Assembly: GCA_030651765.1 (NCBI GenBank)
Contig: JAUSBY010000012.1
Location: 249,501-313,500, forward strand
DNA: 64,000 nucleotides
From: Coriobacteriia bacterium
GTDB lineage: Bacteria > Actinomycetota > Coriobacteriia > Anaerosomatales > Anaerosomataceae
Direction of reading: 5' to 3'
A model generated the notes under the pieces. That model worked only from the letters and a program-made list of their open reading frames with translations, was not told the origin of the DNA and ran no database searches. Shown here piece by piece: positions 1 to 64,000 of the stretch (the first letter of the stretch is position 1; each line of letters opens with the position of its first letter). The position numbers and the translations under genes were made by a program.

Positions 1-521
1 GCGAGTTCCTCCATGGTGGCCGTCGTCTGGCTGATCGATGCCGCCTGCTCGGCTGCGCCGGATGCCTGCTGCTCGGTGGCCGAGAGAATCTCCGACGAGG
101 CGCCGGAGAGGCGATTGGACGACTCCTGCGTCTGGGTGATCAGGTACACGATGAGGTCGAGCATCTGGTTGTAGGAGCGCGCGAGCACGCCGAACTCGTC
201 CTTGCTGCTGAGGTTGACCTTGTGGCCGATCTCCCCGTCGCACGCAGAACGCACGCTCTGCACCACGAGACTGAGTGGCGCGATCATCTTCCGGCCGATC
301 ACGCCGAACAGGTAGAGGAAGACCGCGAGCAGGATCATGAACGTCCCGACCACGATGGCCGCATCCGTCAGCAGGTTCGGCTCTCCTTCGAGGTACCCGC
401 CGAAGACGAGCCACGCCACGGTGAGCTGGATCGTGTTGACCGCCGTGACCAGCGCGAGGATCACGAGCGAGTACTTGAGAAGGAAACTGCTCTGGATCGT
501 GTCGATGAGTCTCTTGAACAT
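1..521 (-). CDS. Methyl-accepting chemotaxis protein, N-terminal part (cut by window edge)
   Basis: Membrane chemoreceptor that would signal to CheW/CheA. From ATG at 521 the frame stays open to base 1 (173 codons seen). Two hydrophobic segments lie at about residues 14-43 and 53-76, separated by only about ten residues (GGYLEGEPN), so there is no room for an extracellular ligand domain. A HAMP domain follows (about 77-130, with DEFGVLARSYNQM) and then the start of the methylation helix, rich in S/A/Q/E (SATEQQASGAAEQAAS). It is the last visible gene of the chemosensory operon, 11 nt after a CheW gene. The missing periplasmic domain suggests sensing of a membrane or cytoplasmic state, which is inference. 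The C-terminal signalling hairpin lies outside the window. Confidence 0.9.
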   Translation of the reverse strand, partial: MFKRLIDTIQSSFLLKYSLVILALVTAVNTIQLTVAWLVFGGYLEGEPNLLTDAAIVVGTFMILLAVFLYLFGVIGRKMIAPLSLVVQSVRSACDGEIGHKVNLSSKDEFGVLARSYNQMLDLIVYLITQTQESSNRLSGASSEILSATEQQASGAAEQAASISQTTATMEEL

Positions 522-532
522 GTGCGTCTCTC

Positions 533-1087
533 CTAGGTGTTCTCGCCGACGGGCTCGAGGGCCTTCTCCAGATTGACGATACCGATCAGCCGGCCCTCGA
601 TGAAGACGGAACCGGCTATGTACTCGATCTGCGACTTGTCGAGCGTCGACAGGGGCGGCTCGACCGAGCCTTTCGGCACATCCACGATGTCGCCGATCTC
701 GTCGACCACGATCGCGCTCGAGCACGTGTCGTTCGCGACGATGATCGCCGGCGGTTTCTCGTCACTCAGATCGATCTCGGTCCGGCTGGGGACCCGCATC
801 AGTGTCGCGATGTCGGTGACCGAGACGATCTCGCCACGAACGTTGACCACGCCAAGTACGAAATCCGGAACGCGCGGGACCCGGGTCACAGCGTACTCGT
901 TGTAGATCTCGCGGACCCGCTCGATGGGCACCGCGTACCACTCCTCTCCAAGCCGGAAGAGGAGCAGCCCGACCGTCTCGATCGCGATCGCTTCTTCGCC
1001 CGCCTGCGCAAGGGACTCGGCCCGGCGACGAAGTATCGCTCGATCCTCATCCGCATGGAACCGGTGGGTCGGGCCTGCCTCGGTCAT
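533..1087 (-). CDS. CheW-domain coupling protein
   Basis: 184-residue CheW-like adaptor that would bridge receptors to a CheA kinase. The fold is recognised from VGLLLFRLGEEWYAVPIERV, then FVLGVVNVRGEIVSVTDIATL and AGSVFIEGRLIGIVNLEKAL. ATG at 1087 is preferred over longer reading because a GGGGAG motif sits about five bases upstream and the previous gene stops at 1090, giving a 2-nt gap and translational coupling. A GTG two codons earlier is possible. The first 30 or so residues form a charged extension. It is one of two adjacent, diverged CheW copies; no CheA is visible in the window. Confidence 0.9.
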   Translation of the reverse strand: MTEAGPTHRFHADEDRAILRRRAESLAQAGEEAIAIETVGLLLFRLGEEWYAVPIERVREIYNEYAVTRVPRVPDFVLGVVNVRGEIVSVTDIATLMRVPSRTEIDLSDEKPPAIIVANDTCSSAIVVDEIGDIVDVPKGSVEPPLSTLDKSQIEYIAGSVFIEGRLIGIVNLEKALEPVGENT

Positions 1088-1089
1088 AG

Positions 1090-1686
1090 TCACTCCCCAC
1101 CCGCCGCTGCGGCAACGCTCAGCGCCTCGTCTGGCACCAGCCGCTCGAGATCGAACATCATCACAAGACCCTGTGCGAGCCTGCACACGCCAAGCATCCG
1201 GTCGGCGAGCGCATAGAGACTCGTGGGGGGCTGCATACAGCCCTCCGGCACCTCGACCACGTCCTCAACCGAGTCCACGATCAGGCACACGACCTGTCCG
1301 TGCACGAGGCAGAAGACCATCGGTGTCTCGAGGGTATACTCCCGTCGCTCCATTCCGACGAGTACCCGAAGATCGACGGCGGGAACGACCAGTCCGCGCA
1401 CATCGAGCAGACCGACGAGGGCCGGCGATGCATCCGGCATCGGCATGAGTTCGACGATCTGCTGTATCTCCTGGACCGACTCGATCGGAAGTCCGTAGAG
1501 CTGCTCGCCAAGGCGGAATGTGAGAGCCCGTGGCACATCGTCGGCGCCTGGCTTCACGTCGGCCTCGTCGGGCACTTCAAACGGCGCGGTCACATCCTCC
1601 GTGACGTCGTCGGACGCGGGGGCAGCTGCCTGAGGATCCGCTACCGGAGCTGCGGGCGTCTCGCTGTCTTTCTTCTTGCGTGGCAC
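1090..1686 (-). CDS. CheW-domain coupling protein with disordered N-terminus
   Basis: 198-residue CheW-family adaptor. The first 45 or so residues are low complexity, rich in Ala, Pro, Asp and Lys, followed by a CheW core (ALTFRLGEQLYGLPIESVQE, ALVGLLDVRGLVVPAVDLRV, and DRMLGVCRLAQGLVMMFDLE). It starts at GTG 1686, with GGAG six bases upstream. It follows the GspE-like gene by 12 nt and precedes the second CheW by 2 nt, so all three are probably one transcript. The two CheW proteins share only the fold pattern, suggesting separate partners rather than a recent duplication. Confidence 0.88.
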   Translation of the reverse strand: MPRKKKDSETPAAPVADPQAAAPASDDVTEDVTAPFEVPDEADVKPGADDVPRALTFRLGEQLYGLPIESVQEIQQIVELMPMPDASPALVGLLDVRGLVVPAVDLRVLVGMERREYTLETPMVFCLVHGQVVCLIVDSVEDVVEVPEGCMQPPTSLYALADRMLGVCRLAQGLVMMFDLERLVPDEALSVAAAAGGE

Positions 1687-1698
1687 CGACTACTCCGT

Positions 1699-3525
1699 TC
1701 AGTCTGCGTATCTCAACACCCTGTTGAGTTCCTCGGCACTGACCTCGCCGGACTTGACTCTCGCCAGGCCGGAGACCACGAGCGGCCTCATGCCCGCTGC
1801 CATCGCCGCCTTGGCGATGTCTTCGGTCGACCCCCCTCTGCCGACCACCGAGCGCACCGGCTCAGTGAACGGCAGCACCTCATGCAGCGCGGTGGCACCG
1901 CGGAAGCCGCTCTTACCGCAGTTGGGACAACCGGTCCCGGCCTTGTCTGCGATGTCTCCGGGGGCGCCCGGGATCCGGACAGCGAGACGACCGTCGGTCT
2001 CCATCGAGCAGTTGGGGCAGTTCAGCCGGACGAGACGCTGCCCGACCGCAAGCGTAAGGGCCGCGGCCAGGCTGTGCGGCTCGGCACCGAGGTCGAGCAT
2101 GCGCCGCACGCCGGCGGCGATGTCCGCCGCGGGGAACGTCGCGACCACGAGCTTGCCGTAGCCGGCAGCCTCCACCGCGAGATGCACGTCCTCGACCGTG
2201 CGAAGGCCGTCGATCGCGATGACGTCCGTGTCCTGTCGCATGCCAGCCGCGATGTAGGCTGCCGGCGACGGACCGCCCGGCTCGATCATGACCTGCGCGA
2301 CTGCAGGAATCTCGTGCTCGATGGACTGCTCCACCGAGTAGACGGTCTTCCCGGCCGAAGCGGCATGCGCAAGCAACGCGTAGTACGTCGTGCTCGACCC
2401 GCCCGCAACCGGCGCACACACGAGCAGGATGCCCCGTCCACGCTCCACCATCGCCCGGAGGGCGCGAGACTCCGCCTCGGAGACCCCGAGTTCCTCAAGC
2501 CCCCGGGGCTGAGGGCGGAACGCGGCGAGCGAGATCACGAGCCGCTGACCCGCGATGGTCGGTACAACCGACGTCGTGAGCACGAGATCGCGATCGGCGA
2601 GATGTGTACGAAGCCGGCCGAGCGCCGGACGTGAGGCGGGCACGCTCGAGAGCTTCGCGTAGAGCTTGAAACCCTCGATCAGCGACGCCTGGAGCGAGAC
2701 CGGAGCGCTCGCCACCTTCTCCAGCCCGCCCTGCACGCGATAGACGAGGAAGAAATCCTCCTTGTAGGGCAGCAGATGGATACGGCTCGCGCCGCGTGCG
2801 ACGGCATGCTCCAGGATGTCGGCGACGAGCAACGCCACCTTACGGGCGTCGGCCACCGCGAGCACGTCCAGGTCGATCGCCGAGCGACCGGACCCGGCAG
2901 GCGCCGCAGCCGCCATCTGCTCGATGGCTATGGCTGCGGGGGCCGACGGCGCCGCAGGAACGTCCTCCAGGACCGGCGCCACGGGCACAGACGGCGTCTC
3001 CTCGGCGGTCTCCTCGAAGAAGTCCGAGGCCGCAACCGCCGGCGCGACGATGTCCGGCGCGACAGCGGGTGCGGTTGCTGTCGCAGCACCGTAGTACTGA
3101 TCGAGCGCGCCGGCCACTGACGCAACGTCGGCGAGGACCGGCTCGACTTCCAGACCCAGCTCGGCAGCAACGCCGTCGAGGACGAACACGTCCATCGGAT
3201 CGCCTATGGCGACGGTGAGCATTCCCTCGATCTCGAATAGAGGCAGGACTCGCCGGGAGCGCGCGATCGCCACCGGCACGAGAGCGAGCGCATCGTCTTC
3301 CGGCGCGTAACTCGAAAGATCGACCTGGGGCACGCCCATCTCATGCTCGAGCACGGCGACGACATCAGACGCGCCGACGAGATCGCGTTCGGCGATGACG
3401 ATGCCCACGGACACGTCGCGCGCGGATGCAGCCTCCTGGGCGTTACCCACCTGCTCGGCCGTTACCAGCCCCGCTGCCACGAGACTATCAAGCACCCGTG
3501 CAGAGATGCTGTTGCCGGCTGTCAT
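1699..3525 (-). CDS. GspE/PilB-family protein with a degenerate ATPase site
   Basis: 608 residues. Residues 1-150 resemble the N-terminal (MshEN-like) region of type II/IV pilus assembly ATPases; 150-215 is an Ala/Pro-rich linker; 220-608 matches the GspE core, including a retained zinc tetracysteine (CPNC at 503-506 and 533-536). The catalytic motifs are not retained: the Walker A loop at 371-380 reads APVAGGSSTT with Ser where the Lys belongs, the Walker B/GEIRD region reads IDGLRT (438-443) with Gly in place of Glu, and the His box STLHTND reads ATFPAAD. ATP hydrolysis is therefore unlikely. ATG 3525 is chosen because upstream sequence overlaps the cheY-like gene, which ends at 3534. No other pilus genes are in the window. 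Role unknown; a scaffold or sensor is inferred. Confidence 0.85.
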   Translation of the reverse strand: MTAGNSISARVLDSLVAAGLVTAEQVGNAQEAASARDVSVGIVIAERDLVGASDVVAVLEHEMGVPQVDLSSYAPEDDALALVPVAIARSRRVLPLFEIEGMLTVAIGDPMDVFVLDGVAAELGLEVEPVLADVASVAGALDQYYGAATATAPAVAPDIVAPAVAASDFFEETAEETPSVPVAPVLEDVPAAPSAPAAIAIEQMAAAAPAGSGRSAIDLDVLAVADARKVALLVADILEHAVARGASRIHLLPYKEDFFLVYRVQGGLEKVASAPVSLQASLIEGFKLYAKLSSVPASRPALGRLRTHLADRDLVLTTSVVPTIAGQRLVISLAAFRPQPRGLEELGVSEAESRALRAMVERGRGILLVCAPVAGGSSTTYYALLAHAASAGKTVYSVEQSIEHEIPAVAQVMIEPGGPSPAAYIAAGMRQDTDVIAIDGLRTVEDVHLAVEAAGYGKLVVATFPAADIAAGVRRMLDLGAEPHSLAAALTLAVGQRLVRLNCPNCSMETDGRLAVRIPGAPGDIADKAGTGCPNCGKSGFRGATALHEVLPFTEPVRSVVGRGGSTEDIAKAAMAAGMRPLVVSGLARVKSGEVSAEELNRVLRYAD

Positions 3526-3533
3526 CAGCGGCC

Positions 3534-3914
3534 CTACCCCTGGGCCTTCGAGAGCTCTTCGGCCACGGCAGCGAGCAACACGTCGGGGTCGACCGGCTTG
3601 GTCAGGTACTGGTTGGCGCCGGTACGGATGCCTGTGGCCATCGCCTGTTCCTCGGTCTTGGCGGTGAGCATGATGATCGGAATGGCCTTGTAGTTCTGAT
3701 CGAACTTGAGCAGACGGCACACCCTGTAGCCGTCGAGCTTGGGAAGCATCACATCGAGCAGGATGAGGTCCGGCTTCTCCCCACGCGCGGTCTCGAGAGC
3801 CTCGGCCCCGTCCACCGCTGTGATGACCTCGTAACCGCCGGCCTCGAGGATGGCTTTGATCATCTCCAGGATGGTGGGACTGTCGTCCACTGCCAGTATC
3901 CGCGCGCCTGCCAT
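3534..3914 (-). CDS. CheY-like single-domain response regulator
   Basis: 126-residue stand-alone receiver domain with no output domain. The acidic pocket (Asp10-Asp11 in AVDDSP), phospho-acceptor Asp54 (LILLDVMLP), Thr84 (IIMLTAK) and Lys106 (YLTKPVD) are all present, so it should be phosphorylatable. ATG 3914 is chosen because ARILAVDD follows within three residues, as in the family; a 14-residue longer form is possible. It sits 8 nt upstream of the GspE-like gene and 78 nt downstream of cheR. In chemosensory systems such regulators act on motors or pili; here the adjacent pseudo-ATPase is the obvious candidate partner, which is inference. Confidence 0.92.
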   Translation of the reverse strand: MAGARILAVDDSPTILEMIKAILEAGGYEVITAVDGAEALETARGEKPDLILLDVMLPKLDGYRVCRLLKFDQNYKAIPIIMLTAKTEEQAMATGIRTGANQYLTKPVDPDVLLAAVAEELSKAQG

Positions 3915-3992
3915 ACCCTCAGTCTCCCTCCCGCTCCGACCCCCGGCAACCGTCACGGCGCCGTGGGCTGAGCAGCTGTCCCATCTGCGCCT

Positions 3993-5504
3993 TTACGTCG
4001 AATCCGTGGCTTTCCGACACTCTATCAGACTGCGCTCGCACGTCTTGACCAGCAGATCCGCCTGGAACCCGCCTGAGAACTCCGTCCAGTCGCCTTCCGG
4101 AGACTTGCGAAGCGCCTTGAGCGCGTTCTCGTACTCCCGGGCGGCCGCCTGCCACTTGCGCTGCGACTTGTAGACGTTGGCAAGGTTCAAGTGCGCCAGC
4201 GCGAAGTCAGCATCGATGTAGATCGTCTTCTTGAGTTCGCTGATCGCCCGAACGGTATCCCCTTGCCGCTGGTAGATGATGCCGAGGATGTATCGTGCGA
4301 CGGGGAGCAGCGGGTTTATGGCCAGCGCACGGTGGCACGCGGCCAGCGCCTCTTCGTAGGCGCCCGAGTCGGCGTGAACGTATGCCGAAAGCAGGTGCGC
4401 CTCGGCGTTGTTCGGATCCGCGGCAAGCACCCGCACGACGAGATCGAGGACCTCGGCCGGCCGACGCTCCTGCATCCGTGCCCGGGCCTGGGCGATCAGC
4501 TCGGCCGGACTCGCCAGGTCGGCGGGGGCAGGGTCCGGGGGTGCCGGACGCTCGGACGCCGGCTCTACGATACGGCTTCGTCGTGGCGTCCGCGCAGGCT
4601 GCGGGGCAGCCGGACGCGCTCCGGGCGCCTGCTTGCCGAACGTGAACAGCCGACGAGCCGCTGGCTTGCGGTAGAGGAACACCCCACCGATCTCGAGTGC
4701 CTCGTAGTCGTCGCTGATCGATGTCAGGGTCTCAGAGTGCCCGATGAACAGGTACCCGCCCGGGTTCAGGCTCTCGAAGAAGTTGGACACCACGCGCCTC
4801 GTCGACTCGAGGCGGAAGTAGATGGTGACATTGCGGCAGAAGATGACGTCCCAGTTGCCCATGAGCGACAGCGGGTACGGCTCCCTGATGAGGTTGTGGT
4901 AGCCGAACTCGACGAACGACCGGACGCGATCAGCGACCCGGTACCCGCCGACCGGTACCGACGTGTAGTGACGGGCCACGACGTCCGGGGGCACGTTCAT
5001 CATGGACCGCTTGCCGTACACGGCAGCCTTCGCGTGCGCGAGCGCCTTGGTGGAGACGTCGGTGCCGAGGACCTGCGGCTTCCAGCCGAGCCCGTCGAGC
5101 GACATGTCGAGCAGCGTCATCGAGATCGAGTACGGCTCCTCGCCCGTCGAACATCCGGCGGACCAGATCCGCAGGTTGCGATTGTTGGAGGGCTTGGATG
5201 CCATGATCTCGGGCACGACCCGGTCCCGCAGCGCATCGAACTGCTGGGGGAACCGGAAGAAGCTCGTCTCGTTGATCGTCACGAGGTTCAGCAGCTCATT
5301 GAACTCGTGCTCATCGCGTTCGAGCGCCGAGTAGTAGTCGGCAAGCGTCGTGTAACCAAGCCGGGTGGCACGCGTGACAAGCGAGATCCTGAGGGAGTCG
5401 AGCTTTGACTCCTCGAGGTAGATGCCGGACTGATGGTGGAGCAGGTCGCGGAAGCGACGAAACTCCTCGAGGGTCAGATCCTTTGCAAGACTCTCGTTCA
5501 GCAC
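3993..5504 (-). CDS. CheR-type chemoreceptor methyltransferase with C-terminal TPRs
   Basis: 503 residues. It transfers methyl groups from S-adenosylmethionine to receptor glutamates. A helical CheR N-domain is followed by the methyltransferase fold with the SAM loop IWSAGCSTGEEPYSISM, the NETSFFR segment and IFCRNVTIYF. A Pro-rich linker (about 285-345) leads to tetratricopeptide repeats (AEAHLLSAYVHADSGAYEEA, then LAHLNLANVYKSQRKWQAAA). Start is GTG 5504, behind GGGAGG eleven bases upstream; no ATG lies near the expected N-terminus. CheR-TPR fusions are known from alternative chemosensory systems where the TPR part mediates partner binding. It is 22 nt downstream of the PATAN gene. Confidence 0.92.
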   Translation of the reverse strand: MLNESLAKDLTLEEFRRFRDLLHHQSGIYLEESKLDSLRISLVTRATRLGYTTLADYYSALERDEHEFNELLNLVTINETSFFRFPQQFDALRDRVVPEIMASKPSNNRNLRIWSAGCSTGEEPYSISMTLLDMSLDGLGWKPQVLGTDVSTKALAHAKAAVYGKRSMMNVPPDVVARHYTSVPVGGYRVADRVRSFVEFGYHNLIREPYPLSLMGNWDVIFCRNVTIYFRLESTRRVVSNFFESLNPGGYLFIGHSETLTSISDDYEALEIGGVFLYRKPAARRLFTFGKQAPGARPAAPQPARTPRRSRIVEPASERPAPPDPAPADLASPAELIAQARARMQERRPAEVLDLVVRVLAADPNNAEAHLLSAYVHADSGAYEEALAACHRALAINPLLPVARYILGIIYQRQGDTVRAISELKKTIYIDADFALAHLNLANVYKSQRKWQAAAREYENALKALRKSPEGDWTEFSGGFQADLLVKTCERSLIECRKATDST

Positions 5505-5526
5505 GGCTATTCGTGCCTCCCGCCGG

Positions 5527-6264
5527 TCACGCGCCGACCTCGTCGCCAAGTCGCTCGATGAGTCCCGCAGCGTACATCCCGTACAGGATCTTGGCGGTCT
5601 CGAAGTCGTTGTAGCCCGTGAGATCCACCAGGTCGCGAACCGAACGTCCGCCGTGCAGGTAGCACAGGAGCATCCATTCGCGCGGCTTGAGATGTATCTC
5701 CATGGACTTGTCGCCGGGCGCACCGGCCATGACGAACTCGGTGTCCATCGACGGGATCTTCTGACGGATACGCCCCCACAGTTCGAGACGGCGCGACGCC
5801 TCCATGATGATGTTCTCGACCGAGACCGCGATGCCGATATCCTCGTCGTCGCATGTCTCGTCGGGCTCGAACCGAAGCTCGCCCTCCTCCCACCGGAAGA
5901 GGTCGAAGAGCGTGTCGTTGATCTGCTCCTGGATGAACGCCTCGAGCACGCGGCCATCGAGATACCCCTCGTCGACGAGGATCTGCCCGAGCCGTCGGCC
6001 GGCCTTCTCCTTCTTCTGGATCTTCTGGAGACCCAGCGCCTGCCTCAGCTGCTTTTCCGAGATGACGCCCGCCTTGACTATGCGTCTGCCGAGCGACTCG
6101 CGGTGCCAGTTGGAACTCGCGAAGAAGACGCGGCCCTTCTTGAAGCAGACCTTGCCCTGGGCGTCGGGCCGTTCGAGGTAGAGCGTGCCGGTCTTCCGCC
6201 CCGATGCAAGCAGGCGGAACATATCCTCGAGCGAGAAGTCCTTCAGGTTGCCCTCGAGAGCCAC
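5527..6264 (-). CDS. PATAN/DUF4388 protein with MshEN-like helical repeats
   Basis: 245 residues, probably the first gene of the chemosensory operon. The opening ALEGNLKDFSLEDMFRLLAS and KTGTLYLE are typical of DUF4388/PATAN domains, which occur beside receivers and chemosensory proteins and are thought to mediate protein interactions. The middle contains two RxLGxxL-type helical segments (SLGRRIVKAGVISEKQLRQA and RLGQILVDEGYLDGRVLEAF) like those of MshEN domains. The C-terminus resembles a winged helix (LCYLHGGRSVRDLVDLTGYN). GTG 6264 is chosen because AGGGAG lies eight bases upstream. Function is not established; a pathway adaptor is likely. Confidence 0.8.
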   Translation of the reverse strand: MALEGNLKDFSLEDMFRLLASGRKTGTLYLERPDAQGKVCFKKGRVFFASSNWHRESLGRRIVKAGVISEKQLRQALGLQKIQKKEKAGRRLGQILVDEGYLDGRVLEAFIQEQINDTLFDLFRWEEGELRFEPDETCDDEDIGIAVSVENIIMEASRRLELWGRIRQKIPSMDTEFVMAGAPGDKSMEIHLKPREWMLLCYLHGGRSVRDLVDLTGYNDFETAKILYGMYAAGLIERLGDEVGA

Positions 6265-6414
6265 GTGCGGCACTCCCTGTGGTCGTGGTGGTCGTGTCGG
6301 GCGCACGGAAACGGCCCGGCCGAAGCAGTAGCGCGCCAATCGTAGCACGCCAGAGGGGGTGCTTGAACAACCACCGCGGACGCCGTTCGGCGATTGACGC
6401 ACCTGCGCTTGTGA

Positions 6415-6434
6415 AAGGACTTGCACAAGTCCTT
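6415..6434. promoter_or_regulatory. Perfect 9-bp inverted repeat overlapping a -35 box
   Basis: AAGGACTTGCACAAGTCCTT has 9-bp arms around a CA spacer. It covers the -35 hexamer of the arsR-like gene promoter, a classic repressor position. The binding protein is unknown; autoregulation by the ArsR-family product is possible. Confidence 0.55.
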
Positions 6435-6449
6435 AATGTCTCTTATGCT
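6421..6449 (+). promoter_or_regulatory. Candidate sigma-70 promoter for the arsR-dsr-like operon
   Basis: TTGCAC at 6421-6426 and TATGCT at 6444-6449 are separated by exactly 17 bases. The start codon of the ArsR-family gene is 51 bases further on. The promoter is flanked by two dyads. Confidence 0.55.
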
Positions 6450-6460
6450 GGCCACAAGAA

Positions 6461-6478
6461 CATTCGCATATTCGTATG
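6461..6478. promoter_or_regulatory. Imperfect palindrome between -10 box and start codon, ArsR-operator-like
   Basis: CATTCGCATATTCGTATG matches its own reverse complement at 14 of 18 positions and is AT-rich in a GC-rich genome. ArsR/SmtB regulators typically bind imperfect AT-rich palindromes around the transcription start. Assignment to the downstream regulator is inference. Confidence 0.5.
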
Positions 6479-6500
6479 TACGGGGTACGGGGGACCAGAG

Positions 6501-6824
6501 ATGGACGACGCGGAGTTCTACTGCCTCCATTCGGATCTGTGCAAGACCCTTGCAAACGCAAAGCGACAGATGATCCTCGGCTCACTTCGAAGCGAGGAAC
6601 TCTCGGTCGGGGAGCTTCAGAAGCGCACGGGCATCCCGCAGGCCACCCTCTCCCAGCATCTCGCCATCCTCCGCTCCCGGGGAGTTGTGAATTCGCGGCG
6701 TTCGGGTAATCACGTGTACTACGCGATCGCCAACCCCAAGATCATCCAGGCGTTCGACCTGATAACCGAGGTCATGCGGGAAACCGTCGACGCACGAAAG
6801 GGCACCGTCGACGGGGTCGGCTAG
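6501..6824 (+). CDS. ArsR/SmtB-family winged-helix transcriptional regulator
   Basis: 107-residue repressor-type protein. The helix-turn-helix is clear (ELSVGELQKRTGIPQATLSQ, then HLAILRSRGVVNSRRSGNHV) and the wing ends in YYAIANPKII. Cysteine content is low (one Cys near residue 8), and the CxC metal box of ArsR proper is missing, so it may sense redox or sulfur species rather than arsenite; that is inference. ATG 6501 has a purine-rich GGGGGACCAGAG upstream. It is the first gene of a five-gene plus-strand unit with DsrE-, TusA- and DsrMK-like proteins, and the preceding region carries a promoter with two dyads. Confidence 0.9.
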   Translation: MDDAEFYCLHSDLCKTLANAKRQMILGSLRSEELSVGELQKRTGIPQATLSQHLAILRSRGVVNSRRSGNHVYYAIANPKIIQAFDLITEVMRETVDARKGTVDGVG

Positions 6825-6889
6825 GTCAGATGCGGAGCACGTGAGGCCGCGAGGACGGTACCGGTACCGACGATGCTAGGAGGAGAGCG

Positions 6890-7372
6890 ATGGATGAGAG
6901 CGGTAAGAAGAGCCTCGCGATGGTGGTGATGAGCGGCGACATGGACAAACTGTTCGGCGCCTTCATCATCGCGAACGGAGCGGCCGCGATGGGTATGGAC
7001 GTTACGATGTTCTTCACGTTCTGGGGCCTGCGCGCCATCAAGAAGAACGTGAGCACAGGAAAGACGTTCTTTGGCCGAATGCTCGGCGCTATGTACGGCG
7101 GAGACATCATGAAGGCCAACCCGAGTAAGTTCAGCTTTGGTGGGATGGGCCGGTGGATGTTCGGCAAGATGATGGGCGGGCACAACGTCCAGAAGCTCAG
7201 CGAGATGCGCGATCTGGCCGTCGAACTCGGCGTGAACATGTACGGATGCCAGATGTCCATGGACGTCATGGAGATTCCGCAGGAAGCGTTCATCGACGGG
7301 GTCAAGGAGCCGGTGGGCGTGGGGTTCTTCCTTCTCAAGGCACAAGACGCCGAGATCCAGCTGTTCATCTAG
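6890..7372 (+). CDS. DsrE/DsrF/DrsH-like sulfur-relay family protein
   Basis: 160-residue cytoplasmic protein of the DsrE superfamily. The N-terminus (KSLAMVVMSGDMDKLFGAFI) and the alternating FFTFWGLRAI pattern fit that fold. A single conserved-type cysteine occurs near residue 124 (NMYGCQMSMDVM), the position used to carry persulfide in active DsrE-type proteins. Strong AGGAG lies eight bases before ATG 6890. It sits 65 nt after the ArsR gene and before a TusA-like gene; DsrE and TusA proteins commonly exchange sulfane sulfur. The Met-rich middle (GGMGRWMFGKMMGG) is unusual. Confidence 0.85.
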   Translation: MDESGKKSLAMVVMSGDMDKLFGAFIIANGAAAMGMDVTMFFTFWGLRAIKKNVSTGKTFFGRMLGAMYGGDIMKANPSKFSFGGMGRWMFGKMMGGHNVQKLSEMRDLAVELGVNMYGCQMSMDVMEIPQEAFIDGVKEPVGVGFFLLKAQDAEIQLFI

Positions 7373-7469
7373 CAACGGAAACCTGGAACCTGCCGGGCGT
7401 CACGATGGCGCACGGTCATCACGGACCGCCACTGCCGGGTGTGCGGCCAGACGAAAGGAAGGCACCGCC

Positions 7470-7712
7470 ATGTCAGACGACATCAAGGTCGACCTCGAAC
7501 TCGATCTCAAGGGCCTGCTCTGCCCGCTCCCGATGGTCAGGGTGAGTCAGAACATCACGAACGTCCCCGTCGGCGGCGTCATCCGCGCCGTTGCCACGGA
7601 CCCGGGCGCTATGGCTGACATCCCCGCGTGGGCCCAGTCCACCGGCAACGAGGTCCTGTCCGCAGGCAAGGAAGGCAGCGAGTTCGTCTTCCTCGTCAAG
7701 CGCATCAAGTAG
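7470..7712 (+). CDS. TusA-like sulfurtransferase
   Basis: 80-residue sulfur carrier. The diagnostic CPxP motif is intact (GLLCPLPMVR, active Cys about residue 18) and the rest follows the TusA fold (VIRAVATDPGAMADIPAWAQ). TusA proteins accept persulfide sulfur and hand it to partners such as DsrE. AGGAAGGCACC precedes ATG 7470. The gene is followed after 19 nt by a DsrM-like membrane protein, so the neighbourhood suggests sulfur transfer to or from a membrane disulfide/quinone complex. Whether that serves energy metabolism or cofactor biosynthesis cannot be read from this window. Confidence 0.9.
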   Translation: MSDDIKVDLELDLKGLLCPLPMVRVSQNITNVPVGGVIRAVATDPGAMADIPAWAQSTGNEVLSAGKEGSEFVFLVKRIK

Positions 7713-7731
7713 CGGGAGGACACACCCCTTT

Positions 7732-8451
7732 ATGGATACCTACCTCCAGATCACCACGGTCGTGGGCGTCTACGTGGCGGGCGTGGTCTTCGTGGCGGGG
7801 ATGGGGTGGCGCATCTACCAGTGGGCAACCACCCCGAAGTCCCCGGTGCGGCTCGGCATGTTCCCCAAGCCGAAGACCCGCGGCGGCCGCATCATGAAGA
7901 TGCTCAAAGACACCCTGATCGCTCCGCACTCGGCACGCATCGAGCCGCGGATGTGGCTGTTCGCCATGATGTTCCACGTAGCCGCGCTCGCCGCCTTCGT
8001 CGGGCATCTGCGGCTGATACAGGAGTACCCGGTGCTGCCCTCGCTCCTCGGCGCCGAAGGCATGAACGCCTTCGCGGGCTGGGCGGGCGGCATCGCCGGG
8101 ACGCTCATGATGGTCGCGGTGCTGTACTGGATAGCGCGCCGCACGTTCGGCCCCTTCAAACAGCTCTCGGTACCTGAAGACTACCTGCTGCTCGTGCTGT
8201 TGCTCGGCGTGATCATCATGGGCAACCACATGCGGTTCATCGGCCACGTGCACGCCACCGACTACCGCGAGTGGTTCCAGAGCCTGCTCGCGTTCAAGCC
8301 GGTGATCCCCGACTCGATCCGCTTCAGCAATGTGGGATGGTCGCTCGGCACGCACATGCTGTTCGTGAACGCGCTGCTGATCTACTTCCCGTTCAGCAAG
8401 CTCGTGCACACCATCGGCTCCTTCTCCGCCAACCTCGTGAGGAGTGAGTAG
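7732..8451 (+). CDS. DsrM/NarI-like membrane cytochrome b subunit
   Basis: 239 residues with about five predicted membrane helices (near 8-28, 82-105, 120-142, 155-175, 205-228). The pattern of helix-embedded His residues (MMFHVAALAAF, MGNHMRFIGHVH, GTHMLFVNAL) fits di-heme cytochromes of the nitrate reductase gamma/DsrM/HdrE group that exchange electrons with menaquinone. ATG 7732 is chosen because the first helix begins immediately after it and GGGAGG precedes it. It ends 2 nt before the DsrK-like gene, the usual MK pairing. Exact physiological partner unknown. Confidence 0.85.
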   Translation: MDTYLQITTVVGVYVAGVVFVAGMGWRIYQWATTPKSPVRLGMFPKPKTRGGRIMKMLKDTLIAPHSARIEPRMWLFAMMFHVAALAAFVGHLRLIQEYPVLPSLLGAEGMNAFAGWAGGIAGTLMMVAVLYWIARRTFGPFKQLSVPEDYLLLVLLLGVIIMGNHMRFIGHVHATDYREWFQSLLAFKPVIPDSIRFSNVGWSLGTHMLFVNALLIYFPFSKLVHTIGSFSANLVRSE

Positions 8452-8453
8452 CC

Positions 8454-9740
8454 ATGGATTCGCAGCAGATCACCACACTCACGGGCGTTCTCGACAAGAA
8501 GATGAACCGGCAGCTCAAGCAGTACCTCGACATCTGCGCACGCTGCGCGATCTGCAAGGATGCGTGCCACCAGTACGTAGCCACAGGCGACTTCACGTAC
8601 CTGCCGGCTCGGCGCGCCGAGCTCATCCGGCAGATCTACAAGAAGTACTTCACCAAGGCCGGTGAGTTCGTGCCGGCGCTCTACGAGGCACGGGACCCGG
8701 ACGAGAACCTGCTCGACGAGTTGTACGAGTCCACGTACGCATGCACCGGCTGTCGCCGCTGCATGTACTACTGCCCGTTCTCCATCGACACCGCGTGGAT
8801 CCTCTCGGTGGCCAAGGCCATCCTGATCGCCGCAGGCCGCGGCAACGAGATGCTTGGCCAGCTTGCCGACGCGTCCCTGTTCAAGTCCGACAACTTCGAG
8901 ATGTTCCGCGACGTGATCGTGAGCGGCTTCAAGGACATCGAGGCCGAACTCAAAGAGCTCACCGGCGATCCATCGGCTGAGATCCCGGTGGACAAGCAAG
9001 GCGCCGACATCCTGTACGTGGCGCTCGCCGGCGCGCACAGCATCCTGCCCGCCGCAGCCATCTTCCACGAGGCCGGCGCCAGCTGGACGCTCTCGATGTT
9101 CGAGTCGGCCAACTACGGCTTCTTCCTCGGCGATGTGGAGAAGGCACGCAAGATCGCCGACCGGTTCATGGACGAGGCGGTGCGTCTCGGCGTGAAAGAG
9201 GTCGTGATCACCGAGTGTGGCCACGCCTACCGCGTGGCGAACATCTTCCATGAGGCATGGAGCGGCACGAAGCATCCCTTCAAGGTCCGCCACATCCTCG
9301 AGGTCATCGATGAGTACATCAAAGACGGCCGTCTGAAGGTCAGCCGCTGTATCGACGTGCCCGTGAGCTACCACGACCCTTGCCAGGTGGGCCGCAACGG
9401 CGGCATCTTCGAGCAGCCGCGCGACATCGTGCGCGCGCTTGCCACCGACTTCCGCGACATGACGCCCAACCGCGAGCAGCAGTGGTGCTGCGGCGGCGGC
9501 GGCGGGATCGTGGCCATCTCGGAGATGGACGCATTCAGGCTCAAGAGCGGCAAGAAGAAGGTCGAGCAGATCAAGGCGACCGGCGCCAAGATCGTCGCGA
9601 GCCCGTGCGAGAACTGCCGCCTTCAGATGGAAGGTCTGAACGAGACCGAGGACCTCGGCGTACGCATCGCCGCCATCATGGACCTCGTCATGGAGTGCAT
9701 GGACCTGCCCGGCCGAAAGCAGGCTGCCGAAGGCGCGTGA
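8454..9740 (+). CDS. DsrK/HdrD-like iron-sulfur oxidoreductase subunit
   Basis: 428 residues. Two ferredoxin-type cluster motifs (C28xxC31xxC34xxxC38 and C97xxC100xxC103xxxC107P) are followed by CCG-type cysteine domains: HDPCQ, WCCGGGGG and SPCENC in the C-terminal third, the arrangement that in HdrB/HdrD binds the special [4Fe-4S] cluster of disulfide reduction. With the preceding cytochrome b it would form a membrane complex linking menaquinone to a thiol/disulfide couple, as DsrMK does. No sulfite reductase DsrAB, DsrC or DsrJOP is visible here. The gene ends 20 nt before a perfect 13-bp hairpin. Confidence 0.9.
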   Translation: MDSQQITTLTGVLDKKMNRQLKQYLDICARCAICKDACHQYVATGDFTYLPARRAELIRQIYKKYFTKAGEFVPALYEARDPDENLLDELYESTYACTGCRRCMYYCPFSIDTAWILSVAKAILIAAGRGNEMLGQLADASLFKSDNFEMFRDVIVSGFKDIEAELKELTGDPSAEIPVDKQGADILYVALAGAHSILPAAAIFHEAGASWTLSMFESANYGFFLGDVEKARKIADRFMDEAVRLGVKEVVITECGHAYRVANIFHEAWSGTKHPFKVRHILEVIDEYIKDGRLKVSRCIDVPVSYHDPCQVGRNGGIFEQPRDIVRALATDFRDMTPNREQQWCCGGGGGIVAISEMDAFRLKSGKKKVEQIKATGAKIVASPCENCRLQMEGLNETEDLGVRIAAIMDLVMECMDLPGRKQAAEGA

Positions 9741-9760
9741 CGAACACACGCTGACGCGAC

Positions 9761-9790
9761 CGAAAGGCGCCGGGCGACCGGCGCCTTTCG
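9761..9790 (+). terminator. Strong hairpin closing the DsrE-TusA-DsrMK operon
   Basis: CGAAAGGCGCCGG and its exact complement enclose a GCGA tetraloop (13-bp stem, no mismatch) just after the DsrK-like stop. No T-run follows (TATGCAGG), so it may act as a 3-prime-end stabiliser or non-canonical terminator. Confidence 0.65.
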
Positions 9791-9821
9791 TATGCAGGTC
9801 GCCAACGGCTACCATGGCACC

Positions 9822-11450
9822 ATGGGTACACGCCGAAAGCGCTCGAAACCCCGGCCCCGCACGTCCACCCGCGTGCCGAGAGGCGCTCTGAGCGTCCCCG
9901 GCTCGCGCCGACGGCGCTCTCACGGCCCACTCATCCTCGGCGTCATCGGCCTCGTTTTCGCGCTGCTCCTCGGCCTGGCGTTCTACCAGGCGTTCGTTCG
10001 CGGGCGCGCCGAGCCGGCGCCGCAACCCGGGACCGACGCGGAGGCTCCGGCGGTCACGATCGCCGAGGACGTCTGGCTCGCCTATCCCACCTACCTCGGC
10101 GGATCGATGCGCGACTCAGGCGGTATGGGGCCTGCGCCGGAGCGTCTCGATGTGATCTGGAAACTGCAGATCGGCACCGGACTCACGGCTCGCAAGAGCG
10201 ACGACAAGCTCGTGAACTGGTCGGGGACCGGGTGGACGGGTCAGCCCACCCTCGTCTACGAGAGCGGGCGGCCCTGGCTTCTCATCGGCGGCTACGACCA
10301 TGGACTGAGACGCATCGACGCATCGACCGGCACGGCTGTGTGGCGAGCCGAGCTCGACGATGTCATCAAGGGGACGAACACCGTCTACTACGAGCCGACG
10401 CGCCCGGCAGACGACCGGCTCGTCGTCGTGACCGGCTCGCGCCGCGGCAACGGCCTCGCCGTCGGCGATCCCGGGATCGCCCCCCTGCGGGCGTTCTCGT
10501 TTTCCACCGGGGAGGAGCTCTGGCGACTGCCGGTGGCCCGCACCGAGAACTACAGTCAGGACGTGGACGCGAGCCCGCTGCGCGTGGATGGGCGACTCGT
10601 CGTGGCGCTCGAACCCGGCTACGTCCTCGCGCTCGACGCAGCATCACTCTCACCCGGTCCCGGCGGGCACCCCATGCCGAGTGTCGTGGCGAGCTCCCCG
10701 CTTCTCTACACAGCCGATGACGTGACCGCGCACGCCGAGAACGGCGGCAGCAACCTCGCGCTCGAAGGCTCGCCGGCCGTACTCGGCGACCGCATCTACA
10801 TCGCGTCGAGTTCCGGACACGTGTACGGCCTGAACCGCGAGACACTCGCGATCGAGTGGGCCTTCGCGCCCGGCGGTGACTTCGACAGCACGGTGGTCGT
10901 GACACCGGACGGGTACCTGCTGGTGGGCATGGAGCGCCAGTACGTCGCGCACGGCGGCGTGTTCAAGCTCGACCCGCGCAAGCCGCCCGGGGAGGCGGTG
11001 GTGTGGTTCTTCCGCACCGAGGACCGTGGCATCGCCGAGTGGGCCGGCGGTGTCATCGGCTCGGTTGCCATCAGCGCCGAGGACTCGGGTACCCCGCTTG
11101 CGGCGTTTTGCAGCGTGGACGGCAACGTGTACGTCGTCAACCGGGACACGACCGATGGCGACGGCCCCGGTCCCGACGGCGTCACGCGTTACCCGCGCCC
11201 GAAGCTGCTCTTCCACGACTCCATCGGCGGAAGTATATCGACACCCGTGATCGTGGACGATTCAATGGTGGTGGCGGGACTCGACAACACGGTGCGACTG
11301 TACGACATCGCGCCGACGGCCGACGGGGTCTCGATCGCGGAACGCGCCCGCTTCACCGCCGACGGACCGTTCGAGTCCACACCGCTCGTGTGGGACGGCC
11401 GCGTCTACATCGGATGCCGCGACGGCTACCTCTACTGCCTCGGACAGTGA
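9822..11450 (+). CDS. Membrane-anchored PQQ-type beta-propeller protein
   Basis: 542 residues. A very basic N-terminus (about 35 residues rich in Arg/Lys) precedes one hydrophobic anchor (LILGVIGLVFALLLGLAFY) and an extracellular part built from outer-propeller repeats of the PQQ/BamB type: PWLLIGGYDHGLRRIDASTG, GDRIYIASSSGHVYGLNRET, WDGRVYIGCRDGYLYCLGQ. No PQQ-dehydrogenase catalytic residues are recognisable, so a binding or scaffold function is more likely than an enzyme. ATG 9822 is the most downstream start keeping the anchor. It stands alone behind the operon hairpin and converges with the next gene, stop to stop 6 nt apart. Confidence 0.75.
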   Translation: MGTRRKRSKPRPRTSTRVPRGALSVPGSRRRRSHGPLILGVIGLVFALLLGLAFYQAFVRGRAEPAPQPGTDAEAPAVTIAEDVWLAYPTYLGGSMRDSGGMGPAPERLDVIWKLQIGTGLTARKSDDKLVNWSGTGWTGQPTLVYESGRPWLLIGGYDHGLRRIDASTGTAVWRAELDDVIKGTNTVYYEPTRPADDRLVVVTGSRRGNGLAVGDPGIAPLRAFSFSTGEELWRLPVARTENYSQDVDASPLRVDGRLVVALEPGYVLALDAASLSPGPGGHPMPSVVASSPLLYTADDVTAHAENGGSNLALEGSPAVLGDRIYIASSSGHVYGLNRETLAIEWAFAPGGDFDSTVVVTPDGYLLVGMERQYVAHGGVFKLDPRKPPGEAVVWFFRTEDRGIAEWAGGVIGSVAISAEDSGTPLAAFCSVDGNVYVVNRDTTDGDGPGPDGVTRYPRPKLLFHDSIGGSISTPVIVDDSMVVAGLDNTVRLYDIAPTADGVSIAERARFTADGPFESTPLVWDGRVYIGCRDGYLYCLGQ

Positions 11451-11456
11451 TCGGGC

Positions 11457-12287
11457 CTAGACGTCCCGAGCCGCCGCCAGGGCGGTCACCAGCCCGGCGA
11501 CTTCGCGCTCGCTGGTCATGCCGCCGTCGTCGGCGACGAACAGGCCGCCTGCCCGCGCGAGCACGCCGATCATGCTGCCGAGCGCCTCGGCACGCGCCGG
11601 ATTGCCGAGCTCGCCGGTGAGCAGGCCGCCGATGACCGCGAGACCCGCCTCACGCGCCGCCCAGAACAGACGGTCGAACGCAGGGACGCCGAGCCCGCCA
11701 CCGGCATGCACCGCGACGAAGCCGGCCCGTGCGATCGCAGGCAGCAGCGGGCGGATATCACCGTCCGAGTGAAAGATGGCGGGCAGGCCGAGTGCGCGCG
11801 CCGTGTCCACGATGCGGGCGTAGCGCGGCAGCAGCTCGGCGATGGCGAAGTCGGGCGCCACGAGCGGTCCGTCGGTACCGGCGAGGTCCTCGGCCAGCAC
11901 GATCGCACGGGCGCCCGCCTCGGCACCGCGCGCGACCTCGGCCACAAGCGTGTCGAGTCGCGGATCGAGTTCGGAGCCAATCTGCTCGGGCCGGGTGAGC
12001 GTCTCCCGAAGTCCTTCGAGCGGACCGCGCGCCTCGATGACCGGCCATAGCGGCCCGGACAGCGTCCACATCGGCGCGACAGCGGCGTCCGCGAGTCCGG
12101 CAGCTGCCGTCTCGGCCCACAGCTCACCCGCGGGCACGAACGCGAAGGAGGCACGGAGCACGTCGCACGCCTCGACGAGGTCGGGCACCGGCCCGTGCGA
12201 GGCGCCGATGACCGGGCCGAGAGCCTCGGCGGGCACGAACGTCAGACCGAACGGGAAGGGGGCGCCATTGAGTGAGAGTCGGTCCAT
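11457..12287 (-). CDS. Uroporphyrinogen decarboxylase-like (UroD superfamily) protein
   Basis: 276 residues with a TIM-barrel pattern of the UroD superfamily. The segment ALGLPAIFHSDGDIRPLLPA parallels the HSCGN..PLLP motif of corrinoid methyltransferase-type members (MtaA/CmuA/UroD-like), with Asp replacing the zinc-binding Cys. True HemE hallmarks (N-terminal RxPVWxMRQAGR) are absent, so haem synthesis is unlikely. It is about 60 residues shorter than typical UroD. ATG 12287 lies 2 nt after the preceding stop, implying coupling. Substrate unknown. Confidence 0.65.
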   Translation of the reverse strand: MDRLSLNGAPFPFGLTFVPAEALGPVIGASHGPVPDLVEACDVLRASFAFVPAGELWAETAAAGLADAAVAPMWTLSGPLWPVIEARGPLEGLRETLTRPEQIGSELDPRLDTLVAEVARGAEAGARAIVLAEDLAGTDGPLVAPDFAIAELLPRYARIVDTARALGLPAIFHSDGDIRPLLPAIARAGFVAVHAGGGLGVPAFDRLFWAAREAGLAVIGGLLTGELGNPARAEALGSMIGVLARAGGLFVADDGGMTSEREVAGLVTALAAARDV

Positions 12288-12289
12288 GG

Positions 12290-12754
12290 CTAGATGCTGC
12301 GCACCCCGAAGCCCACAAGCTCCGAGAGGCCCCACACGATGAGAAACGCGCTCGTCACGCCGAGCGAGACCGCGAGGAAGGCGCGCTTGGGTTCCATGTC
12401 GAGCAGCCACGCCGCGGCCGTGCCCGCGTAGGCGCCGGTGCCGGGAAGCGGAACCGCAACGAAGACCGCGAGTCCGATGAAGCCGTACTTCTCCACGAGC
12501 GGGTGGGCCTTGGCCCGGATCTTCTCGAACCTGCGGTGCAGCCAGCCGCCCTCGGGGAAGCGCTTGTAGACGAACTCGAGGAAGTAGTAGCCCGGCCAGA
12601 AGATGGCGAGGCTCGCCAGGTAGATGATCGGCAGGTAGATCTGCTCGCCGGCGGCAACCGCCCACGGGATGGCTGCACGCAACTCGATCGTGGGTATCCA
12701 GGACACGAACACGTACTTGAGCCATGCGGGCAAACCGGCCAGGAACTCGGGCAT
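12290..12754 (-). CDS. Small multidrug-export-type (COG2426) membrane protein
   Basis: 154 residues, three to four membrane helices. The N-terminal VFVSWIPTIELRAAIPWAVA and later KYGFIGLAVFVAVPLPGTGA match the COG2426 small multidrug export family, a DedA-like group with the reentrant P-L-P-G-T-G motif. Transported substrate is not established despite the family name. AAAGGT precedes ATG 12754. It lies between a hypothetical gene (3 nt away) and the UroD-like gene (2 nt away), so the three form one minus-strand unit. Confidence 0.8.
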   Translation of the reverse strand: MPEFLAGLPAWLKYVFVSWIPTIELRAAIPWAVAAGEQIYLPIIYLASLAIFWPGYYFLEFVYKRFPEGGWLHRRFEKIRAKAHPLVEKYGFIGLAVFVAVPLPGTGAYAGTAAAWLLDMEPKRAFLAVSLGVTSAFLIVWGLSELVGFGVRSI

Positions 12755-12757
12755 CGC

Positions 12758-13132
12758 TTACCTTTCGGGGGCGAAGACGTCGTAGATGCGCTCCACTTCC
12801 GAGCGCCAGTACGCTTCTGGGTCGGACACGTCGCGGCCGAGGCGGGCAGCGTTGCGGAAGTAGCCGTCACCGGGCATGCCGGTGTCGGCGCGGACCACGA
12901 GCGAAGCGAGCATGATGCCGTGCGCGGCGTCGGCCTCGGTACAGATCTCGTTCAGGAAACCCATGATCGCCCATGAGCGGGGCTTGAGATCGACCGCGCT
13001 CACGGCCCGGCAGATCTCGGCGTACGTGATCGTGCCACGCTCCCGCGCTCGCTCCTCGAGCAGCGCGTTGGCCTGGGCCTTGGCGGCCTCCCAGGCCTCG
13101 GCGGGGAAACCGTATCGTGTGTTCTCGGACAT
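12758..13132 (-). CDS. Conserved-looking hypothetical protein
   Basis: 124 residues, soluble, no signal or membrane segment. I do not recognise the family with confidence. Visible features are a helical N-terminus (AWEAAKAQANALLEERARER), a TITYAEICRAV segment that resembles a helix-turn-helix start, and a Gly-rich motif MLASLVVRADTGMPGDGYF that looks like a conserved binding loop. It begins a three-gene unit. No Shine-Dalgarno is evident before ATG 13132. Divergent from the ArfB-like gene, which starts 45 nt away on the other strand. Confidence 0.6.
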   Translation of the reverse strand: MSENTRYGFPAEAWEAAKAQANALLEERARERGTITYAEICRAVSAVDLKPRSWAIMGFLNEICTEADAAHGIMLASLVVRADTGMPGDGYFRNAARLGRDVSDPEAYWRSEVERIYDVFAPER

Positions 13133-13176
13133 GGGAGAGAGTATGCCACAGCCCCGCGGTAGAATGACCTCAGCCG

Positions 13177-13542
13177 ATGGACACTCGTTACCACATCCCC
13201 GCTGACGACACCGACCTCCTCGCCGAGTGCGAGGTGCAGACCTTTCGCGCCACCGGACCGGGCGGTCAGGGCGTCAACACCACCGACAGCGCCGTGCGCA
13301 TGCGACATCTGCCAAGCACGATCACGGTCGTGTGCCGACGCGAGCGCAGCCAGCTGCAGAACAAGCGGGTGTGCCTGGAGCGGCTGCGACAGCGCCTCGA
13401 GGCGCACAACGCGGCGCTCGATGCGCCCAAGCGCATACCCACGCGCAAGAGTCGCTCGGTCAAGGCGCGTCAGGTTGAGACCAAGCGTCACCACGCGCGC
13501 GTGAAGCGCACCCGTGGACGGGTGGACGCCGGCGAGGAGTAA
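13177..13542 (+). CDS. Short release-factor-like peptidyl-tRNA hydrolase (ArfB/YaeJ-like)
   Basis: 121 residues. The catalytic GGQ loop of class I release factors is intact ([20 protein letters not shown]), followed by [17 protein letters not shown] and a strongly basic tail ([19 protein letters not shown]). There is no codon-recognition domain. This layout fits ArfB, whose basic tail enters the empty mRNA channel of stalled ribosomes; the GGQ domain itself is closer in wording to RF2. TAGAAT lies about 15 bases before ATG 13177. A backup rescue role beside the tmRNA/SmpB genes 1.4-3 kb away is likely. It could be a less characterised RF-like family. Confidence 0.8.
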
Positions 13543-13552
13543 GGCGCTCGTC

Positions 13553-14662
13553 TTAGGGCAGCTGGCCCTGCGAGTGGCAGTTCAGACAGAGGTTGTCGTC
13601 CTTCTCCACGACGAAGCGGGGATTCGTTCCTTCGTGGGGGAACGTCTGGAACCTCGGATTGTCGGCCTCGCTCAACCCGTCGAGCTGTAGGATCGAGAAC
13701 GGGGCGGCCTCGGCCGAGCCCGACGTCTGGAGTGTGCCGACGTTTCGCGCATCCTCGTGACACTGCTGACAGATGGGGCCACGTCCCTCCTGGCCGGTCG
13801 CCCCCTGCGAGCGCGGATCCGGCATGAGGTAGCCGCGGTTGCTGCCCCCGAGCGCGCCGAGTGCGGTGGCTGTGGTCGGCATGGCGCCTGTCAGGATCGG
13901 CAGACTCCGGTAGACGAACGGCGCGGCGGGTGCGGCTGTCGAACTCGACTCGACGGGATGGTTGTGTGTCTCGGACAGGTCGCCCGCGCGGCCCGCGTGA
14001 CATGCGAGGCACCAGTCGGAGCCGTACTCCCCGACCGCGATCGACGCGTCACCGGGCGTGCGCCGGAGCAGCTTCGAGCTCGTGGGGTTCTGACCACTGC
14101 CCCCACGCCTCCGGTCACCCTTGAAAGCCGCGACCGTGCTCTGACCGTGCGGCGAGTGGCAGTCGGTACACGTCAACGTCCCGCCGACGCCTCCGAAAGC
14201 AGCGCCCATGCTGCTCCCGCCCGTGCCGGCGTCTCCCCCGGGTATCGCCGCGGTCGTCTCTGTACGGTGGATGGCCGCCGGCTCGGTCTCGGTGCGTGCA
14301 TAGACCGTCCCGTACACGCCCTTGCCGCCGGTGCCATCGTGGCAGAACCCGCACGAAGCGGTGATGGTGGGGCCGGGAAGCAGCATCGGGTGCTCGGCGT
14401 CGTGCGCCATGTGACACTGCGCGCACTTCGCGGTCGTCGTCAGGTAGCCCGCGTGCACACCGGACGGACCCGGGACGCCACCGCCATACTCGGGACCGTG
14501 GCACGACCAGCAGGTCGTGCGGACGGGAAGCTCCTCCATCGGCCACATGACGAACGAACCATTGACCTCGTCATAGGCGAACGCGACGCTCGCGCCGCTG
14601 AGCAACAGCGCGAGCGCGATCGTCGCCACAACCCCCCGGAGCCAAGACAGATTCCGCCCCAT
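13553..14662 (-). CDS. Secreted seven-heme c-type cytochrome
   Basis: 369 residues with a signal peptide (basic MGRNLSWLRG, then about 18 hydrophobic residues ending VAFA). Seven CxxCH haem-binding motifs are present: CWSCH, CAQCH, CGFCH, CTDCH, CLACH, CQQCH and CLNCH, plus further His residues that can serve as distal ligands. Spacing resembles doubled-CXXCH/NapC-tetrahaem-like domains. It would act outside the membrane in anaerobic electron transfer. No cytochrome biogenesis genes or partner oxidoreductase adjoin it; a good promoter lies at 14703-14732. It ends 10 nt from the convergent ArfB-like gene. Confidence 0.9.
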   Translation of the reverse strand: MGRNLSWLRGVVATIALALLLSGASVAFAYDEVNGSFVMWPMEELPVRTTCWSCHGPEYGGGVPGPSGVHAGYLTTTAKCAQCHMAHDAEHPMLLPGPTITASCGFCHDGTGGKGVYGTVYARTETEPAAIHRTETTAAIPGGDAGTGGSSMGAAFGGVGGTLTCTDCHSPHGQSTVAAFKGDRRRGGSGQNPTSSKLLRRTPGDASIAVGEYGSDWCLACHAGRAGDLSETHNHPVESSSTAAPAAPFVYRSLPILTGAMPTTATALGALGGSNRGYLMPDPRSQGATGQEGRGPICQQCHEDARNVGTLQTSGSAEAAPFSILQLDGLSEADNPRFQTFPHEGTNPRFVVEKDDNLCLNCHSQGQLP

Positions 14663-14702
14663 ATGCCCCTCGCTTCGCCGAGCGCTTCGTATGCCGCTAC
14701 GA

Positions 14703-14732
14703 ATACTATGGTCATCGCCTAAGCTTCGTCAA
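14703..14732 (-). promoter_or_regulatory. Candidate sigma-70 promoter for the multiheme cytochrome
   Basis: On the minus strand TTGACG (14732-14727) and TAGTAT (14708-14703) are 18 bases apart, with the cytochrome ATG 41 bases downstream. This is the best -35/-10 match near that gene. Confidence 0.55.
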
Positions 14733-14898
14733 TACAGCGCAACCTCTTCTCAGCCGCAGGCAGTTCGGTGAGATGCGGCTGGGCGGTATGACCCCTACTC
14801 ACCCAGGTCACGTGCGGCGCGAGCCCTGGCGACGATAAGGACCCCGCGCACGACAACGCGCCCGCCCGCGGGTATGCGGACGAGCGCGTGGTTGCGTG

Positions 14899-15251
14899 TG
14901 GTGGAGGCGCGGAGAATCGAACTCCGGTCCACGACAGCCCCCTGGGGAGCATCTCCAGGCTCAGTCACATCTTGGCATTCGGTCGGGGCGACACGGTGTG
15001 ACGAGCGTGCCCGTTCCTAGCTGGTTCGGTCTTTCGCGTGAGCATACCGGCTACGTCTTACGCGGCAGTCCCCTTAAGTGACGTCAGATCCGGTGACGGG
15101 GACGCGCACCGGGAGACGTCGCTGCACTATTTAGGCAGCGAGAGCGTAGTCATTGTCGACGTTTGAGCGTCGTTTGCCCCTGTTTAGCGAGGTAAGGCGA
15201 CCTCGGCCTGCTTCTCCCCTCAGAACTACCGTGTCGAAACCAGTCGCCCCC
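14899..15251 (-). ncRNA. ssrA: tmRNA (transfer-messenger RNA)
   Basis: 353 nt. The 5-prime end GGGGGCG (from 15251) pairs over seven positions (one G-U) with CGCCTCC just before the encoded 3-prime ACCA at 14902-14899. GACTGGTTTCGACACGG and the T-arm GGAGTTCGATTCTCCG are diagnostic. The tag reading frame ends ...NVDNDYALAA followed by TAA (15133-15131); the resume codon is not certain, with GGC at 15178-15176 as the farthest plausible one upstream in this frame. tmRNA rescues ribosomes on non-stop mRNAs and tags the peptide for proteolysis. Its partner smpB lies 0.7 kb away and RNase R 2.4 kb away. Confidence 0.97.
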
Positions 15252-15300
15252 GGCAGGTGAGGTATGTGAAGGTGCGTCCGGACCCAGCGCCCGGGAGCAC

Positions 15301-15306
15301 AGTATA
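15301..15306 (-). promoter_or_regulatory. Candidate -10 box upstream of tmRNA
   Basis: TATACT on the minus strand, 50 bases before the mature tmRNA 5-prime end. No convincing -35 hexamer is visible; a precursor leader would be trimmed by RNase P. Confidence 0.4.
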
Positions 15307-15392
15307 GCGCGCGTCGTGCCACCCTACGAGCAGGACATCGGGTATCGTGGGCGGAAGAAGAGAAGGAACCGAGTGCCGAAGGAGCGAGGCCC

Positions 15393-15938
15393 ATGACGCT
15401 ACGACCCGCCCGCGCGCACATCCGCGCGCTCACGATCGCCCTCGCGGTCGCCGCGCTGCTTGCGCTTGCCGCCTGCGACTCGCTGCCCGAAGCGGTGACC
15501 GACGTGCTGCCCGGCCCCGCTGCTACCGCCGAGGACGACGACCGGATCGCCGTGGTCGCCGACTACTTCCGCGCCCACCTGGCTGCCGATACCCGCGCGC
15601 TTGCCGATACCGTCGTCGCCGACGCCCGTGAGTACCTTGAGACACCTGGCCTCGAACGCGTCTCCACAAGCGCCGCGGGCCAGATCATCGACGAGGTCTG
15701 GGACGAGTCGACAGTGACCTTCACGATCGACTACCCGTCCGGGATCAAGGCGTACTCGCGCCTGATACTGCCCGACTCCTCGACCGCCCGCACCATCCGC
15801 TTCGAGAACAGCAACGACGCAGGTGCCGCGTACGAGGGGAACGTCAGTGTGACACTCGAGGGTGAGCGGTGGGTCGTCGACGCCATCGACGGCGTACCGA
15901 TCGCGACGGTTCTCAAGGGCGAGTTCAAGGCGCCGTAG
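15393..15938 (+). CDS. Putative lipoprotein of unknown function
   Basis: 181 residues. A type II signal peptide is clear: basic start, hydrophobic run and lipobox ALAAC with Cys at about residue 29. The mature part (about 150 residues) opens with an acidic linker and then RIAVVADYFRAHLAADTRAL, and ends in a beta-rich segment (NVSVTLEGERWVVDAIDGV) reminiscent of NTF2-like or DUF4878-type extracytoplasmic domains, which I cannot confirm. It is divergent from tmRNA and convergent with smpB, sharing a terminator hairpin that begins within its stop codon. Confidence 0.7.
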   Translation: MTLRPARAHIRALTIALAVAALLALAACDSLPEAVTDVLPGPAATAEDDDRIAVVADYFRAHLAADTRALADTVVADAREYLETPGLERVSTSAAGQIIDEVWDESTVTFTIDYPSGIKAYSRLILPDSSTARTIRFENSNDAGAAYEGNVSVTLEGERWVVDAIDGVPIATVLKGEFKAP

Positions 15939-15953
15939 GCCGGCTCCCGGCCT
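15937..15953. terminator. Bidirectional hairpin between lipoprotein gene and smpB
   Basis: AGGCCGG, loop CTC, CCGGCCT: a 7-bp perfect stem filling the 15-nt gap between two convergent stop codons. No T-run, so rho-independent function is uncertain. Confidence 0.5.
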
Positions 15954-16424
15954 CTACTCGCCCTTCGTCCGCTCCCGAAGCGCCCTCTCGACATCGCGCT
16001 TCTGGTCGCGCTCGGCGATCGCATCGCGCTTGTCGTAGTTCTTCTTGCCGCGGGCCAGGCCGATCTCGACTTTCACCAGATTGCTCGCAGACAGGTAGAT
16101 CTTGAGTGGCACGAGCGTGTACCCGCGCTCCTTGGTCTTGCCGATGAGATAGCGGATCTCAGCCTTGCGCAGAAGCAGCTTCCGCTCGCGGTCCGCGCGC
16201 ACGTTGCTGCGGTTGCCGTGGCTGTACGGTGCGATGTGCACGCCGTGGAGCCAGACCTCGCCCTTGCGGATCGTGGCGAACGTGTCGCGCAGGTTCGTCT
16301 TGTTCTCGCGCAGCGACTTGACCTCGGTGCCCGTGAGCACGATGCCCGCCTCGAAGGTCTCATCCACGAAGTAGTCGTGGAACGCCTTCTTGTTGGTGGC
16401 TATGGTCTTGACCTCGCGCGCCAC
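15954..16424 (-). CDS. smpB: SsrA-binding protein SmpB
   Basis: 156 residues. SmpB binds tmRNA and delivers it to stalled ribosomes. Family motifs: NKKAFHDYFVDETFEAGIVL, TGTEVKSLRENKTNLRD, and the basic tail YDKRDAIAERDQKRDVERAL, which mimics codon-anticodon pairing in the decoding centre. GTG 16424 is chosen because GAGGAG precedes it at the right distance; this gives the usual length. It is encoded near ssrA and downstream of an M42 peptidase and RNase R, the nuclease that degrades non-stop mRNAs. Confidence 0.97.
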   Translation of the reverse strand: MAREVKTIATNKKAFHDYFVDETFEAGIVLTGTEVKSLRENKTNLRDTFATIRKGEVWLHGVHIAPYSHGNRSNVRADRERKLLLRKAEIRYLIGKTKERGYTLVPLKIYLSASNLVKVEIGLARGKKNYDKRDAIAERDQKRDVERALRERTKGE

Positions 16425-16437
16425 GGTCTCTCCTCGA

Positions 16438-16478
16438 GAATGCACCTCGGGCGCCCCGTGCGGGACGCCCGAGCATTC
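16438..16478 (-). terminator. Long hairpin between M42 peptidase gene and smpB
   Basis: CTCGGGCG/CGCCCGAG plus an inner CCC/GGG and outer GAATGC/GCATTC form an extended stem with small internal mismatches. It lies after the peptidase stop and just before the smpB ribosome-binding site, so it could terminate, attenuate or process the transcript. Confidence 0.45.
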
Positions 16479-16499
16479 TAGCATGCGTGCTTTGCGGCT

Positions 16500-17561
16500 C
16501 TACGGCGTGAAGTCAGTACCCGGCTCGAGTCGGCGCACGAACGCCGCGAGCAGCTTGGCCGTGTTCTCCACATCTTCGAGCGCGAGCACCTCGGTGGGTG
16601 TGTGCATGTAGCGAAGCGCCACGCTCACGAGCGCGGCCGCCTTGCCGCCACGGGAGAGCTGGATGGCGTTAGCGTCGGTGCCGGTGCCGCGGGGTGCGCC
16701 TTCGATCTGGTACGGAATCTTCTCGGCCTCGGCTGCCTCGATCAGAAGCTCGAGCACCTTCGGGTTGATGTTGGCGCCGCGGGAGAGCACGGGGCCCTTG
16801 CCGCAGCAGACCTCGCCGAACTTGCGCTTGTCCACGTCGAGGTAGTCGGTGGCGTGCGTGACCTCGACCGCGATACCCACGGCCGGGTCCTGGCTGTAGG
16901 CCGAGGTGACGCCGCCGCGCATACCGATCTCCTCCTGCACGGTGCCGACAGCCACCAGATCACCCGCAGCACCGCCAGCCTCACTCACGAGACGCAGCGC
17001 CTCGGCACAGATCCACGCGCCCATCTTGTCGTCGAACGCGCGCGATACGGCCATGCCGTCGCCAAAGGTCTCGAAGCCGACGCCGTAGGTCACCGGGTCG
17101 CCGACGCGCACGCGCTTCTTGACTTCCTCGCCGCTCATCCCGAGATCGACGAACATCCGGTCGATCTTCACGACCTTCTTGCGATCCTCGTCCTCGAGCA
17201 GGTGGATCGGCAGACGGCCGAGCACGCCGCGGAACACGCCGTCTTTGGTGTGGACATCGACGCGCATGCCGGGCAGGATCTGCGGGTCGTGACCGCCGAT
17301 GGGCGCAAACGCGCAGTACCCGTCGTCGGTGATGTAGGTGACCATGAAGCCGATCTCGTCGATGTGACCGGCAAGCATGACGCTCGGACCGTCGGCAGTG
17401 CCTTTGAGCAGCGCGTGGACCGAGCCCATGACGTCGGTTGTCACCTCATCGGCGATCGGCGTGACGTACTCGCGATAGACCTTCGCCGCGGGCTGCTCGT
17501 AACCGGACGGCGACGGGGCCTCCACGAGGGTCTTGAAGAAGTCGAACGACTCGGGGCGCAT
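16500..17561 (-). CDS. M42-family metallo-aminopeptidase
   Basis: 353 residues, full length for the M42 (glutamyl aminopeptidase/FrvX-type) family. Metal-ligand motifs are visible: VMLAGHIDEIGFMV (His/Asp), SRAFDDKMGAW (bridging Asp), GTVQEEIGMRGG (Glu-Glu) and VEVTHATDY, plus MHTPTEV near the end. It would trim small peptides in the cytoplasm as a large oligomer. GGAGG lies eight bases before ATG 17561. It is between rnr and smpB on the same strand; a role in consuming peptides released during quality control is attractive but only inferred. Confidence 0.92.
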   Translation of the reverse strand: MRPESFDFFKTLVEAPSPSGYEQPAAKVYREYVTPIADEVTTDVMGSVHALLKGTADGPSVMLAGHIDEIGFMVTYITDDGYCAFAPIGGHDPQILPGMRVDVHTKDGVFRGVLGRLPIHLLEDEDRKKVVKIDRMFVDLGMSGEEVKKRVRVGDPVTYGVGFETFGDGMAVSRAFDDKMGAWICAEALRLVSEAGGAAGDLVAVGTVQEEIGMRGGVTSAYSQDPAVGIAVEVTHATDYLDVDKRKFGEVCCGKGPVLSRGANINPKVLELLIEAAEAEKIPYQIEGAPRGTGTDANAIQLSRGGKAAALVSVALRYMHTPTEVLALEDVENTAKLLAAFVRRLEPGTDFTP

Positions 17562-17648
17562 GAAACGGCCTCCTCGGGCAAGTAGCGGACGTAGTGAGAC
17601 AGTGTAGCGCCGGGCAGACTCAGGCGCCAGATGAGGCGGCGGCCCGGG

Positions 17649-19742
17649 CTACACGAGCTCGAAGTCCAGCCGCCGCTCGGCCACGTTCGCGTCGAGGATG
17701 CGCACGCGCACCTGCTGGCCAAGGCGGTAGGTGACGCCCTTGTTCTCGCCCCAGAGCATGAAGCGCTCGGCGTCGAGACGATAGTAGTCGTCGGCCATGG
17801 TATCGACGTGCACGAGTCCGTCGGCGGTGTTGTCGAGCTGCACGAACAGCCCGAAGCCCATGACGCCGGTGACGATGCCGTCGAAGACCTCGCCGATGTG
17901 GTTGGCCATGAGCGCCACGAGCTTGACCTTCTGCGACTCGTTCTCGGCGGACTCGGCTTCGCGCTCCATCGCCGAGGCGTGTTCGGTGAGCCACTCGAGC
18001 TCGGGCACCATGTGCGCGGCGGGCGGCTTGTCCAGAGCGCGCACGAGTTGCGCCTTGAGCAGCCGGTGCACGATGAGATCCGGGTAGCGGCGGATAGGGC
18101 TCGTGAAGTGCGTGTACGCCTCGCTCGCAAGGCCGAAGTGCGGGCCGAGGTAGTGCACGTACCGTGCGCGCTCGAGTGCGCGCAGCAGCAGCGAGTTGAT
18201 GAGCCGCTCTTCGGGACGACCGTGCGCGAAGGCCACGATCTTCTGGAACGTGCGCGGGCTGGCGCCGTGCACGTCGCTCATCGGGTAGCCGAACTCCTTG
18301 AGCACCACGGCGACCTGCGCGAGGGCGTCGGCGTCCGGATCCTCGTGGATGCGGTAGACCATCGGCGCCTTGGCCGAGGTCATGTGCCGGGCCACGACCT
18401 CGTTGGCGAGGATCATCGCCTCCTCGATCATGTTGGTGGCCTCGGTGCGTGAGCGCAGTACGACGCCGGTCGGCTCGCCGCGCTCGTCGAGCGTGACGCG
18501 CGCCTCCACCGTCTCGAAGTCGAGCCCGCCACGCGCGACGCGCCGCGCGTGGACGACGTCGGCTATCGTGCGGAAGTCGAGCACGGCTCGCTCCATCGTC
18601 TCATCGGGGAAGCCGCCGCCGTCGAGCCAGCCCTGCACCTCGTCGTAGGTGCAGCGTCGATCACTGACGATCACCGACGGGTAGCACTCGTAGCGCTCCA
18701 CGAGCCCGGTCTTGTCGAGCAGCATCTCCACGGTGAACGTGAGGCGTTCCTCGCCCGGGTTGAGCGAGCAGATGACGTTGCTCAGGTGCTCGGGGAGCAT
18801 CGGCAGAACGCGGTCGACAAGGTAGACGCTCGTGGCACGATGGCGCGCCTCGACATCGATGACCGAGTCCCACGGCACATAGTGGCTCACGTCCGCGATG
18901 TGCACCCACACGCGGAAGCCCTTGCCCTCGCGCACGATCGAGATCGCGTCGTCGAAGTCGCGCGCGTCGGCGGGGTCGATCGTGAAGGTGAACAGGTCGC
19001 GAACGTCGCGTCTACCGCGCCCGAGCTCGCCTTCGATATCCTGGCCGAGCGCCTCGGCGGCCTCGGTCACCTCGGGCGGGAACTCGGTTGCCAGCCCGTG
19101 CTCGCGAATGACGATCTCAACGTCCACGCCCGGCGCGTCTGCGGGGCCGAGCACCTCGGTGATGACACCCTGCATCGCGTCGCGGCGATCGGCGTAGCGC
19201 GTGATGCGCGCGACCACGATGTCGCCCGGGTTCGCGTCGGCCTTCATCTTGGCGAGATCGACGAACAGGTCGCCTTTGATGCGCGCGTCGGTGGGCACGA
19301 CGATGCCGAGCTTGCCGTGACGCTCGAAGCGTCCCACCACCTCGGTGAGCGCGCGCTCGATGACCTGCACGACCTCTCCGGCACGGCCGAGGTGCGTCTT
19401 GCGCGGCTCCACGCGCACCGCGACCGTGTCGCCGTGCATGGCGCCGCCGGTATCGCGCTTACCGACGTAGATGTCGCCGAGCGGCGAGGACACGAACCCG
19501 AACCCGCGGCGGTTCATCGACAGACGCCCCACAACGAGGTTCCGCTCGCGCAGCGCGAGGTACTTCCCGCCGCCGAGCGCCGCGACGGCGCCCGAGCGCT
19601 CGAGCTGACCGAGCACGGTGGTGATGCGGCCGACGTCGAGCCCCGGTCCTCCCTCGGCCTCGATGCGGCCCGCCACGTCCTCGGCGCTGAGCGGTGCATG
19701 CGCGTTGCGAAGCGTCTTCATCACGAGCTTCTCGGGTCGCAT
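17649..19742 (-). CDS. rnr: Ribonuclease R
   Basis: 697 residues. A 3-prime to 5-prime exoribonuclease able to digest structured RNA. N-terminal winged helix (MKTLRNAHAPLSAEDVAGRI), cold-shock domains (NRRGFGFVSSPLGDIYVGKR), RNB catalytic domain with the Asp cluster IDPADARDFDDAISI, and a C-terminal S1 domain (GEVFDGIVTGVMGFGLFVQL). There is little of the Lys-rich tail seen in enterobacteria. RNase R degrades mRNAs handled by trans-translation, and rnr-smpB-ssrA grouping is known in many bacteria. ATG 19742 has GGAG seven bases upstream. The divergent gene starts 122 nt away. Confidence 0.96.
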   Translation of the reverse strand: MRPEKLVMKTLRNAHAPLSAEDVAGRIEAEGGPGLDVGRITTVLGQLERSGAVAALGGGKYLALRERNLVVGRLSMNRRGFGFVSSPLGDIYVGKRDTGGAMHGDTVAVRVEPRKTHLGRAGEVVQVIERALTEVVGRFERHGKLGIVVPTDARIKGDLFVDLAKMKADANPGDIVVARITRYADRRDAMQGVITEVLGPADAPGVDVEIVIREHGLATEFPPEVTEAAEALGQDIEGELGRGRRDVRDLFTFTIDPADARDFDDAISIVREGKGFRVWVHIADVSHYVPWDSVIDVEARHRATSVYLVDRVLPMLPEHLSNVICSLNPGEERLTFTVEMLLDKTGLVERYECYPSVIVSDRRCTYDEVQGWLDGGGFPDETMERAVLDFRTIADVVHARRVARGGLDFETVEARVTLDERGEPTGVVLRSRTEATNMIEEAMILANEVVARHMTSAKAPMVYRIHEDPDADALAQVAVVLKEFGYPMSDVHGASPRTFQKIVAFAHGRPEERLINSLLLRALERARYVHYLGPHFGLASEAYTHFTSPIRRYPDLIVHRLLKAQLVRALDKPPAAHMVPELEWLTEHASAMEREAESAENESQKVKLVALMANHIGEVFDGIVTGVMGFGLFVQLDNTADGLVHVDTMADDYYRLDAERFMLWGENKGVTYRLGQQVRVRILDANVAERRLDFELV

Positions 19743-19864
19743 ATCGCTCCGTTCCTCAAGGCCGCTCGACCGCTCGGCAGGTGGGTCCAGTGCCGCGTTG
19801 CGTCTGGGGTAGAATCCACGTATGGTGCAACCTTACACCGCAACGCCCACAAGGCAGGAGCGTG

Positions 19865-20290
19865 ATGCACGTGAGCCGGTCACTCCCCCCGCTGCTCGTC
19901 GGTGACGGCACCCTCACCAACCCGCGCGACATGGTGCGCGCGCTCGAGACCGTAGAGACGTTCGCGTACGCCTACCGCGTGGACGGCGAACTCATAGCCG
20001 AGGGCAAAGCCACCCTCGTGCGCATCATGGCCGACGACGAGTCGGCCAGCGTGCTCGTGAACGGCTGCATGTTCCTGAACGTCGCGAGTTTCCAGTACCT
20101 GAACTTCCACACGGATGCCGAGGGGCAGTCGCGTATCGAGCTGTTCGTCGAAGGCGCGGCGCTCGAGGTCACGCCGCTCGACGAACCCGAGATCCGTGGC
20201 AACCAGCGTCAGGTCATCCGCCTGATGGAGGAGAGCGTCTTTGACGCAAGCTCCATCGTCTCGCTCGACGACGAGGACGACGAGGACTAG
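19865..20290 (+). CDS. Hypothetical protein with acidic C-terminus
   Basis: 141 residues, no signal peptide or membrane segment; family not recognised. Composition is mixed alpha/beta with a beta-rich centre (SASVLVNGCMFLNVASFQYL) and a Glu/Asp tail (SIVSLDDEDDED). ATG 19865 follows AGGAG closely (four bases), overlapping a GTG one codon earlier. A TAGAAT -10-like box lies about 55 bases upstream. It is divergent from rnr and convergent with the CWB2 gene (10-nt gap). No functional assignment. Confidence 0.7.
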   Translation: MHVSRSLPPLLVGDGTLTNPRDMVRALETVETFAYAYRVDGELIAEGKATLVRIMADDESASVLVNGCMFLNVASFQYLNFHTDAEGQSRIELFVEGAALEVTPLDEPEIRGNQRQVIRLMEESVFDASSIVSLDDEDDED

Positions 20291-20300
20291 GGCGCGTGCC

Positions 20301-22652
20301 TTACTTCAGCGCGTTGGTTGCAGCGGTACGCACGGCGGGAATCACCGCGCTGTCCCCGCCGAAGAACGTCACGTTGTCGATTTCTCCGCGGTAGAGCACG
20401 AGAGCCGCCGCCGTCTCGGCACTGAGCACCGTGGGGCTCGTGAGCAGCATCGGAGCGCGTCGCTTGCCCTGGAGAACACCCCCCGACAGTGCGTCCGGGA
20501 AGGTCTCGCCGGTCGTGATACCCACGCCGTCCCATTCAAGCGTGCCCCAGCTCTTGCCCCCCTCGGCCACCGCGACTGCAGTCGCATACCGGTTGGCGCC
20601 CTGGATCCGGTCCCAGCCGCTGCTCTCGTCGCCAAGCGTGTCGGTCAGGTACTGCTCGACGGATACCGGCACCGCCGCCGGACCACCGAGGATCACTGCG
20701 TACGTGACGTCGTCCAGAACCGCCTTGGCACCATCGGACAGTCCGGTCACCGGATTGGATAGAACGATGGGCCACTTGCGCGCGAACGCGACCGGCGCCG
20801 CCGCAAGCGCGTCGGGGAAGTTGCCGCCCGTGGCGATGAAGGCGACCTCGTCGAAGGAGCTGCCCTGCAGGTCGACGACCCGCCGGGCGATCTTGTCTGC
20901 GGTCTCGTAGCGGTTCCCGCCCGCGATGCGGTCCACGTTTGCCGGTCCGCCGAGTTCAGTGGCGAGCCAGGTCGCAACGGCGGGACCCACAGCGCCCGTG
21001 CCACCGAGGATGATCGCCTTGGCGGCCTTGAGCCTGCCTATCTCCGCTTGGACCGCATCGGGGACGCTGTTCGTATCCACGAGGAGTACCGGACCGTCGA
21101 GCACGCCCGCAAGTCCTACGCCGCCGAGCGCGTCAGGCCAGTTGCGACCGGTCGCGATCACGATGGTCTTGGCCCCTGCCGGGTCAAGACCGTCGGGATA
21201 GGCGGCCCTGGAGACCTCGACCGCGGTCTTGAAGCGGTCAGCACCCGCTACCACGGTCGTATTGGGCACAAACACACCCTGCAGGTCGCGCACGTACACG
21301 TCCATCTCGCCGTTCGTATCGCCGAGAACGAGATTCGCACCCTGCGAATCGAAGGCGACGTAGCGGCCGTTGGCGCTGATCGCCGAATGGAAGCTCGCCT
21401 GCAGCGTCTCGATGCCCTTGGAGCTCACGCTCACGCGCGTCGTCTGGCCGAGGGTGCGGTCGCGCAGGAAGATGTCCCGCTCGTTGTTCGTGTCACCCGC
21501 GATCAGGTCGAAAGCCTGAGTGCTGAACACGACGAATCGCCCGTCAGCTGAGATCGAGAGCGGCCACTCCTCCGCCTGGACGCTCGGCGCTCCCCCCGTC
21601 GGGGTGACGGTGATGCGTTCGGTCGTGCCGGCGACTCGATCGCGCACGAAGTAGTCGCCCGTGTCGGCCACATCGCCCTCGACGAGATTGGATGCCCATG
21701 ACGCGAAGACCACGTAACGCCCGGTAGACGATACGTCCGCGATGGTGCTTCCGCCGTTAGCCATGGCGCCACTGAGCCCGCTGCTGATGATCTCGCGGGC
21801 GCCGCTGGAGATCGTGTACGCGAACACATCGGACCTGCCGTTCAGATCGCCACTCACCAGCTCTGGCGCCGCCGAGGAGAAGACGATCGTGCTGCCGTCA
21901 CCGGAGATGCGCGGCCAGTAACAGTCCTGGGTGATGTCGCTCCCACCGATGCCGAAGCTGACGCGGGTCGTCGAGTCCTCGTTGCGATCGTGCAGGAACA
22001 CGTCACGCACGCCATTCTCGTCGTCATCCTCCATGTTGGTGGCATCCGACACGAAGACGACGTATCGGCCATCAGCCGAGATCGACGGCATCGTACTATC
22101 GTCATCCGCTTCGTCAGAGTCTGAGCGCCTGCTCACGCGCTCGGTCGTGCCCGTCTGGAGATCGTGGACGAAGACGTCGCGCGCGCCGTTCGTGTCTCCG
22201 GCGACCAGGTTCGTCGCCTCGGACCAGAACGTTACGTAGCGACCGTTGCCTGAGATCATCGCCCCCTGGCTGAATGCATTGCTCTCGGTACCATCGGAGC
22301 GCACGCTGACGCGCGTGATGGTGCCCGCCACGCGGTCACGAACGAACACGTCTCGGACACCGTTCGTGTCGCCGGCAACCAGGTTCGACGCGTCCGAATC
22401 AAAGGCGACGTACCTGCCGTCACCTGAGATCGACGGTGAAGACGAGTAGCCGTCCGCCTGCTCGCCATCGAAGGCGAGATTGACGCGCTCGAGAGTGCCC
22501 GGCGCAGGCGTAGCGAAGCCAGTCGTCGGCACGGAAAGCGGCACCGCCAAAGCAACCGCCACCAGCAGGCACAGCACGGCGCGAGTGGTGGTGCCTCTCC
22601 CCTTCGTCCGCGGCGTCGCTCCCCATGCACCAGCCGACAGCGGCACGCTCAT
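20301..22652 (-). CDS. Secreted WD40-like (PD40/TolB-type) protein with three CWB2 repeats
   Basis: 783 residues. Signal peptide (TTTRAVLCLLVAVALAVPLS) then about seven tandem repeats of roughly 55 residues with the hallmark SxDGRYVAFxSxAxNLVxGD and NGVRDVFVRDR, predicting a beta-propeller. Residues from about 465 (encoded below 21265) carry three CWB2 modules (GADRFKTAVEVSRAAYP, GGNRYETADKIARRVVD, GANRYATAVAVAEGGKS), each with the ATGxxFPDALSG-type motif. CWB2 domains anchor proteins non-covalently to anionic wall polymers. ATG 22652 is selected for its GGGGAGG site and signal peptide. Ligand of the propeller is unknown. Confidence 0.9.
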   Translation of the reverse strand: MSVPLSAGAWGATPRTKGRGTTTRAVLCLLVAVALAVPLSVPTTGFATPAPGTLERVNLAFDGEQADGYSSSPSISGDGRYVAFDSDASNLVAGDTNGVRDVFVRDRVAGTITRVSVRSDGTESNAFSQGAMISGNGRYVTFWSEATNLVAGDTNGARDVFVHDLQTGTTERVSRRSDSDEADDDSTMPSISADGRYVVFVSDATNMEDDDENGVRDVFLHDRNEDSTTRVSFGIGGSDITQDCYWPRISGDGSTIVFSSAAPELVSGDLNGRSDVFAYTISSGAREIISSGLSGAMANGGSTIADVSSTGRYVVFASWASNLVEGDVADTGDYFVRDRVAGTTERITVTPTGGAPSVQAEEWPLSISADGRFVVFSTQAFDLIAGDTNNERDIFLRDRTLGQTTRVSVSSKGIETLQASFHSAISANGRYVAFDSQGANLVLGDTNGEMDVYVRDLQGVFVPNTTVVAGADRFKTAVEVSRAAYPDGLDPAGAKTIVIATGRNWPDALGGVGLAGVLDGPVLLVDTNSVPDAVQAEIGRLKAAKAIILGGTGAVGPAVATWLATELGGPANVDRIAGGNRYETADKIARRVVDLQGSSFDEVAFIATGGNFPDALAAAPVAFARKWPIVLSNPVTGLSDGAKAVLDDVTYAVILGGPAAVPVSVEQYLTDTLGDESSGWDRIQGANRYATAVAVAEGGKSWGTLEWDGVGITTGETFPDALSGGVLQGKRRAPMLLTSPTVLSAETAAALVLYRGEIDNVTFFGGDSAVIPAVRTAATNALK

Positions 22653-22986
22653 GGAACACCTCCCCAAAACGTGTGGACCCCTTGCGCAAACGATAGCATG
22701 CGGAGACACCTGAGCCGAAATCGAGACGCCGTTCGTCGGCGGCATCGTTTCCCCACGGGCACCTCACCCGGAGGGATGTTCGGCCACGCGAGCGGGACGC
22801 ACGTCAGCGCCGCTGCCGTGAGGAAGGGGGTGACGCCCTGGCAGCCCTGACAGCCCCGACTGCACCGGACGGTCCGGGTGGACCTTTCGGGCTAGCTTCT
22901 CGGACGTTCACTTCGTGCGGAACGGCCGCAGGGCGAAGACGGGAGGCCGCATCTACGATGATAGCAGCCGAGGCGGGCGTTTCCCC
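22653..22986. other. Intergenic region between ctpA and a CWB2 gene
   Basis: 334 bases without a credible gene. It must hold the promoter of the minus-strand CWB2 gene and the 3-prime end of ctpA. The only clear symmetry is CCGGAC-G-GTCCGG at 22865-22877, too tight for a hairpin but compatible with a protein-binding dyad. I see no T-run terminator. Confidence 0.5.
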
Positions 22987-24168
22987 CTACATCTCGCCCT
23001 TGAGCACCTCGATCGCGCGCTGGAGCTGCGTATCGGTGTCCTTGTCCATCTGCAGCTCGGGCTCCATCTCCACGACCACGTCAGGCGTGAGGCCGATCTT
23101 GTCGATGACCTGGCCCTTAGGCGTGAGGTAGTGCGCGATGGTGAGTTTGATCGCACCGCCGAAGGAGAGTTCCTCGATCTGCTGGACGCTCCCTTTGCCG
23201 AAACTCTGCTCGCCGACGAGCTTCGCGCGCGCGTAGTCTTGCAGCGCCCCGCCGACGATCTCGCTCGCCGACGCCGAGTTGCCGTTGATGAGCACCACGA
23301 TCGGGGCGTCGGTGACGGTCTTGCCAGAGGCGCGGTGTTCCTCAATCGTGCCGGTGCGGTCCTCGACACGCACGATGACCCCATCGGAGACGAAGAGCGA
23401 GCTCACATCCACCGATGAGGACAGCAGTCCGCCCGGGTTGTCGCGCAGATCGAGGATGAAGCCGCGTGCGCCGTCCTTGGCGAGTGTCTCGATCTCCTCG
23501 GCCAACTCTGATGCGGCGATCTGGTTGAAGCTGTAGAGGCGGATGTAGCCGATGGAGCCCTCGAGCATCTCGGCATCGGTATTGGGCACGTCGATCCTGG
23601 CGCGGGTGATGGTGAACTCGCGCAGCTCGGTCTCCTCGCCGCGGAGGATCCCCAAGACGACGTCGGTGCCTTCCTCTCCCCGGATGCGGAGCACGGCCTC
23701 GTCCACGTCCCACTTGGGACGTGTCTCACCGTCGATGGAGACGATGACGTCGTCGGCCTTGAGACCGGAGCGCTCGGCGGGCGTGTCCGCGATGACCGTG
23801 ACCACCGCGAGGTCGTTCTCCCGGTTGGAGATCGTGATGCCGATCCCGTAGAAGACGCCCGAGTTCTGCTCGCTGAAGTACTGGTAGTGCTTGTCGTCGA
23901 AGTAGTTTGCGTACGGGTCGTCGAGCGACTCGAGCATGCCGCGGATAGCACCGGCCGTGATGGATGTCTCACTCGCCGGCTCGAGCGCCTCTTCGCCGAT
24001 GATGTCGGCCACTTCCGAGACGGCGCCCTTGAGCGATGCCGACCCCACGACCGGGGTGGGCAGTCCGTCGCGCGAGACGCGATCGAAGAACATCCCGCCT
24101 GCGAAGGCGCCGACGGCGATGACAAGCGCGGCGGTGAGGCCGGCGATGAACTTCATGAAGGAGTTCAT
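22987..24168 (-). CDS. S41-family C-terminal processing peptidase (CtpA-like)
   Basis: 393 residues. One N-terminal membrane anchor (FIAGLTAALVIAVGAFAGGM), a PDZ domain (GIGITISNRENDLAVVTVIA ... GLKADDVIVSIDG) and the S41 catalytic domain with Ser in NGNSASASEIVGG and Lys in GEQSFGKGSVQQ forming the Ser-Lys dyad. It acts outside the membrane on C-termini of envelope proteins. ATG 24168 is 4 nt after the ftsX stop, so ftsE-ftsX-ctpA form an operon; this pairing recurs in Gram-positives, where FtsEX controls wall hydrolysis. Direct control of the peptidase by FtsEX is inference. Confidence 0.93.
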   Translation of the reverse strand: MNSFMKFIAGLTAALVIAVGAFAGGMFFDRVSRDGLPTPVVGSASLKGAVSEVADIIGEEALEPASETSITAGAIRGMLESLDDPYANYFDDKHYQYFSEQNSGVFYGIGITISNRENDLAVVTVIADTPAERSGLKADDVIVSIDGETRPKWDVDEAVLRIRGEEGTDVVLGILRGEETELREFTITRARIDVPNTDAEMLEGSIGYIRLYSFNQIAASELAEEIETLAKDGARGFILDLRDNPGGLLSSSVDVSSLFVSDGVIVRVEDRTGTIEEHRASGKTVTDAPIVVLINGNSASASEIVGGALQDYARAKLVGEQSFGKGSVQQIEELSFGGAIKLTIAHYLTPKGQVIDKIGLTPDVVVEMEPELQMDKDTDTQLQRAIEVLKGEM

Positions 24169-24172
24169 ACGG

Positions 24173-25090
24173 CTAGACCTTGAGGTAGCGTCTGAGTGCG
24201 AGACCGGCGCCGATGAGTCCGATGATGATGCCGCCGAAGATGAGTATCAGCGAGACCTGCATGGCCTCCCCGCCCTCAAGCCCGAGGGGCAGGAACGGCA
24301 GGATCTCCACGGCGGCCGGGATCGCGTAGAACCACACGAGTGCCAGGGTGCCGATGGCAAGGAACGCTCCGATGAGACTCTGGATGACGCCCTCCATCAG
24401 AAACGGCGTCCGGATGAACCAGTTGGAGGCCCCCACGAGACGCATGATCCCGATCTCTTTGCGCCGAGCGTAGATCGCCAGGCGGATGGCGTTGTTGATG
24501 AAGATGAGACTGATGACGCCAAGCATGGCGATGAACGCCCCGCTCACGATGCGCATGATGCGCGTGGCCGCGAACAGCTGGTTGACGATCTGCTGGCCGT
24601 ACTTGAGCGAGCGATCGGGGTCGTCCGGACGGTCGGCGACCTTGGGAAACGTCGGGTCGGCCTTGATGGCGTTCACGACGGTCATTACGTTGCGCGGGTC
24701 CACGAGGTCTACGTCGAGCGAAGCCGGAAGCGGGTTGCCCTCGAGCTGGTCGACGATCTCCGGGCTGTCCTGAACCATCGTGGTCTTGAAGTCCTCGAGC
24801 GCCTGCTCCTTGGACGTGTACGTCACGTTGGACACCTCGGGATTGGACACGAGGACCTGCTGCAGCGCATCGACGTCTTCGGGCGCGGCGCCGTCTTTGA
24901 GGTACACCCGGATCGAGACCTTCTCTTCAACGGACTGCACGACCTGGCCGAGAAGCATGCCCGAGCCCACCGAGACGCCCACGAGCAGGAGCGACAGGTA
25001 GATGGTGATGATCGCACCCAGGCTCATCACCCAGTTGCGCTTGAAGCTGACGAACGATTCCTTGACGAAGTATCCGACGTTAATCGCCAT
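24173..25090 (-). CDS. ftsX: Cell division ABC permease FtsX
   Basis: 305 residues with the FtsX layout: helix at about 25-50, an extracellular domain of about 120 residues ([38 protein letters not shown]), then three C-terminal helices with the cytoplasmic [15 protein letters not shown] coupling motif. With FtsE it forms a mechanotransmitting complex that activates peptidoglycan hydrolases. ATG 25090 overlaps the end of ftsE by 11 nt, typical of translational coupling; in-frame sequence further upstream is simply ftsE read in another frame. Confidence 0.95.
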
Positions 25091-25769
25091 AGCCGTAGAC
25101 ACCTCGGTCCTGGTCACGGATGACCTTGCCACCCTCAAGCGCGATGACGCGCTTTCGCATGGAGTCGACCATCTCCCGGTCATGCGTGGCCACCAGCACC
25201 GTCGTGCCGGTCTTGTTGATGCGATTCAGGAGGCTCATGATGCCGAGCGACGTCGCCGGATCGAGGTTACCGGTCGGCTCGTCGGCCAGCAGGAGCGGCG
25301 GGCGGTTGACGAAGGCACGCGCGATCGAAACGCGCTGCTGCTCCCCGCCGGAAAGCTCGTCGGGGTAGCTTGCCATCTTCTCCTCGAGGCCCACCAGGCG
25401 CAGCACCTCGGGCACCTGAGTGCGCACGACGTGCTTGGACCGGCCGATGACCTCGAGCGTGAACGCCACGTTCTCGTACGTGGTCTTGTTGGGTAGCAGC
25501 TTGAAGTCCTGGAAGACGCAGCCGATGTTGCGGCGCAGGTACGGCACCTTCCAGGCCTTCATCTTGGTGAGGTCCTGGCCCGCGACGACGATCTGTCCCC
25601 GGGTGGGGAGCAGCTCGCGCAGCAACAGCCGGATGAAGGTCGACTTGCCCGACCCTGAGTGGCCCACGAGGAACACGAACTCCCCCTGCGCGATCTCGAC
25701 CGTGCAATCATCGAGAGCAGGCGGTTTGTTCGGAACGTAGATCTTACTGACGTTCCGCATTGAGATCAT
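25080..25769 (-). CDS. ftsE: Cell division ATP-binding protein FtsE
   Basis: 229 residues. ABC ATPase with Walker [16 protein letters not shown]-loop [10 protein letters not shown], signature [15 protein letters not shown] and Walker [13 protein letters not shown], and FtsE-specific wording ([11 protein letters not shown]-like segment, [13 protein letters not shown]). ATG 25769 is preferred because GGAG sits six bases upstream and [11 protein letters not shown] then aligns with the family; a four-codon longer start at 25781 lacks a good site. It partners the overlapping ftsX. About 110 bases separate it from the transketolase gene, enough for its own promoter. Confidence 0.95.
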
Positions 25770-25881
25770 AGGGTGCTCCATATCTCGGCGGCAATTCCCG
25801 CGTTAGTCTAGCAGAATCGATGCCCGGGACACCCCGGCGACACCGCCCCGTCACCTTCTCCACGAGTTCTCCACACGCATG

Positions 25882-26823
25882 TCACGGGCGCTTCTTAAGC
25901 ACGCCCCGTGCCGCCTCGGCGATGTGCGGCGCGCTCAGGCCGAAGTGCTCCATGAGCTCGGCAGGCTCTCCTGACGTGCCGAAGACGTCGCGAACGCCCA
26001 CGCGCGCGAGCGGCACGGGCGCGAGTTCGCCGAGCGCCTCAGCCACCGCAGAGCCGAGTCCGCCGATGATCGAATGCTCCTCGCAGGTGACCACGGCCCC
26101 GGTCTTGCGTGCCGAGGCGGCCACCGCTTCGGCCGGGAACGGCTTGATCGTGGAGACGTCGAGCACCTCGGCATCGATGCCGTCGGCCGCAAGCGCGTCA
26201 GCGGCAGCGAGCGCCTGCTCGACCATGACGCCGCACGCAGCGAGCGTGACGTGCGCACCCTCGCGCACCACGCGCGCCTCGCCGAGCTCGAAGCGGTAGT
26301 CGTCACCGTAGATGGCCGGCGCGGCGACGCGACCGAGACGCACGTAAGACGGCCCCGGTGTGGTCGCCGCCACGCGAAGTGCGGCCTTGGCTGCCACGTA
26401 GTCGGCCGGCACGAGCACGCGCATGCCGGGGAGCACGCGCATGAGCGCGATGTCTTCGAGCATCTGGTGGCTGCCGCCGTCGGGGCCGACGGTTATGCCC
26501 GAGTGCGTGGGCGCGAGCTTCACATCCAGGGCCGAGTAGCAGACCGTGTTGCGGACCTGGTCGTACGCGCGTCCGGTGGCGAACACGGCAAAGCTGCCGG
26601 TGAACGCGATCTTACCGGCCACGGCGAGGCCCGCCGCGGTGCCGATCATGTTCTGCTCGGCGATGCCGACGTTGAAGAATCGCCCGGGATAGGCGGCGGC
26701 GAACTTGGCTGTCGTGGTCGAGCCGGACAGGTCGGCATCCACCGCCACGACGTCGAGACCCTCTCCGGCGAGCTCGATGAGCGTCTCGCCGAGCGCCTCA
26801 CGCGTTGCGCGCTTCGTGCTCAT
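25882..26823 (-). CDS. Transketolase, C-terminal subunit
   Basis: 313 residues: pyrimidine-binding and C-terminal domains of a split transketolase, containing FNVGIAEQNMIGTAAGLAVA with the catalytic Glu, and GPDGGSHQMLEDIALMRVLP. It combines with the N-terminal subunit encoded just upstream; ATG 26823 overlaps that gene by 4 nt (ATGA), which favours equimolar synthesis. The pair interconverts pentose, tetrose and hexose phosphates with thiamine diphosphate. Two-subunit transketolases are common in archaea and many anaerobic bacteria. Could instead be a dedicated DXS-like or sugar-specific enzyme, but the motif spacing favours transketolase. Confidence 0.93.
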   Translation of the reverse strand: MSTKRATREALGETLIELAGEGLDVVAVDADLSGSTTTAKFAAAYPGRFFNVGIAEQNMIGTAAGLAVAGKIAFTGSFAVFATGRAYDQVRNTVCYSALDVKLAPTHSGITVGPDGGSHQMLEDIALMRVLPGMRVLVPADYVAAKAALRVAATTPGPSYVRLGRVAAPAIYGDDYRFELGEARVVREGAHVTLAACGVMVEQALAAADALAADGIDAEVLDVSTIKPFPAEAVAASARKTGAVVTCEEHSIIGGLGSAVAEALGELAPVPLARVGVRDVFGTSGEPAELMEHFGLSAPHIAEAARGVLKKRP

Positions 26824-27686
26824 CGGGCACCTCCTTTGGCCGCCTCGACGGCTCGATCGACTGCCTCGCTCAGTTCGGCAAGCGCCGTTGCGGTCTGCTC
26901 GGCATTGGGGGCCTTGCCGTGCCAGCCGGCGTCGCCTTCCATGAACGAGACGCCCTTGCCCTTCACGGTGTAGGCCACGACGGCCACGGGCACGCCCGGA
27001 GTCGCCGGCGGCGCCGAGATGGCCTCGATCAGCTCGGCCACGTCGTGCCCGCCGGTCTCGCGGACCTCCCAGCCGAACGCGTCGAACTTCTCGGCCACGC
27101 CACCGAGGCACATCACCTCGGAACACGCGCCGTCGATCTGCAGCCCGTTGTGGTCGATGATGGCTACCACGTTGTCGAGGCCGTGGTGCGGCGCGAACAT
27201 CGCGGCCTCCCAGACCTCGCCTTCCTGCAGCTCGCCGTCGCCGAGCAGGCAGTAGACGTGCGCCGGAAAGCCGTCCATGCGCAGGCCGAGCGCGATGCCG
27301 TTTGCGATCGCCAGCCCCTGCCCGAGTGAGCCGGTGGAGACCTCTACGCCGGGGCACTTCAGGCAGTCGGGATGCCCCTGCAGGATGCTGCCGAGCTTGC
27401 GGAGCGTCTTCAGGTGATCGCGGCCGAAGTAGCCCGCGTCGGCGAGCGCGGCGTAGAGCACGGGGGCCGCGTGGCCTTTGGAGAGCACGAACCGGTCGCG
27501 ACCTGGCCACACGGGCCATCTGGGGTCGTACTGCATGATGCCGAAGTAGAGCGTCGCGACTATGTCTGCCGCGGAAAGCGACCCGCCGGGGTGCCCGCTG
27601 CCGGCCTCGGCGATCATCTCGACGATACTGTGACGCATCCGCGCGGCGCGCAGATCGATCTCCGCTACCAGTGCCGCATCAGTCAT
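26820..27686 (-). CDS. Transketolase, N-terminal subunit
   Basis: 288 residues: the thiamine-diphosphate-binding domain, with RFVLSKGHAAPVLYAALAD, GSLGQGLAIANGIALGLR, and the cofactor motif LLGDGELQEGEVWEAAMFA-IDHNGLQIDG (GDG...N). The N-terminus SAGSGHPGGSLS-type sequence (AEAGSGHPGGSLSAADIVAT) is diagnostic. It overlaps both neighbours by 4 nt: yitT upstream and the C-terminal subunit downstream. Together with that subunit it makes a complete enzyme of the non-oxidative pentose phosphate pathway. Confidence 0.94.
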   Translation of the reverse strand: MTDAALVAEIDLRAARMRHSIVEMIAEAGSGHPGGSLSAADIVATLYFGIMQYDPRWPVWPGRDRFVLSKGHAAPVLYAALADAGYFGRDHLKTLRKLGSILQGHPDCLKCPGVEVSTGSLGQGLAIANGIALGLRMDGFPAHVYCLLGDGELQEGEVWEAAMFAPHHGLDNVVAIIDHNGLQIDGACSEVMCLGGVAEKFDAFGWEVRETGGHDVAELIEAISAPPATPGVPVAVVAYTVKGKGVSFMEGDAGWHGKAPNAEQTATALAELSEAVDRAVEAAKGGAR

Positions 27687-28591
27687 GACTGGTCCCCGTT
27701 CTCCTTGAAGCCTTCACCAAGTACTTCGCGGACGTCCGCGATGATGAGGAACGCATCGGGGTCCACCGCGAGCACGAGTGCCTTGAGCGCATCGATCTCC
27801 CTGCGAGAGACGACCGTGAACACCATCTCCCTCGGCTCTGCCGAGTACAGGCCGCGTGCCACGAGTCCGGTGGCGCCGCGTCCGAGCTGGTGCAGGACGG
27901 CATCGGCCACACGCCCCGGCTCATCGCAGATGATGAAGGCAGCCTTCTCCACCGAGAGGCCCTCCTGGACCACATCGATGACGGTGCCCATGACGAAGAC
28001 GGCCACCGCGCCGTAGAGCGCCAGATCGGGACCGAGCACGATGGCGGCGGCCACGGTGACGACCGCATCGGCGGCGAGCATCAGCTGGCCGATGCCGAGA
28101 TTGACCTTGTCCACCAGCAGCTGCGCGATGATGTCGGTGCCGCCTGTGTTGCCACGTGCTTTGAACACGAGGCCCATGCCGATGCCGGTGACTGCGCCGC
28201 CGTAGAGGACCGCGAGCAGACGATCGCCCGAGGCCAGGTGCGGCGTAAAGGGCGCGAGCAGGTCGACGGCAAGCGACATGGCCACCATGCCGTAGACGGT
28301 CTTGGCGCCGTAGCGCCACCCCTTCATCCGTACACCGATGATGAGCAGGATGCTGTTCATCGCGAGCATCTGCATGCCGATCGGCACGTTCACGCCGAAC
28401 TTGTCCTGGAAGAGGTAGTAGAAGACGGTGGCAAGGCCCGAGACGCCGCCCGCCGCAAGCTTGTTGGGGATGAGGAACGCGTTCAGACCCCACGCCGTGA
28501 CGAGGATGCCGAAGGTCATGAGCGCGTAGTCGCGCACGCGCCGGCTCTTGAGCACGGTCGACGGATTCGCGCGAGACAGCACCCGCTTCAT
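27683..28591 (-). CDS. YitT-family membrane protein (DUF161/DUF2179)
   Basis: 302 residues. Five to six membrane helices (ALMTFGILVTAWGLNAFLIP, MLAMNSILLIIGVRM, GGAVTGIGMGLVFKARGNTG with the conserved GGTD motif) and a cytoplasmic C-terminal DUF2179 domain (MVFTVVSRREIDALKALVLA, DAFLIIADVREVLGEGF). Family members are widespread in Gram-positives; transport function is suspected but not established. ATG 28591 is used; an in-frame TTG one codon earlier abuts the prfB stop. Sits between prfB and the split transketolase, overlapping the latter by 4 nt. Confidence 0.88.
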   Translation of the reverse strand: MKRVLSRANPSTVLKSRRVRDYALMTFGILVTAWGLNAFLIPNKLAAGGVSGLATVFYYLFQDKFGVNVPIGMQMLAMNSILLIIGVRMKGWRYGAKTVYGMVAMSLAVDLLAPFTPHLASGDRLLAVLYGGAVTGIGMGLVFKARGNTGGTDIIAQLLVDKVNLGIGQLMLAADAVVTVAAAIVLGPDLALYGAVAVFVMGTVIDVVQEGLSVEKAAFIICDEPGRVADAVLHQLGRGATGLVARGLYSAEPREMVFTVVSRREIDALKALVLAVDPDAFLIIADVREVLGEGFKENGDQS

Positions 28592-28594
28592 CAA

Positions 28595-29737
28595 CTACTC
28601 TTCTCCCCCGCCGACCGCCACGGCCTGCTCGCCCGACACTCGCCACCGATGATAGCCCACCACGAACTCATCGAGGTCCCCGTCGAGCACGCCGTTCACG
28701 TCGCCGGTCTCAACGCCGGTGCGAACGTCCTTAACCATCTGGTAGGGGTACAGCACGTAGTTGCGAATCTGGCTGCCGAATGAGATCTCCTGGCGCTCGC
28801 CCTTGAGCGCGTCGAGCTCGGCGCGGCGCTTCTCCTGCTGAAGCTCGTACAGGCGCGAGCGGAGGATCGTCATCGCCGTCGCCTTGTTCTTGAGCTGGCT
28901 CTTCTCGTTCTGGCAGGTGACCACCAGCCCGCTCGGGATGTGCGTGATGCGCACCGCCGAGTCGGTGGTGTTCACGCTCTGGCCGCCCGGACCGCTGGAG
29001 CGGTAGACGTCGATGCGCAGGTCCTCGTCCCGAATCTCCACCTCGACGTCGTCGGGGAGGACCGGAAGGACCTCGACGCGCGCGAACGTGGTCTGACGGC
29101 GCTTCTTCTCGTCGGTGGGACTGATCCGCACGAGACGGTGCACGCCGTTTTCCGAAGTGAGCATGCCGTACGCGTTGCGGCCGTGCACGGTGAACACGGC
29201 GCGGTCGATGCCGAGTTCGACGCCGTCCGGCGCGTCGTGGAGGTCGACCTTCCACTTCCGGCTCGCCGCGTATTTGGAGAGCATCTTCAAGAGCATCTCT
29301 GCCCAGTCCTGCGCCTCGAGGCCACCCTGGCCCGGCAGGATGGTGACGAGCGCGTCGCCCGCGTCGAACTCGCCGGTGAACCAGGATGCGAGCTCGAGAT
29401 CGTTGGCGCGTCGCGCGATATCCTTGAGCGCGACGGTGGCCTCGGCGGCCATACCCTCGTCGGCCTCGGCGAGCGCGAGTTCGTTTGCCACCTCGAGTTC
29501 GTCGAGGTCGGCCACCATCGACTCGTAGGATTCGATCTCGTCGCGCAGGCCGGAAGCCTGCGCCATCACCTGTTGTGCCTGGTTCTGGTCGTTCCAGAAG
29601 TCGGGCGCCGTGGTGCGCTCCTCGAGCGCGGCAAGATCGGCGCGCTTCTCTTCGAGATGCAGGTACTCGGCGATGCGCGCCACGCGCTCGCGAAGCACCT
29701 GGATGTCTGCTGTGCGGTCTTCGATCATGGATCTCAC
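28595..29737 (-). CDS. prfB: Peptide chain release factor 2 with variant SPT tripeptide
   Basis: 380 residues, uninterrupted: the programmed +1 frameshift of many prfB genes is absent. GGQ is intact (SSGPGGQSVNTTDS, Gln253) for peptidyl-tRNA hydrolysis. The stop-codon-reading tripeptide, SPF in typical RF2, reads Ser206-Pro207-Thr208 (LVRISPTDEKKRRQT) here; Thr occupies the third position as in the PxT motif of RF1. GTG 29737 follows GAGG; ATG three codons later is possible. All three stop codons are used in this window. secA lies 57 nt upstream and yitT immediately downstream. Confidence 0.94.
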   Translation of the reverse strand: MRSMIEDRTADIQVLRERVARIAEYLHLEEKRADLAALEERTTAPDFWNDQNQAQQVMAQASGLRDEIESYESMVADLDELEVANELALAEADEGMAAEATVALKDIARRANDLELASWFTGEFDAGDALVTILPGQGGLEAQDWAEMLLKMLSKYAASRKWKVDLHDAPDGVELGIDRAVFTVHGRNAYGMLTSENGVHRLVRISPTDEKKRRQTTFARVEVLPVLPDDVEVEIRDEDLRIDVYRSSGPGGQSVNTTDSAVRITHIPSGLVVTCQNEKSQLKNKATAMTILRSRLYELQQEKRRAELDALKGERQEISFGSQIRNYVLYPYQMVKDVRTGVETGDVNGVLDGDLDEFVVGYHRWRVSGEQAVAVGGGEE

Positions 29738-29794
29738 ACTACCTCACGTGCCAACGGACAGGGACCCTTACTGCGGCGCTTCAGGCCGCCCGGG

Positions 29795-32578
<2,784 letters not shown>

Positions 32579-32699
32579 GAAAGAGGCGCTCCTCTGGGAG
32601 TGTAGCGAACGTGGAAAGAGCCAAGAGATTGTAGCACGCAGGGTGGGGCGGGGAGGGGCTGGTGGACAGGGGGCGTGGGGAGGGTGGGGGTGAATGTGA

Positions 32700-32727
32700 G
32701 GGCCGAGGGTCATTCAACCCCCGGCCC
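32700..32727. terminator. Hairpin downstream of the MalT/SARP gene
   Basis: GGGCCGAGGG and CCCCCGGCCC pair over ten positions with one A-C mismatch around an 8-nt loop. It lies in the gap between secA and the regulator gene. Orientation is unclear and there is no T-run. Confidence 0.4.
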
Positions 32728-32742
32728 CTGCAGCGTAGCCCC

Positions 32743-32845
32743 GGAGGCCTGCGCCAGCCCGCTAGCAGAGCCGGTGCCCCTCAGGAGGTCTCCCGTCTCC
32801 TCACCGCTCCGCCTACGAGCTGTGCGCGCCGTATGGCAGGCCTCC
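32743..32845. ncRNA. Candidate rod-like structured RNA or complex inverted repeat
   Basis: Nested complementary segments: GGAGGCCTGC (32743-32752) with GCAGGCCTCC (32836-32845); GAG-CGGTG (32768-32776, one bulged C) with CACCGCTC (32802-32809); AGGAG (32783-32787) with CTCCT (32797-32801). They fold into one rod of about 103 nt inside the 324-base secA-regulator gap, which holds no credible gene. Either strand could be transcribed. It does not match SRP RNA or tRNA signatures. It could be a 6S-like or regulatory RNA, or a terminator complex. Confidence 0.35.
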
Positions 32846-32902
32846 CGAACTCGCCGCGAAGGCACCGTACCTCGCGCTCCTTAACTGGGTATGGTTGGTC
32901 GC

Positions 32903-35900
32903 TTAACCACGTGTGGAAGATCGGCGGTACTCAGGTTCAGCATCCTCCATCGCGAGGACGGCCTGGTAGATCATCGTGGTCTCTGCAGACGGATCGATTC
33001 CAAGATCGTCGACCAAGCGCGTCCGGCAGGCTAGGTAGGCCTCAATCGCCCGGCTCCTCTGCCCCGCATTCATCTGACAGCGCATCATGACCTGATACAC
33101 GTCCTCACGCCACGGATCGATGCCCGATGCTCTGCACGCGAAATCTACCGCTAGCGAGTGCTCGCCCGCCGCCTCGGCGACGCGCGCAGCGGCAAGCAGG
33201 CCGTCACAGAAACCATGCTTCACGTGATCCCTGACTTCGCTGACCCAGTCATCGTAGACATCGCCGGGCAGGAGATCGCCACGATACAGGTCCATCAGCT
33301 CCCGCGCCGCGAACGCAGTCCGACCACAATCGCCCGACGCAGCGGCCAGTCGGAGCGACTCGAGTCGTTTGTAAAACTCATCAAGGTCACTCCGCACGAG
33401 ATTGGTCACTCTGCACAGTCCACCAACGTGCTGAATGCAGCGGCCAGCTAGGTGGGACGGCCCATCGAAGGACAGCATCCGCCTCAGCGTGCTCCACATG
33501 ACATAGAAGTTGTTCCGCGCGTGCGCGTCGTCCATATCGGGCCACAGTCGCTCGAGAATGAGATCGCGTGGGACGTCACGACCCCGCTCAAGCACGAGCA
33601 TCACCAGAATGGCCCGGGACTTGCGCTTCCGCCAAGCCGTCTCATCGATCCTACCGAGTACACTCGACACCTCGAGGCCGCCGAAAAGGCGCACGTAGCA
33701 CAGCGGCTCGACAGCCATGGAGGCATGCATAGTCAAGGTGGGCTGGTCGGGCACCGCGCGCATCGGCAAGAGTCCAGAATGGCGCTCCAGAAGACCCACC
33801 GACACCTCTGCGGGCAGCCACGAGGATGCGAAGGACAGGGCGCTCTGACACGTCTCATCTGGGACCAGGCCGAGAAGTCGCGCTGGTAGCATGTCGACTC
33901 CCACCGCCGCGGCCAGTGCGCCGAGGGTAGCCGGGAACGCACGAAGATGCATCGCTACTTGATAGTTCAGAGAACCGGTCCGGATGTAACCCGCGTGGGG
34001 TGCCAGCCGCTCGATCGCCTGAGCATCGCGCTCACTGCGCAAGTCGATCTCGGCCCGAAGAAGGTCGATGCGGAGGTGATGCGCGAGCGCATGAACGCTC
34101 AGTCCGTCGCCCAGAACCTCCTCAATGAGTGCCCACGAGCCACGCACATCTCCCAATGCAAGAAGTGAGGCCGCAATCTCGATACGTGCCGAAGCAGCCA
34201 GCAGCGAAACAGCATCACCGCGGGAACCCAGGGCTGACAACGAACGCTCACCAAGCGCGAGGGAGCGAGACGTCCTGCCGACCGCACGCTCACCTGCCGC
34301 AGCGTGCGCGCACACCAGCGATAGTCCCATCGTGTCCGCGAAGGTGGCGAGAACCTCGGCTGCCCGACCGAATAGCACCGCCCCCGCCTCTGTACTATCG
34401 CGTGCGTACTCAACACCGAATTGTGTGCTCAGCGCATACGCGTGGAGCTGCCTCAACCCGGCGCGCTCAGCCTCGCGACCCACGTCGCTCGCCAGCGCCC
34501 AGGCGTCCTCCATGCTCCCCATCTCGAGAACCGCCGCCGCGTGATTCGCCCGAACAAGTAGCCGCTGTACAGGCGAGAGATCGCCCCTGGCGGCGACAGC
34601 ACCGATGGCGCGAGCTGCAGCCACCCAGTCACCGCAACACAGGCCATCGATGCAGCCCACGCTGTTCACCGCATTAACAGCCTCATCGGATCCGATGTCT
34701 AATCCGTGGAGAAGGGCGCGGACCCGGGCAGTGCGAGCACGGGCGACTTCAATGTCGCCCTTGACTGCGTCGGCGACAGCCAAGTACGCCTGAACGAGTG
34801 ACTCCTGCGAGGGGGCGAGAGCGCCGGGTGCACCAGAGTCCAGATGATGCAGGATGTCACGGGCACCCGCGAGCTCACCCGCATCAATCGTTAACCTGGC
34901 TGTCAAGAGCGACGCCGCCACAGCAGTAGCACTGTCTCCAGCGTGAGAAGCGAGAGCCTGGGCTGCCACGGCACTCCGCAGCGCCTCATCAGTCCGCTCA
35001 AGCTGTCGAAGAATCGCCGCGTTCAGAAGAAGTGCGCGGGGACGGCCCGCCAGCACTCTCAGCGGGACCTGGCACAGGCAGCGCTGCATGACAGCGGGGC
35101 CGACCGCTCTGAGCATCCCCTCACCGGCCGCCTCACACCACTCGAGAGCCTCCTGGGCGTCGCCGTCCGTCATCAGCACGCGCGCCATGCGCTCGTACGC
35201 TCCCCGCGAATCCAAGGCGCCGAGCATGCGTCCCCGGAGCGTCGCCTTTCGATCTGGGCTCAACCGACTCGAGGATTGTGTGCACGCGGCGCGAGCGAGC
35301 GCCGCGTGCACCTGGAATCGCGCCGGTGACCAAGTCGAACCGGAAGATGCGCTGAATAGCGGCATCGCGCTGCAGAGAGAGGGCCAGTCGAGGGCGCCGA
35401 CCGGAAGCCCCACGCTCTCGGCGAGGTCATCGATCGCGCCATCGCCGAGAAGCGCAGCGCAGTACATGAACTCGAACATCCAGTCCGGCATCTGCCACAG
35501 GAGGTGGTCGGTGTACCAGAGCAAGTCCTGAGCCTCCGCACACTCGACCGCGGCCGCTGGGTGACGGATCATCAGCGAGACCAGCGCAGCCTGACCGCCG
35601 GATCGGGCCAGAATCAGGTCAGCACAGGGGCTGGCGTCCTCCCCACACACCTCGAGAAGGGCCTCCACTTCGTGCTGCCGGAAGCGCAGATCAGCATGAT
35701 CGATTGTCCACAGCCGAGAACAGTCGAGTCCCTCGACAACTATGCACCGGCATGTGATGAGCAGTCGGCTACCGGCCGCTGTGCGTCTCACGATGTACTC
35801 CGCAAGGCGCACGAGGCCCGGAAGGTCGACAGCAGTCCCACCGTTGTCAAGCACGACGCACAGCTGCAGATCATGCAGACGAGTCATCTCTTGATCGAGG

Positions 35901-36223
35901 GCGAGCCGGGCCTCCGCGCTGATCACTCCGAGCTCCGACAGCGCTGCGTCACCTGCGAGTGCTCCTGTCCCTTTGCGAAGAAGAGCCGCTCCGAGTGCAC
36001 AGATCGCCGAGTCCTCACTGACGTCATGCTCGTGAAGGTCTATCCAGACGATGTCGTCGAACGTTCCACAGAGGGCGAACTGCGCCGCCAGCACGCTCTT
36101 CCCATAACCAGACGGCGCACACGCGATCGTGAGCAGGGGTGCATGGGCCCGAAAGAGGGCCACGAGCCGCTCCCGCCGAATGACAGAACCGAAGTCCGGA
36201 ACAGAACACTCAACTCTCTCCAT
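32903..36223 (-). CDS. Large MalT/LuxR-type ATPase regulator with C-terminal SARP (OmpR-like plus BTAD) module
   Basis: 1106 residues. N-terminal STAND/AAA-like ATPase with Walker A ACAPSGYGKSVLAAQF (about 34-49) and Walker B LQLCVVLDNGG; a long alpha-helical TPR-like sensor region (about 330-820); then a winged-helix domain (YVRLFGGLEVSSV ... WRKRKSRAILVMLVLERGRD, LILERLWPDMDDAHARNNFY) and a bacterial transcriptional activation domain ending IEAYLACRTRLVDDLGIDPS. Classical MalT has a LuxR helix-turn-helix there, and classical SARPs put the DNA-binding module first. A ligand-controlled activator is likely; target and inducer are unknown. Third-codon GC looks lower than in flanking genes. Confidence 0.85.
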   Translation of the reverse strand: MERVECSVPDFGSVIRRERLVALFRAHAPLLTIACAPSGYGKSVLAAQFALCGTFDDIVWIDLHEHDVSEDSAICALGAALLRKGTGALAGDAALSELGVISAEARLALDQEMTRLHDLQLCVVLDNGGTAVDLPGLVRLAEYIVRRTAAGSRLLITCRCIVVEGLDCSRLWTIDHADLRFRQHEVEALLEVCGEDASPCADLILARSGGQAALVSLMIRHPAAAVECAEAQDLLWYTDHLLWQMPDWMFEFMYCAALLGDGAIDDLAESVGLPVGALDWPSLCSAMPLFSASSGSTWSPARFQVHAALARAACTQSSSRLSPDRKATLRGRMLGALDSRGAYERMARVLMTDGDAQEALEWCEAAGEGMLRAVGPAVMQRCLCQVPLRVLAGRPRALLLNAAILRQLERTDEALRSAVAAQALASHAGDSATAVAASLLTARLTIDAGELAGARDILHHLDSGAPGALAPSQESLVQAYLAVADAVKGDIEVARARTARVRALLHGLDIGSDEAVNAVNSVGCIDGLCCGDWVAAARAIGAVAARGDLSPVQRLLVRANHAAAVLEMGSMEDAWALASDVGREAERAGLRQLHAYALSTQFGVEYARDSTEAGAVLFGRAAEVLATFADTMGLSLVCAHAAAGERAVGRTSRSLALGERSLSALGSRGDAVSLLAASARIEIAASLLALGDVRGSWALIEEVLGDGLSVHALAHHLRIDLLRAEIDLRSERDAQAIERLAPHAGYIRTGSLNYQVAMHLRAFPATLGALAAAVGVDMLPARLLGLVPDETCQSALSFASSWLPAEVSVGLLERHSGLLPMRAVPDQPTLTMHASMAVEPLCYVRLFGGLEVSSVLGRIDETAWRKRKSRAILVMLVLERGRDVPRDLILERLWPDMDDAHARNNFYVMWSTLRRMLSFDGPSHLAGRCIQHVGGLCRVTNLVRSDLDEFYKRLESLRLAAASGDCGRTAFAARELMDLYRGDLLPGDVYDDWVSEVRDHVKHGFCDGLLAAARVAEAAGEHSLAVDFACRASGIDPWREDVYQVMMRCQMNAGQRSRAIEAYLACRTRLVDDLGIDPSAETTMIYQAVLAMEDAEPEYRRSSTRG

Positions 36224-36263
36224 GGCCGCAAGCCCCCCGACTCAGCGATGGAGACCTCATGAG

Positions 36264-36280
36264 GATGCATATATTGCATC
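36264..36280. promoter_or_regulatory. AT-rich dyad upstream of the MalT/SARP gene
   Basis: GATGCA-TATAT-TGCATC lies 41 bases before the regulator start codon (minus strand), in one of the few AT-rich spots nearby. Candidate operator and -10 region; autoregulation is possible. Confidence 0.4.
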
Positions 36281-36344
36281 TCATCCGAACAAGAAGCGCA
36301 AGACATCAGTTACGGCATGCAACAACGCCGCTAACGCTCGCGGA

Positions 36345-36896
36345 TCAACACCGCACCCCCCTGCTCCCCGCCCACACCCACGCAGCAAGCCCGAACGAAA
36401 GCAGCAAGTCCCCCACACTCACGACACCGCGCTGCCACGCAGGTCCGGGTACCGCGATAACGTCTGCCAGCATGACCAGCCACGTGTCCTCGTCGATCGC
36501 CTCGTGCAGGCACTCGCTCTCGAGGGCGGCCCCGGCATCACTCCTCGTCGCTCCTATCTCCGAGGTGGCCTTGAGGCTCACCGGCATTGCGCCGTTGAAG
36601 CCGATCACGAGAACGTTGAGCGCGATGCCGAGTCCGGCAAACGCCAGCATCCATCGCCTCGGCGCGTTGAGAAAGAGCACTACGGCGAGCGCCGCCATCA
36701 TCAACAACCAGATGATGATGCTGAGCCCACACGGCAGACCGATCCGGCGCGCGATTGCAGGCCACGCCAGTTGCAGCGGCAACAGCACCAGGAGCACCCA
36801 CTCACCGGTGAGATGCTCTGCCTCGAGCCTCTTGAGCGAGCCGCCCGTGAAAAGCGAGGCCACGAGCGCGACGAGGATCGCTTCGAAGAGGATCAC
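36345..36896 (-). CDS. DUF5317-type integral membrane protein
   Basis: 183 residues with about five hydrophobic segments (ILFEAILVALVASLF, WVLLVLLPLQLAW, LSIIIWLLMMAALAVVLFL, MLAFAGLGIALNVLVIGFNG, VGDLLLSFGLAAWVWAGS). GFNGAMPVS and the Asp-containing MLADVIAVP match DUF5317 members, which are common in Actinobacteria beside HD-domain proteins and of unknown role. GTG 36896 overlaps the preceding HD gene stop (GTGA), so it is co-translated with the HD pair and ends 121 nt before the MalT/SARP gene. Confidence 0.75.
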   Translation of the reverse strand: MILFEAILVALVASLFTGGSLKRLEAEHLTGEWVLLVLLPLQLAWPAIARRIGLPCGLSIIIWLLMMAALAVVLFLNAPRRWMLAFAGLGIALNVLVIGFNGAMPVSLKATSEIGATRSDAGAALESECLHEAIDEDTWLVMLADVIAVPGPAWQRGVVSVGDLLLSFGLAAWVWAGSRGVRC

Positions 36897-38110
36897 CGGG
36901 TGATCCCGTCCGCGCCGACCCCCGCAGTGACGATGCGCTCGAGCTCGCGCACGACGCCTGCACGGCGTCCAGCCTCGCCCGCCCTAAGCGCAGCCAGAGC
37001 GGCGGCTACTCCGTGCTGCATGCGTAAACGATCGTAGCGCGAGCAGACGCCCACAATAGCTGCACCCACCGGTGTCCCCGGCGCATCAAGGCTGTGGTGA
37101 TGCGCGACCAGCGGTGAGATCGGCTCGAGGAACGGAATCCCCTCGACTATCTCGGCGCCACGGGCAGCATGCGCTGCCTCGTCCTCATCATCGGCATGCC
37201 CGATGCGCCCAAGGTCGTGCAGCAGCGCAGCGTAGCGCACATGCTCGAGTTCGTGGCTCGTGAGCGCCATCCGGCGACCGACGGCTATCGCCAGGTCCGC
37301 GACGCGCTGTGCGTGTCCGGCATCCTGCGGTCGATCGAGTTCCGCGGCATGGGCAAGCGCCTCGATGGTGTCACCGTACGCGCGGCGGATCCGCAGGTAG
37401 AGATTGAAGCTGTTCTGCAGAATAAGTGTCATGAGTACCGCGATGCCAAAGGCCCACAGGCCCAGGGTTGGGTACACCCGAAGCACCACGGCCGCCATCG
37501 CTATGTGGACAAGATAGACCGACCCGAGCGGACGAACCAGGAGCTGTACGCCCTGCATGACGTTCGCCCCACCTGCCAGCCACTCCTGGATCGCCACCGT
37601 CACCACGTCGAGGAGTGCGTATCCGAGGCCCACGAGCACGATGGGTATGAGCACCTCATCTCCGGGCTGATCGAGCGTCAGAGCGAGCTGCAAGAGGGGC
37701 TGGAACGCGGACACCACACCCAAGACCGCCACGCCGCGCACCGTGTCGAGCGCCCGGCGAACGGCACGCCCACCCGGTGCCTGCGCAAAGCGCACCGCCG
37801 AGTCCAGCAAACCGACGACAGCAGCCGCACCGAGGGCCTCGGTGACGTTGAGGACGCCCAGTGCGCAGAGCCCGGCCATCACGCTGATCGGTACCTCATC
37901 GCCTTGCGGGAGCTTGAGCGCGAGCAGCCGAAGCACGAAGAAAGCGGCGGCAAACGCGCCAGCGCTCAGGTAGTCGAACGAGCGCAGCTGACCGAGGCCT
38001 CCCCCAAACCCCAGCGCGACCCCGCCGCCGATGACGGCCAGTACGAACACGAAGACACTTTGCGCCAGGACTCCTCGCTCGCTATGACGGGGGACGCGAG
38101 CTGCGGTCAC
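36893..38110 (-). CDS. Membrane protein with degenerate HD-GYP-like domain
   Basis: 405 residues. The N-terminal two thirds hold seven or so membrane helices; the C-terminal part is an HD phosphohydrolase domain with AGHAQRVADLAIAVGRR, YAALLHDLGRIGHA and VAHHHSLDAPGTPVG. The core HD pair is retained, but HHERxDGxGYPxGL is reduced to HHSLDAPG, so the GYP signature linked to c-di-GMP hydrolysis is lost and the domain is short. GTG 38110 overlaps the HD-GYP gene by 4 nt. It may be an inactive or altered-specificity partner of that protein. Confidence 0.8.
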   Translation of the reverse strand: MTAARVPRHSERGVLAQSVFVFVLAVIGGGVALGFGGGLGQLRSFDYLSAGAFAAAFFVLRLLALKLPQGDEVPISVMAGLCALGVLNVTEALGAAAVVGLLDSAVRFAQAPGGRAVRRALDTVRGVAVLGVVSAFQPLLQLALTLDQPGDEVLIPIVLVGLGYALLDVVTVAIQEWLAGGANVMQGVQLLVRPLGSVYLVHIAMAAVVLRVYPTLGLWAFGIAVLMTLILQNSFNLYLRIRRAYGDTIEALAHAAELDRPQDAGHAQRVADLAIAVGRRMALTSHELEHVRYAALLHDLGRIGHADDEDEAAHAARGAEIVEGIPFLEPISPLVAHHHSLDAPGTPVGAAIVGVCSRYDRLRMQHGVAAALAALRAGEAGRRAGVVRELERIVTAGVGADGITR

Positions 38111-39378
38111 TGATCATCCACCTCCGCCGACGGCTCGTCGAGCAGCGCCGTGAAGGCCGTTACCACGCGGGTGTCCAGTTGGCTTCCCGCGACGCGCTTG
38201 AGCTCTACACGAGCGTCATCATCGGACATTCCGGGCCGGTAGGCGCGGTCCGACGTCATCGCATCGTACGAGTCCACCACGGCGAGCACCCGGGCAAGCA
38301 TCGGGATCTCGGGGCCGACAAGGCCGTCCGGATAGCCGGCGCCGTCCACGCGCTCGTGATGATGCCGCACGATTGGCACGACATCGGAAAGGAACGCAAC
38401 GTCCTGGGTGAGATCCGCGCCTATGACAGGATGCCGGCGGATCTGCCGAACCTCGGCGGGCGTCAGCTGCACCGGGGAGGTGAGTGTCGTCTGACTGATG
38501 CCGATCTTGCCCACGTCATGAAGAAGGGCAGCGCGCTCGGCGAGGCCCACATCGGCGGACGAGAAACCGAGTGACGCCGCAAGTTGCCGCGCATGGATGG
38601 CCACTCGCTCCGAGTGACCTCGCGTGTACCGGTCCTTCGCCTCGATCGCGGCCACAAGGGAGCGGACCGTCTCGGTGTAGGCCTCGGTCAACTCCACGTA
38701 CACGCGGAAGGTCTGACGGGCCATAGCAAACGGCAGGACCAGGAGCAGCAGGCCGAACCAGGAGGAGATGCCGATGAGATGGGCCATAACGTAACCGAGA
38801 AGAGCGAGGACGAGGAGGCTGACCCAATAGGAACCGGGACCGAGCGCATTAAGCGTCTCTTTCCAGCCCATGCCCGTGTCAAGCGAGACAGCGATTCCGA
38901 CCAGCAGCAGATTCAGCGAGAAGAAGACCGCGACGGCAATGGCTGGCGCGATGAGCGCGCCAATGAGCGTCACTGAGTGCAGCTGGTCAACCGGTATCTG
39001 CTGTCCGCCCGAAGCGGCATACGCAAGACCAGCGACAAGACCCGCTAGGAACAACTGACACACGTTGAAAAGAATTCGCCATGCTGGCTTGCGTTCCCGC
39101 ACTTCCTGCAATGTCACGGCACCAGCAAGCCCCAGCACCGCTCCGCCCACCGGGCCGGCAAAGAGAACACCTGCGAAGATTGGCGCGAATGTGAATGACA
39201 GGGATGCGGCGAACGGCAACTCTAGCGATCCGTGGGCCAAAATCACCGTCAGGCCGAAAAGAACCGCCAACGGCCAGAAGCTGCTCACGGGATATCGGGG
39301 AAAGGTCACAATCCCTAGCGCCACAGAGGCAGCAGCAAGAATCAGCACATAGACCCAGTCTCGCCGCAAGGCCCTCAC
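38107..39378 (-). CDS. Membrane HD-GYP domain protein (predicted c-di-GMP phosphodiesterase)
   Basis: 423 residues. Seven to eight N-terminal membrane helices with a MASE-like look precede a complete HD-GYP domain: YTRGHSERVAIHARQLAASL, ALLHDVGKIGISQTTL, IRRHPVIGADL, IVRHHHERVDGAGYPDGL and ARVLAVVDSYDAMTSDRAYR. All metal ligands and GYP are present, so hydrolysis of c-di-GMP (or a related cyclic dinucleotide) is expected. Start is GTG 39378. It overlaps the degenerate HD gene downstream. Upstream lie an inverted-repeat element and a possible micropeptide. Confidence 0.92.
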   Translation of the reverse strand: MRALRRDWVYVLILAAASVALGIVTFPRYPVSSFWPLAVLFGLTVILAHGSLELPFAASLSFTFAPIFAGVLFAGPVGGAVLGLAGAVTLQEVRERKPAWRILFNVCQLFLAGLVAGLAYAASGGQQIPVDQLHSVTLIGALIAPAIAVAVFFSLNLLLVGIAVSLDTGMGWKETLNALGPGSYWVSLLVLALLGYVMAHLIGISSWFGLLLLVLPFAMARQTFRVYVELTEAYTETVRSLVAAIEAKDRYTRGHSERVAIHARQLAASLGFSSADVGLAERAALLHDVGKIGISQTTLTSPVQLTPAEVRQIRRHPVIGADLTQDVAFLSDVVPIVRHHHERVDGAGYPDGLVGPEIPMLARVLAVVDSYDAMTSDRAYRPGMSDDDARVELKRVAGSQLDTRVVTAFTALLDEPSAEVDDQ

Positions 39379-39427
39379 TTGCCATCAGCCCCGGGCAGTA
39401 CTTGGGCCAACGCCGTTGAAGCGGCAA

Positions 39428-39502
39428 CTAGTACTTCCAGACGGCTCCGCCCCCGATAACGAGAGCGGCGAGCGATGCGAGCAGAACAGCGATACGCTTC
39501 AT
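39428..39502 (-). CDS. Possible 24-residue membrane micropeptide
   Basis: ATG 39502 to TAG encodes MKRIAVLLASLAALVIGGGA followed by VWKY: two basic residues, one 17-residue hydrophobic helix and an aromatic end, a typical small membrane peptide or truncated signal sequence. The upstream GGGGG is a weak ribosome-binding site and is partly buried in a hairpin (39505-39536). It precedes the HD-GYP gene by 50 nt on the same strand. It could also be chance. Confidence 0.35.
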   Translation of the reverse strand: MKRIAVLLASLAALVIGGGAVWKY

Positions 39503-39504
39503 GT

Positions 39505-39536
39505 GAGAAGACCCCCTGTCTAGATGGTGTCTTCTC
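39505..39536 (-). promoter_or_regulatory. Hairpin covering the micropeptide ribosome-binding region
   Basis: GAGAAGAC and GTCTTCTC (8-bp perfect arms, 16-nt loop holding the only purine-rich site) end two bases before the micropeptide ATG. It may sequester initiation or terminate transcription from the gene upstream. Confidence 0.4.
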
Positions 39537-39633
39537 CCACCCCGCTAGTGATGGAAGAACCCTGTCCGCTCCGCTCATTCGTGTGCTGACAGTGTTCAAA
39601 CCGATGCTCACGGCGTTGGCCCAAACTTGGGAT

Positions 39634-40296
39634 CTATGAGGTTGTCAAGAAACCGAGCCGCCTGTTGATCGCATCAAGCGTGGCCCGGACGATGGAGTCT
39701 TTGTCGTTCTGCCGTACGAGCGCAGAACCGGCGAAAGCCTGCTCGCCGAGCGAGGTCACAAGGACCACGCAGGAGACCGCGACACTCTCCCTCCCCAATC
39801 GGATGATCTCAACGTCTTCAAGGGCGAACGTGAACGCGCCCTGGAGGTACTGCGCGATGGCGTCGAGTGTGGCCTCGGCCACCAACCGCTCGCGGCCGGT
39901 GCGGCTGCCCGGACCGGTGGCCTTGCCCACAAACAGCTCACCCTCGAGCTCAAGCGAGACCGACAGGTTGACGTAGACGCCCACCACCTCGGCGTTGATG
40001 CTCTTGATCTGGGCGCGCGCATAGGGCTTGACCGCCTCAACGTGGGGCACGCTTTCCTGCCCCAGCTGGGCGATGGAGATCTTCTTGTGGTCCACGGCGA
40101 TGCCAAAGGCTGCCATGAGTGTGGACTCGATGTCGCGCACGAGCTGCTTTGGCGCCTTGGAGGGCAGCGCGAGGACATGGATCTCTTCGATGGTCCCGCC
40201 GGGGGAGGTCACCACGCGGGCGGCGCGAATCTCGGAGACCTGAGAAAGCGCCTCTTCGATCTCGTTGACTATCGCAGGAGATACCACGGGCTCCAT
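39634..40296 (-). CDS. Conserved-looking hypothetical protein, two-domain alpha/beta
   Basis: 220 residues, soluble, family not recognised. The first half (about 1-75) is a regular alpha/beta unit (AIVNEIEEALSQVSEIRAAR, VVTSPGGTIEEIHVLALPSK, QLVRDIESTLMAAFGIAVDH); the second (about 90-215) is a distinct beta-rich unit (VGVYVNLSVSLELEGELFVG, ATLDAIAQYLQG, VSCVVLVTSLGEQAFAGSAL). No catalytic signature stands out. It lies upstream of the HD-GYP/HD/DUF5317 group on the same strand, separated by the inverted-repeat element. A nucleotide- or RNA-binding role is conceivable but unsupported. Confidence 0.6.
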   Translation of the reverse strand: MEPVVSPAIVNEIEEALSQVSEIRAARVVTSPGGTIEEIHVLALPSKAPKQLVRDIESTLMAAFGIAVDHKKISIAQLGQESVPHVEAVKPYARAQIKSINAEVVGVYVNLSVSLELEGELFVGKATGPGSRTGRERLVAEATLDAIAQYLQGAFTFALEDVEIIRLGRESVAVSCVVLVTSLGEQAFAGSALVRQNDKDSIVRATLDAINRRLGFLTTS

Positions 40297-40452
40297 CCGG
40301 GGCTCCTTGCTTCGACGTGTGCTACGGCAGGTGCTGCAACGAAAGAACGCCTCGGTTGTCCTTTGGTCACACTATCCGCGACGAGCGCGCGCTGTCAACA
40401 GATGAACGGTAAGCAACGCCAGCTCAACAATCTCGCTACCGCATGCACAAGA

Positions 40453-40473
40453 CCCCGGACATGCACTCCGGGG
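40453..40473 (-). terminator. Hairpin after the LVIVD-CWB2 gene
   Basis: CCCCGGA, 7-nt loop, TCCGGGG (perfect 7-bp stem) 52 bases beyond the stop codon, followed on the minus strand by TCTTGT. Plausible weak intrinsic terminator. Confidence 0.55.
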
Positions 40474-40524
40474 CCCGTGTGGTCGCACTTCATGCAGCGG
40501 TGCGTGCGTTGCCAGCGCTCCCGC

Positions 40525-43500
40525 CTACTGCTCGAGCACCTGCCGCACCGCGGTACGCACCGCCGGGCTCACCGCACCGGTCCCGCCGAGGATGTGGACG
40601 GTGCCGATGGCCCCGCGGTTGGCGGCAAGACACGCCTCAACTGCGGCCGGCAGGCTCGCGGTCCGCGTGAGGAGCATGACCGTGCCTCGCTTGGCACAGA
40701 GCACGCCGCCTGAAAGCGCGTCGGGGAAGTTCTCGCCCGTGGCGATCGCCAGGCCGTCCCAGATAAGCCCGCCGTCGGTGACACCGTGGGTGGCCACGGC
40801 CACGCCGGTCGCGTAGCGGTCATCCCCTGCCAGGCGCTCGACGTCACCCAAGGCCGCGTCGAGTGCGCTTGCATACGCGGGCGAGACGACGAGTTCACCG
40901 CCGAGGATGAGCGCGTCGGTGGCGCCATCGGCGGACATCGCTCCGGCAAGGGTGGCCGGTGCGGCGGACGGGTCGACGAGGTAGATGGGCCAGCCGTTGG
41001 CCGCGGCAAGCGGCGAGCCGGCAAGCGCGTCGGGGTAGTTGCGGCCGGTGGCCACGAACGCGGTGCCGTCGAAAGTGGCGCCGAGTTTGGCGATTGTGGC
41101 CTGCGCGACCTTCCGCGCCGTCTCGTAGCGAGTGGCTCCGCCGATCCGGGTGATGTTGCCTGACGGGATGCCTGCGGCGACGAGACCGGTCACGACCGCC
41201 GGACCCACGGCAGTCTCGCCACCTAAGATGATGGCCTTGGTCGCCTCGAGCCGGCCGATCTCGGCTGCGGTGACTGCGGGAAGCGAGCCGGGCTCGGTGA
41301 GGAGTATCGGCGCGTCATGGGCGCCCGCGAGCGCGGCGCCCCCAAGCGCGTCGGGCCAGTTGCGACCGGTGGCGATGATGACGGTCTCGGCACCGCTCGG
41401 GAACGAGGCTTGCGCGACCTCAACTGCGGTTGCGAAGCGGTCGGCGCCCTGCACAGGCACGACCGTGATCGGCCCGGTACGGACGACCTCGAAGCCCACG
41501 GCGTGGTGCTCCTCGGCGTGGCCCGCCACATCGACCGACCAGTACTCGAGCGTGTGCACACCGGGCGCGGTCACCTCGATCGGCACGGTGTAGGTCTGCT
41601 GCGACCCGCCGTCCAGCCGGTACAGGGTGGACGCTACGCCTGAGCCGGCGTCGGTCGCGCCGAGCGTGATGAGCGCGATGTCGTTGTACGAGGGAGCCGC
41701 GTCTGACGTGGTCACCGGCGGAGCCGTATCGATCCGAACACGCAGGTGCTCTGTTGCGCCGCCACGTCGTCCCTCACCCACCGCGCGCACGTGGAAGTAC
41801 CACTCGCCGTCCGCCACGTCTTCGAGGGTCGTCGTCAGCCCGAGTGTGTCGATCTCCGCGTCGGGCACCGTGTCTGCGGCCTGATCGAGCGTGTACGAGT
41901 AGCCAACCGGCCCGTGACCCACGTCGATGACCTGCAGCCCGGAGGCGTAGTCCGCGACGTAGGCCGTGGTTCCCGAGACCGCGACGCCCCAGGCCTCATC
42001 GGGGGTGTCGTAGGTGCCGAGGAGCGCCGGTGCGGCCGGATCGCTCACATCGATGACCTGCAGGCCGGAGGCGTCCGCGATATAGGCAGTGGTGCCCGAG
42101 ACCGCGACGCCCCAGGCCAAGCCGGGGGTGTCGCAGGTGCCGAGGAGCGCCGGTGCGGCCGGGTCGCTCACGTCGATCACCTGTAGGCCGGAGGTGTAAT
42201 CCGCGACATAGGCCGTGGTGCCCGAGACCGCGATGCCTATGGTCAGGCCGGGGGTGTCGTAGGTGCCGAGGAGCACCGGCGCGGCCGGGTCGCTCACGTC
42301 GATGACCTGGAGGCCGGAGGTCTCGTCCGCGATATAGGCAGTGGTGCCCGAGACCGCGATGCCATAGGCCGAACCGGGGGTGTCGTAGGTGCCGAGGAGC
42401 GCCGGTGCGGCAGGGTCGCTCACGTCGATCACCTGTAGGCCGGAGCGGTAGTCCGCGACATAGGCAGTGGTGCCCGAGACCGCGACGCCCCAGGCATCAT
42501 CAGGGGTGTCGTAGGTGCCGAGGAGCGCCGGTGCGGCCGGGTCGCTCACGTCGATGACCTGCAGCCCAGACCCACGGTCCGCGACATAGGCAGTGGTGCC
42601 CGAGACCGCGACGCCCAAGGCCCTCTCGGGGGTGTCGTAGGTGCCGAGGAGCGCCGGTGCGGCAGGGTCGCTCACGTCGATCACCTGTAGGCCGGAGGCG
42701 TAGTCCGCGACATAGGCCGTGGTGCCCGAGACCGCGACGCCAAGAGCGACGCCGGGGGTGTCGTACGTGCTGAGGAGCGCCGGCGGGTCGAACTCCGCGC
42801 CCTGGATCACCTGCAGGCCGGAGGCGTAGTCCGCGACATAGGCCGTGGTGCCCGAGACCGCGACGCTCAGAGCGCCGCCGGGGGTGTCGCAGGTGCCGAG
42901 GAGCGTCGGCGCGGCCGGGTCGCTCACGTCGATGACCTGCAGCCCGGAGTCGTAGTCCGCGACATACGCCGTGGTGCCCGAGACCGCGACGCTGCGGGCC
43001 TCGCCCGGGGTATCGAAGGTGCCGACGAGCGCCGGTGCGGCCGGGTCGCTCACGTCGATCACCTGCAGACCGGAGTTGTCGTCCGCGACATAGGCCGTGG
43101 TGCCCGAGACCGCGACGCTCCATGCCCAGTCGGGAGTGTCGCACGCACCGAGGAGCGCCGGTGCGGCCGGGTCGCTCACGTCGATGACCTGCAGGCCGTA
43201 GATGCCGTCAGCGACGTAGGCCATGGTGCCCGAGACCGCGACGCCGCGAGCATAGCTGTCGGTGTCGTAGGTGCCGAGGAACGCAGGCGACGTCGAATCG
43301 CTCACGTCGATGATCTGCAGGCCGGAGTCGGTGTCAGCGACATAGGCCGTGGTGCCCGAGACCGCGACGGCACGGGCGATGTTGGGGGTATCGTAGGTGC
43401 CGACGAGCTCTGGCGCTGCCGGGTCGCTCACGTCGATCACCTGCAGGCCGGATTCGTGGTCGGCGACATAGGCCGTGGTGCCCGAGACGGCGACGTCATA

Positions 43501-43863
43501 GGCCCATGCGGGGGTGTCGTAGGTGCCGAGGATGGCGGGTGCGGCCGGATCGCTCACGTCGATGATCCGCAGCCCGTAGCTGCCGTCGGCGACGTAGGCC
43601 GTGGTGCCCGAGACCGCGACGCCATAGGCGTAGCCCAAGGTGTCGTAGGTGCCGAGGAGCAGCGGCAGGTCGCTGGCGGCCTCCCACTCGAAAGCGGGGG
43701 CGTCATCGGCATACCAGGCATCCGGGTTCGGATGCGTCGACGACGCGAGCCCCGGAACATCCGGCACCGCGCCGAGCGCGGGCACGGGGACCAGCACCGC
43801 AAGTAGGCTGAGCGCGACGAGTGACGACAGGATCGTCCGTGCGTGGAGTCCGCAGATGCGCAT
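40525..43863 (-). CDS. Secreted LVIVD-repeat protein with three CWB2 modules
   Basis: 1112 residues. A signal peptide (TILSSLVALSLLAVLVPVPA) is followed by 14 tandem LVIVD repeats of 42 residues (LGTYDTPG..GVAVSGTTAYV, then ADYASGLQVIDVSDPAAPAL), expected to form one or two beta-propellers, then an Ig/fibronectin-like segment (TAPPVTTSDAAPSYNDIALI) and three CWB2 modules (GADRFATAVEVAQASFP, GATRYETARKVAQATIA, GDDRYATGVAVATHGVT) for wall anchoring. ATG 43863 has GGGGGAG at the right spacing; ATG 43896 is an alternative. Repeats are almost identical at DNA level. Probably a surface adhesin or display protein; ligand unknown. Confidence 0.9.
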   Translation of the reverse strand: MRICGLHARTILSSLVALSLLAVLVPVPALGAVPDVPGLASSTHPNPDAWYADDAPAFEWEAASDLPLLLGTYDTLGYAYGVAVSGTTAYVADGSYGLRIIDVSDPAAPAILGTYDTPAWAYDVAVSGTTAYVADHESGLQVIDVSDPAAPELVGTYDTPNIARAVAVSGTTAYVADTDSGLQIIDVSDSTSPAFLGTYDTDSYARGVAVSGTMAYVADGIYGLQVIDVSDPAAPALLGACDTPDWAWSVAVSGTTAYVADDNSGLQVIDVSDPAAPALVGTFDTPGEARSVAVSGTTAYVADYDSGLQVIDVSDPAAPTLLGTCDTPGGALSVAVSGTTAYVADYASGLQVIQGAEFDPPALLSTYDTPGVALGVAVSGTTAYVADYASGLQVIDVSDPAAPALLGTYDTPERALGVAVSGTTAYVADRGSGLQVIDVSDPAAPALLGTYDTPDDAWGVAVSGTTAYVADYRSGLQVIDVSDPAAPALLGTYDTPGSAYGIAVSGTTAYIADETSGLQVIDVSDPAAPVLLGTYDTPGLTIGIAVSGTTAYVADYTSGLQVIDVSDPAAPALLGTCDTPGLAWGVAVSGTTAYIADASGLQVIDVSDPAAPALLGTYDTPDEAWGVAVSGTTAYVADYASGLQVIDVGHGPVGYSYTLDQAADTVPDAEIDTLGLTTTLEDVADGEWYFHVRAVGEGRRGGATEHLRVRIDTAPPVTTSDAAPSYNDIALITLGATDAGSGVASTLYRLDGGSQQTYTVPIEVTAPGVHTLEYWSVDVAGHAEEHHAVGFEVVRTGPITVVPVQGADRFATAVEVAQASFPSGAETVIIATGRNWPDALGGAALAGAHDAPILLTEPGSLPAVTAAEIGRLEATKAIILGGETAVGPAVVTGLVAAGIPSGNITRIGGATRYETARKVAQATIAKLGATFDGTAFVATGRNYPDALAGSPLAAANGWPIYLVDPSAAPATLAGAMSADGATDALILGGELVVSPAYASALDAALGDVERLAGDDRYATGVAVATHGVTDGGLIWDGLAIATGENFPDALSGGVLCAKRGTVMLLTRTASLPAAVEACLAANRGAIGTVHILGGTGAVSPAVRTAVRQVLEQ
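41900..43660 (-). repeat. Tandem 126-bp DNA repeats encoding the LVIVD array
   Basis: Fourteen in-frame units, thirteen of 126 bp and one shortened by a codon (unit 13, ADASGLQ). Long stretches are identical between units, such as the codons for AVSGTTAYVAD and VIDVSDPAAPAL. Unit 7 has a divergent end (QGAEFDPPAL). Such homogeneity indicates recent expansion or gene conversion. Confidence 0.9.
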
Positions 43864-43938
43864 GATGATCTCCCCCCGGAGCCAGTTGCGCTTCATGAGT
43901 ACCCTACCCCACAGCGCGCTCCGCGACACAGCAGAAGA

Positions 43939-43957
43939 GCGCGGCCGGTGGCCGCGC
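43939..43957 (-). terminator. Hairpin after hpf
   Basis: GCGCGGCC, loop of three, GGCCGCGC, then TCTTCTGC on the minus strand. It lies 34 bases beyond the hpf stop, before the CWB2 gene. Confidence 0.55.
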
Positions 43958-43990
43958 CCTTCGAGCGGGGGCTGCACTACGCACGCGGGT

Positions 43991-44527
43991 CTAGACCGAC
44001 GTGATCAGCCCATAGTCGCCGTCGTGACGGCGGTAGAGCACGTTGGTTCCCTCGGCATCCTCGGAGCGGAACACGAAGAAGTCGTGCCCGAGGAGCTCCA
44101 TCTGCAAGATCGCCTCGTCCGTACTCATCGGCTTGGACTCGAGCGTCTTGGTCTTGACGATCGCAGGCTCTTCGATCTCCTCGACAAGCGGCGGCGCCGG
44201 CATGGGCGCCTGCGCGCCTCTGTGGCGGTCGACCATCTTCGTCTTGTACTTACGCACCTGGCTCTCGAGTTTCTCGCTCACCAGGTCGATGGCCGCGTAC
44301 ATGTCGCTCGCGGCCTCCTTGGCCCGGATGACGGGACCCTTGGTGTAGACGGTGACCTCGGCTACCTGGCCTTTCTCTATCGAGCGGTTGCGCTCTGTGT
44401 AGAGCTCCACCTCGGCGCTCATGAGCATGTGATCCAAGATCTTGGCAACGCGGCCGACCTTCTCCTCGGCGTAGTCGCGGATTGCTGGGGTGACTTCCAT
44501 GCGACGACCTTTGACGATCATCTGCAT
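43991..44527 (-). CDS. hpf: Ribosome hibernation promoting factor, long form
   Basis: 178 residues. The N-terminal domain (MIVKGRRMEVTPAIRDYAEE, KVTVYTKGP-type strand, MYAAIDLVSEKLESQVRKYK) binds the decoding region of idle 30S subunits; the conserved C-terminal domain (MSTDEAILQMELLGHDFFVF, TNVLYRRHDGDYGLI) mediates dimerisation of 70S into 100S ribosomes, as in Gram-positive long HPF. ATG 44527 has GGAGG eight bases upstream. It stands alone between two terminator-like hairpins. Stress or stationary-phase control is expected from the family, but no stress promoter is recognised here. Confidence 0.95.
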   Translation of the reverse strand: MQMIVKGRRMEVTPAIRDYAEEKVGRVAKILDHMLMSAEVELYTERNRSIEKGQVAEVTVYTKGPVIRAKEAASDMYAAIDLVSEKLESQVRKYKTKMVDRHRGAQAPMPAPPLVEEIEEPAIVKTKTLESKPMSTDEAILQMELLGHDFFVFRSEDAEGTNVLYRRHDGDYGLITSV

Positions 44528-44561
44528 AGCGCATCCTCCTTTGTCGGGGCCGGACACAAAG

Positions 44562-44606
44562 AAGATACCCGCCCAAGCCGTGACCATGCGCCCGGGCGGG
44601 CATCTT
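44562..44606 (-). terminator. Terminator of the amino-acid ABC operon
   Basis: AAGAT-CCCGCCC and GGGCGGG-ATCTT pair over 13 positions with one mismatch around a 19-nt loop, then CTTTGTGT on the minus strand. It begins 12 bases after the ATPase stop and must be passed before hpf. Confidence 0.65.
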
Positions 44607-44617
44607 AGGCTGTCTGA

Positions 44618-45355
44618 TTACCTGATGTGACCGAGGAAGTCCTTGGTCCGCTCGTTTTGCGGGTTATCGAAGACTTCCTCCGGCGTGCCCTGCTCCTGGA
44701 TGACGCCCTCATCCATGAACACCGCGCGGCTCGCCACGTCGCGCGCGAAGCCCATCTCGTGGGTGACGACGAGCATCGTCATCCCCCCTTTTGCGAGACC
44801 CTTCATTACGTCGAGCACCTCGCGCACGAGTTCGGGGTCGAGCGCCGAGGTGACCTCGTCGAAGAGCATGACGTGCGGGTCCATCGCAAGCGCGCGCGCG
44901 ATGGCCACACGCTGCTGCTGACCGCCCGAGAGCATGATCGGGTACACGTCGGCCTTGTCGTCCAGGCCTACACGGGCCAGGCCCTCGAGCGCGATCTGCT
45001 CGGCCTCTTCCTTCGATATCTTCTTGACCTTGCGCAACGCCAGCATGACGTTGGACTTGGCGGTCAGGTGCGGGAAGAGGTTGAAGCTCTGAAACACCAT
45101 GCCCACCCGTGCACGGATCTCGTTGATGTTGGTCTTGTGGTCGGTGACCTCATCGTTCTCGATGAAGATGCGACCGCTCGTGGGTTCCTCGAGGCGGTTC
45201 ACACAGCGGAGCATAGTCGACTTGCCGGAGCCGGACGGGCCCAGGATCACGACCACCTCGCCGCGGGCGACCTCGAGATCCACGCCCTTGAGCACCTCGA
45301 GGGCGCCGAAGCTCTTGTGGAGGTCCTCGATGCGAACCATCGCCTGCTCGGTCAT
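44618..45355 (-). CDS. Polar amino-acid ABC transporter, ATP-binding subunit (GlnQ-like)
   Basis: 245 residues. ABC ATPase with Walker [16 protein letters not shown]-loop [14 protein letters not shown], signature [20 protein letters not shown], Walker [15 protein letters not shown] and switch His ([12 protein letters not shown]). Sequence wording is that of the polar amino-acid uptake family (GlnQ/HisP/ArtP). ATG 45355 overlaps the permease stop by 4 nt, so the two are coupled. It energises import with the upstream permease and one of two binding proteins. Substrate is not deducible. Confidence 0.95.
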
Positions 45356-46176
45356 GCGCTGGCCTCCTTTGCGCGGGCGGCTTTGCGTCGCTTGCGCTCC
45401 TGGCGGTTCTCGGGCTCACGACCCGTCTCGGAGACCGCGAGCTTGGCCTCCAGATAGGCCACGAGCCGGCCCAACGGCAACGTGAGCATCAGGTAGAAGC
45501 CTGCGGCACCGATGTACGGGGACATGTTGAACGTGCGGGCCTGGATGGTGCGCGCCTGCAGCGTGAGCTCGAAGATGCCGACTGCGAAGAACAGCGCGGT
45601 GTCTTTGAACAGCAAGATGAACTCGCTCATCATCGTCGGCAGGATCCGGCGGACGGTCTGCGGGATGATGACGTACGCCATGGCCTGCATCGTCGTCATG
45701 CCGAGCGAGCGGGCCGCCTCGAGTTGCCCCTTGCTGATGGACTGGATGCCCGCGCGGAAGATCTCGGCCAGGTATGCGCCGGAGTTTATCACGAGCGCGG
45801 CGATCGCTCTCACGAACTGGCTCATGTCGATTCCGGCGACGGAGATCTGGCCGATCGGTCCGGTAGCGAACTCACGCCATCCGGGCATCAGGAGCGGGAA
45901 GCCGAAGTAGATGACCAGGATCTGGACGAGCAGCGGCGTGCCGCGGATGAAGTCGATGTAGAACGTGGCGGGGATCCGGACGATCGGGTTCTTCGACATC
46001 TTCATGAAGGCTGCCGTGAGTCCGGCGGGCAGTGAGAGCAGGTAGCCGACGATCAACAGCGCGGCGGCGGCCTGGAAGCCCTTCCACAGCAGCGGCAGGG
46101 ACTGCCAGATGATTGTCGGCGACATGAAGAGGTGAACGAACTTGATGCTTTCCAGGTACTCGATGATACCTTCCAC
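45352..46176 (-). CDS. Polar amino-acid ABC transporter permease
   Basis: 274 residues from GTG 46176. Five predicted helices and the HisM/GlnP family features: [40 protein letters not shown], the EAA loop [24 protein letters not shown] and [16 protein letters not shown]. The basic C-terminal tail ([16 protein letters not shown]) is an extra. No strong ribosome-binding site is visible; a start at the internal ATG (MSPTIIWQ) would shorten it by 17 residues. It follows the binding-protein gene, separated by a stable hairpin, and presumably works as a homodimer because only one permease gene is present. Confidence 0.9.
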
Positions 46177-46205
46177 GCATCCACCCACAATCCGCCGGAA
46201 TGGAC

Positions 46206-46241
46206 GAGACCCCACGGCGTGTTGCGGTGCCGTGGGGTCTC
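46206..46241. promoter_or_regulatory. Intercistronic hairpin between binding-protein and permease genes
   Basis: GAGACCCCACGGC and its exact complement form a 13-bp stem with a 10-nt loop. Such hairpins between binding-protein and membrane-subunit genes commonly stabilise the upstream message or reduce readthrough, giving excess binding protein. There is no T-run on the operon strand. Confidence 0.6.
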
Positions 46242-46289
46242 AGTTTACCAAAGCATACGGTGATTCACTTCACCGAAGTGCAGTATCAC

Positions 46290-47123
46290 CTACTCGGCCG
46301 CAAACCACTTCTCGATCATCGCATCGTAGCGGCCGTCGTCCTTGATCTTGGCAAGTGCATCGTTGATGGCGTCGCGGAGTGCCGCGTTCTCCTTGTTGAC
46401 GCCGATGCCGTACTGCTCGGAGCTCATGACGTCACCGACGACCTTGACCTCGCGAGCCGGATCGGCCGCGATCGCCTCGGAGATCGGCAGGTCGTTGACC
46501 ACGCCGTCGACATCACCGTTCTGGAGGGCCTGGAAGGCCTGCAGGATGTTCTCGAACGGGACGACCGTGACATCGGCCGGCGCGTTCTCGCGCGTGTAGG
46601 CCTCGCCGGTCGTACCGGACTGGACGCCGATCTTCTTGCCCGCGAGGTCGTCGAGGGTCACGTAGGCGTCGCTCATGCGCACGGCCAGGATCTGACCGGC
46701 ATCGAAGTACGGGTCGGAGAAGTCGATCTCAAGTGCGCGCTCGGGCTTGATCGTCATCGCCGAGGTGATCATGTCGAACTCGGCACCGGTCTGCAGACCG
46801 ACGATCAGCGCGTCGAAGTTGTAGTGCTTGAACTCGTACTCAAGGCCGAGTTCCATCGCGATCTCCTTACCGAGATCGACGTCGAAGCCCTCGGACTCAC
46901 CAGCGTCGTTGATGAGCTCGAACGGCGGATACGTGGCCTCGCCACCGGCGGTAAGCGTGCCGGGGGTCACGAGCTTCCAATCCGCGGCCGCAGGCTCCTC
47001 GGCCGGCTCCTCGGTCGGCTCCTCGGCCGGCTCTTCGGTCTCTCCGCAGCCCACGAGCGCGAGAGCGCTCAGCGAGAGTGCGAAGACGACCATGAGTGCG
47101 AGCCACTTGCTGGACTTACTCAT
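46290..47123 (-). CDS. Amino-acid ABC transporter solute-binding lipoprotein
   Basis: 277 residues, family 3 solute-binding protein. Lipobox ALVGCGE (Cys about 26) is followed by an acidic Glu/Pro/Ala repeat linker (EEPAEEPTEEPAEEPA) and the bilobed domain: GEATYPPFELINDAGESEGF, DVDLGKEIAMELGLEYEF, FDMITSAMTIKPERALEIDF, GVQSGTTGEAY. It captures a polar amino acid outside the membrane and hands it to the permease. GGAGGG precedes ATG 47123. A second binding-protein gene lies just upstream on the same strand. Confidence 0.95.
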   Translation of the reverse strand: MSKSSKWLALMVVFALSLSALALVGCGETEEPAEEPTEEPAEEPAAADWKLVTPGTLTAGGEATYPPFELINDAGESEGFDVDLGKEIAMELGLEYEFKHYNFDALIVGLQTGAEFDMITSAMTIKPERALEIDFSDPYFDAGQILAVRMSDAYVTLDDLAGKKIGVQSGTTGEAYTRENAPADVTVVPFENILQAFQALQNGDVDGVVNDLPISEAIAADPAREVKVVGDVMSSEQYGIGVNKENAALRDAINDALAKIKDDGRYDAMIEKWFAAE

Positions 47124-47187
47124 GTGCGTCCCTCCATCATTTCGTCGGCGGCACCAGGGGTGCCGATCCTAACGTGCCTCCCGAAGC

Positions 47188-47193
47188 ACTATA
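47188..47193 (-). promoter_or_regulatory. Candidate -10 box for the first binding-protein gene
   Basis: TATAGT on the minus strand, 65 bases before ATG 47123; a -35 match is weak. A small CGGCACC/GGTGCCG hairpin (47149-47165) lies in the resulting leader. Confidence 0.35.
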
Positions 47194-47261
47194 CCGCATG
47201 CAAACCGCCATCGTGTAACGGCGCGTTCACTGCGGCGCGAGCCGGACGGGAGCGCGTGCGG

Positions 47262-48095
47262 CTACTCGGCGGCTACCTCGAGTGTGGGAAACTCGCCGAG
47301 CCACTTGCGCGTGATGGTGCCGAGAACGCCCTCGGCAGAGAGCGTGTCGAGTACGCTGCGCACCTCGGCCTCGAGCTCTGTCGCGTCCTTCTTGACGACG
47401 ACGCCGAGCGGCGTGGCGGAGCCGACCTGCCCGACGATGCGGATGTCGTCGAAGTCGCGGGCGATGTACGCGCCCACCGCCGCATCTCCCGCCACCACGT
47501 CGACCTCGCCGGCGACAAGCGCGTCGAACGCCGCCCGCAGGGTGTCGAAGCCGGTGACGTAACCCTCACCGTAGTCCGCCTCGATCGCCCAGAACGCGGC
47601 GCTCTCCTTCTGCGCGGCCACGCGCAGCCCGCCGAGTGTGTCGAGCGCGTGCGTCGGCGCCGGCGTGCCGCTCTCGACGATCGAGAAGAGCGCCGGACCG
47701 TCGATCAGGTACGAACCGGCCGTGGAGATATCGGCAAGGATCGCCTCGGTGATCGGCGTCGCGCCGAGCGCGATGTCCACCCTGCCGTCATTCACCGCCG
47801 ACGCGACCTGCCCGGCCCCGACAGGGACGAGTTCGAGCTTGAGACCGAGCCGCTCGGCGATCGCCGCGGCGACATCGACGTCGATGCCCGCGTCCACGCC
47901 CTGGTCGTTGCCGCCGAAGGGCGGATACTCCAGGTCGACACCGACGCGCAGCACGCCTGCGGTGCCGATCACAGGCGGCGCGACCGTGGGGTCGAGCACC
48001 GGAGCCTCAGGCTCCTTCGAGCACCCGGTCACCGCGCCGACGAGTACGAGTGCGAGTGCGAGAGACAGGGCGATCAGTCGTCGCTCGAGGTGCAT
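47262..48095 (-). CDS. Second solute-binding lipoprotein, diverged paralogue
   Basis: 277 residues. Signal and lipobox GAVTGCSK, then a family 3 binding domain: RVGVDLEYPPFGGNDQGVDA, DVDVAAAIAERLGLKLELVP, VDIALGATPITEAILADIST. It is clearly diverged from the downstream binding protein and lacks its Glu-rich linker, so it probably delivers a different amino acid to the same permease. ATG 48095 has AGGAGGG six bases upstream; a 12-codon longer form would read into the structured leader. The leader (48117-48367) has strong RNA structure, suggesting post-initiation control. Confidence 0.92.
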   Translation of the reverse strand: MHLERRLIALSLALALVLVGAVTGCSKEPEAPVLDPTVAPPVIGTAGVLRVGVDLEYPPFGGNDQGVDAGIDVDVAAAIAERLGLKLELVPVGAGQVASAVNDGRVDIALGATPITEAILADISTAGSYLIDGPALFSIVESGTPAPTHALDTLGGLRVAAQKESAAFWAIEADYGEGYVTGFDTLRAAFDALVAGEVDVVAGDAAVGAYIARDFDDIRIVGQVGSATPLGVVVKKDATELEAEVRSVLDTLSAEGVLGTITRKWLGEFPTLEVAAE

Positions 48096-48116
48096 GTGAC
48101 TCCCTCCTGATGTGAC

Positions 48117-48367
48117 CCAAAGTGCTTTCACCCGGCTGACCTGGTCTTTGGCCCCACACTCGCGTACGGGGGCTTCCGCTTGATGCTATCTCACTACCGG
48201 CCCTCTCGCCCGCCAGCCGGGATGGCTGGACCGGACGGTACGACTTACCCCTAAGACGCGCCATGCTCGCGCGACGGTTGCCCGCCGGCTTACGTGGGTC
48301 CTTTCGGCCGCGTCTACCATGGACTAAGGCGCTTGCGCGCCCGCAACCACAGACCCGGGTGAAAGCA
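48117..48367 (-). ncRNA. Candidate structured leader RNA (riboswitch-like), class not recognised
   Basis: A 13-bp perfect stem, TGCTTTCACCCGG with CCGGGTGAAAGCA (48355-48367 with 48123-48135), closes about 245 nt upstream of the binding-protein gene, ending 28 nt before its ATG. Inside on the minus strand: GGTTGC/GCAACC (48343-48348 with 48276-48281) and AGACGCG/CGCGTCT (48309-48315 with 48254-48260), which interleave as a pseudoknot; hairpins GGCGC-GCAA-GCGCC and CCAGCC-ATCCC-GGCTGG; and CCAAAG/CTTTGG (48146-48151 with 48117-48122), which would enclose the closing-stem 3-prime strand. This fills a 303-base gap with no gene. I could not match it to a known riboswitch class. Confidence 0.55.
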
Positions 48368-48398
48368 TATGGAAGTGTAGCAGGTGCCGGGGCGCGTA

Positions 48399-49094
48399 TC
48401 ACGCGCGCACCTCCGCAGGTGTCACCCGCGAGCACGCTCGCGCCACCGAAAGCGCCCGGATCGTGGGCGAGCCGACGCAGATGAGCGCCCGCGCCGCGGC
48501 ATCCAGCGTTGCGCCGGTGGTGAACACGTCATCGACGAGGACGACCCTGCCGCCCGCGACCTCTCCGGTCACGTCGAAGGACCCGGCACGGTTGGCCGCA
48601 CGCTGCTCCCGGCCCAGAGCGCGCTGATCGGCGGTCACCCTCGAGCGGAGCACCTCGGCCACCGGCAGGCCCGTGAGCGTACCGAGCGCGCGGGTGACGT
48701 CTACGGCGTGGTCGAAGCCGCGCCTCCTGCGCGCAGCGGGCGACGCCGGCACGGGCACGAGCACATCGTCCGGAACGAGCCAGCCGTCGGCCGCCTCGGC
48801 CAGCAGCGACGCGAGCACGACCGCGTAGCGGCGCTCACCGCCGTCTTTGAGCACGACGATCGCCCGCGAGACCGGCGGCTCCAGAAGCGCCGCCGATCGT
48901 GCAGCACGAAACGCAAACGTGCGCCCCGCGCACTCAGCGCATAAGAGACCGGCGATCGGCGCTCCACAGCGTGTGCACGCCGAAGCGGGGTCGATGCGCG
49001 GCACCGCCGCCTGGCAGCTATCGCACAGAAGCGTGCCGGGGAGGTCGCATCCGGCGCACCTCGGCGGGAACACCAGATCGAGAAGCGCGCGCAC
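48399..49094 (-). CDS. ComF-family phosphoribosyltransferase-like protein
   Basis: 231 residues. N-terminal zinc-finger cysteines (FPPRCAGCDLPGTLLCDSC, ACTRCGAPIAGLLCAECAG) and a C-terminal phosphoribosyltransferase fold with GRVVLVDDVFTTGATLDAAA. PVPASPAARRRRGFDHAVDV is characteristic of ComF/GntX. Members take part in DNA uptake or related DNA transactions in naturally competent bacteria; no other competence genes are visible here. Start is GTG 49094. It follows the AEC transporter by 25 nt on the same strand. Confidence 0.9.
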   Translation of the reverse strand: MRALLDLVFPPRCAGCDLPGTLLCDSCQAAVPRIDPASACTRCGAPIAGLLCAECAGRTFAFRAARSAALLEPPVSRAIVVLKDGGERRYAVVLASLLAEAADGWLVPDDVLVPVPASPAARRRRGFDHAVDVTRALGTLTGLPVAEVLRSRVTADQRALGREQRAANRAGSFDVTGEVAGGRVVLVDDVFTTGATLDAAARALICVGSPTIRALSVARACSRVTPAEVRA

Positions 49095-49119
49095 CGGTCA
49101 CCCCCGTCCCGGGGGCGCC

Positions 49120-50031
49120 TCAGCCGATGAGCAGCTGGAAAAGCGGGATCGTGATGACAGCCCCCACCATCGTCAGCAGGATCGCCGAGGCGATGAAGTC
49201 GATGTCGAGCTTGAAGCGCAGTCCCATGATCATCGTTAACAGCATGGACGGCACACCCGCCTCGAGCACCGCGATACGCAGCGACGCCTCGTCGGTGAGC
49301 ACGAGCATGCCCAGGCCAAGTGCCATCAGCGGCAACACGATCAGCTTGAGCGCGCCGAGCACCGACGCGTGCCCCAGATGCCCCCTGAGAGCGCGCGGCT
49401 TGAGCGTGAGCCCGACCGAGATCATCACCACCGGCACGACGAGCTTACCGAGCGCATCCAACCAGGATGTGACCTGGATCGGAACCGGAGCCGAACGCAG
49501 GAGCATCGCCGCGGCGAGCGCGATGAACGGCGGGAACGTGACGAGCTCCTTGAGCGCGTTCGTCCGCACCTCGCCCGCGCCATACCGACTCGCCACGATG
49601 GTCCCCACGGTGATGACCGCCAGCGTGTTGCCGAAGATGTCCGAGAAGATCGCGCGCACGAGTCCGGCATCGCCGAGCAGCGCCGAGGCCACCGGGTAGC
49701 CGATGTAGGCGGTGTTGCCGAAGACCGCGGCGAGCATGAACGCGCCGGCCGTCGGTCCTTCAAGCTTGAGCAGCCGCGTGAGCCCCCAGGCGAGCGCAAG
49801 CCCGACGAGTGCGACCGCCCAGCCGATGAGCGGCAGCATGGCAAACGCAGGGTCGAACGCCTCGCGGCGCACGGTCGTGAAGATCAGTGCCGGCATCGCC
49901 ACCCAGATGAGCAGCGTGTTGAGCGGCCGGGCGTCCTCGGCCGACAGCACTCCGCTCATACGCAGCACCACGCCGAGCGCGATGTAGCCCATCACGGCCC
50001 CGATCACGCCGAGGAGGCTCCCCACGTCCAC
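49120..50031 (-). CDS. AEC (auxin efflux carrier) family permease
   Basis: 303 residues with about ten membrane helices in two five-helix halves. Family features: YIALGVVLRMSGVLSAEDAR, LNTLLIWVAMPALIFTTVRR, AVFGNTAYIGYPVASALLGD and EAGVPSMLLTMIMGLRF with the helix-breaking GNTAYIGYP motif. AEC carriers export or import small organic acids such as malate or malonate; substrate here unknown. GTG 50031 lies 12 nt after mtnA. Cotranscription with the SAM-recycling genes is likely but gives no clear functional link. Confidence 0.9.
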   Translation of the reverse strand: MDVGSLLGVIGAVMGYIALGVVLRMSGVLSAEDARPLNTLLIWVAMPALIFTTVRREAFDPAFAMLPLIGWAVALVGLALAWGLTRLLKLEGPTAGAFMLAAVFGNTAYIGYPVASALLGDAGLVRAIFSDIFGNTLAVITVGTIVASRYGAGEVRTNALKELVTFPPFIALAAAMLLRSAPVPIQVTSWLDALGKLVVPVVMISVGLTLKPRALRGHLGHASVLGALKLIVLPLMALGLGMLVLTDEASLRIAVLEAGVPSMLLTMIMGLRFKLDIDFIASAILLTMVGAVITIPLFQLLIG

Positions 50032-50043
50032 AGCGTGCCGGCC

Positions 50044-51273
50044 CTACCCGAGCTCGTGCAGCGCGCCCGTGCCGCAGCACGCCTCGGCGAGCGAGACCGC
50101 AAAGTCGGGGCGCGACACGCCGCGCTCGGTGATGATCGCGGTGACGTACCCGGCAGGCGTGACGTCGAAGGCCGGGTTGTACACCTCGACCGACGGCGGC
50201 GCGATCCGTACCCATGCGTCGAACTGGTACGCCCCGCCCTTGCGCGTAAGCTGCATCTGGTGGCCCTTGGTCATGCCGAGTGCGTACGGACCCGCCTCGG
50301 TCATCATGTCGAGCGCCTTGGTCTCGATGGACGTACGGGCCTCGATGACGCCGGAGACCGTCACGCCGGTGACCTCGCGCTCGTCACGCTCCTCGATGAC
50401 GATCTCGTCGCCGGAGGCCAGGGTGAGATCCACCGTGGAGGACGGTGCCGCCACATACAGCGGGATGCCGTGTTCCTTGCACAAGACGGCCAGCCCGTAC
50501 GTGCCGATCTTGTTGGCGACGTCGCCGTTCGCGGCGATGCGGTCGGCGCCGACGATCACCGCGTCCACGAGGCCCTGGCGCATGACGCTCGCCGCCATGT
50601 TGTCGCAGATGAGCTTGAACGGCACGCCCGCCATGCGGAGCTCCCACGCGGTCAGGCGCGCACCCTGCAGCACCGGGCGCGTCTCATCCACCCACACCTG
50701 GGCGATCTTGCCCTGCTCGTGCGCGGTGAAGATCACGCCGAGCGCGGTGCCGAAATACGCGGTCGCGAGCGATCCGGCATTGCAGTGCGTGAGGATGCGC
50801 GAGTCGGGCTCGATCAGCTTCGCCCCGTGCGCGCCGATCGCCCGGTTGCGCGCCTCGTCCTCGGCGCGGATGCTGGCGGCTTCGGCGAGCACGAGCGGCC
50901 GGAGCGCGTCGAGGCCCACATCGGCGTTCTCGCGCGCGAAGCGCTTCATGCGCTCGGCGCCCCACATGAGGTTGACGGCGGTGGGACGTGTTGCGGCGAT
51001 CTCGTCGGCCACGCGGTCGAGTTCGTCGAGGTAGTAGCGTATGTCGTCGATCTCGGCGCCTGCCGTCTCCGACCACAGCGCCACGCCGAGGGCGGCGGCC
51101 ACGCCGAGCGCCGGCGCACCCCGGACGGCCATGCCCGAGATTGCCTGGCAGACGCCCTCATAGGTGTTGCAGACGAGCAGGTCGCCGACAAGCGGCAACC
51201 TGCTCTGGTCGATCATGCGGACGGTGCCGTCTTCCCACCAGATGGTGGGCGGGATGTTGCCGAGGTCGGCCAT
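50044..51273 (-). CDS. mtnA: Methylthioribose-1-phosphate isomerase with internal insertion
   Basis: 409 residues, about 50 longer than usual MtnA. It converts methylthioribose-1-phosphate to the ribulose form in methionine salvage. Catalytic Cys164 (ILTHCNAGSLA) and Asp244 (VIVGADRIAANGDVANKIGT) are present, as are SGMAVRGAPALGVAAALG and YNPAFDVTP. The extra segment (about residues 303-354, VSGVIEARTSIETKALDMMT and following) lies between the EERDxxEVT and VRIAP elements, normally nearly adjacent. It starts 1 nt after the ahcY stop codon. A related substrate such as 5-deoxyribose-1-phosphate is an alternative. Confidence 0.92.
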   Translation of the reverse strand: MADLGNIPPTIWWEDGTVRMIDQSRLPLVGDLLVCNTYEGVCQAISGMAVRGAPALGVAAALGVALWSETAGAEIDDIRYYLDELDRVADEIAATRPTAVNLMWGAERMKRFARENADVGLDALRPLVLAEAASIRAEDEARNRAIGAHGAKLIEPDSRILTHCNAGSLATAYFGTALGVIFTAHEQGKIAQVWVDETRPVLQGARLTAWELRMAGVPFKLICDNMAASVMRQGLVDAVIVGADRIAANGDVANKIGTYGLAVLCKEHGIPLYVAAPSSTVDLTLASGDEIVIEERDEREVTGVTVSGVIEARTSIETKALDMMTEAGPYALGMTKGHQMQLTRKGGAYQFDAWVRIAPPSVEVYNPAFDVTPAGYVTAIITERGVSRPDFAVSLAEACCGTGALHELG

Positions 51274-51274
51274 A

Positions 51275-52534
51275 CTAGACGGTGCCCTCCTGCCAGGAGC
51301 TCAGGTACCGCTCCTGCTCCTCGGTCAGCACGTCGATCTCGATGCCCATGCTCGCGAGCTTGAGCGCGGCGATCTCCTCGTCGATCTCGGTCGGCACCTC
51401 GTAGACGCCCGCCTCCATGTCGGCGGCGTTCTCCACCATGAACTCGGCACACAGGGCCTGGTTGGCGAAGCTCATGTCCATGACCGAGGCCGGGTGGCCC
51501 TCGGCGCACGAGAGGTTCACCAGGCGGCCATCGGCGAGCAGGAAGATCTTGCGGCCGTCGGAGAGTACGAACTCCTCCACGAGCGGGCGCACCTCGCGAG
51601 TGGAGACGGCGACCTCGCGCAGGTGCGGGATGTTGATCTCCACGTTGAAGTGGCCCGAGTTGGCGATGATCGCGCCGTCTTTCATCGCGTCGAAGGCAGG
51701 CGAGTCGATGACGCTGATGTCGCCGGTGACCGTGACCCAGATATCGGCATGCGCGGCGGCCTCGACAGCCGGCATGACACGGTAGCCGTCCATGACGGCC
51801 TCGAGTGCCTTGAGCGGGTCGACCTCACACACGATCACGTTGCCGCCCAGGCCTTCGGCACGGCTCGCGATGCCGCGACCGCACCAGCCGTAGCCGGAGA
51901 CGACCACGGTGCGCCCGGCGATCAGGCGATTGGTGGCGCGGATGATGCCGTCGATCGTGGACTGGCCGGTGCCGTAGCGGTTGTCGAACAGGTGCTTGGT
52001 GTTGGCCTCGTTCACGGCGATGATCGGGTACTTGAGCGCCTCGTCGTCGGCCATGGCCGCCAGGCGGATGACGCCGGTCGTCGTCTCCTCGGTGCCGCCC
52101 AGTATGCCCTCGAGCGCCTCGGGGAACTCGGCGTGGATGCGGCCGACCACGTCGGCGCCGTCGTCCATCGTGATCTGCGGCTTATGCGCGATCGCGGCGT
52201 CGATGTGCGCATAGTAGCTCTCGGTGTCCTCACCCTTGATGGCATACGTGCGGATCCCGTAGTGCTGCACCAGTGCGGCGGCCACGTCGTCTTGCGTGGA
52301 GAGCGGATTGGAGGCGCACAGTACGCAGTCGGCGCCGCCGGCCGCAAGCGTCCGCATGAGATTGGCGGTCTCGGTGGTGACGTGCAGGCACGCGCTGATG
52401 CGCACGCCGGCAAGTGGCTTCTCGGCCTCAAAGCGCTCCCGGATGCTCGCGAGCACCGGCATGTCGGCGTCCGCCCACTCGATGCGCGCGCGCCCGGAAT
52501 CGGCCAGAGCAAGGTCCTTGACGTGGTGATCCAT
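51275..52534 (-). CDS. ahcY: S-adenosylhomocysteine hydrolase
   Basis: 419 residues. It splits S-adenosylhomocysteine into homocysteine and adenosine with bound NAD. Visible: [38 protein letters not shown], the NAD loop [29 protein letters not shown] and [20 protein letters not shown]. It lacks the roughly 40-residue insertion of many bacterial enzymes and is close to archaeal-type length. It is co-directional with purine nucleoside phosphorylase (50 nt upstream) and mtnA (downstream), a sensible unit for recycling SAM by-products. No SAH riboswitch core is apparent in the short gap upstream. Confidence 0.96.
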
Positions 52535-52584
52535 GAGGATATCCCTTCGTGTGACGACACGCCGGATCCGACCGGCGGGGGTGA

Positions 52585-53400
52585 CTACAGCCCACGTAGT
52601 ATAGCAAGCATGAGCCGCGTGAGGTCGGCGGCGGCGACACGACCCGCCTCGAGTACCTCTGCGTGACTCAGGTTCTCCCCCGCCGCCACGTTGGTGACGA
52701 GCGAGAAGCCGAGCACGCGCAGGCCGAGCGCGCGGGCGGCGATGACCTCGGGCACGGTGGACATGCCGACGACGTCGGCTCCCGCGCCGCGCAGGTACGC
52801 CACCTCGGCAGGCGTCTCATAACTCGGGCCGAGCAGCCCCGCATACACGCCGTCGTGGAGGTCGATCCCCTCCTCGGCCGCCGAGGAGAGCGCGCTCGCC
52901 CGCAAGCCGGGATCGTACGCGTCGCGCATCGGCACGAACGGGGTGCCGCCTTCAGGGCCCGGCCAGCCGATGAGTGGGTTGGTGCCCATCAGGTTCATGT
53001 GATCGGCTATCAGCACGATGTCGCCGACGCGCAGCCGGTCGACCAGGCCGCCCGCGGCGTTGGTGACGATGAGGACCTCGCAGCCGAGCGCCGCGGCCAT
53101 GCGCGCCGGCCACGCCGCATCGTACGCACTCACGCCCTGATACTGGTGCACGCGGCCCTTGAAGAGTACGGACGGGACGCCGGCGAGTTCCCCGAGCACG
53201 AGGGCTCCCGAATGGCCGGCGACGTGACCGGCTCGCGGAGCCCCCTCGAGATCCGCGTAGTTCACGGTCGACGGGTCGCTCACCGCATCGGCGAGTCCCG
53301 CCAGTCCCGAGCCGAGAACGATCGCCACCCGGGGCGCGGACCCGGCCGCCAGTACGCGGTCGACGTCGGCTCGGGGAACGTCAAGTGTACGTGCGGTCAT
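52585..53400 (-). CDS. Purine nucleoside phosphorylase
   Basis: 271 residues, trimeric PNP/MTAP family. Motifs: [95 protein letters not shown] and [20 protein letters not shown]. The segment LVTNVAAG has Asn where 6-oxopurine-specific PNPs have it, so inosine/guanosine are likelier substrates than methylthioadenosine. Beside ahcY it could consume the nucleoside product after deamination. An MTA-phosphorylase role feeding MtnA cannot be excluded. Confidence 0.92.
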
Positions 53401-53416
53401 GACGGACCTCCTTCGT

Positions 53417-53438
53417 ACGGTGCGCGAACGCGTGCCGT
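53417..53438. terminator. Hairpin between SpoIID-CWB2 and nucleoside phosphorylase genes
   Basis: ACGGTGCGCG and CGCGTGCCGT pair over nine to ten positions including two G-U wobbles. It sits in the 48-nt gap after the CWB2 stop and before the phosphorylase ribosome-binding site. No T-run. Confidence 0.45.
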
Positions 53439-53448
53439 ATCCGGAAGC

Positions 53449-55725
53449 CTACCGCATCATGACGTCATCGATGGCCTTGGCCCCGGCTTCCGAGATGGCG
53501 GCCTTGCCGCCGATAAGGTAGATGCCCTCAATCGTCGTCTTCTGCTCGGTGAGGAAGGCCGCGGTGCCCGCGGGACACACGTTCGTGTGGGTCAGGAGCA
53601 GCGGCTTGAGCATCCGACCTGCGAGCGAGCCGCCGGTGAGAGCATCCGCATACGCCTCGCCCGTGGCCATGTAGACCGAGCGCGCGGTGAACCCGATCGT
53701 GGGCCCGATGGTGTAGCGCGCGACAGCCGCCGACGTCTCGTAGCGGTTGGCGCCGCCGAGTCGCTCGGAGACGCTGCCGGCGGCGGTGCCCACGGCCGTC
53801 GCGACGTTCGCGGGCACGACGATGGTCCCGCCGACGATCAGTGTGGTCGCAGGCGTGTACGTGGACAGATACGTCTCGGCAGGCTCACCGAGCGCGCCCG
53901 GCAGCGCGAGGAGGATCGGTATCTTCCGGCCGTAGGCAAGCGCGGATGCCGATGCGGCGTCCGGCCAGGTCTCGCCGTTGACGATGATCGCCGAGGTGCT
54001 TCCCGACAGAGCCTGCACGCGCTCGGCAGCCGCGGCAGCGGTGTCGTAGCGCGTGGCGCCTGCGACGCGGACAACCTCGGCCGACGGCAGCAGCGCGCGG
54101 ACCGCGTCTACCGTGGGTGTGGATACCGCCGCGGAGCCGCCCATCACGTACACGGTTGATGGCGCCAGTCGCGAAAGCGCCCCGGCGGTGACGGGCGTCA
54201 GGCTCGACTGATGGGTGAGCAGAAGCGCGCCGCCGGACGCGCCCGCGAGCGCGGTGCCGGTGAGCGCATCGGCGAACGCCTCGCCAGACGCGAGGACGAC
54301 CGCCGGTGCGGTGTCCGGGAACGCCCGGTTCGCGGTAGCGACTGCGGTGGCGTACCGGTCGGGCCCCTCGATGCGCTCGATGGGGAAGCCGGACACGGTG
54401 AAGTTGGTAGACATCAGGCCGAGCCGGGAGCGCACGCTGTCACCCGAGATCCTGGCCGTGGCGCCGTTGGAGAAGCGGAAGGTGACGTAGCGGACGTGGC
54501 CGCTAGCCGCGCGGTCCATGACCATGCCGGTGACGTGCGTGGGACTCGCCGGCACGCCGCTGAGCCCGCGAAGCTTCTCGGCGATCTCGAGTCCCGACAG
54601 CGTCTTCACGCGCGACGACGGCCACGGCGAGTACGGCGGCGAGGCGAGGTGCTCGTAGGGGTCAGACACGCCACGCAGGTACGGGAGCGGCGACCCCGTG
54701 ACCCAGACGTCCTCGTTGTTGGCGGTGTGTCCGCCCGACTGCGAGAAGAAGTAGCCGGTGGCCACCGCCGAGCCGGTGAGGATGTACTGGCCCGAGGTGG
54801 CGCTCACGGCGCTGTTGCTGCGCGAGTCCTCGAGCGGGACGACCACGCCGACGCTGACGTAGGAATGCCCCTTGTAGACCTGGCTGTAGGTGGTGCACTT
54901 GAGGATCGAGCCGCTCGAGACACCCTCGTGCGCGTACGAGCGCGCAGCGACGGCCTGCGCTTTGAGCGCCTCGGGGGTGGCGTCTCCCCAGCTCGCCGGC
55001 ATCTCGCGCGGCACGACGCCGAAGAGATACTGGTCCATCGGCAGCTGGTTGATCGCCGCCAGGCGCTGGCCCGCCTTACGGTTGAGCCAGATCTTCCCCC
55101 GGTAGCGCACGTTCGTATAGCCGTTGGTGGGCCAGCCACTGGCGTCGGCCGGCCAGTACGAGCCATCGGTGGATGTCGTCTTCTCTTTGAACTCGAGCAG
55201 CGGCGTCACACCCGACGCGCCGCCCGGCATGACCCACACGTCCCAGTCGAACCGGGCGACCTCCTGGCCGGCCTCGGTAGTGACGATGACGTTCGTCCCG
55301 TCGTTCCTGAACCGGTACCACGTGTCCTTGGGCAGCTCCGCCGACGGCGTGCCGCTCGTCGTGCGCCACACTTTGAGCGTCGAGCCCACGGACTTGACCG
55401 TCCAGTACGGACGTCCGGCATACGACGAGTCGCGGTACGCGCTGTCGATGTTCACCTTCGGCTCGAGCGTCGAGATGGTGCCGCCGATCGTGGTGCCCGA
55501 GTAGTAGTGCGCGAGGATCCAGCGGTAGTCCTTGCCGGCGAGCGCGGAGCCCCGGGCGCCCCACTGGCTCAAGCCGATGCCGTGACCCCAGCCCGTGCCG
55601 GTGATGGTGAACGAGGGAATCGCCTGGATGCCGACCTCGGCGACAGCCGGCAGCGGCGTGAAGGATGCGACGAGGAGCGCCACAAGACATGCGGCGGCTA
55701 CGCGGATGTGCGGGCTACGACTCAC
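53449..55725 (-). CDS. Secreted SpoIID/LytB-domain protein with three CWB2 modules
   Basis: 758 residues from GTG 55725 (GGAGG upstream; signal peptide VAAACLVALLVASFTPLPAV). The SpoIID/LytB domain is clear: GTGWGHGIGLSQWGARGSAL, MDQYLFGVVPREMPASWGDA, EALKAQAVAARSYAHEG and GYFFSQSGGHTANNEDVW. SpoIID is a lytic transglycosylase acting on stem-peptide-free glycan; LytB modifies wall hydrolases. The last 310 residues carry three CWB2 modules (GPDRYATAVATANRAFP, GATRYDTAAAAAERVQA, GANRYETSAAVARYTIG). Likely a wall-bound peptidoglycan-active enzyme; no sporulation genes are near. Confidence 0.93.
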   Translation of the reverse strand: MSRSPHIRVAAACLVALLVASFTPLPAVAEVGIQAIPSFTITGTGWGHGIGLSQWGARGSALAGKDYRWILAHYYSGTTIGGTISTLEPKVNIDSAYRDSSYAGRPYWTVKSVGSTLKVWRTTSGTPSAELPKDTWYRFRNDGTNVIVTTEAGQEVARFDWDVWVMPGGASGVTPLLEFKEKTTSTDGSYWPADASGWPTNGYTNVRYRGKIWLNRKAGQRLAAINQLPMDQYLFGVVPREMPASWGDATPEALKAQAVAARSYAHEGVSSGSILKCTTYSQVYKGHSYVSVGVVVPLEDSRSNSAVSATSGQYILTGSAVATGYFFSQSGGHTANNEDVWVTGSPLPYLRGVSDPYEHLASPPYSPWPSSRVKTLSGLEIAEKLRGLSGVPASPTHVTGMVMDRAASGHVRYVTFRFSNGATARISGDSVRSRLGLMSTNFTVSGFPIERIEGPDRYATAVATANRAFPDTAPAVVLASGEAFADALTGTALAGASGGALLLTHQSSLTPVTAGALSRLAPSTVYVMGGSAAVSTPTVDAVRALLPSAEVVRVAGATRYDTAAAAAERVQALSGSTSAIIVNGETWPDAASASALAYGRKIPILLALPGALGEPAETYLSTYTPATTLIVGGTIVVPANVATAVGTAAGSVSERLGGANRYETSAAVARYTIGPTIGFTARSVYMATGEAYADALTGGSLAGRMLKPLLLTHTNVCPAGTAAFLTEQKTTIEGIYLIGGKAAISEAGAKAIDDVMMR

Positions 55726-55820
55726 GCGACGGACCTCCGTCTGAGGCTTCAGATGCAACCATCCAAGCACGGATTGTACCACGCCGCGTGCGCGGCCCCG
55801 GCCTTCCGACGTGCGGTCTC

Positions 55821-58217
55821 CTACTGCGACGACGCCTGATCGAGGTAGCTGAGCCTGGCTGCGAGTGAGTCGACGACCTCGGAGCCGACCGCGACAGGAC
55901 CGCCGAGTACGTAGACGTCGAGCACCCCCGTGCCCGTCGCGAACGCGCGGGTGTCCAGTACCGTGGCCGCAGCGGGATGAAGCCGGTTCGACGGCGTGGT
56001 GAGCACCACCCCGTTGTAGCGCGCCATGAGCAGCCCGCCGCCGACCGCATCGGCGAAGTTCTCCCCCGTCGCCAACGCGAACCGCTGGAGGGAGTGACCG
56101 CTATCGAGCGCCTTACCGGCGATGATGGCCGCCGTCTCGTACCGGTCCGCTCCGCCCCACCGGTCGCTCGAACTCACCCTGCCGAACGTCCGATACGACA
56201 GGACGACGTCGGGTGTGACGGCAGCCTCGCCGCCGACAACGATGATCCCGCCGAGAGGCTGCACGCTCGAGATCTCGCCGATGACCTCGGCAGTCCAGGT
56301 GCTGACCCTCGAGGCCGGAGTAAGGAGCACCGGGTAGCCGCGCCGCGCGGCGTACGGCGAGACCGCAAGCGCGTCGGCGAAGGTCTCGCCCGACGCCAGG
56401 ATGACGCGCTTCGGGGTGCCGCGGAGTTCGACGACACGTCTGGCGATCCTTGCCGACGTATCGTAACGGTTCTCGCCCGCGATCCTCGAGGTCCGTACGT
56501 AGGCGCCACTCGGGGCGCGAAGGGCCCTGATGCTGCGCTCGACATCGGCCGAGACCGCGTTCTCCCCGCCGAGGATGACCACGTTGGTGACACCCAGACG
56601 ACGCAGCTCGTTGGCAAGGGCCGAGTCCAGCGAACCGGCACGGGAGAGCAGCACGGGCGCCCGAAGCGCCTGGGCGAGCGGGACACCACACAGCACATCG
56701 GGGAAGTCATGCGACGCGGCTACGACGGCAGTGGTCGCACCGAACGGGAAACCCTGAGCGGATATCTCGACTGCCGTCGCGATGCGGTCATCGCCGGCGA
56801 GTCTGTGGACCTTGGGCGTGAAGGTCTGCTGCTTGAAGCCCTCCTCGCCCCACAGGTAGACCTTGTGGATGAAGTTCGCGGCGTCGTTGTTCCACTCACT
56901 GAACACGATCCGCGCACCATCGGCGTGGTTCCGCACGATCTGCGGGTTGTTGTAGCGAGCGTGCGCGCCCGGCGACTTGATGATGTCCCGGACCTTCGTC
57001 CACGAGACGCCGTCTTCCGAACGCCACCACGAGATGTCCCCGCCACGCCTGGCCGAGGTCGACTCGTCGAACGCCGTCGCCGGATCGTCGAGCCACTGGT
57101 CATCGGGAACGCCGCCCGTGGTCAGGAACGCCTCGATCGTACCGTCGGGCATGAACTCGAACGTGCCCGCGTCGAAGAAGTTGTCTGTGGTGGTGATCGC
57201 ACGGTCGACCCACTCTGAGCCGTCCCAGCGGGCAAAGCACCATTCGTACTTGGCGGTGTCGTGGTTCCCGGCGAGGTAGAGCACACCCGGCACGCCATCT
57301 TGATCGCGACGAAGGACCACCTGGTTGGTGAAGACGGTCTCCTCCTCGGCACGAACGGCAGCCGTGACCTCGAGTGAGGCAAACCCCCGGGGCCACATGA
57401 CGGGCACGCCCGCCGCGCTCGTCCACGTCTCCTCGGCCGAGCGCTCGAGATAGTAGACACCCTTGCGTACCCGGAAGTCGGTCTCGCTGGCCACGAGGTC
57501 CCGGCGCACGGCGGCAAACGCGGTCCCACCCGATGCGTCATGGTCGACGTTCGCGTACCAGTAGCTGCCGGTCGTGGTCGGCTCGGCCGAGTTGTAGACG
57601 GACCCGTCGATCAGGATCTCCGGCTCGGTCCAACCAAAGACCGCCCCGGCCGCCGGCGTCGAGACGACCGACTCCCAGTCCCCCCTACTGGGCACAGCAC
57701 CATCGCGCCGGTAGGACAGACGGATCGCGCCCTTCGCGTCGAGGCCCGCTTGCGGATACGTCGCACTGATGGTCGTCTCCTCGGAGCCTACACGCACGGG
57801 GCCGAGGTCGACCCACGTCCCGATGTCGCCGGGCCGCTTGCTTCGGGCGTGGCTGAGCGCACCGAGGTGGCCGCCGTAGAACACCACGAGATGTCCCGCG
57901 GCGTCGATCACGAGTGACGGAGCGCCGTGCGTATTCTGGCCGAGCGTGTTCCCGCCCACACGTTGTGGCCCGATCCACCTGGCGGTCTTGTGGTCGTACG
58001 CCATGACGTAGGGATCCATCAGGTACCCCTGATACGCGATGAACGTGCGCTCGGAGGCGTCGTCGTAGACCGCCTGCGGCGCGATAGCCATCTCCTCGTA
58101 GGTCGCGGCACCCGAAGCGTCCTTCTCGAAGAAGTCGGCGTTCCAGGCGAACGCGCCCGGCGCCGAGCCGAGGACGAACACGACGACGTATGCGATCAGC
58201 GTGCGGAATCGACTCAC
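55821..58217 (-). CDS. Secreted BNR-repeat (neuraminidase-like) protein with three CWB2 modules
   Basis: 798 residues. Signal peptide (TLIAYVVVFVLGSAPGAFAW), then a domain of about 440 residues resembling BNR_4-type propellers: NTHGAPSLVIDAAGHLVVFY, SKRPGDIGTWVDLG, ISATYPQAGLDAKGAIRLSY and GGDISWWRSEDGVSWTKVRD. These occur in sialidase- and polysaccharide-lyase-like proteins; no catalytic residues can be confirmed. C-terminal CWB2 modules (GDDRIATAVEISAQGFP, GENRYDTSARIARRVVE, GADRYETAAIIAGKALD) anchor it to the wall. GTG 58217 follows GGAGG. It may bind or process glycans. Confidence 0.85.
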   Translation of the reverse strand: MSRFRTLIAYVVVFVLGSAPGAFAWNADFFEKDASGAATYEEMAIAPQAVYDDASERTFIAYQGYLMDPYVMAYDHKTARWIGPQRVGGNTLGQNTHGAPSLVIDAAGHLVVFYGGHLGALSHARSKRPGDIGTWVDLGPVRVGSEETTISATYPQAGLDAKGAIRLSYRRDGAVPSRGDWESVVSTPAAGAVFGWTEPEILIDGSVYNSAEPTTTGSYWYANVDHDASGGTAFAAVRRDLVASETDFRVRKGVYYLERSAEETWTSAAGVPVMWPRGFASLEVTAAVRAEEETVFTNQVVLRRDQDGVPGVLYLAGNHDTAKYEWCFARWDGSEWVDRAITTTDNFFDAGTFEFMPDGTIEAFLTTGGVPDDQWLDDPATAFDESTSARRGGDISWWRSEDGVSWTKVRDIIKSPGAHARYNNPQIVRNHADGARIVFSEWNNDAANFIHKVYLWGEEGFKQQTFTPKVHRLAGDDRIATAVEISAQGFPFGATTAVVAASHDFPDVLCGVPLAQALRAPVLLSRAGSLDSALANELRRLGVTNVVILGGENAVSADVERSIRALRAPSGAYVRTSRIAGENRYDTSARIARRVVELRGTPKRVILASGETFADALAVSPYAARRGYPVLLTPASRVSTWTAEVIGEISSVQPLGGIIVVGGEAAVTPDVVLSYRTFGRVSSSDRWGGADRYETAAIIAGKALDSGHSLQRFALATGENFADAVGGGLLMARYNGVVLTTPSNRLHPAAATVLDTRAFATGTGVLDVYVLGGPVAVGSEVVDSLAARLSYLDQASSQ

Positions 58218-58231
58218 AAACGACCTCCGGG

Positions 58232-59245
58232 CTATCGCTGTCCGAGACGGAGCAGCTCGTTGATAACGGATGCGCGGTTCTCGGTCCAGTAGCCCGCACT
58301 GGGCTGCTTGGCACGGATCTCGATGTCGTCCGGCTTCTCGACCCGGATGAGGTGTCCGCGCGCGATGAGATCCTCGTCGACGGCCCCCATCTCGCCGGCG
58401 AAGACGGTGTAGGCGGGCGTGCCGAGAGCCGCCGCCTCACGGTTCATGGTCCCCCCGGCCGAGACCACAAGGTCGGCGGCACGGATGAGGGACGGACCGT
58501 CGACGACGCCCTCCGGGATCTGTGCGTTGGCCGGGAGCGAGCCTTCAAGCTCGGCCCGCTGCGAAGGCGTCCTCGGCAGCACGACGATCCGCACGCGCTG
58601 ATCGGCGCCCAGACGCGTGACGACATCGGTGAAGAGCCGGTTCCCGAACAGGTGGTATGCGGACATCGTCGCCGGAGGACGGACCACGGCGAGCACGGCA
58701 TCGGCGGGTATGCCGAGAAGCGCCCTGCTGTCCTCGGCCAGCGGCATGTCCGGCGACAGGTACACGTGCTCCTTGAGTCCGGCGAAGTGGCCGACGCGCT
58801 CGGCGCGGGCGCCGTGCGCGGTGATCGCGGAGAGCGGTATCGATTCGGGGACGAGGATCCGCGACGCGAGGCGGGCATTGACCGCATAGGACAGGTCCGC
58901 GTGCTCGTAGTCGTGCACGATCAGGTGCGGCACCCGCAGCAGCCATGCGGCCACGGCAAGATCGTTCGAGTTGTGACTGAACGCCACGTCGAAACGCCTG
59001 CGTGCCCCGAACGCGACAAGCGCGAACGAACGGCTCACGAGGCCCCATGCCTTCTTGAGGCGGCTTCTCCCGCGGTGCCTGCCGATGAGATGGTGCTCGA
59101 TGCCCTTGCTCTCGAGCAGGCCGAGGGTCTGAGCGAAGTCACGCGCCGTGACCTCGACCTCGTGTCCCGCCCGCGTGAGATCGTCGATGATGGGCTCGAA
59201 GAACAGCACGTGCGGCGAGTTGGTGATATCGATCCAGATGCGCAC
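58232..59245 (-). CDS. DUF354-family glycosyltransferase-like protein
   Basis: 337 residues. The N-terminus RIWIDITNSPHVLFFEPIID and later HDYEHADLSYAVNARLASRI and VSAGGTMNREAAALGTPAYT are characteristic of DUF354, a GT-B-fold family resembling WecB/MurG-like enzymes and found in polysaccharide loci. GTG 59245 is chosen to match the family start; in-frame sequence upstream is low-information. It lies 14 nt upstream of the BNR-CWB2 gene and near the LCP/glycosyltransferase pair, so synthesis of a wall polymer is plausible. Donor and acceptor unknown. Confidence 0.83.
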   Translation of the reverse strand: MRIWIDITNSPHVLFFEPIIDDLTRAGHEVEVTARDFAQTLGLLESKGIEHHLIGRHRGRSRLKKAWGLVSRSFALVAFGARRRFDVAFSHNSNDLAVAAWLLRVPHLIVHDYEHADLSYAVNARLASRILVPESIPLSAITAHGARAERVGHFAGLKEHVYLSPDMPLAEDSRALLGIPADAVLAVVRPPATMSAYHLFGNRLFTDVVTRLGADQRVRIVVLPRTPSQRAELEGSLPANAQIPEGVVDGPSLIRAADLVVSAGGTMNREAAALGTPAYTVFAGEMGAVDEDLIARGHLIRVEKPDDIEIRAKQPSAGYWTENRASVINELLRLGQR

Positions 59246-59352
59246 CGGGTATCCGTCCGCCTCTCGCAAACCACGGCTGTCTGACGCGACCAGCCCGACG
59301 GGCCGATCGCCGCGCAATTATACCAGGCTGACGCGCCCGTTCGCCCGCCGCC

Positions 59353-60450
59353 TCAGGGCGCGCGCACAACCCTGCGGACCGCACCGAGGAAGGCTTCGGC
59401 CTGCGCCGTCGCCCCGTGTCCACGTGCTGCGGCCAGGCAGGCCTCGCGGTATGCGCCCCGGCCAGCCGCGAGCACACCGTCGATGGCGTCAGCAAGTGCC
59501 CGGCCATCACCGGGTGGCACGAGAGCGCCCGTCCGCTCGTCGAGGATCTCCGGTACCCCGCCCACGGCGCTGGCCACGCACGGCGTACCGCATGCCATCG
59601 CCTCGAGCAAGACGAGACCGAGACCCTCGTTGTGGCTCGGCAGCACGAACACGTCGGCGGCGGCCATCCACCGCGCTACATCGCATTGGGCGAGCCGGCC
59701 GGTGACCGTGACGTGGTCTTTGAGCTCCAGCGCCGATGACCACTCGGTCAACTCCTGCCGAAGCGGACCATCCCCGACGATCACGAGGCGATCGGCTGCC
59801 TTCCGCTCGAGGAGCATCTCGAACGCCGCGCGCAGCGTCTCGAGACCCTTGACCGCGACCAGGTTGCCGACGAACAGGACCGTGCGCTCCTGCTCCGGGA
59901 TTCCCAGCGCTGCGCGCGCGTCGGGATCGGGCACGAACACCGCTTCGTCGATACCCATGTGGACCGTGGCGATCGGGACGCTTTCGGGAACGCCGACGTC
60001 GGCGCGCAGCGAGTCCGCGAGAGCGGCCGACACGGCGACGACCAGGTCCGCCTCGGCAAGCGCACGCCTCGCCGCCGCGGCGAAAGGATCGCGTCGCATG
60101 ACCGAGCGAGCGTCCGTCCCGTGCACGACGAGCACGAGCGCGGCACCGGAGAGTCGGGCCGCCTGATGCGCCATTCCGGCGGTCGGATATAGGTAGTGCC
60201 CCACGACGGCATCGAAGGCGCCGGAGCGACCCGCAGCGCGCGAGCGACGCGCGAGGCGCCGGTACTTGGCGAGGCTGCGCACCACGCCGGTCCGCGGGTC
60301 GGTGTTGGCGACGACGGTCACCGGGACGCCGAGAGCGGTCAGGGCCGCCGCGTGGCGGGCGACGAACCCCCCGTAGACGGGGTTGGCCTCAGTCGGCCAC
60401 ATGTTGGAGATGAGGAGCAGCCGGGGAAGATCGTGTCCTCCAGCACTCAC
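59353..60450 (-). CDS. GT4-family glycosyltransferase
   Basis: 365 residues. Retaining GT-B glycosyltransferase: N-terminal acceptor domain (LLLISNMWPTEANPVYGGFV, GHYLYPTAGMAHQAARLSGA), C-terminal donor domain with RTVLFVGNLVAVKGLETLRA, IVGDGPLRQELTEW and the E-x7-E motif in PSHNEGLGLVLLEAMACGTP. It would transfer a sugar from a nucleotide donor to a lipid- or polymer-linked acceptor at the cytoplasmic face. Start is GTG 60450, overlapping the LCP stop by a few bases, so the two are co-translated. Confidence 0.93.
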   Translation of the reverse strand: MSAGGHDLPRLLLISNMWPTEANPVYGGFVARHAAALTALGVPVTVVANTDPRTGVVRSLAKYRRLARRSRAAGRSGAFDAVVGHYLYPTAGMAHQAARLSGAALVLVVHGTDARSVMRRDPFAAAARRALAEADLVVAVSAALADSLRADVGVPESVPIATVHMGIDEAVFVPDPDARAALGIPEQERTVLFVGNLVAVKGLETLRAAFEMLLERKAADRLVIVGDGPLRQELTEWSSALELKDHVTVTGRLAQCDVARWMAAADVFVLPSHNEGLGLVLLEAMACGTPCVASAVGGVPEILDERTGALVPPGDGRALADAIDGVLAAGRGAYREACLAAARGHGATAQAEAFLGAVRRVVRAP

Positions 60451-61832
60451 CGCGTGCCGCCGGACGTGTCCCAGGTTGCGTAGTCCTTGCCGACGACCAC
60501 GAGGATGTCGGTGCTGAAAGCATACATACCGCGGCTCTCGACAACGCGCGCCTTGGGGAGCGCCTCCGCGACCTGTACGGCAGCCGCATGCCCCATCTTG
60601 TAGACGACGAGTGTCTCGTCGTAGACGAACTGGTTGGCGTTACCCACCTCGGTCACCGTGTAGCCCGCGGCTTCCAGTATGTCGGCCGTCTCGGTGGCAC
60701 ACCCGTCGATGCCGGCGCCGTTGCGGACCGAGAGCGACACCGATCCCGGACTGACGGCCCCGCCGCCCGGCGTCGCGGTGTCCTCGAACGAACGGCCGTT
60801 CATCATCGCGTCGATCAGGAACGCCTTGTTCTCCTCATCGGTCCACACGTACGGGGAACGCCACTCGCCGAGGAGCGTCGCCGTCTCCATTCTGTCGCTA
60901 CCCACGCCGCGCAGCGCGTTGCCGAGATCGATCAGGTCGCCGACGCGCATGTCGGTCGAGGTGTACTGGGCGAGTTCTCGCACCATCGACGGGATCTTGA
61001 GCACGTTGCCCGCCTTGGTGGCCTGGTCGGCGAGCGCCTTGAAGAACGTCTGCTGGTGCTTCATGCGCGTGAAGTCGGCGTCGGGGAAGTCCCGGCTCCT
61101 GACATAGGTGAGCGCATGCTCGCCGTCGAGCAACTGGTAGCCGGGGTCGATGCGCTTTGCGCGAAGGCCGGGGCTGTGGCTCGCCGCCTTGGGGTCGTCG
61201 ATCTTGACGTCGACATCGATCCATACGCCACCCATGGCGTCGACCACGTTCTGGAATCCGATCCAGTCCACGGCCATGTAGTGGTGGATCGGGATGTCGA
61301 GCAGGTCGCTCACGGTATCGACCATCAGCGACGGTCCGCCATAGAACAGGGCACCGTTGATCTTGCCCGTGCCGTGGCCTCGGATCTCGGCGCGCGTGTC
61401 GCGCGGGATCGAGACGAGCCAGACCTTGCCCGACGCGACATCGACCCGCGCCACGATGATCGTATCGGCCCGCGCATCGTCATCGCTCGGACGTGCGTCA
61501 CTCCCGAGCAACAGCACGTTGAAGGGCTCGTGCTTGACCCGCTCGTCGAGCGCCTCGGTGAGGCTGTCGTCGATACCGGGCTGCTGGTTCATCGTCCTGC
61601 CTGCCGAGTTGAGCATGGAGTACGCCCAGACTCCCACGGCCGTGACCGCGGCGACCAGTACGAGCGCGACGCCGATCGTGATGCGTTTGATCATGCGCCG
61701 ACGCCGCTCGTGATGCACGCGCATCCGAGGCGAACTCTCAACGACACCGGTCGGCCGTCGCGCGCCTTGCGCGGGCGGATCGAGTCGCCTGAGGGCGGCC
61801 CTGCGTCGGCTACCTCTTGTAGAACGTGCCAC
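60447..61832 (-). CDS. LytR-CpsA-Psr (LCP) family wall-polymer ligase with LytR_C domain
   Basis: 461 residues. A basic cytoplasmic stretch of about 45 residues precedes one membrane helix (ITIGVALVLVAAVTAVGVWA). The LCP domain has NVLLLGSDARPSDDDARADT, VWLVSIPRDTRAEI, KINGALFYGG and YVRSRDFPDADFTRMKHQQT with the conserved Arg/Asp residues that hold the polyprenyl-pyrophosphate substrate. A C-terminal LytR_C domain follows (VRNGAGIDGCATETADILEA). LCP proteins attach wall polymers to peptidoglycan. GTG 61832 has AAGGG five bases upstream. Operon with a GT4 glycosyltransferase. Confidence 0.93.
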   Translation of the reverse strand: MARSTRGSRRRAALRRLDPPAQGARRPTGVVESSPRMRVHHERRRRMIKRITIGVALVLVAAVTAVGVWAYSMLNSAGRTMNQQPGIDDSLTEALDERVKHEPFNVLLLGSDARPSDDDARADTIIVARVDVASGKVWLVSIPRDTRAEIRGHGTGKINGALFYGGPSLMVDTVSDLLDIPIHHYMAVDWIGFQNVVDAMGGVWIDVDVKIDDPKAASHSPGLRAKRIDPGYQLLDGEHALTYVRSRDFPDADFTRMKHQQTFFKALADQATKAGNVLKIPSMVRELAQYTSTDMRVGDLIDLGNALRGVGSDRMETATLLGEWRSPYVWTDEENKAFLIDAMMNGRSFEDTATPGGGAVSPGSVSLSVRNGAGIDGCATETADILEAAGYTVTEVGNANQFVYDETLVVYKMGHAAAVQVAEALPKARVVESRGMYAFSTDILVVVGKDYATWDTSGGTR

Positions 61833-61889
61833 GAAGTCCCTTTCTGTCAGCCGTCAACGGGCGGGTTCACACCACACCCGAATCGGCAT

Positions 61890-61905
61890 GCGGCGCCTGC
61901 GCCGC
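61890..61905. terminator. Short GC hairpin between UDP-sugar dehydrogenase and LCP genes
   Basis: GCGGCG, loop CCTG, CGCCGC in the 123-nt gap. Six-bp stem without T-run; weak terminator or processing site. Confidence 0.3.
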
Positions 61906-61955
61906 CTCGAAGTGACTGCAAGGACCGCGCCGGGTCGGTTGCAGCGAGCACGGCG

Positions 61956-63251
61956 CTAGAGTCGCACGACCGATCCGCTCTCGTACGCCGCAAGCGCGTT
62001 GCGTGTATCGAACACGAGGTTCGCATTGTTGACGATGAGGTCGTAATCCACCGACGTATGCGCGGTCACGATCAGCACGACGTCGGCGGCGGCGATCGTC
62101 TCGGCGGTCAGTTCGACCCTGCCGACCTCAGCACCACTCACGACGAACCGGTCGACGTACGGATCGTGGTAGACGAGGTCCGCATCCTTGTCGAGAAGCA
62201 GCTCGGCGATCTTGATGGCGGGCGACTCGCGCATGTCGTCGATGTCGGCCTTGTACGCTACGCCGAGCATGAGCACCCGAGACCCGGCGAGCGGCTTGCG
62301 CTGCCCGTTCATGGCGTCCATGAGCCGCGTGATCACGTAGTAGGGCATGTTCTCGTTGATGCGACCAGAAAGGTCGATGAACTCGGTACGGAAATCGAAC
62401 TCGCGGGCCTTCCACGAGAGGTAGAACGGGTCGATCGGGATGCAGTGCCCGCCGAGACCCGGTCCGGGGTAGAACGGCATGAAGCCGAACGGCTTGGTCT
62501 TGGCGGCTTCGATGACCTCCCACAGGTTGATATCCATGCGCTCGCACAGCATCAACAGCTCGTTCATGAGCGCGATGTTGACGCCGCGGAAGGTGTTCTC
62601 GAGCAGCTTGCTCATCTCGGCCACACGCGTGGAGGAGACCGGCACGATGGTGTCGATGTAGCGACCGTAGAGGGCGACGGCGTGCTCAGTGCACTGCTGC
62701 GTCACACCGCCGACGACCTTGGGAGTGTTGCGCGTCTGGTAGACGGGGTTGCCGGGATCCACGCGCTCGGGCGAGAACGCGAGGAAGAGGTCGGTCCCGA
62801 CCTTGAGACCACCGGACTCCAGGATCGGCTGGATGATCTCTTCGGTCGTGCCGGGATACGTCGTCGACTCGAGCGTGATCAGCATCTCCGGGTGCAGGTG
62901 CGGCGCGATCGCGCGCGTGGCGTCCTCCATGTAGGAGGTGTCCGGCTCCTTGGTCTCGTTGAGCGGCGTGGGCACGCAGATCGCGACAGCGTCCGCCTCG
63001 GCCACGCGGGAGAAGTCAGTGGTCGCCTCGATGAGGCCGCGCTCCACCAGCGGCGCCAGCTCGTCGGTCGGTACGTCGGGGATGTAGCTCGTGCCGCTGT
63101 TGAGCAGCTCGACCTTCTCGGCCAACACATCGATGCCAACGACCCGGTGCCCGGCCTTGGCCATCTCGACAGCAAGGGGCAGGCCCACGTAGCCCAGGCC
63201 GACGACGGCCAGGACCGCTTCCCCGCTCTCGATACGCTCTCTCAGTCCCAT
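61956..63251 (-). CDS. Nucleotide-sugar 6-dehydrogenase (WbpA/TviB-like)
   Basis: 431 residues. NAD-dependent oxidation of a UDP-N-acetylhexosamine to its uronic acid. Rossmann motif LAVVGLGYVGLPLAVEMAKA, AICVPTPLNETKEPDTSYME, LESTTYPGTTEEIIQPILES, FSPERVDPGN, and the catalytic Cys in GPGLGGHCIPIDPFYLSW. The wording (PTPL..PDTSY, STTYPGTTEE) favours the UDP-GlcNAc/GalNAc 6-dehydrogenase group over UDP-glucose dehydrogenase. ATG 63251 is preferred over a start 14 codons upstream because MGLRERIESGEAVLAVVG matches the family. It likely supplies an acidic sugar for the surface polymer. Confidence 0.93.
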   Translation of the reverse strand: MGLRERIESGEAVLAVVGLGYVGLPLAVEMAKAGHRVVGIDVLAEKVELLNSGTSYIPDVPTDELAPLVERGLIEATTDFSRVAEADAVAICVPTPLNETKEPDTSYMEDATRAIAPHLHPEMLITLESTTYPGTTEEIIQPILESGGLKVGTDLFLAFSPERVDPGNPVYQTRNTPKVVGGVTQQCTEHAVALYGRYIDTIVPVSSTRVAEMSKLLENTFRGVNIALMNELLMLCERMDINLWEVIEAAKTKPFGFMPFYPGPGLGGHCIPIDPFYLSWKAREFDFRTEFIDLSGRINENMPYYVITRLMDAMNGQRKPLAGSRVLMLGVAYKADIDDMRESPAIKIAELLLDKDADLVYHDPYVDRFVVSGAEVGRVELTAETIAAADVVLIVTAHTSVDYDLIVNNANLVFDTRNALAAYESGSVVRL

Positions 63252-63359
63252 CTCGCTTCTCTCTCTCGGGCAGCGCCAGCCGGCACGCCCCACGACAGTG
63301 ACCCGTATAGTCTACAGAACAACCCGCGACACCGCCGGAGTGACGCTGCCGACCCGGGC

Positions 63360-63791
63360 CTACCCGATGGCGAACATCAGCGTGCCGGAGCACGCCAGCG
63401 CACCGTCTACGAACGCCCTGGCCTCGCCGAAGCCGATCGAAGCCCGGGCCTTGGTGATGGTGATCTCCATCATCAGCGTGTCGCCGGGGACGACCTGGCG
63501 CTTGAAGCGCACCTTGTCGATGCCCGCGAACAGCGCGAGCTTGCCCTGGTTCTCGGGCAGCGAGAGCAAGGCGACCGCCCCGAGCTGCGCCATGGCCTCG
63601 ACGATGAGCACCCCGGGCATCACCGGGTGTGCGGGGAAGTGACCGGGGACCCAGAACGCGTCCGGCCGGACGTCGAGTTCGCCGGTCGCGCGCACACCGG
63701 GCTCGAGCTCACTCACGCGGTCGACGAGCAAGAACGGATCCCGATGCGGTATCACGCCCATGATCGCTTCGCGGTCGAGCATGCCGCTCAC
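63360..63791 (-). CDS. fabZ: 3-hydroxyacyl-ACP dehydratase FabZ
   Basis: 143 residues. Hot-dog-fold enzyme dehydrating 3-hydroxyacyl-ACP in fatty-acid elongation. Motifs: [39 protein letters not shown] with catalytic His and Glu, and [23 protein letters not shown] 63791 overlaps the murA stop; ATG three codons in is an alternative. A murA-fabZ tandem links wall and lipid synthesis in many Gram-positives. About 108 bases separate it from the UDP-sugar dehydrogenase gene. Confidence 0.96.
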
Positions 63792-64000
63792 CCCTTCTCC
63801 TCGACGGTTTGGACATCGGCGCCGAGAGAACGGAGTTTGTCCGTGAAGCCCTCGTAGCCTCGCATGATGTGCTCGACGTCGCCGACGCGCGTCTCGCCGT
63901 CGGCCGCGAGACCCGCGAGCACGAGCGCGGCCCCGCCCCGAAGATCCGGCGAACGTACCGGCGCGCCTTCAAGCCTCGGCACGCCGCGCACGAGGGCGCG
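63788..64000 (-). CDS. murA: UDP-N-acetylglucosamine 1-carboxyvinyltransferase, C-terminal end (cut by window edge)
   Basis: 71 codons seen to the stop at 63788. The end reads [40 protein letters not shown] and [20 protein letters not shown], the last subdomain of MurA including [10 protein letters not shown] and GYE. MurA commits UDP-GlcNAc to peptidoglycan synthesis by adding enolpyruvate; the catalytic Cys and most of the protein lie beyond the right edge. It overlaps fabZ by 4 nt. Confidence 0.93.

Follow-up and report, generated by a model that had tools for sequence, protein, structure and literature searches.

A raiA motif (ModT) RNA precedes an amino-acid ABC transporter operon in a Coriobacteriia bacterium

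Introduction

The stretch of DNA analysed here, called the window, comprises 64,000 nucleotides from a Coriobacteriia bacterium and contains, on its minus strand, a potential structured RNA of about 245 nt that ends just ahead of a gene for an amino-acid-type binding lipoprotein. The initial annotation of this RNA, made from the sequence alone, considered it an orphan and proposed either a new amino-acid-responsive leader or an independent noncoding RNA. The locus thus raises the question of what this RNA is, and whether it controls the transporter genes that follow it.

Results

The RNA matches the raiA motif over its full length

When the whole window was searched with cmscan against Rfam 15, two matches over the gathering scores were obtained, the raiA motif and tmRNA. 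The tmRNA gene (14899-15251, minus strand, RF00023) carries the tag peptide VDNDYALAA as read by ARAGORN. The raiA motif (RF03072), which is the family also known as ModT, matched at 48363-48127 on the minus strand with 160.1 bits (E 3.6e-40), 59 bits over its gathering score of 101.3 bits, and the alignment covers model positions 1-209 of 209. In a search with a relaxed E-value raiA was again the sole significant match, the remainder being noise, and neither the strict nor the relaxed search matched the RNA to riboswitches of the lysine, glycine or glutamine types. The orphan reading had been reached by comparison with a list of RNA types in which raiA was absent, and the initial annotation had itself named a match to a family already in Rfam as the result that would overturn it; the search that it recommended returned such a match, end to end. 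A new, undescribed class of RNA is therefore refuted by the full-length match, and is further opposed by a pseudoknot topology identical to that of the cryo-EM ModT structure and by the same gene neighbourhood (see below), so that we consider this reading extremely improbable. That this RNA represents the raiA motif (ModT), present once in this actinobacterial genome, is nearly certain.

Architecture of the fold

The elements P1 to P8 were placed on the window by means of the Rfam alignment and of the published description of the family (PMC11751092), yielding the following features, all on the minus strand:

48123-48367, minus: whole structured RNA, including a 4-bp outward extension of P1 (TGCT/AGCA)
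48127-48363, minus: conserved core of the raiA motif/ModT (cmscan, RF03072)
48355-48363, minus: 5' strand of P1a, partner 48135-48127 (Rfam alignment, covariation)
48328-48341, minus: P2-like hairpin GGCGC-GCAA-GCGCC, of variable length, missing in part of the phylum
48298-48324, minus: P3a/P3b hairpin, with a 7-nt loop (48315-48309) that provides one half of pk-1
48254-48260, minus: second half of pk-1, CGCGUCU, at the P5/P6 junction (covariation)
48163-48242, minus: P6-P7-P8 multi-stem domain, corresponding to the family's 'variant 2' (Rfam alignment; variant definition in PMC11751092)
48154-48157, minus: 3' strand of P4, partner 48297-48294, invariant in 61 sequences

The structural description given in the initial annotation was borne out. 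The closing stem is an exact 13-bp helix (TGCTTTCACCCGG/CCGGGTGAAAGCA) in which 48367-48355 pair with 48135-48123, and the outward extension of P1 measures 3 bp or more in each of 25 sequences, those of the window and of the 24 family members. The two helices said to stand in pseudoknot order, of 6 and 7 bp, are respectively P4 (CCAC/GTGG, 48297-48294 with 48157-48154; 6 bp if extended with G-U) and pk-1 (7 bp, AGACGCG/CGCGTCT, 48315-48309 with 48260-48254), which indeed interleave, and the hairpin with the GCAA tetraloop is the P2-like element at 48341-48328. Rfam depicts pk-1 as an ordinary stem; the Clostridium acetobutylicum RNA, solved by cryo-EM, shows it joining the P3 loop to the P5-P6 junction (PMC11751092). 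For the ModT features pk-2 (two pairs), A-minor and E-loop contacts, the flanking positions, UUAG and GGCCAAAG, are highly conserved.

The fold is maintained by compensatory changes

The folding energy of the RNA is ordinary for GC-rich DNA (z = -0.40, with 37 of 100 shuffles folding equally well), as would be expected if GC-rich intergenic DNA had folded by chance or the copy were degenerate. Because the folding energy does not separate the sequence from its shuffles, the case for an RNA was made by comparison. The genome holds one copy of the raiA RNA, which was also present in 25 of the 27 genomes of the taxonomic family and in 114 of the 119 sampled in the class; across the phylum it was matched in about a third of the genomes sampled (110 of 296, 108 of them over the cut-off), and none of the 14 control genomes contained it.

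An alignment of 62 sequences (61 distinct rows) was compared with shuffles and with structures slid along it. Among the 61 distinct homologues, standard pairs occupy 94.2% of the pair cells, against 77.9% in shuffles and 32-44% in slid structures. Both sides have changed at 47 of the 69 pairs, the compensatory changes that the initial annotation had proposed to look for, and cells with changes on both sides number 619 compared to 176 in shuffles. The covariation score reached 0.426 (shuffles, 0.153; slid structures, at most 0.105). In pk-1, 4 of the 7 pairs show changes on both sides while 98.8% of the cells are paired, and in P1a/P1b this is the case for 9 of 12 pairs, P1 varying freely as a helix. 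These results demonstrate that compensatory changes have preserved the pseudoknotted fold. Chance is ruled out by the covariance-model match (E 3.6e-40) together with the covariation in homologues and, since many unpaired positions are also invariant across the phylum, we give a fortuitous or degenerate structure practically no credence. Rather than a new amino-acid sensor, the RNA is an ordinary member of a known bacterial family of abundant noncoding RNAs.

Gene neighbourhood

The genes surrounding the RNA are, in the order of transcription:

48399-49094, minus: comFC-like gene, upstream, with a double zinc ribbon and a phosphoribosyltransferase domain (Pfam DZR_2 and Pribosyltran; NCBIfam comF below cut-off)
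47262-48095, minus: SBP1, family-3 amino-acid-type solute-binding lipoprotein (Pfam SBP_bac_3)
46290-47123, minus: SBP2, family-3 solute-binding lipoprotein (domain search)
45352-46215, minus: ABC permease, HEQRo/BPD_transp_1 (domain/family search)
44618-45355, minus: ABC ATPase, GlnQ-like (domain/family search)
43991-44527, minus: HPF/RaiA ribosome-hibernation factor, the namesake of the RNA family (NCBIfam yfiA above cut-off; Pfam S30AE N and C domains)

The start codon of SBP1 lies 27 nt past the RNA, with a Shine-Dalgarno sequence near 48103-48108. The order comFC, RNA, SBP1, SBP2, permease, ATPase and HPF was found in all family loci whose contigs extend that far. Outside the class, hpf directly follows the RNA in many members of the phylum, and in some the nearest long downstream frame, by mechanical reading of open reading frames, is on the opposite strand. 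For ModT, comFC has been reported upstream and raiA and periplasmic-binding-protein genes downstream (PMC11477304), and frequencies have been given for the common positions of comFC upstream and raiA/hpf downstream (PMC11706538). The RNA of the window is found in this setting, with comFC upstream and hpf downstream.

Several features of these loci were noted besides. Adjoining hpf, a long secreted-type protein (40525-43977, minus strand) contains many near-identical repeats, and its C-terminal part resembles cell-wall-binding repeats. The operon permease has a long additional N-terminal domain at three loci (L026, L043 and L045; 2164-3558 etc. relative to the RNA start), FHA-like in the first and of another secreted type in the other two; the window copy is devoid of it.

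Many relatives encode, as the second binding protein of the operon, a naturally circularly permuted SBP_bac_3 protein that begins with lobe 2 and ends with lobe 1, the cut lying in the hinge. The permutants (L026:3463-4350, plus strand; L033:9025-9942, minus strand; similar in L027-L031, L035, L041, L046 and L049) are homologues of SBP2 (46290-47123), whose window copy has the ordinary lobe order, and replace the ordinary protein in 14 of the 24 family loci by BLAST order or 11 by motif order. Pfam matches the permutant in two stretches, and its AlphaFold model is moderately confident (pLDDT 75, pTM 0.67). Its best PDB match is the tandem-domain GlnP 6h30, with an alignment that spans the second half of domain 1 and the first half of domain 2; this alignment across adjoining domain halves suggests that the permutant arose from a GlnP-type tandem by duplication followed by loss of the outer halves. 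A limited literature search found no description of an SBP_bac_3 circular permutant.

A predicted promoter at the closing stem

A scan for sigma-70 consensus promoters found none, because the putative promoter belongs to the extended -10 class and lacks a clear -35; aligning the upstream DNA of the relatives revealed it:

48374-48382, minus: predicted extended -10 promoter, TGCTACACT (conserved placement in relatives and window sequence)

Relative to the model start, the pattern TGnTAnAnT is placed at -18 to -20 both in the window and in 24 of 24 family loci, for a background of 3.2e-4 per base. A start 7 nt downstream of this box would coincide with 48367, where the 13-bp stem begins, and transcription is thus predicted to begin near the closing stem. 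ModT is abundant in clostridia (PMC11706538), and trans action has been shown experimentally for C. difficile and C. acetobutylicum (PMC11706538; PMC11477304, citing Soares 2024). By analogy with these members, the conserved promoter at the start of the stem suggests a separate, stable and very abundant transcript, which may act in trans as cells pass from growth into stationary phase. As no intrinsic terminator separates the RNA from the binding-protein gene 27 nt downstream, read-through from its promoter into the transporter operon is likely, the RNA being then trimmed back to its stem or used as a plain leader. The possibility of an independent noncoding RNA, raised in the initial annotation, agrees with the raiA match and with this clostridial behaviour.

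Does the RNA also act as a cis leader?

It could nevertheless be envisaged that the RNA, although raiA by descent, serves in this lineage as a cis leader or riboswitch for the amino-acid ABC operon and hpf as well. Throughout the family it is located directly upstream of the binding-protein gene on the same strand, the 27-nt distance to the start codon is constant, which also suits a leader, and no terminator-like site was found in the spacer of about 27 nt before SBP1. 

The spacer leading to the start codon, however, is not conserved, and no conserved expression platform was found there in the window and its 24 family relatives. The alternative fold CCAAAG/CTTTGG, around which a switch had been proposed, does have its complement in the window, but it is missing in 23 of the 24 relatives, the congener included (CTGTGG in L013); CTTTGG is common to the window and one relative only, at a different position there. 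This candidate was rejected as not conserved. With neither spacer nor CTTTGG conserved, a conserved cis switch is not supported. In other members the next gene is hpf, at a distance of hundreds of bases, or is found on the opposite strand, and trans complementation in two clostridia speaks against a riboswitch there (PMC11706538). A cis leader or riboswitch function in addition to raiA descent is therefore unlikely, and we hold it very unlikely that the lineage has adopted the RNA as a true cis leader of the transporter-hpf operon besides a trans role; if true, this role would link amino-acid supply to ribosome hibernation. As for a new amino-acid-responsive leader, it is contradicted by the known family, by the lack of conservation of the proposed switch and by the trans action of clostridial members (PMC11706538; PMC11477304, citing Soares 2024).

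Discussion

The assignment to raiA removes a false lead to a new RNA and adds a well-supported member to the raiA/ModT family. It also provides small pieces of context for work on ModT: a conserved synteny gathering the raiA RNA, an amino-acid transporter and a hibernation factor in one stretch, and a predicted promoter placed so that transcription would start at the P1 stem.

Compared to amino-acid riboswitches of the lysine, glycine and glutamine types, the RNA shares a site before an amino-acid transporter gene but has neither an Rfam match to them nor a conserved expression platform. With raiA/ModT RNAs it has in common the full-length model match, P1-P8 with pk-1, the variant-2 P6-P8 domain, the single copy, and a position behind comFC and ahead of raiA/hpf or binding-protein genes, to which a predicted promoter of its own may be added. 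It differs by the four additional P1 pairs and by the GCAA-capped P2-like hairpin, whose lineage-specific length is ordinary, and an ABC amino-acid operon here separates the RNA from hpf, a setting already in the literature (PMC11477304).
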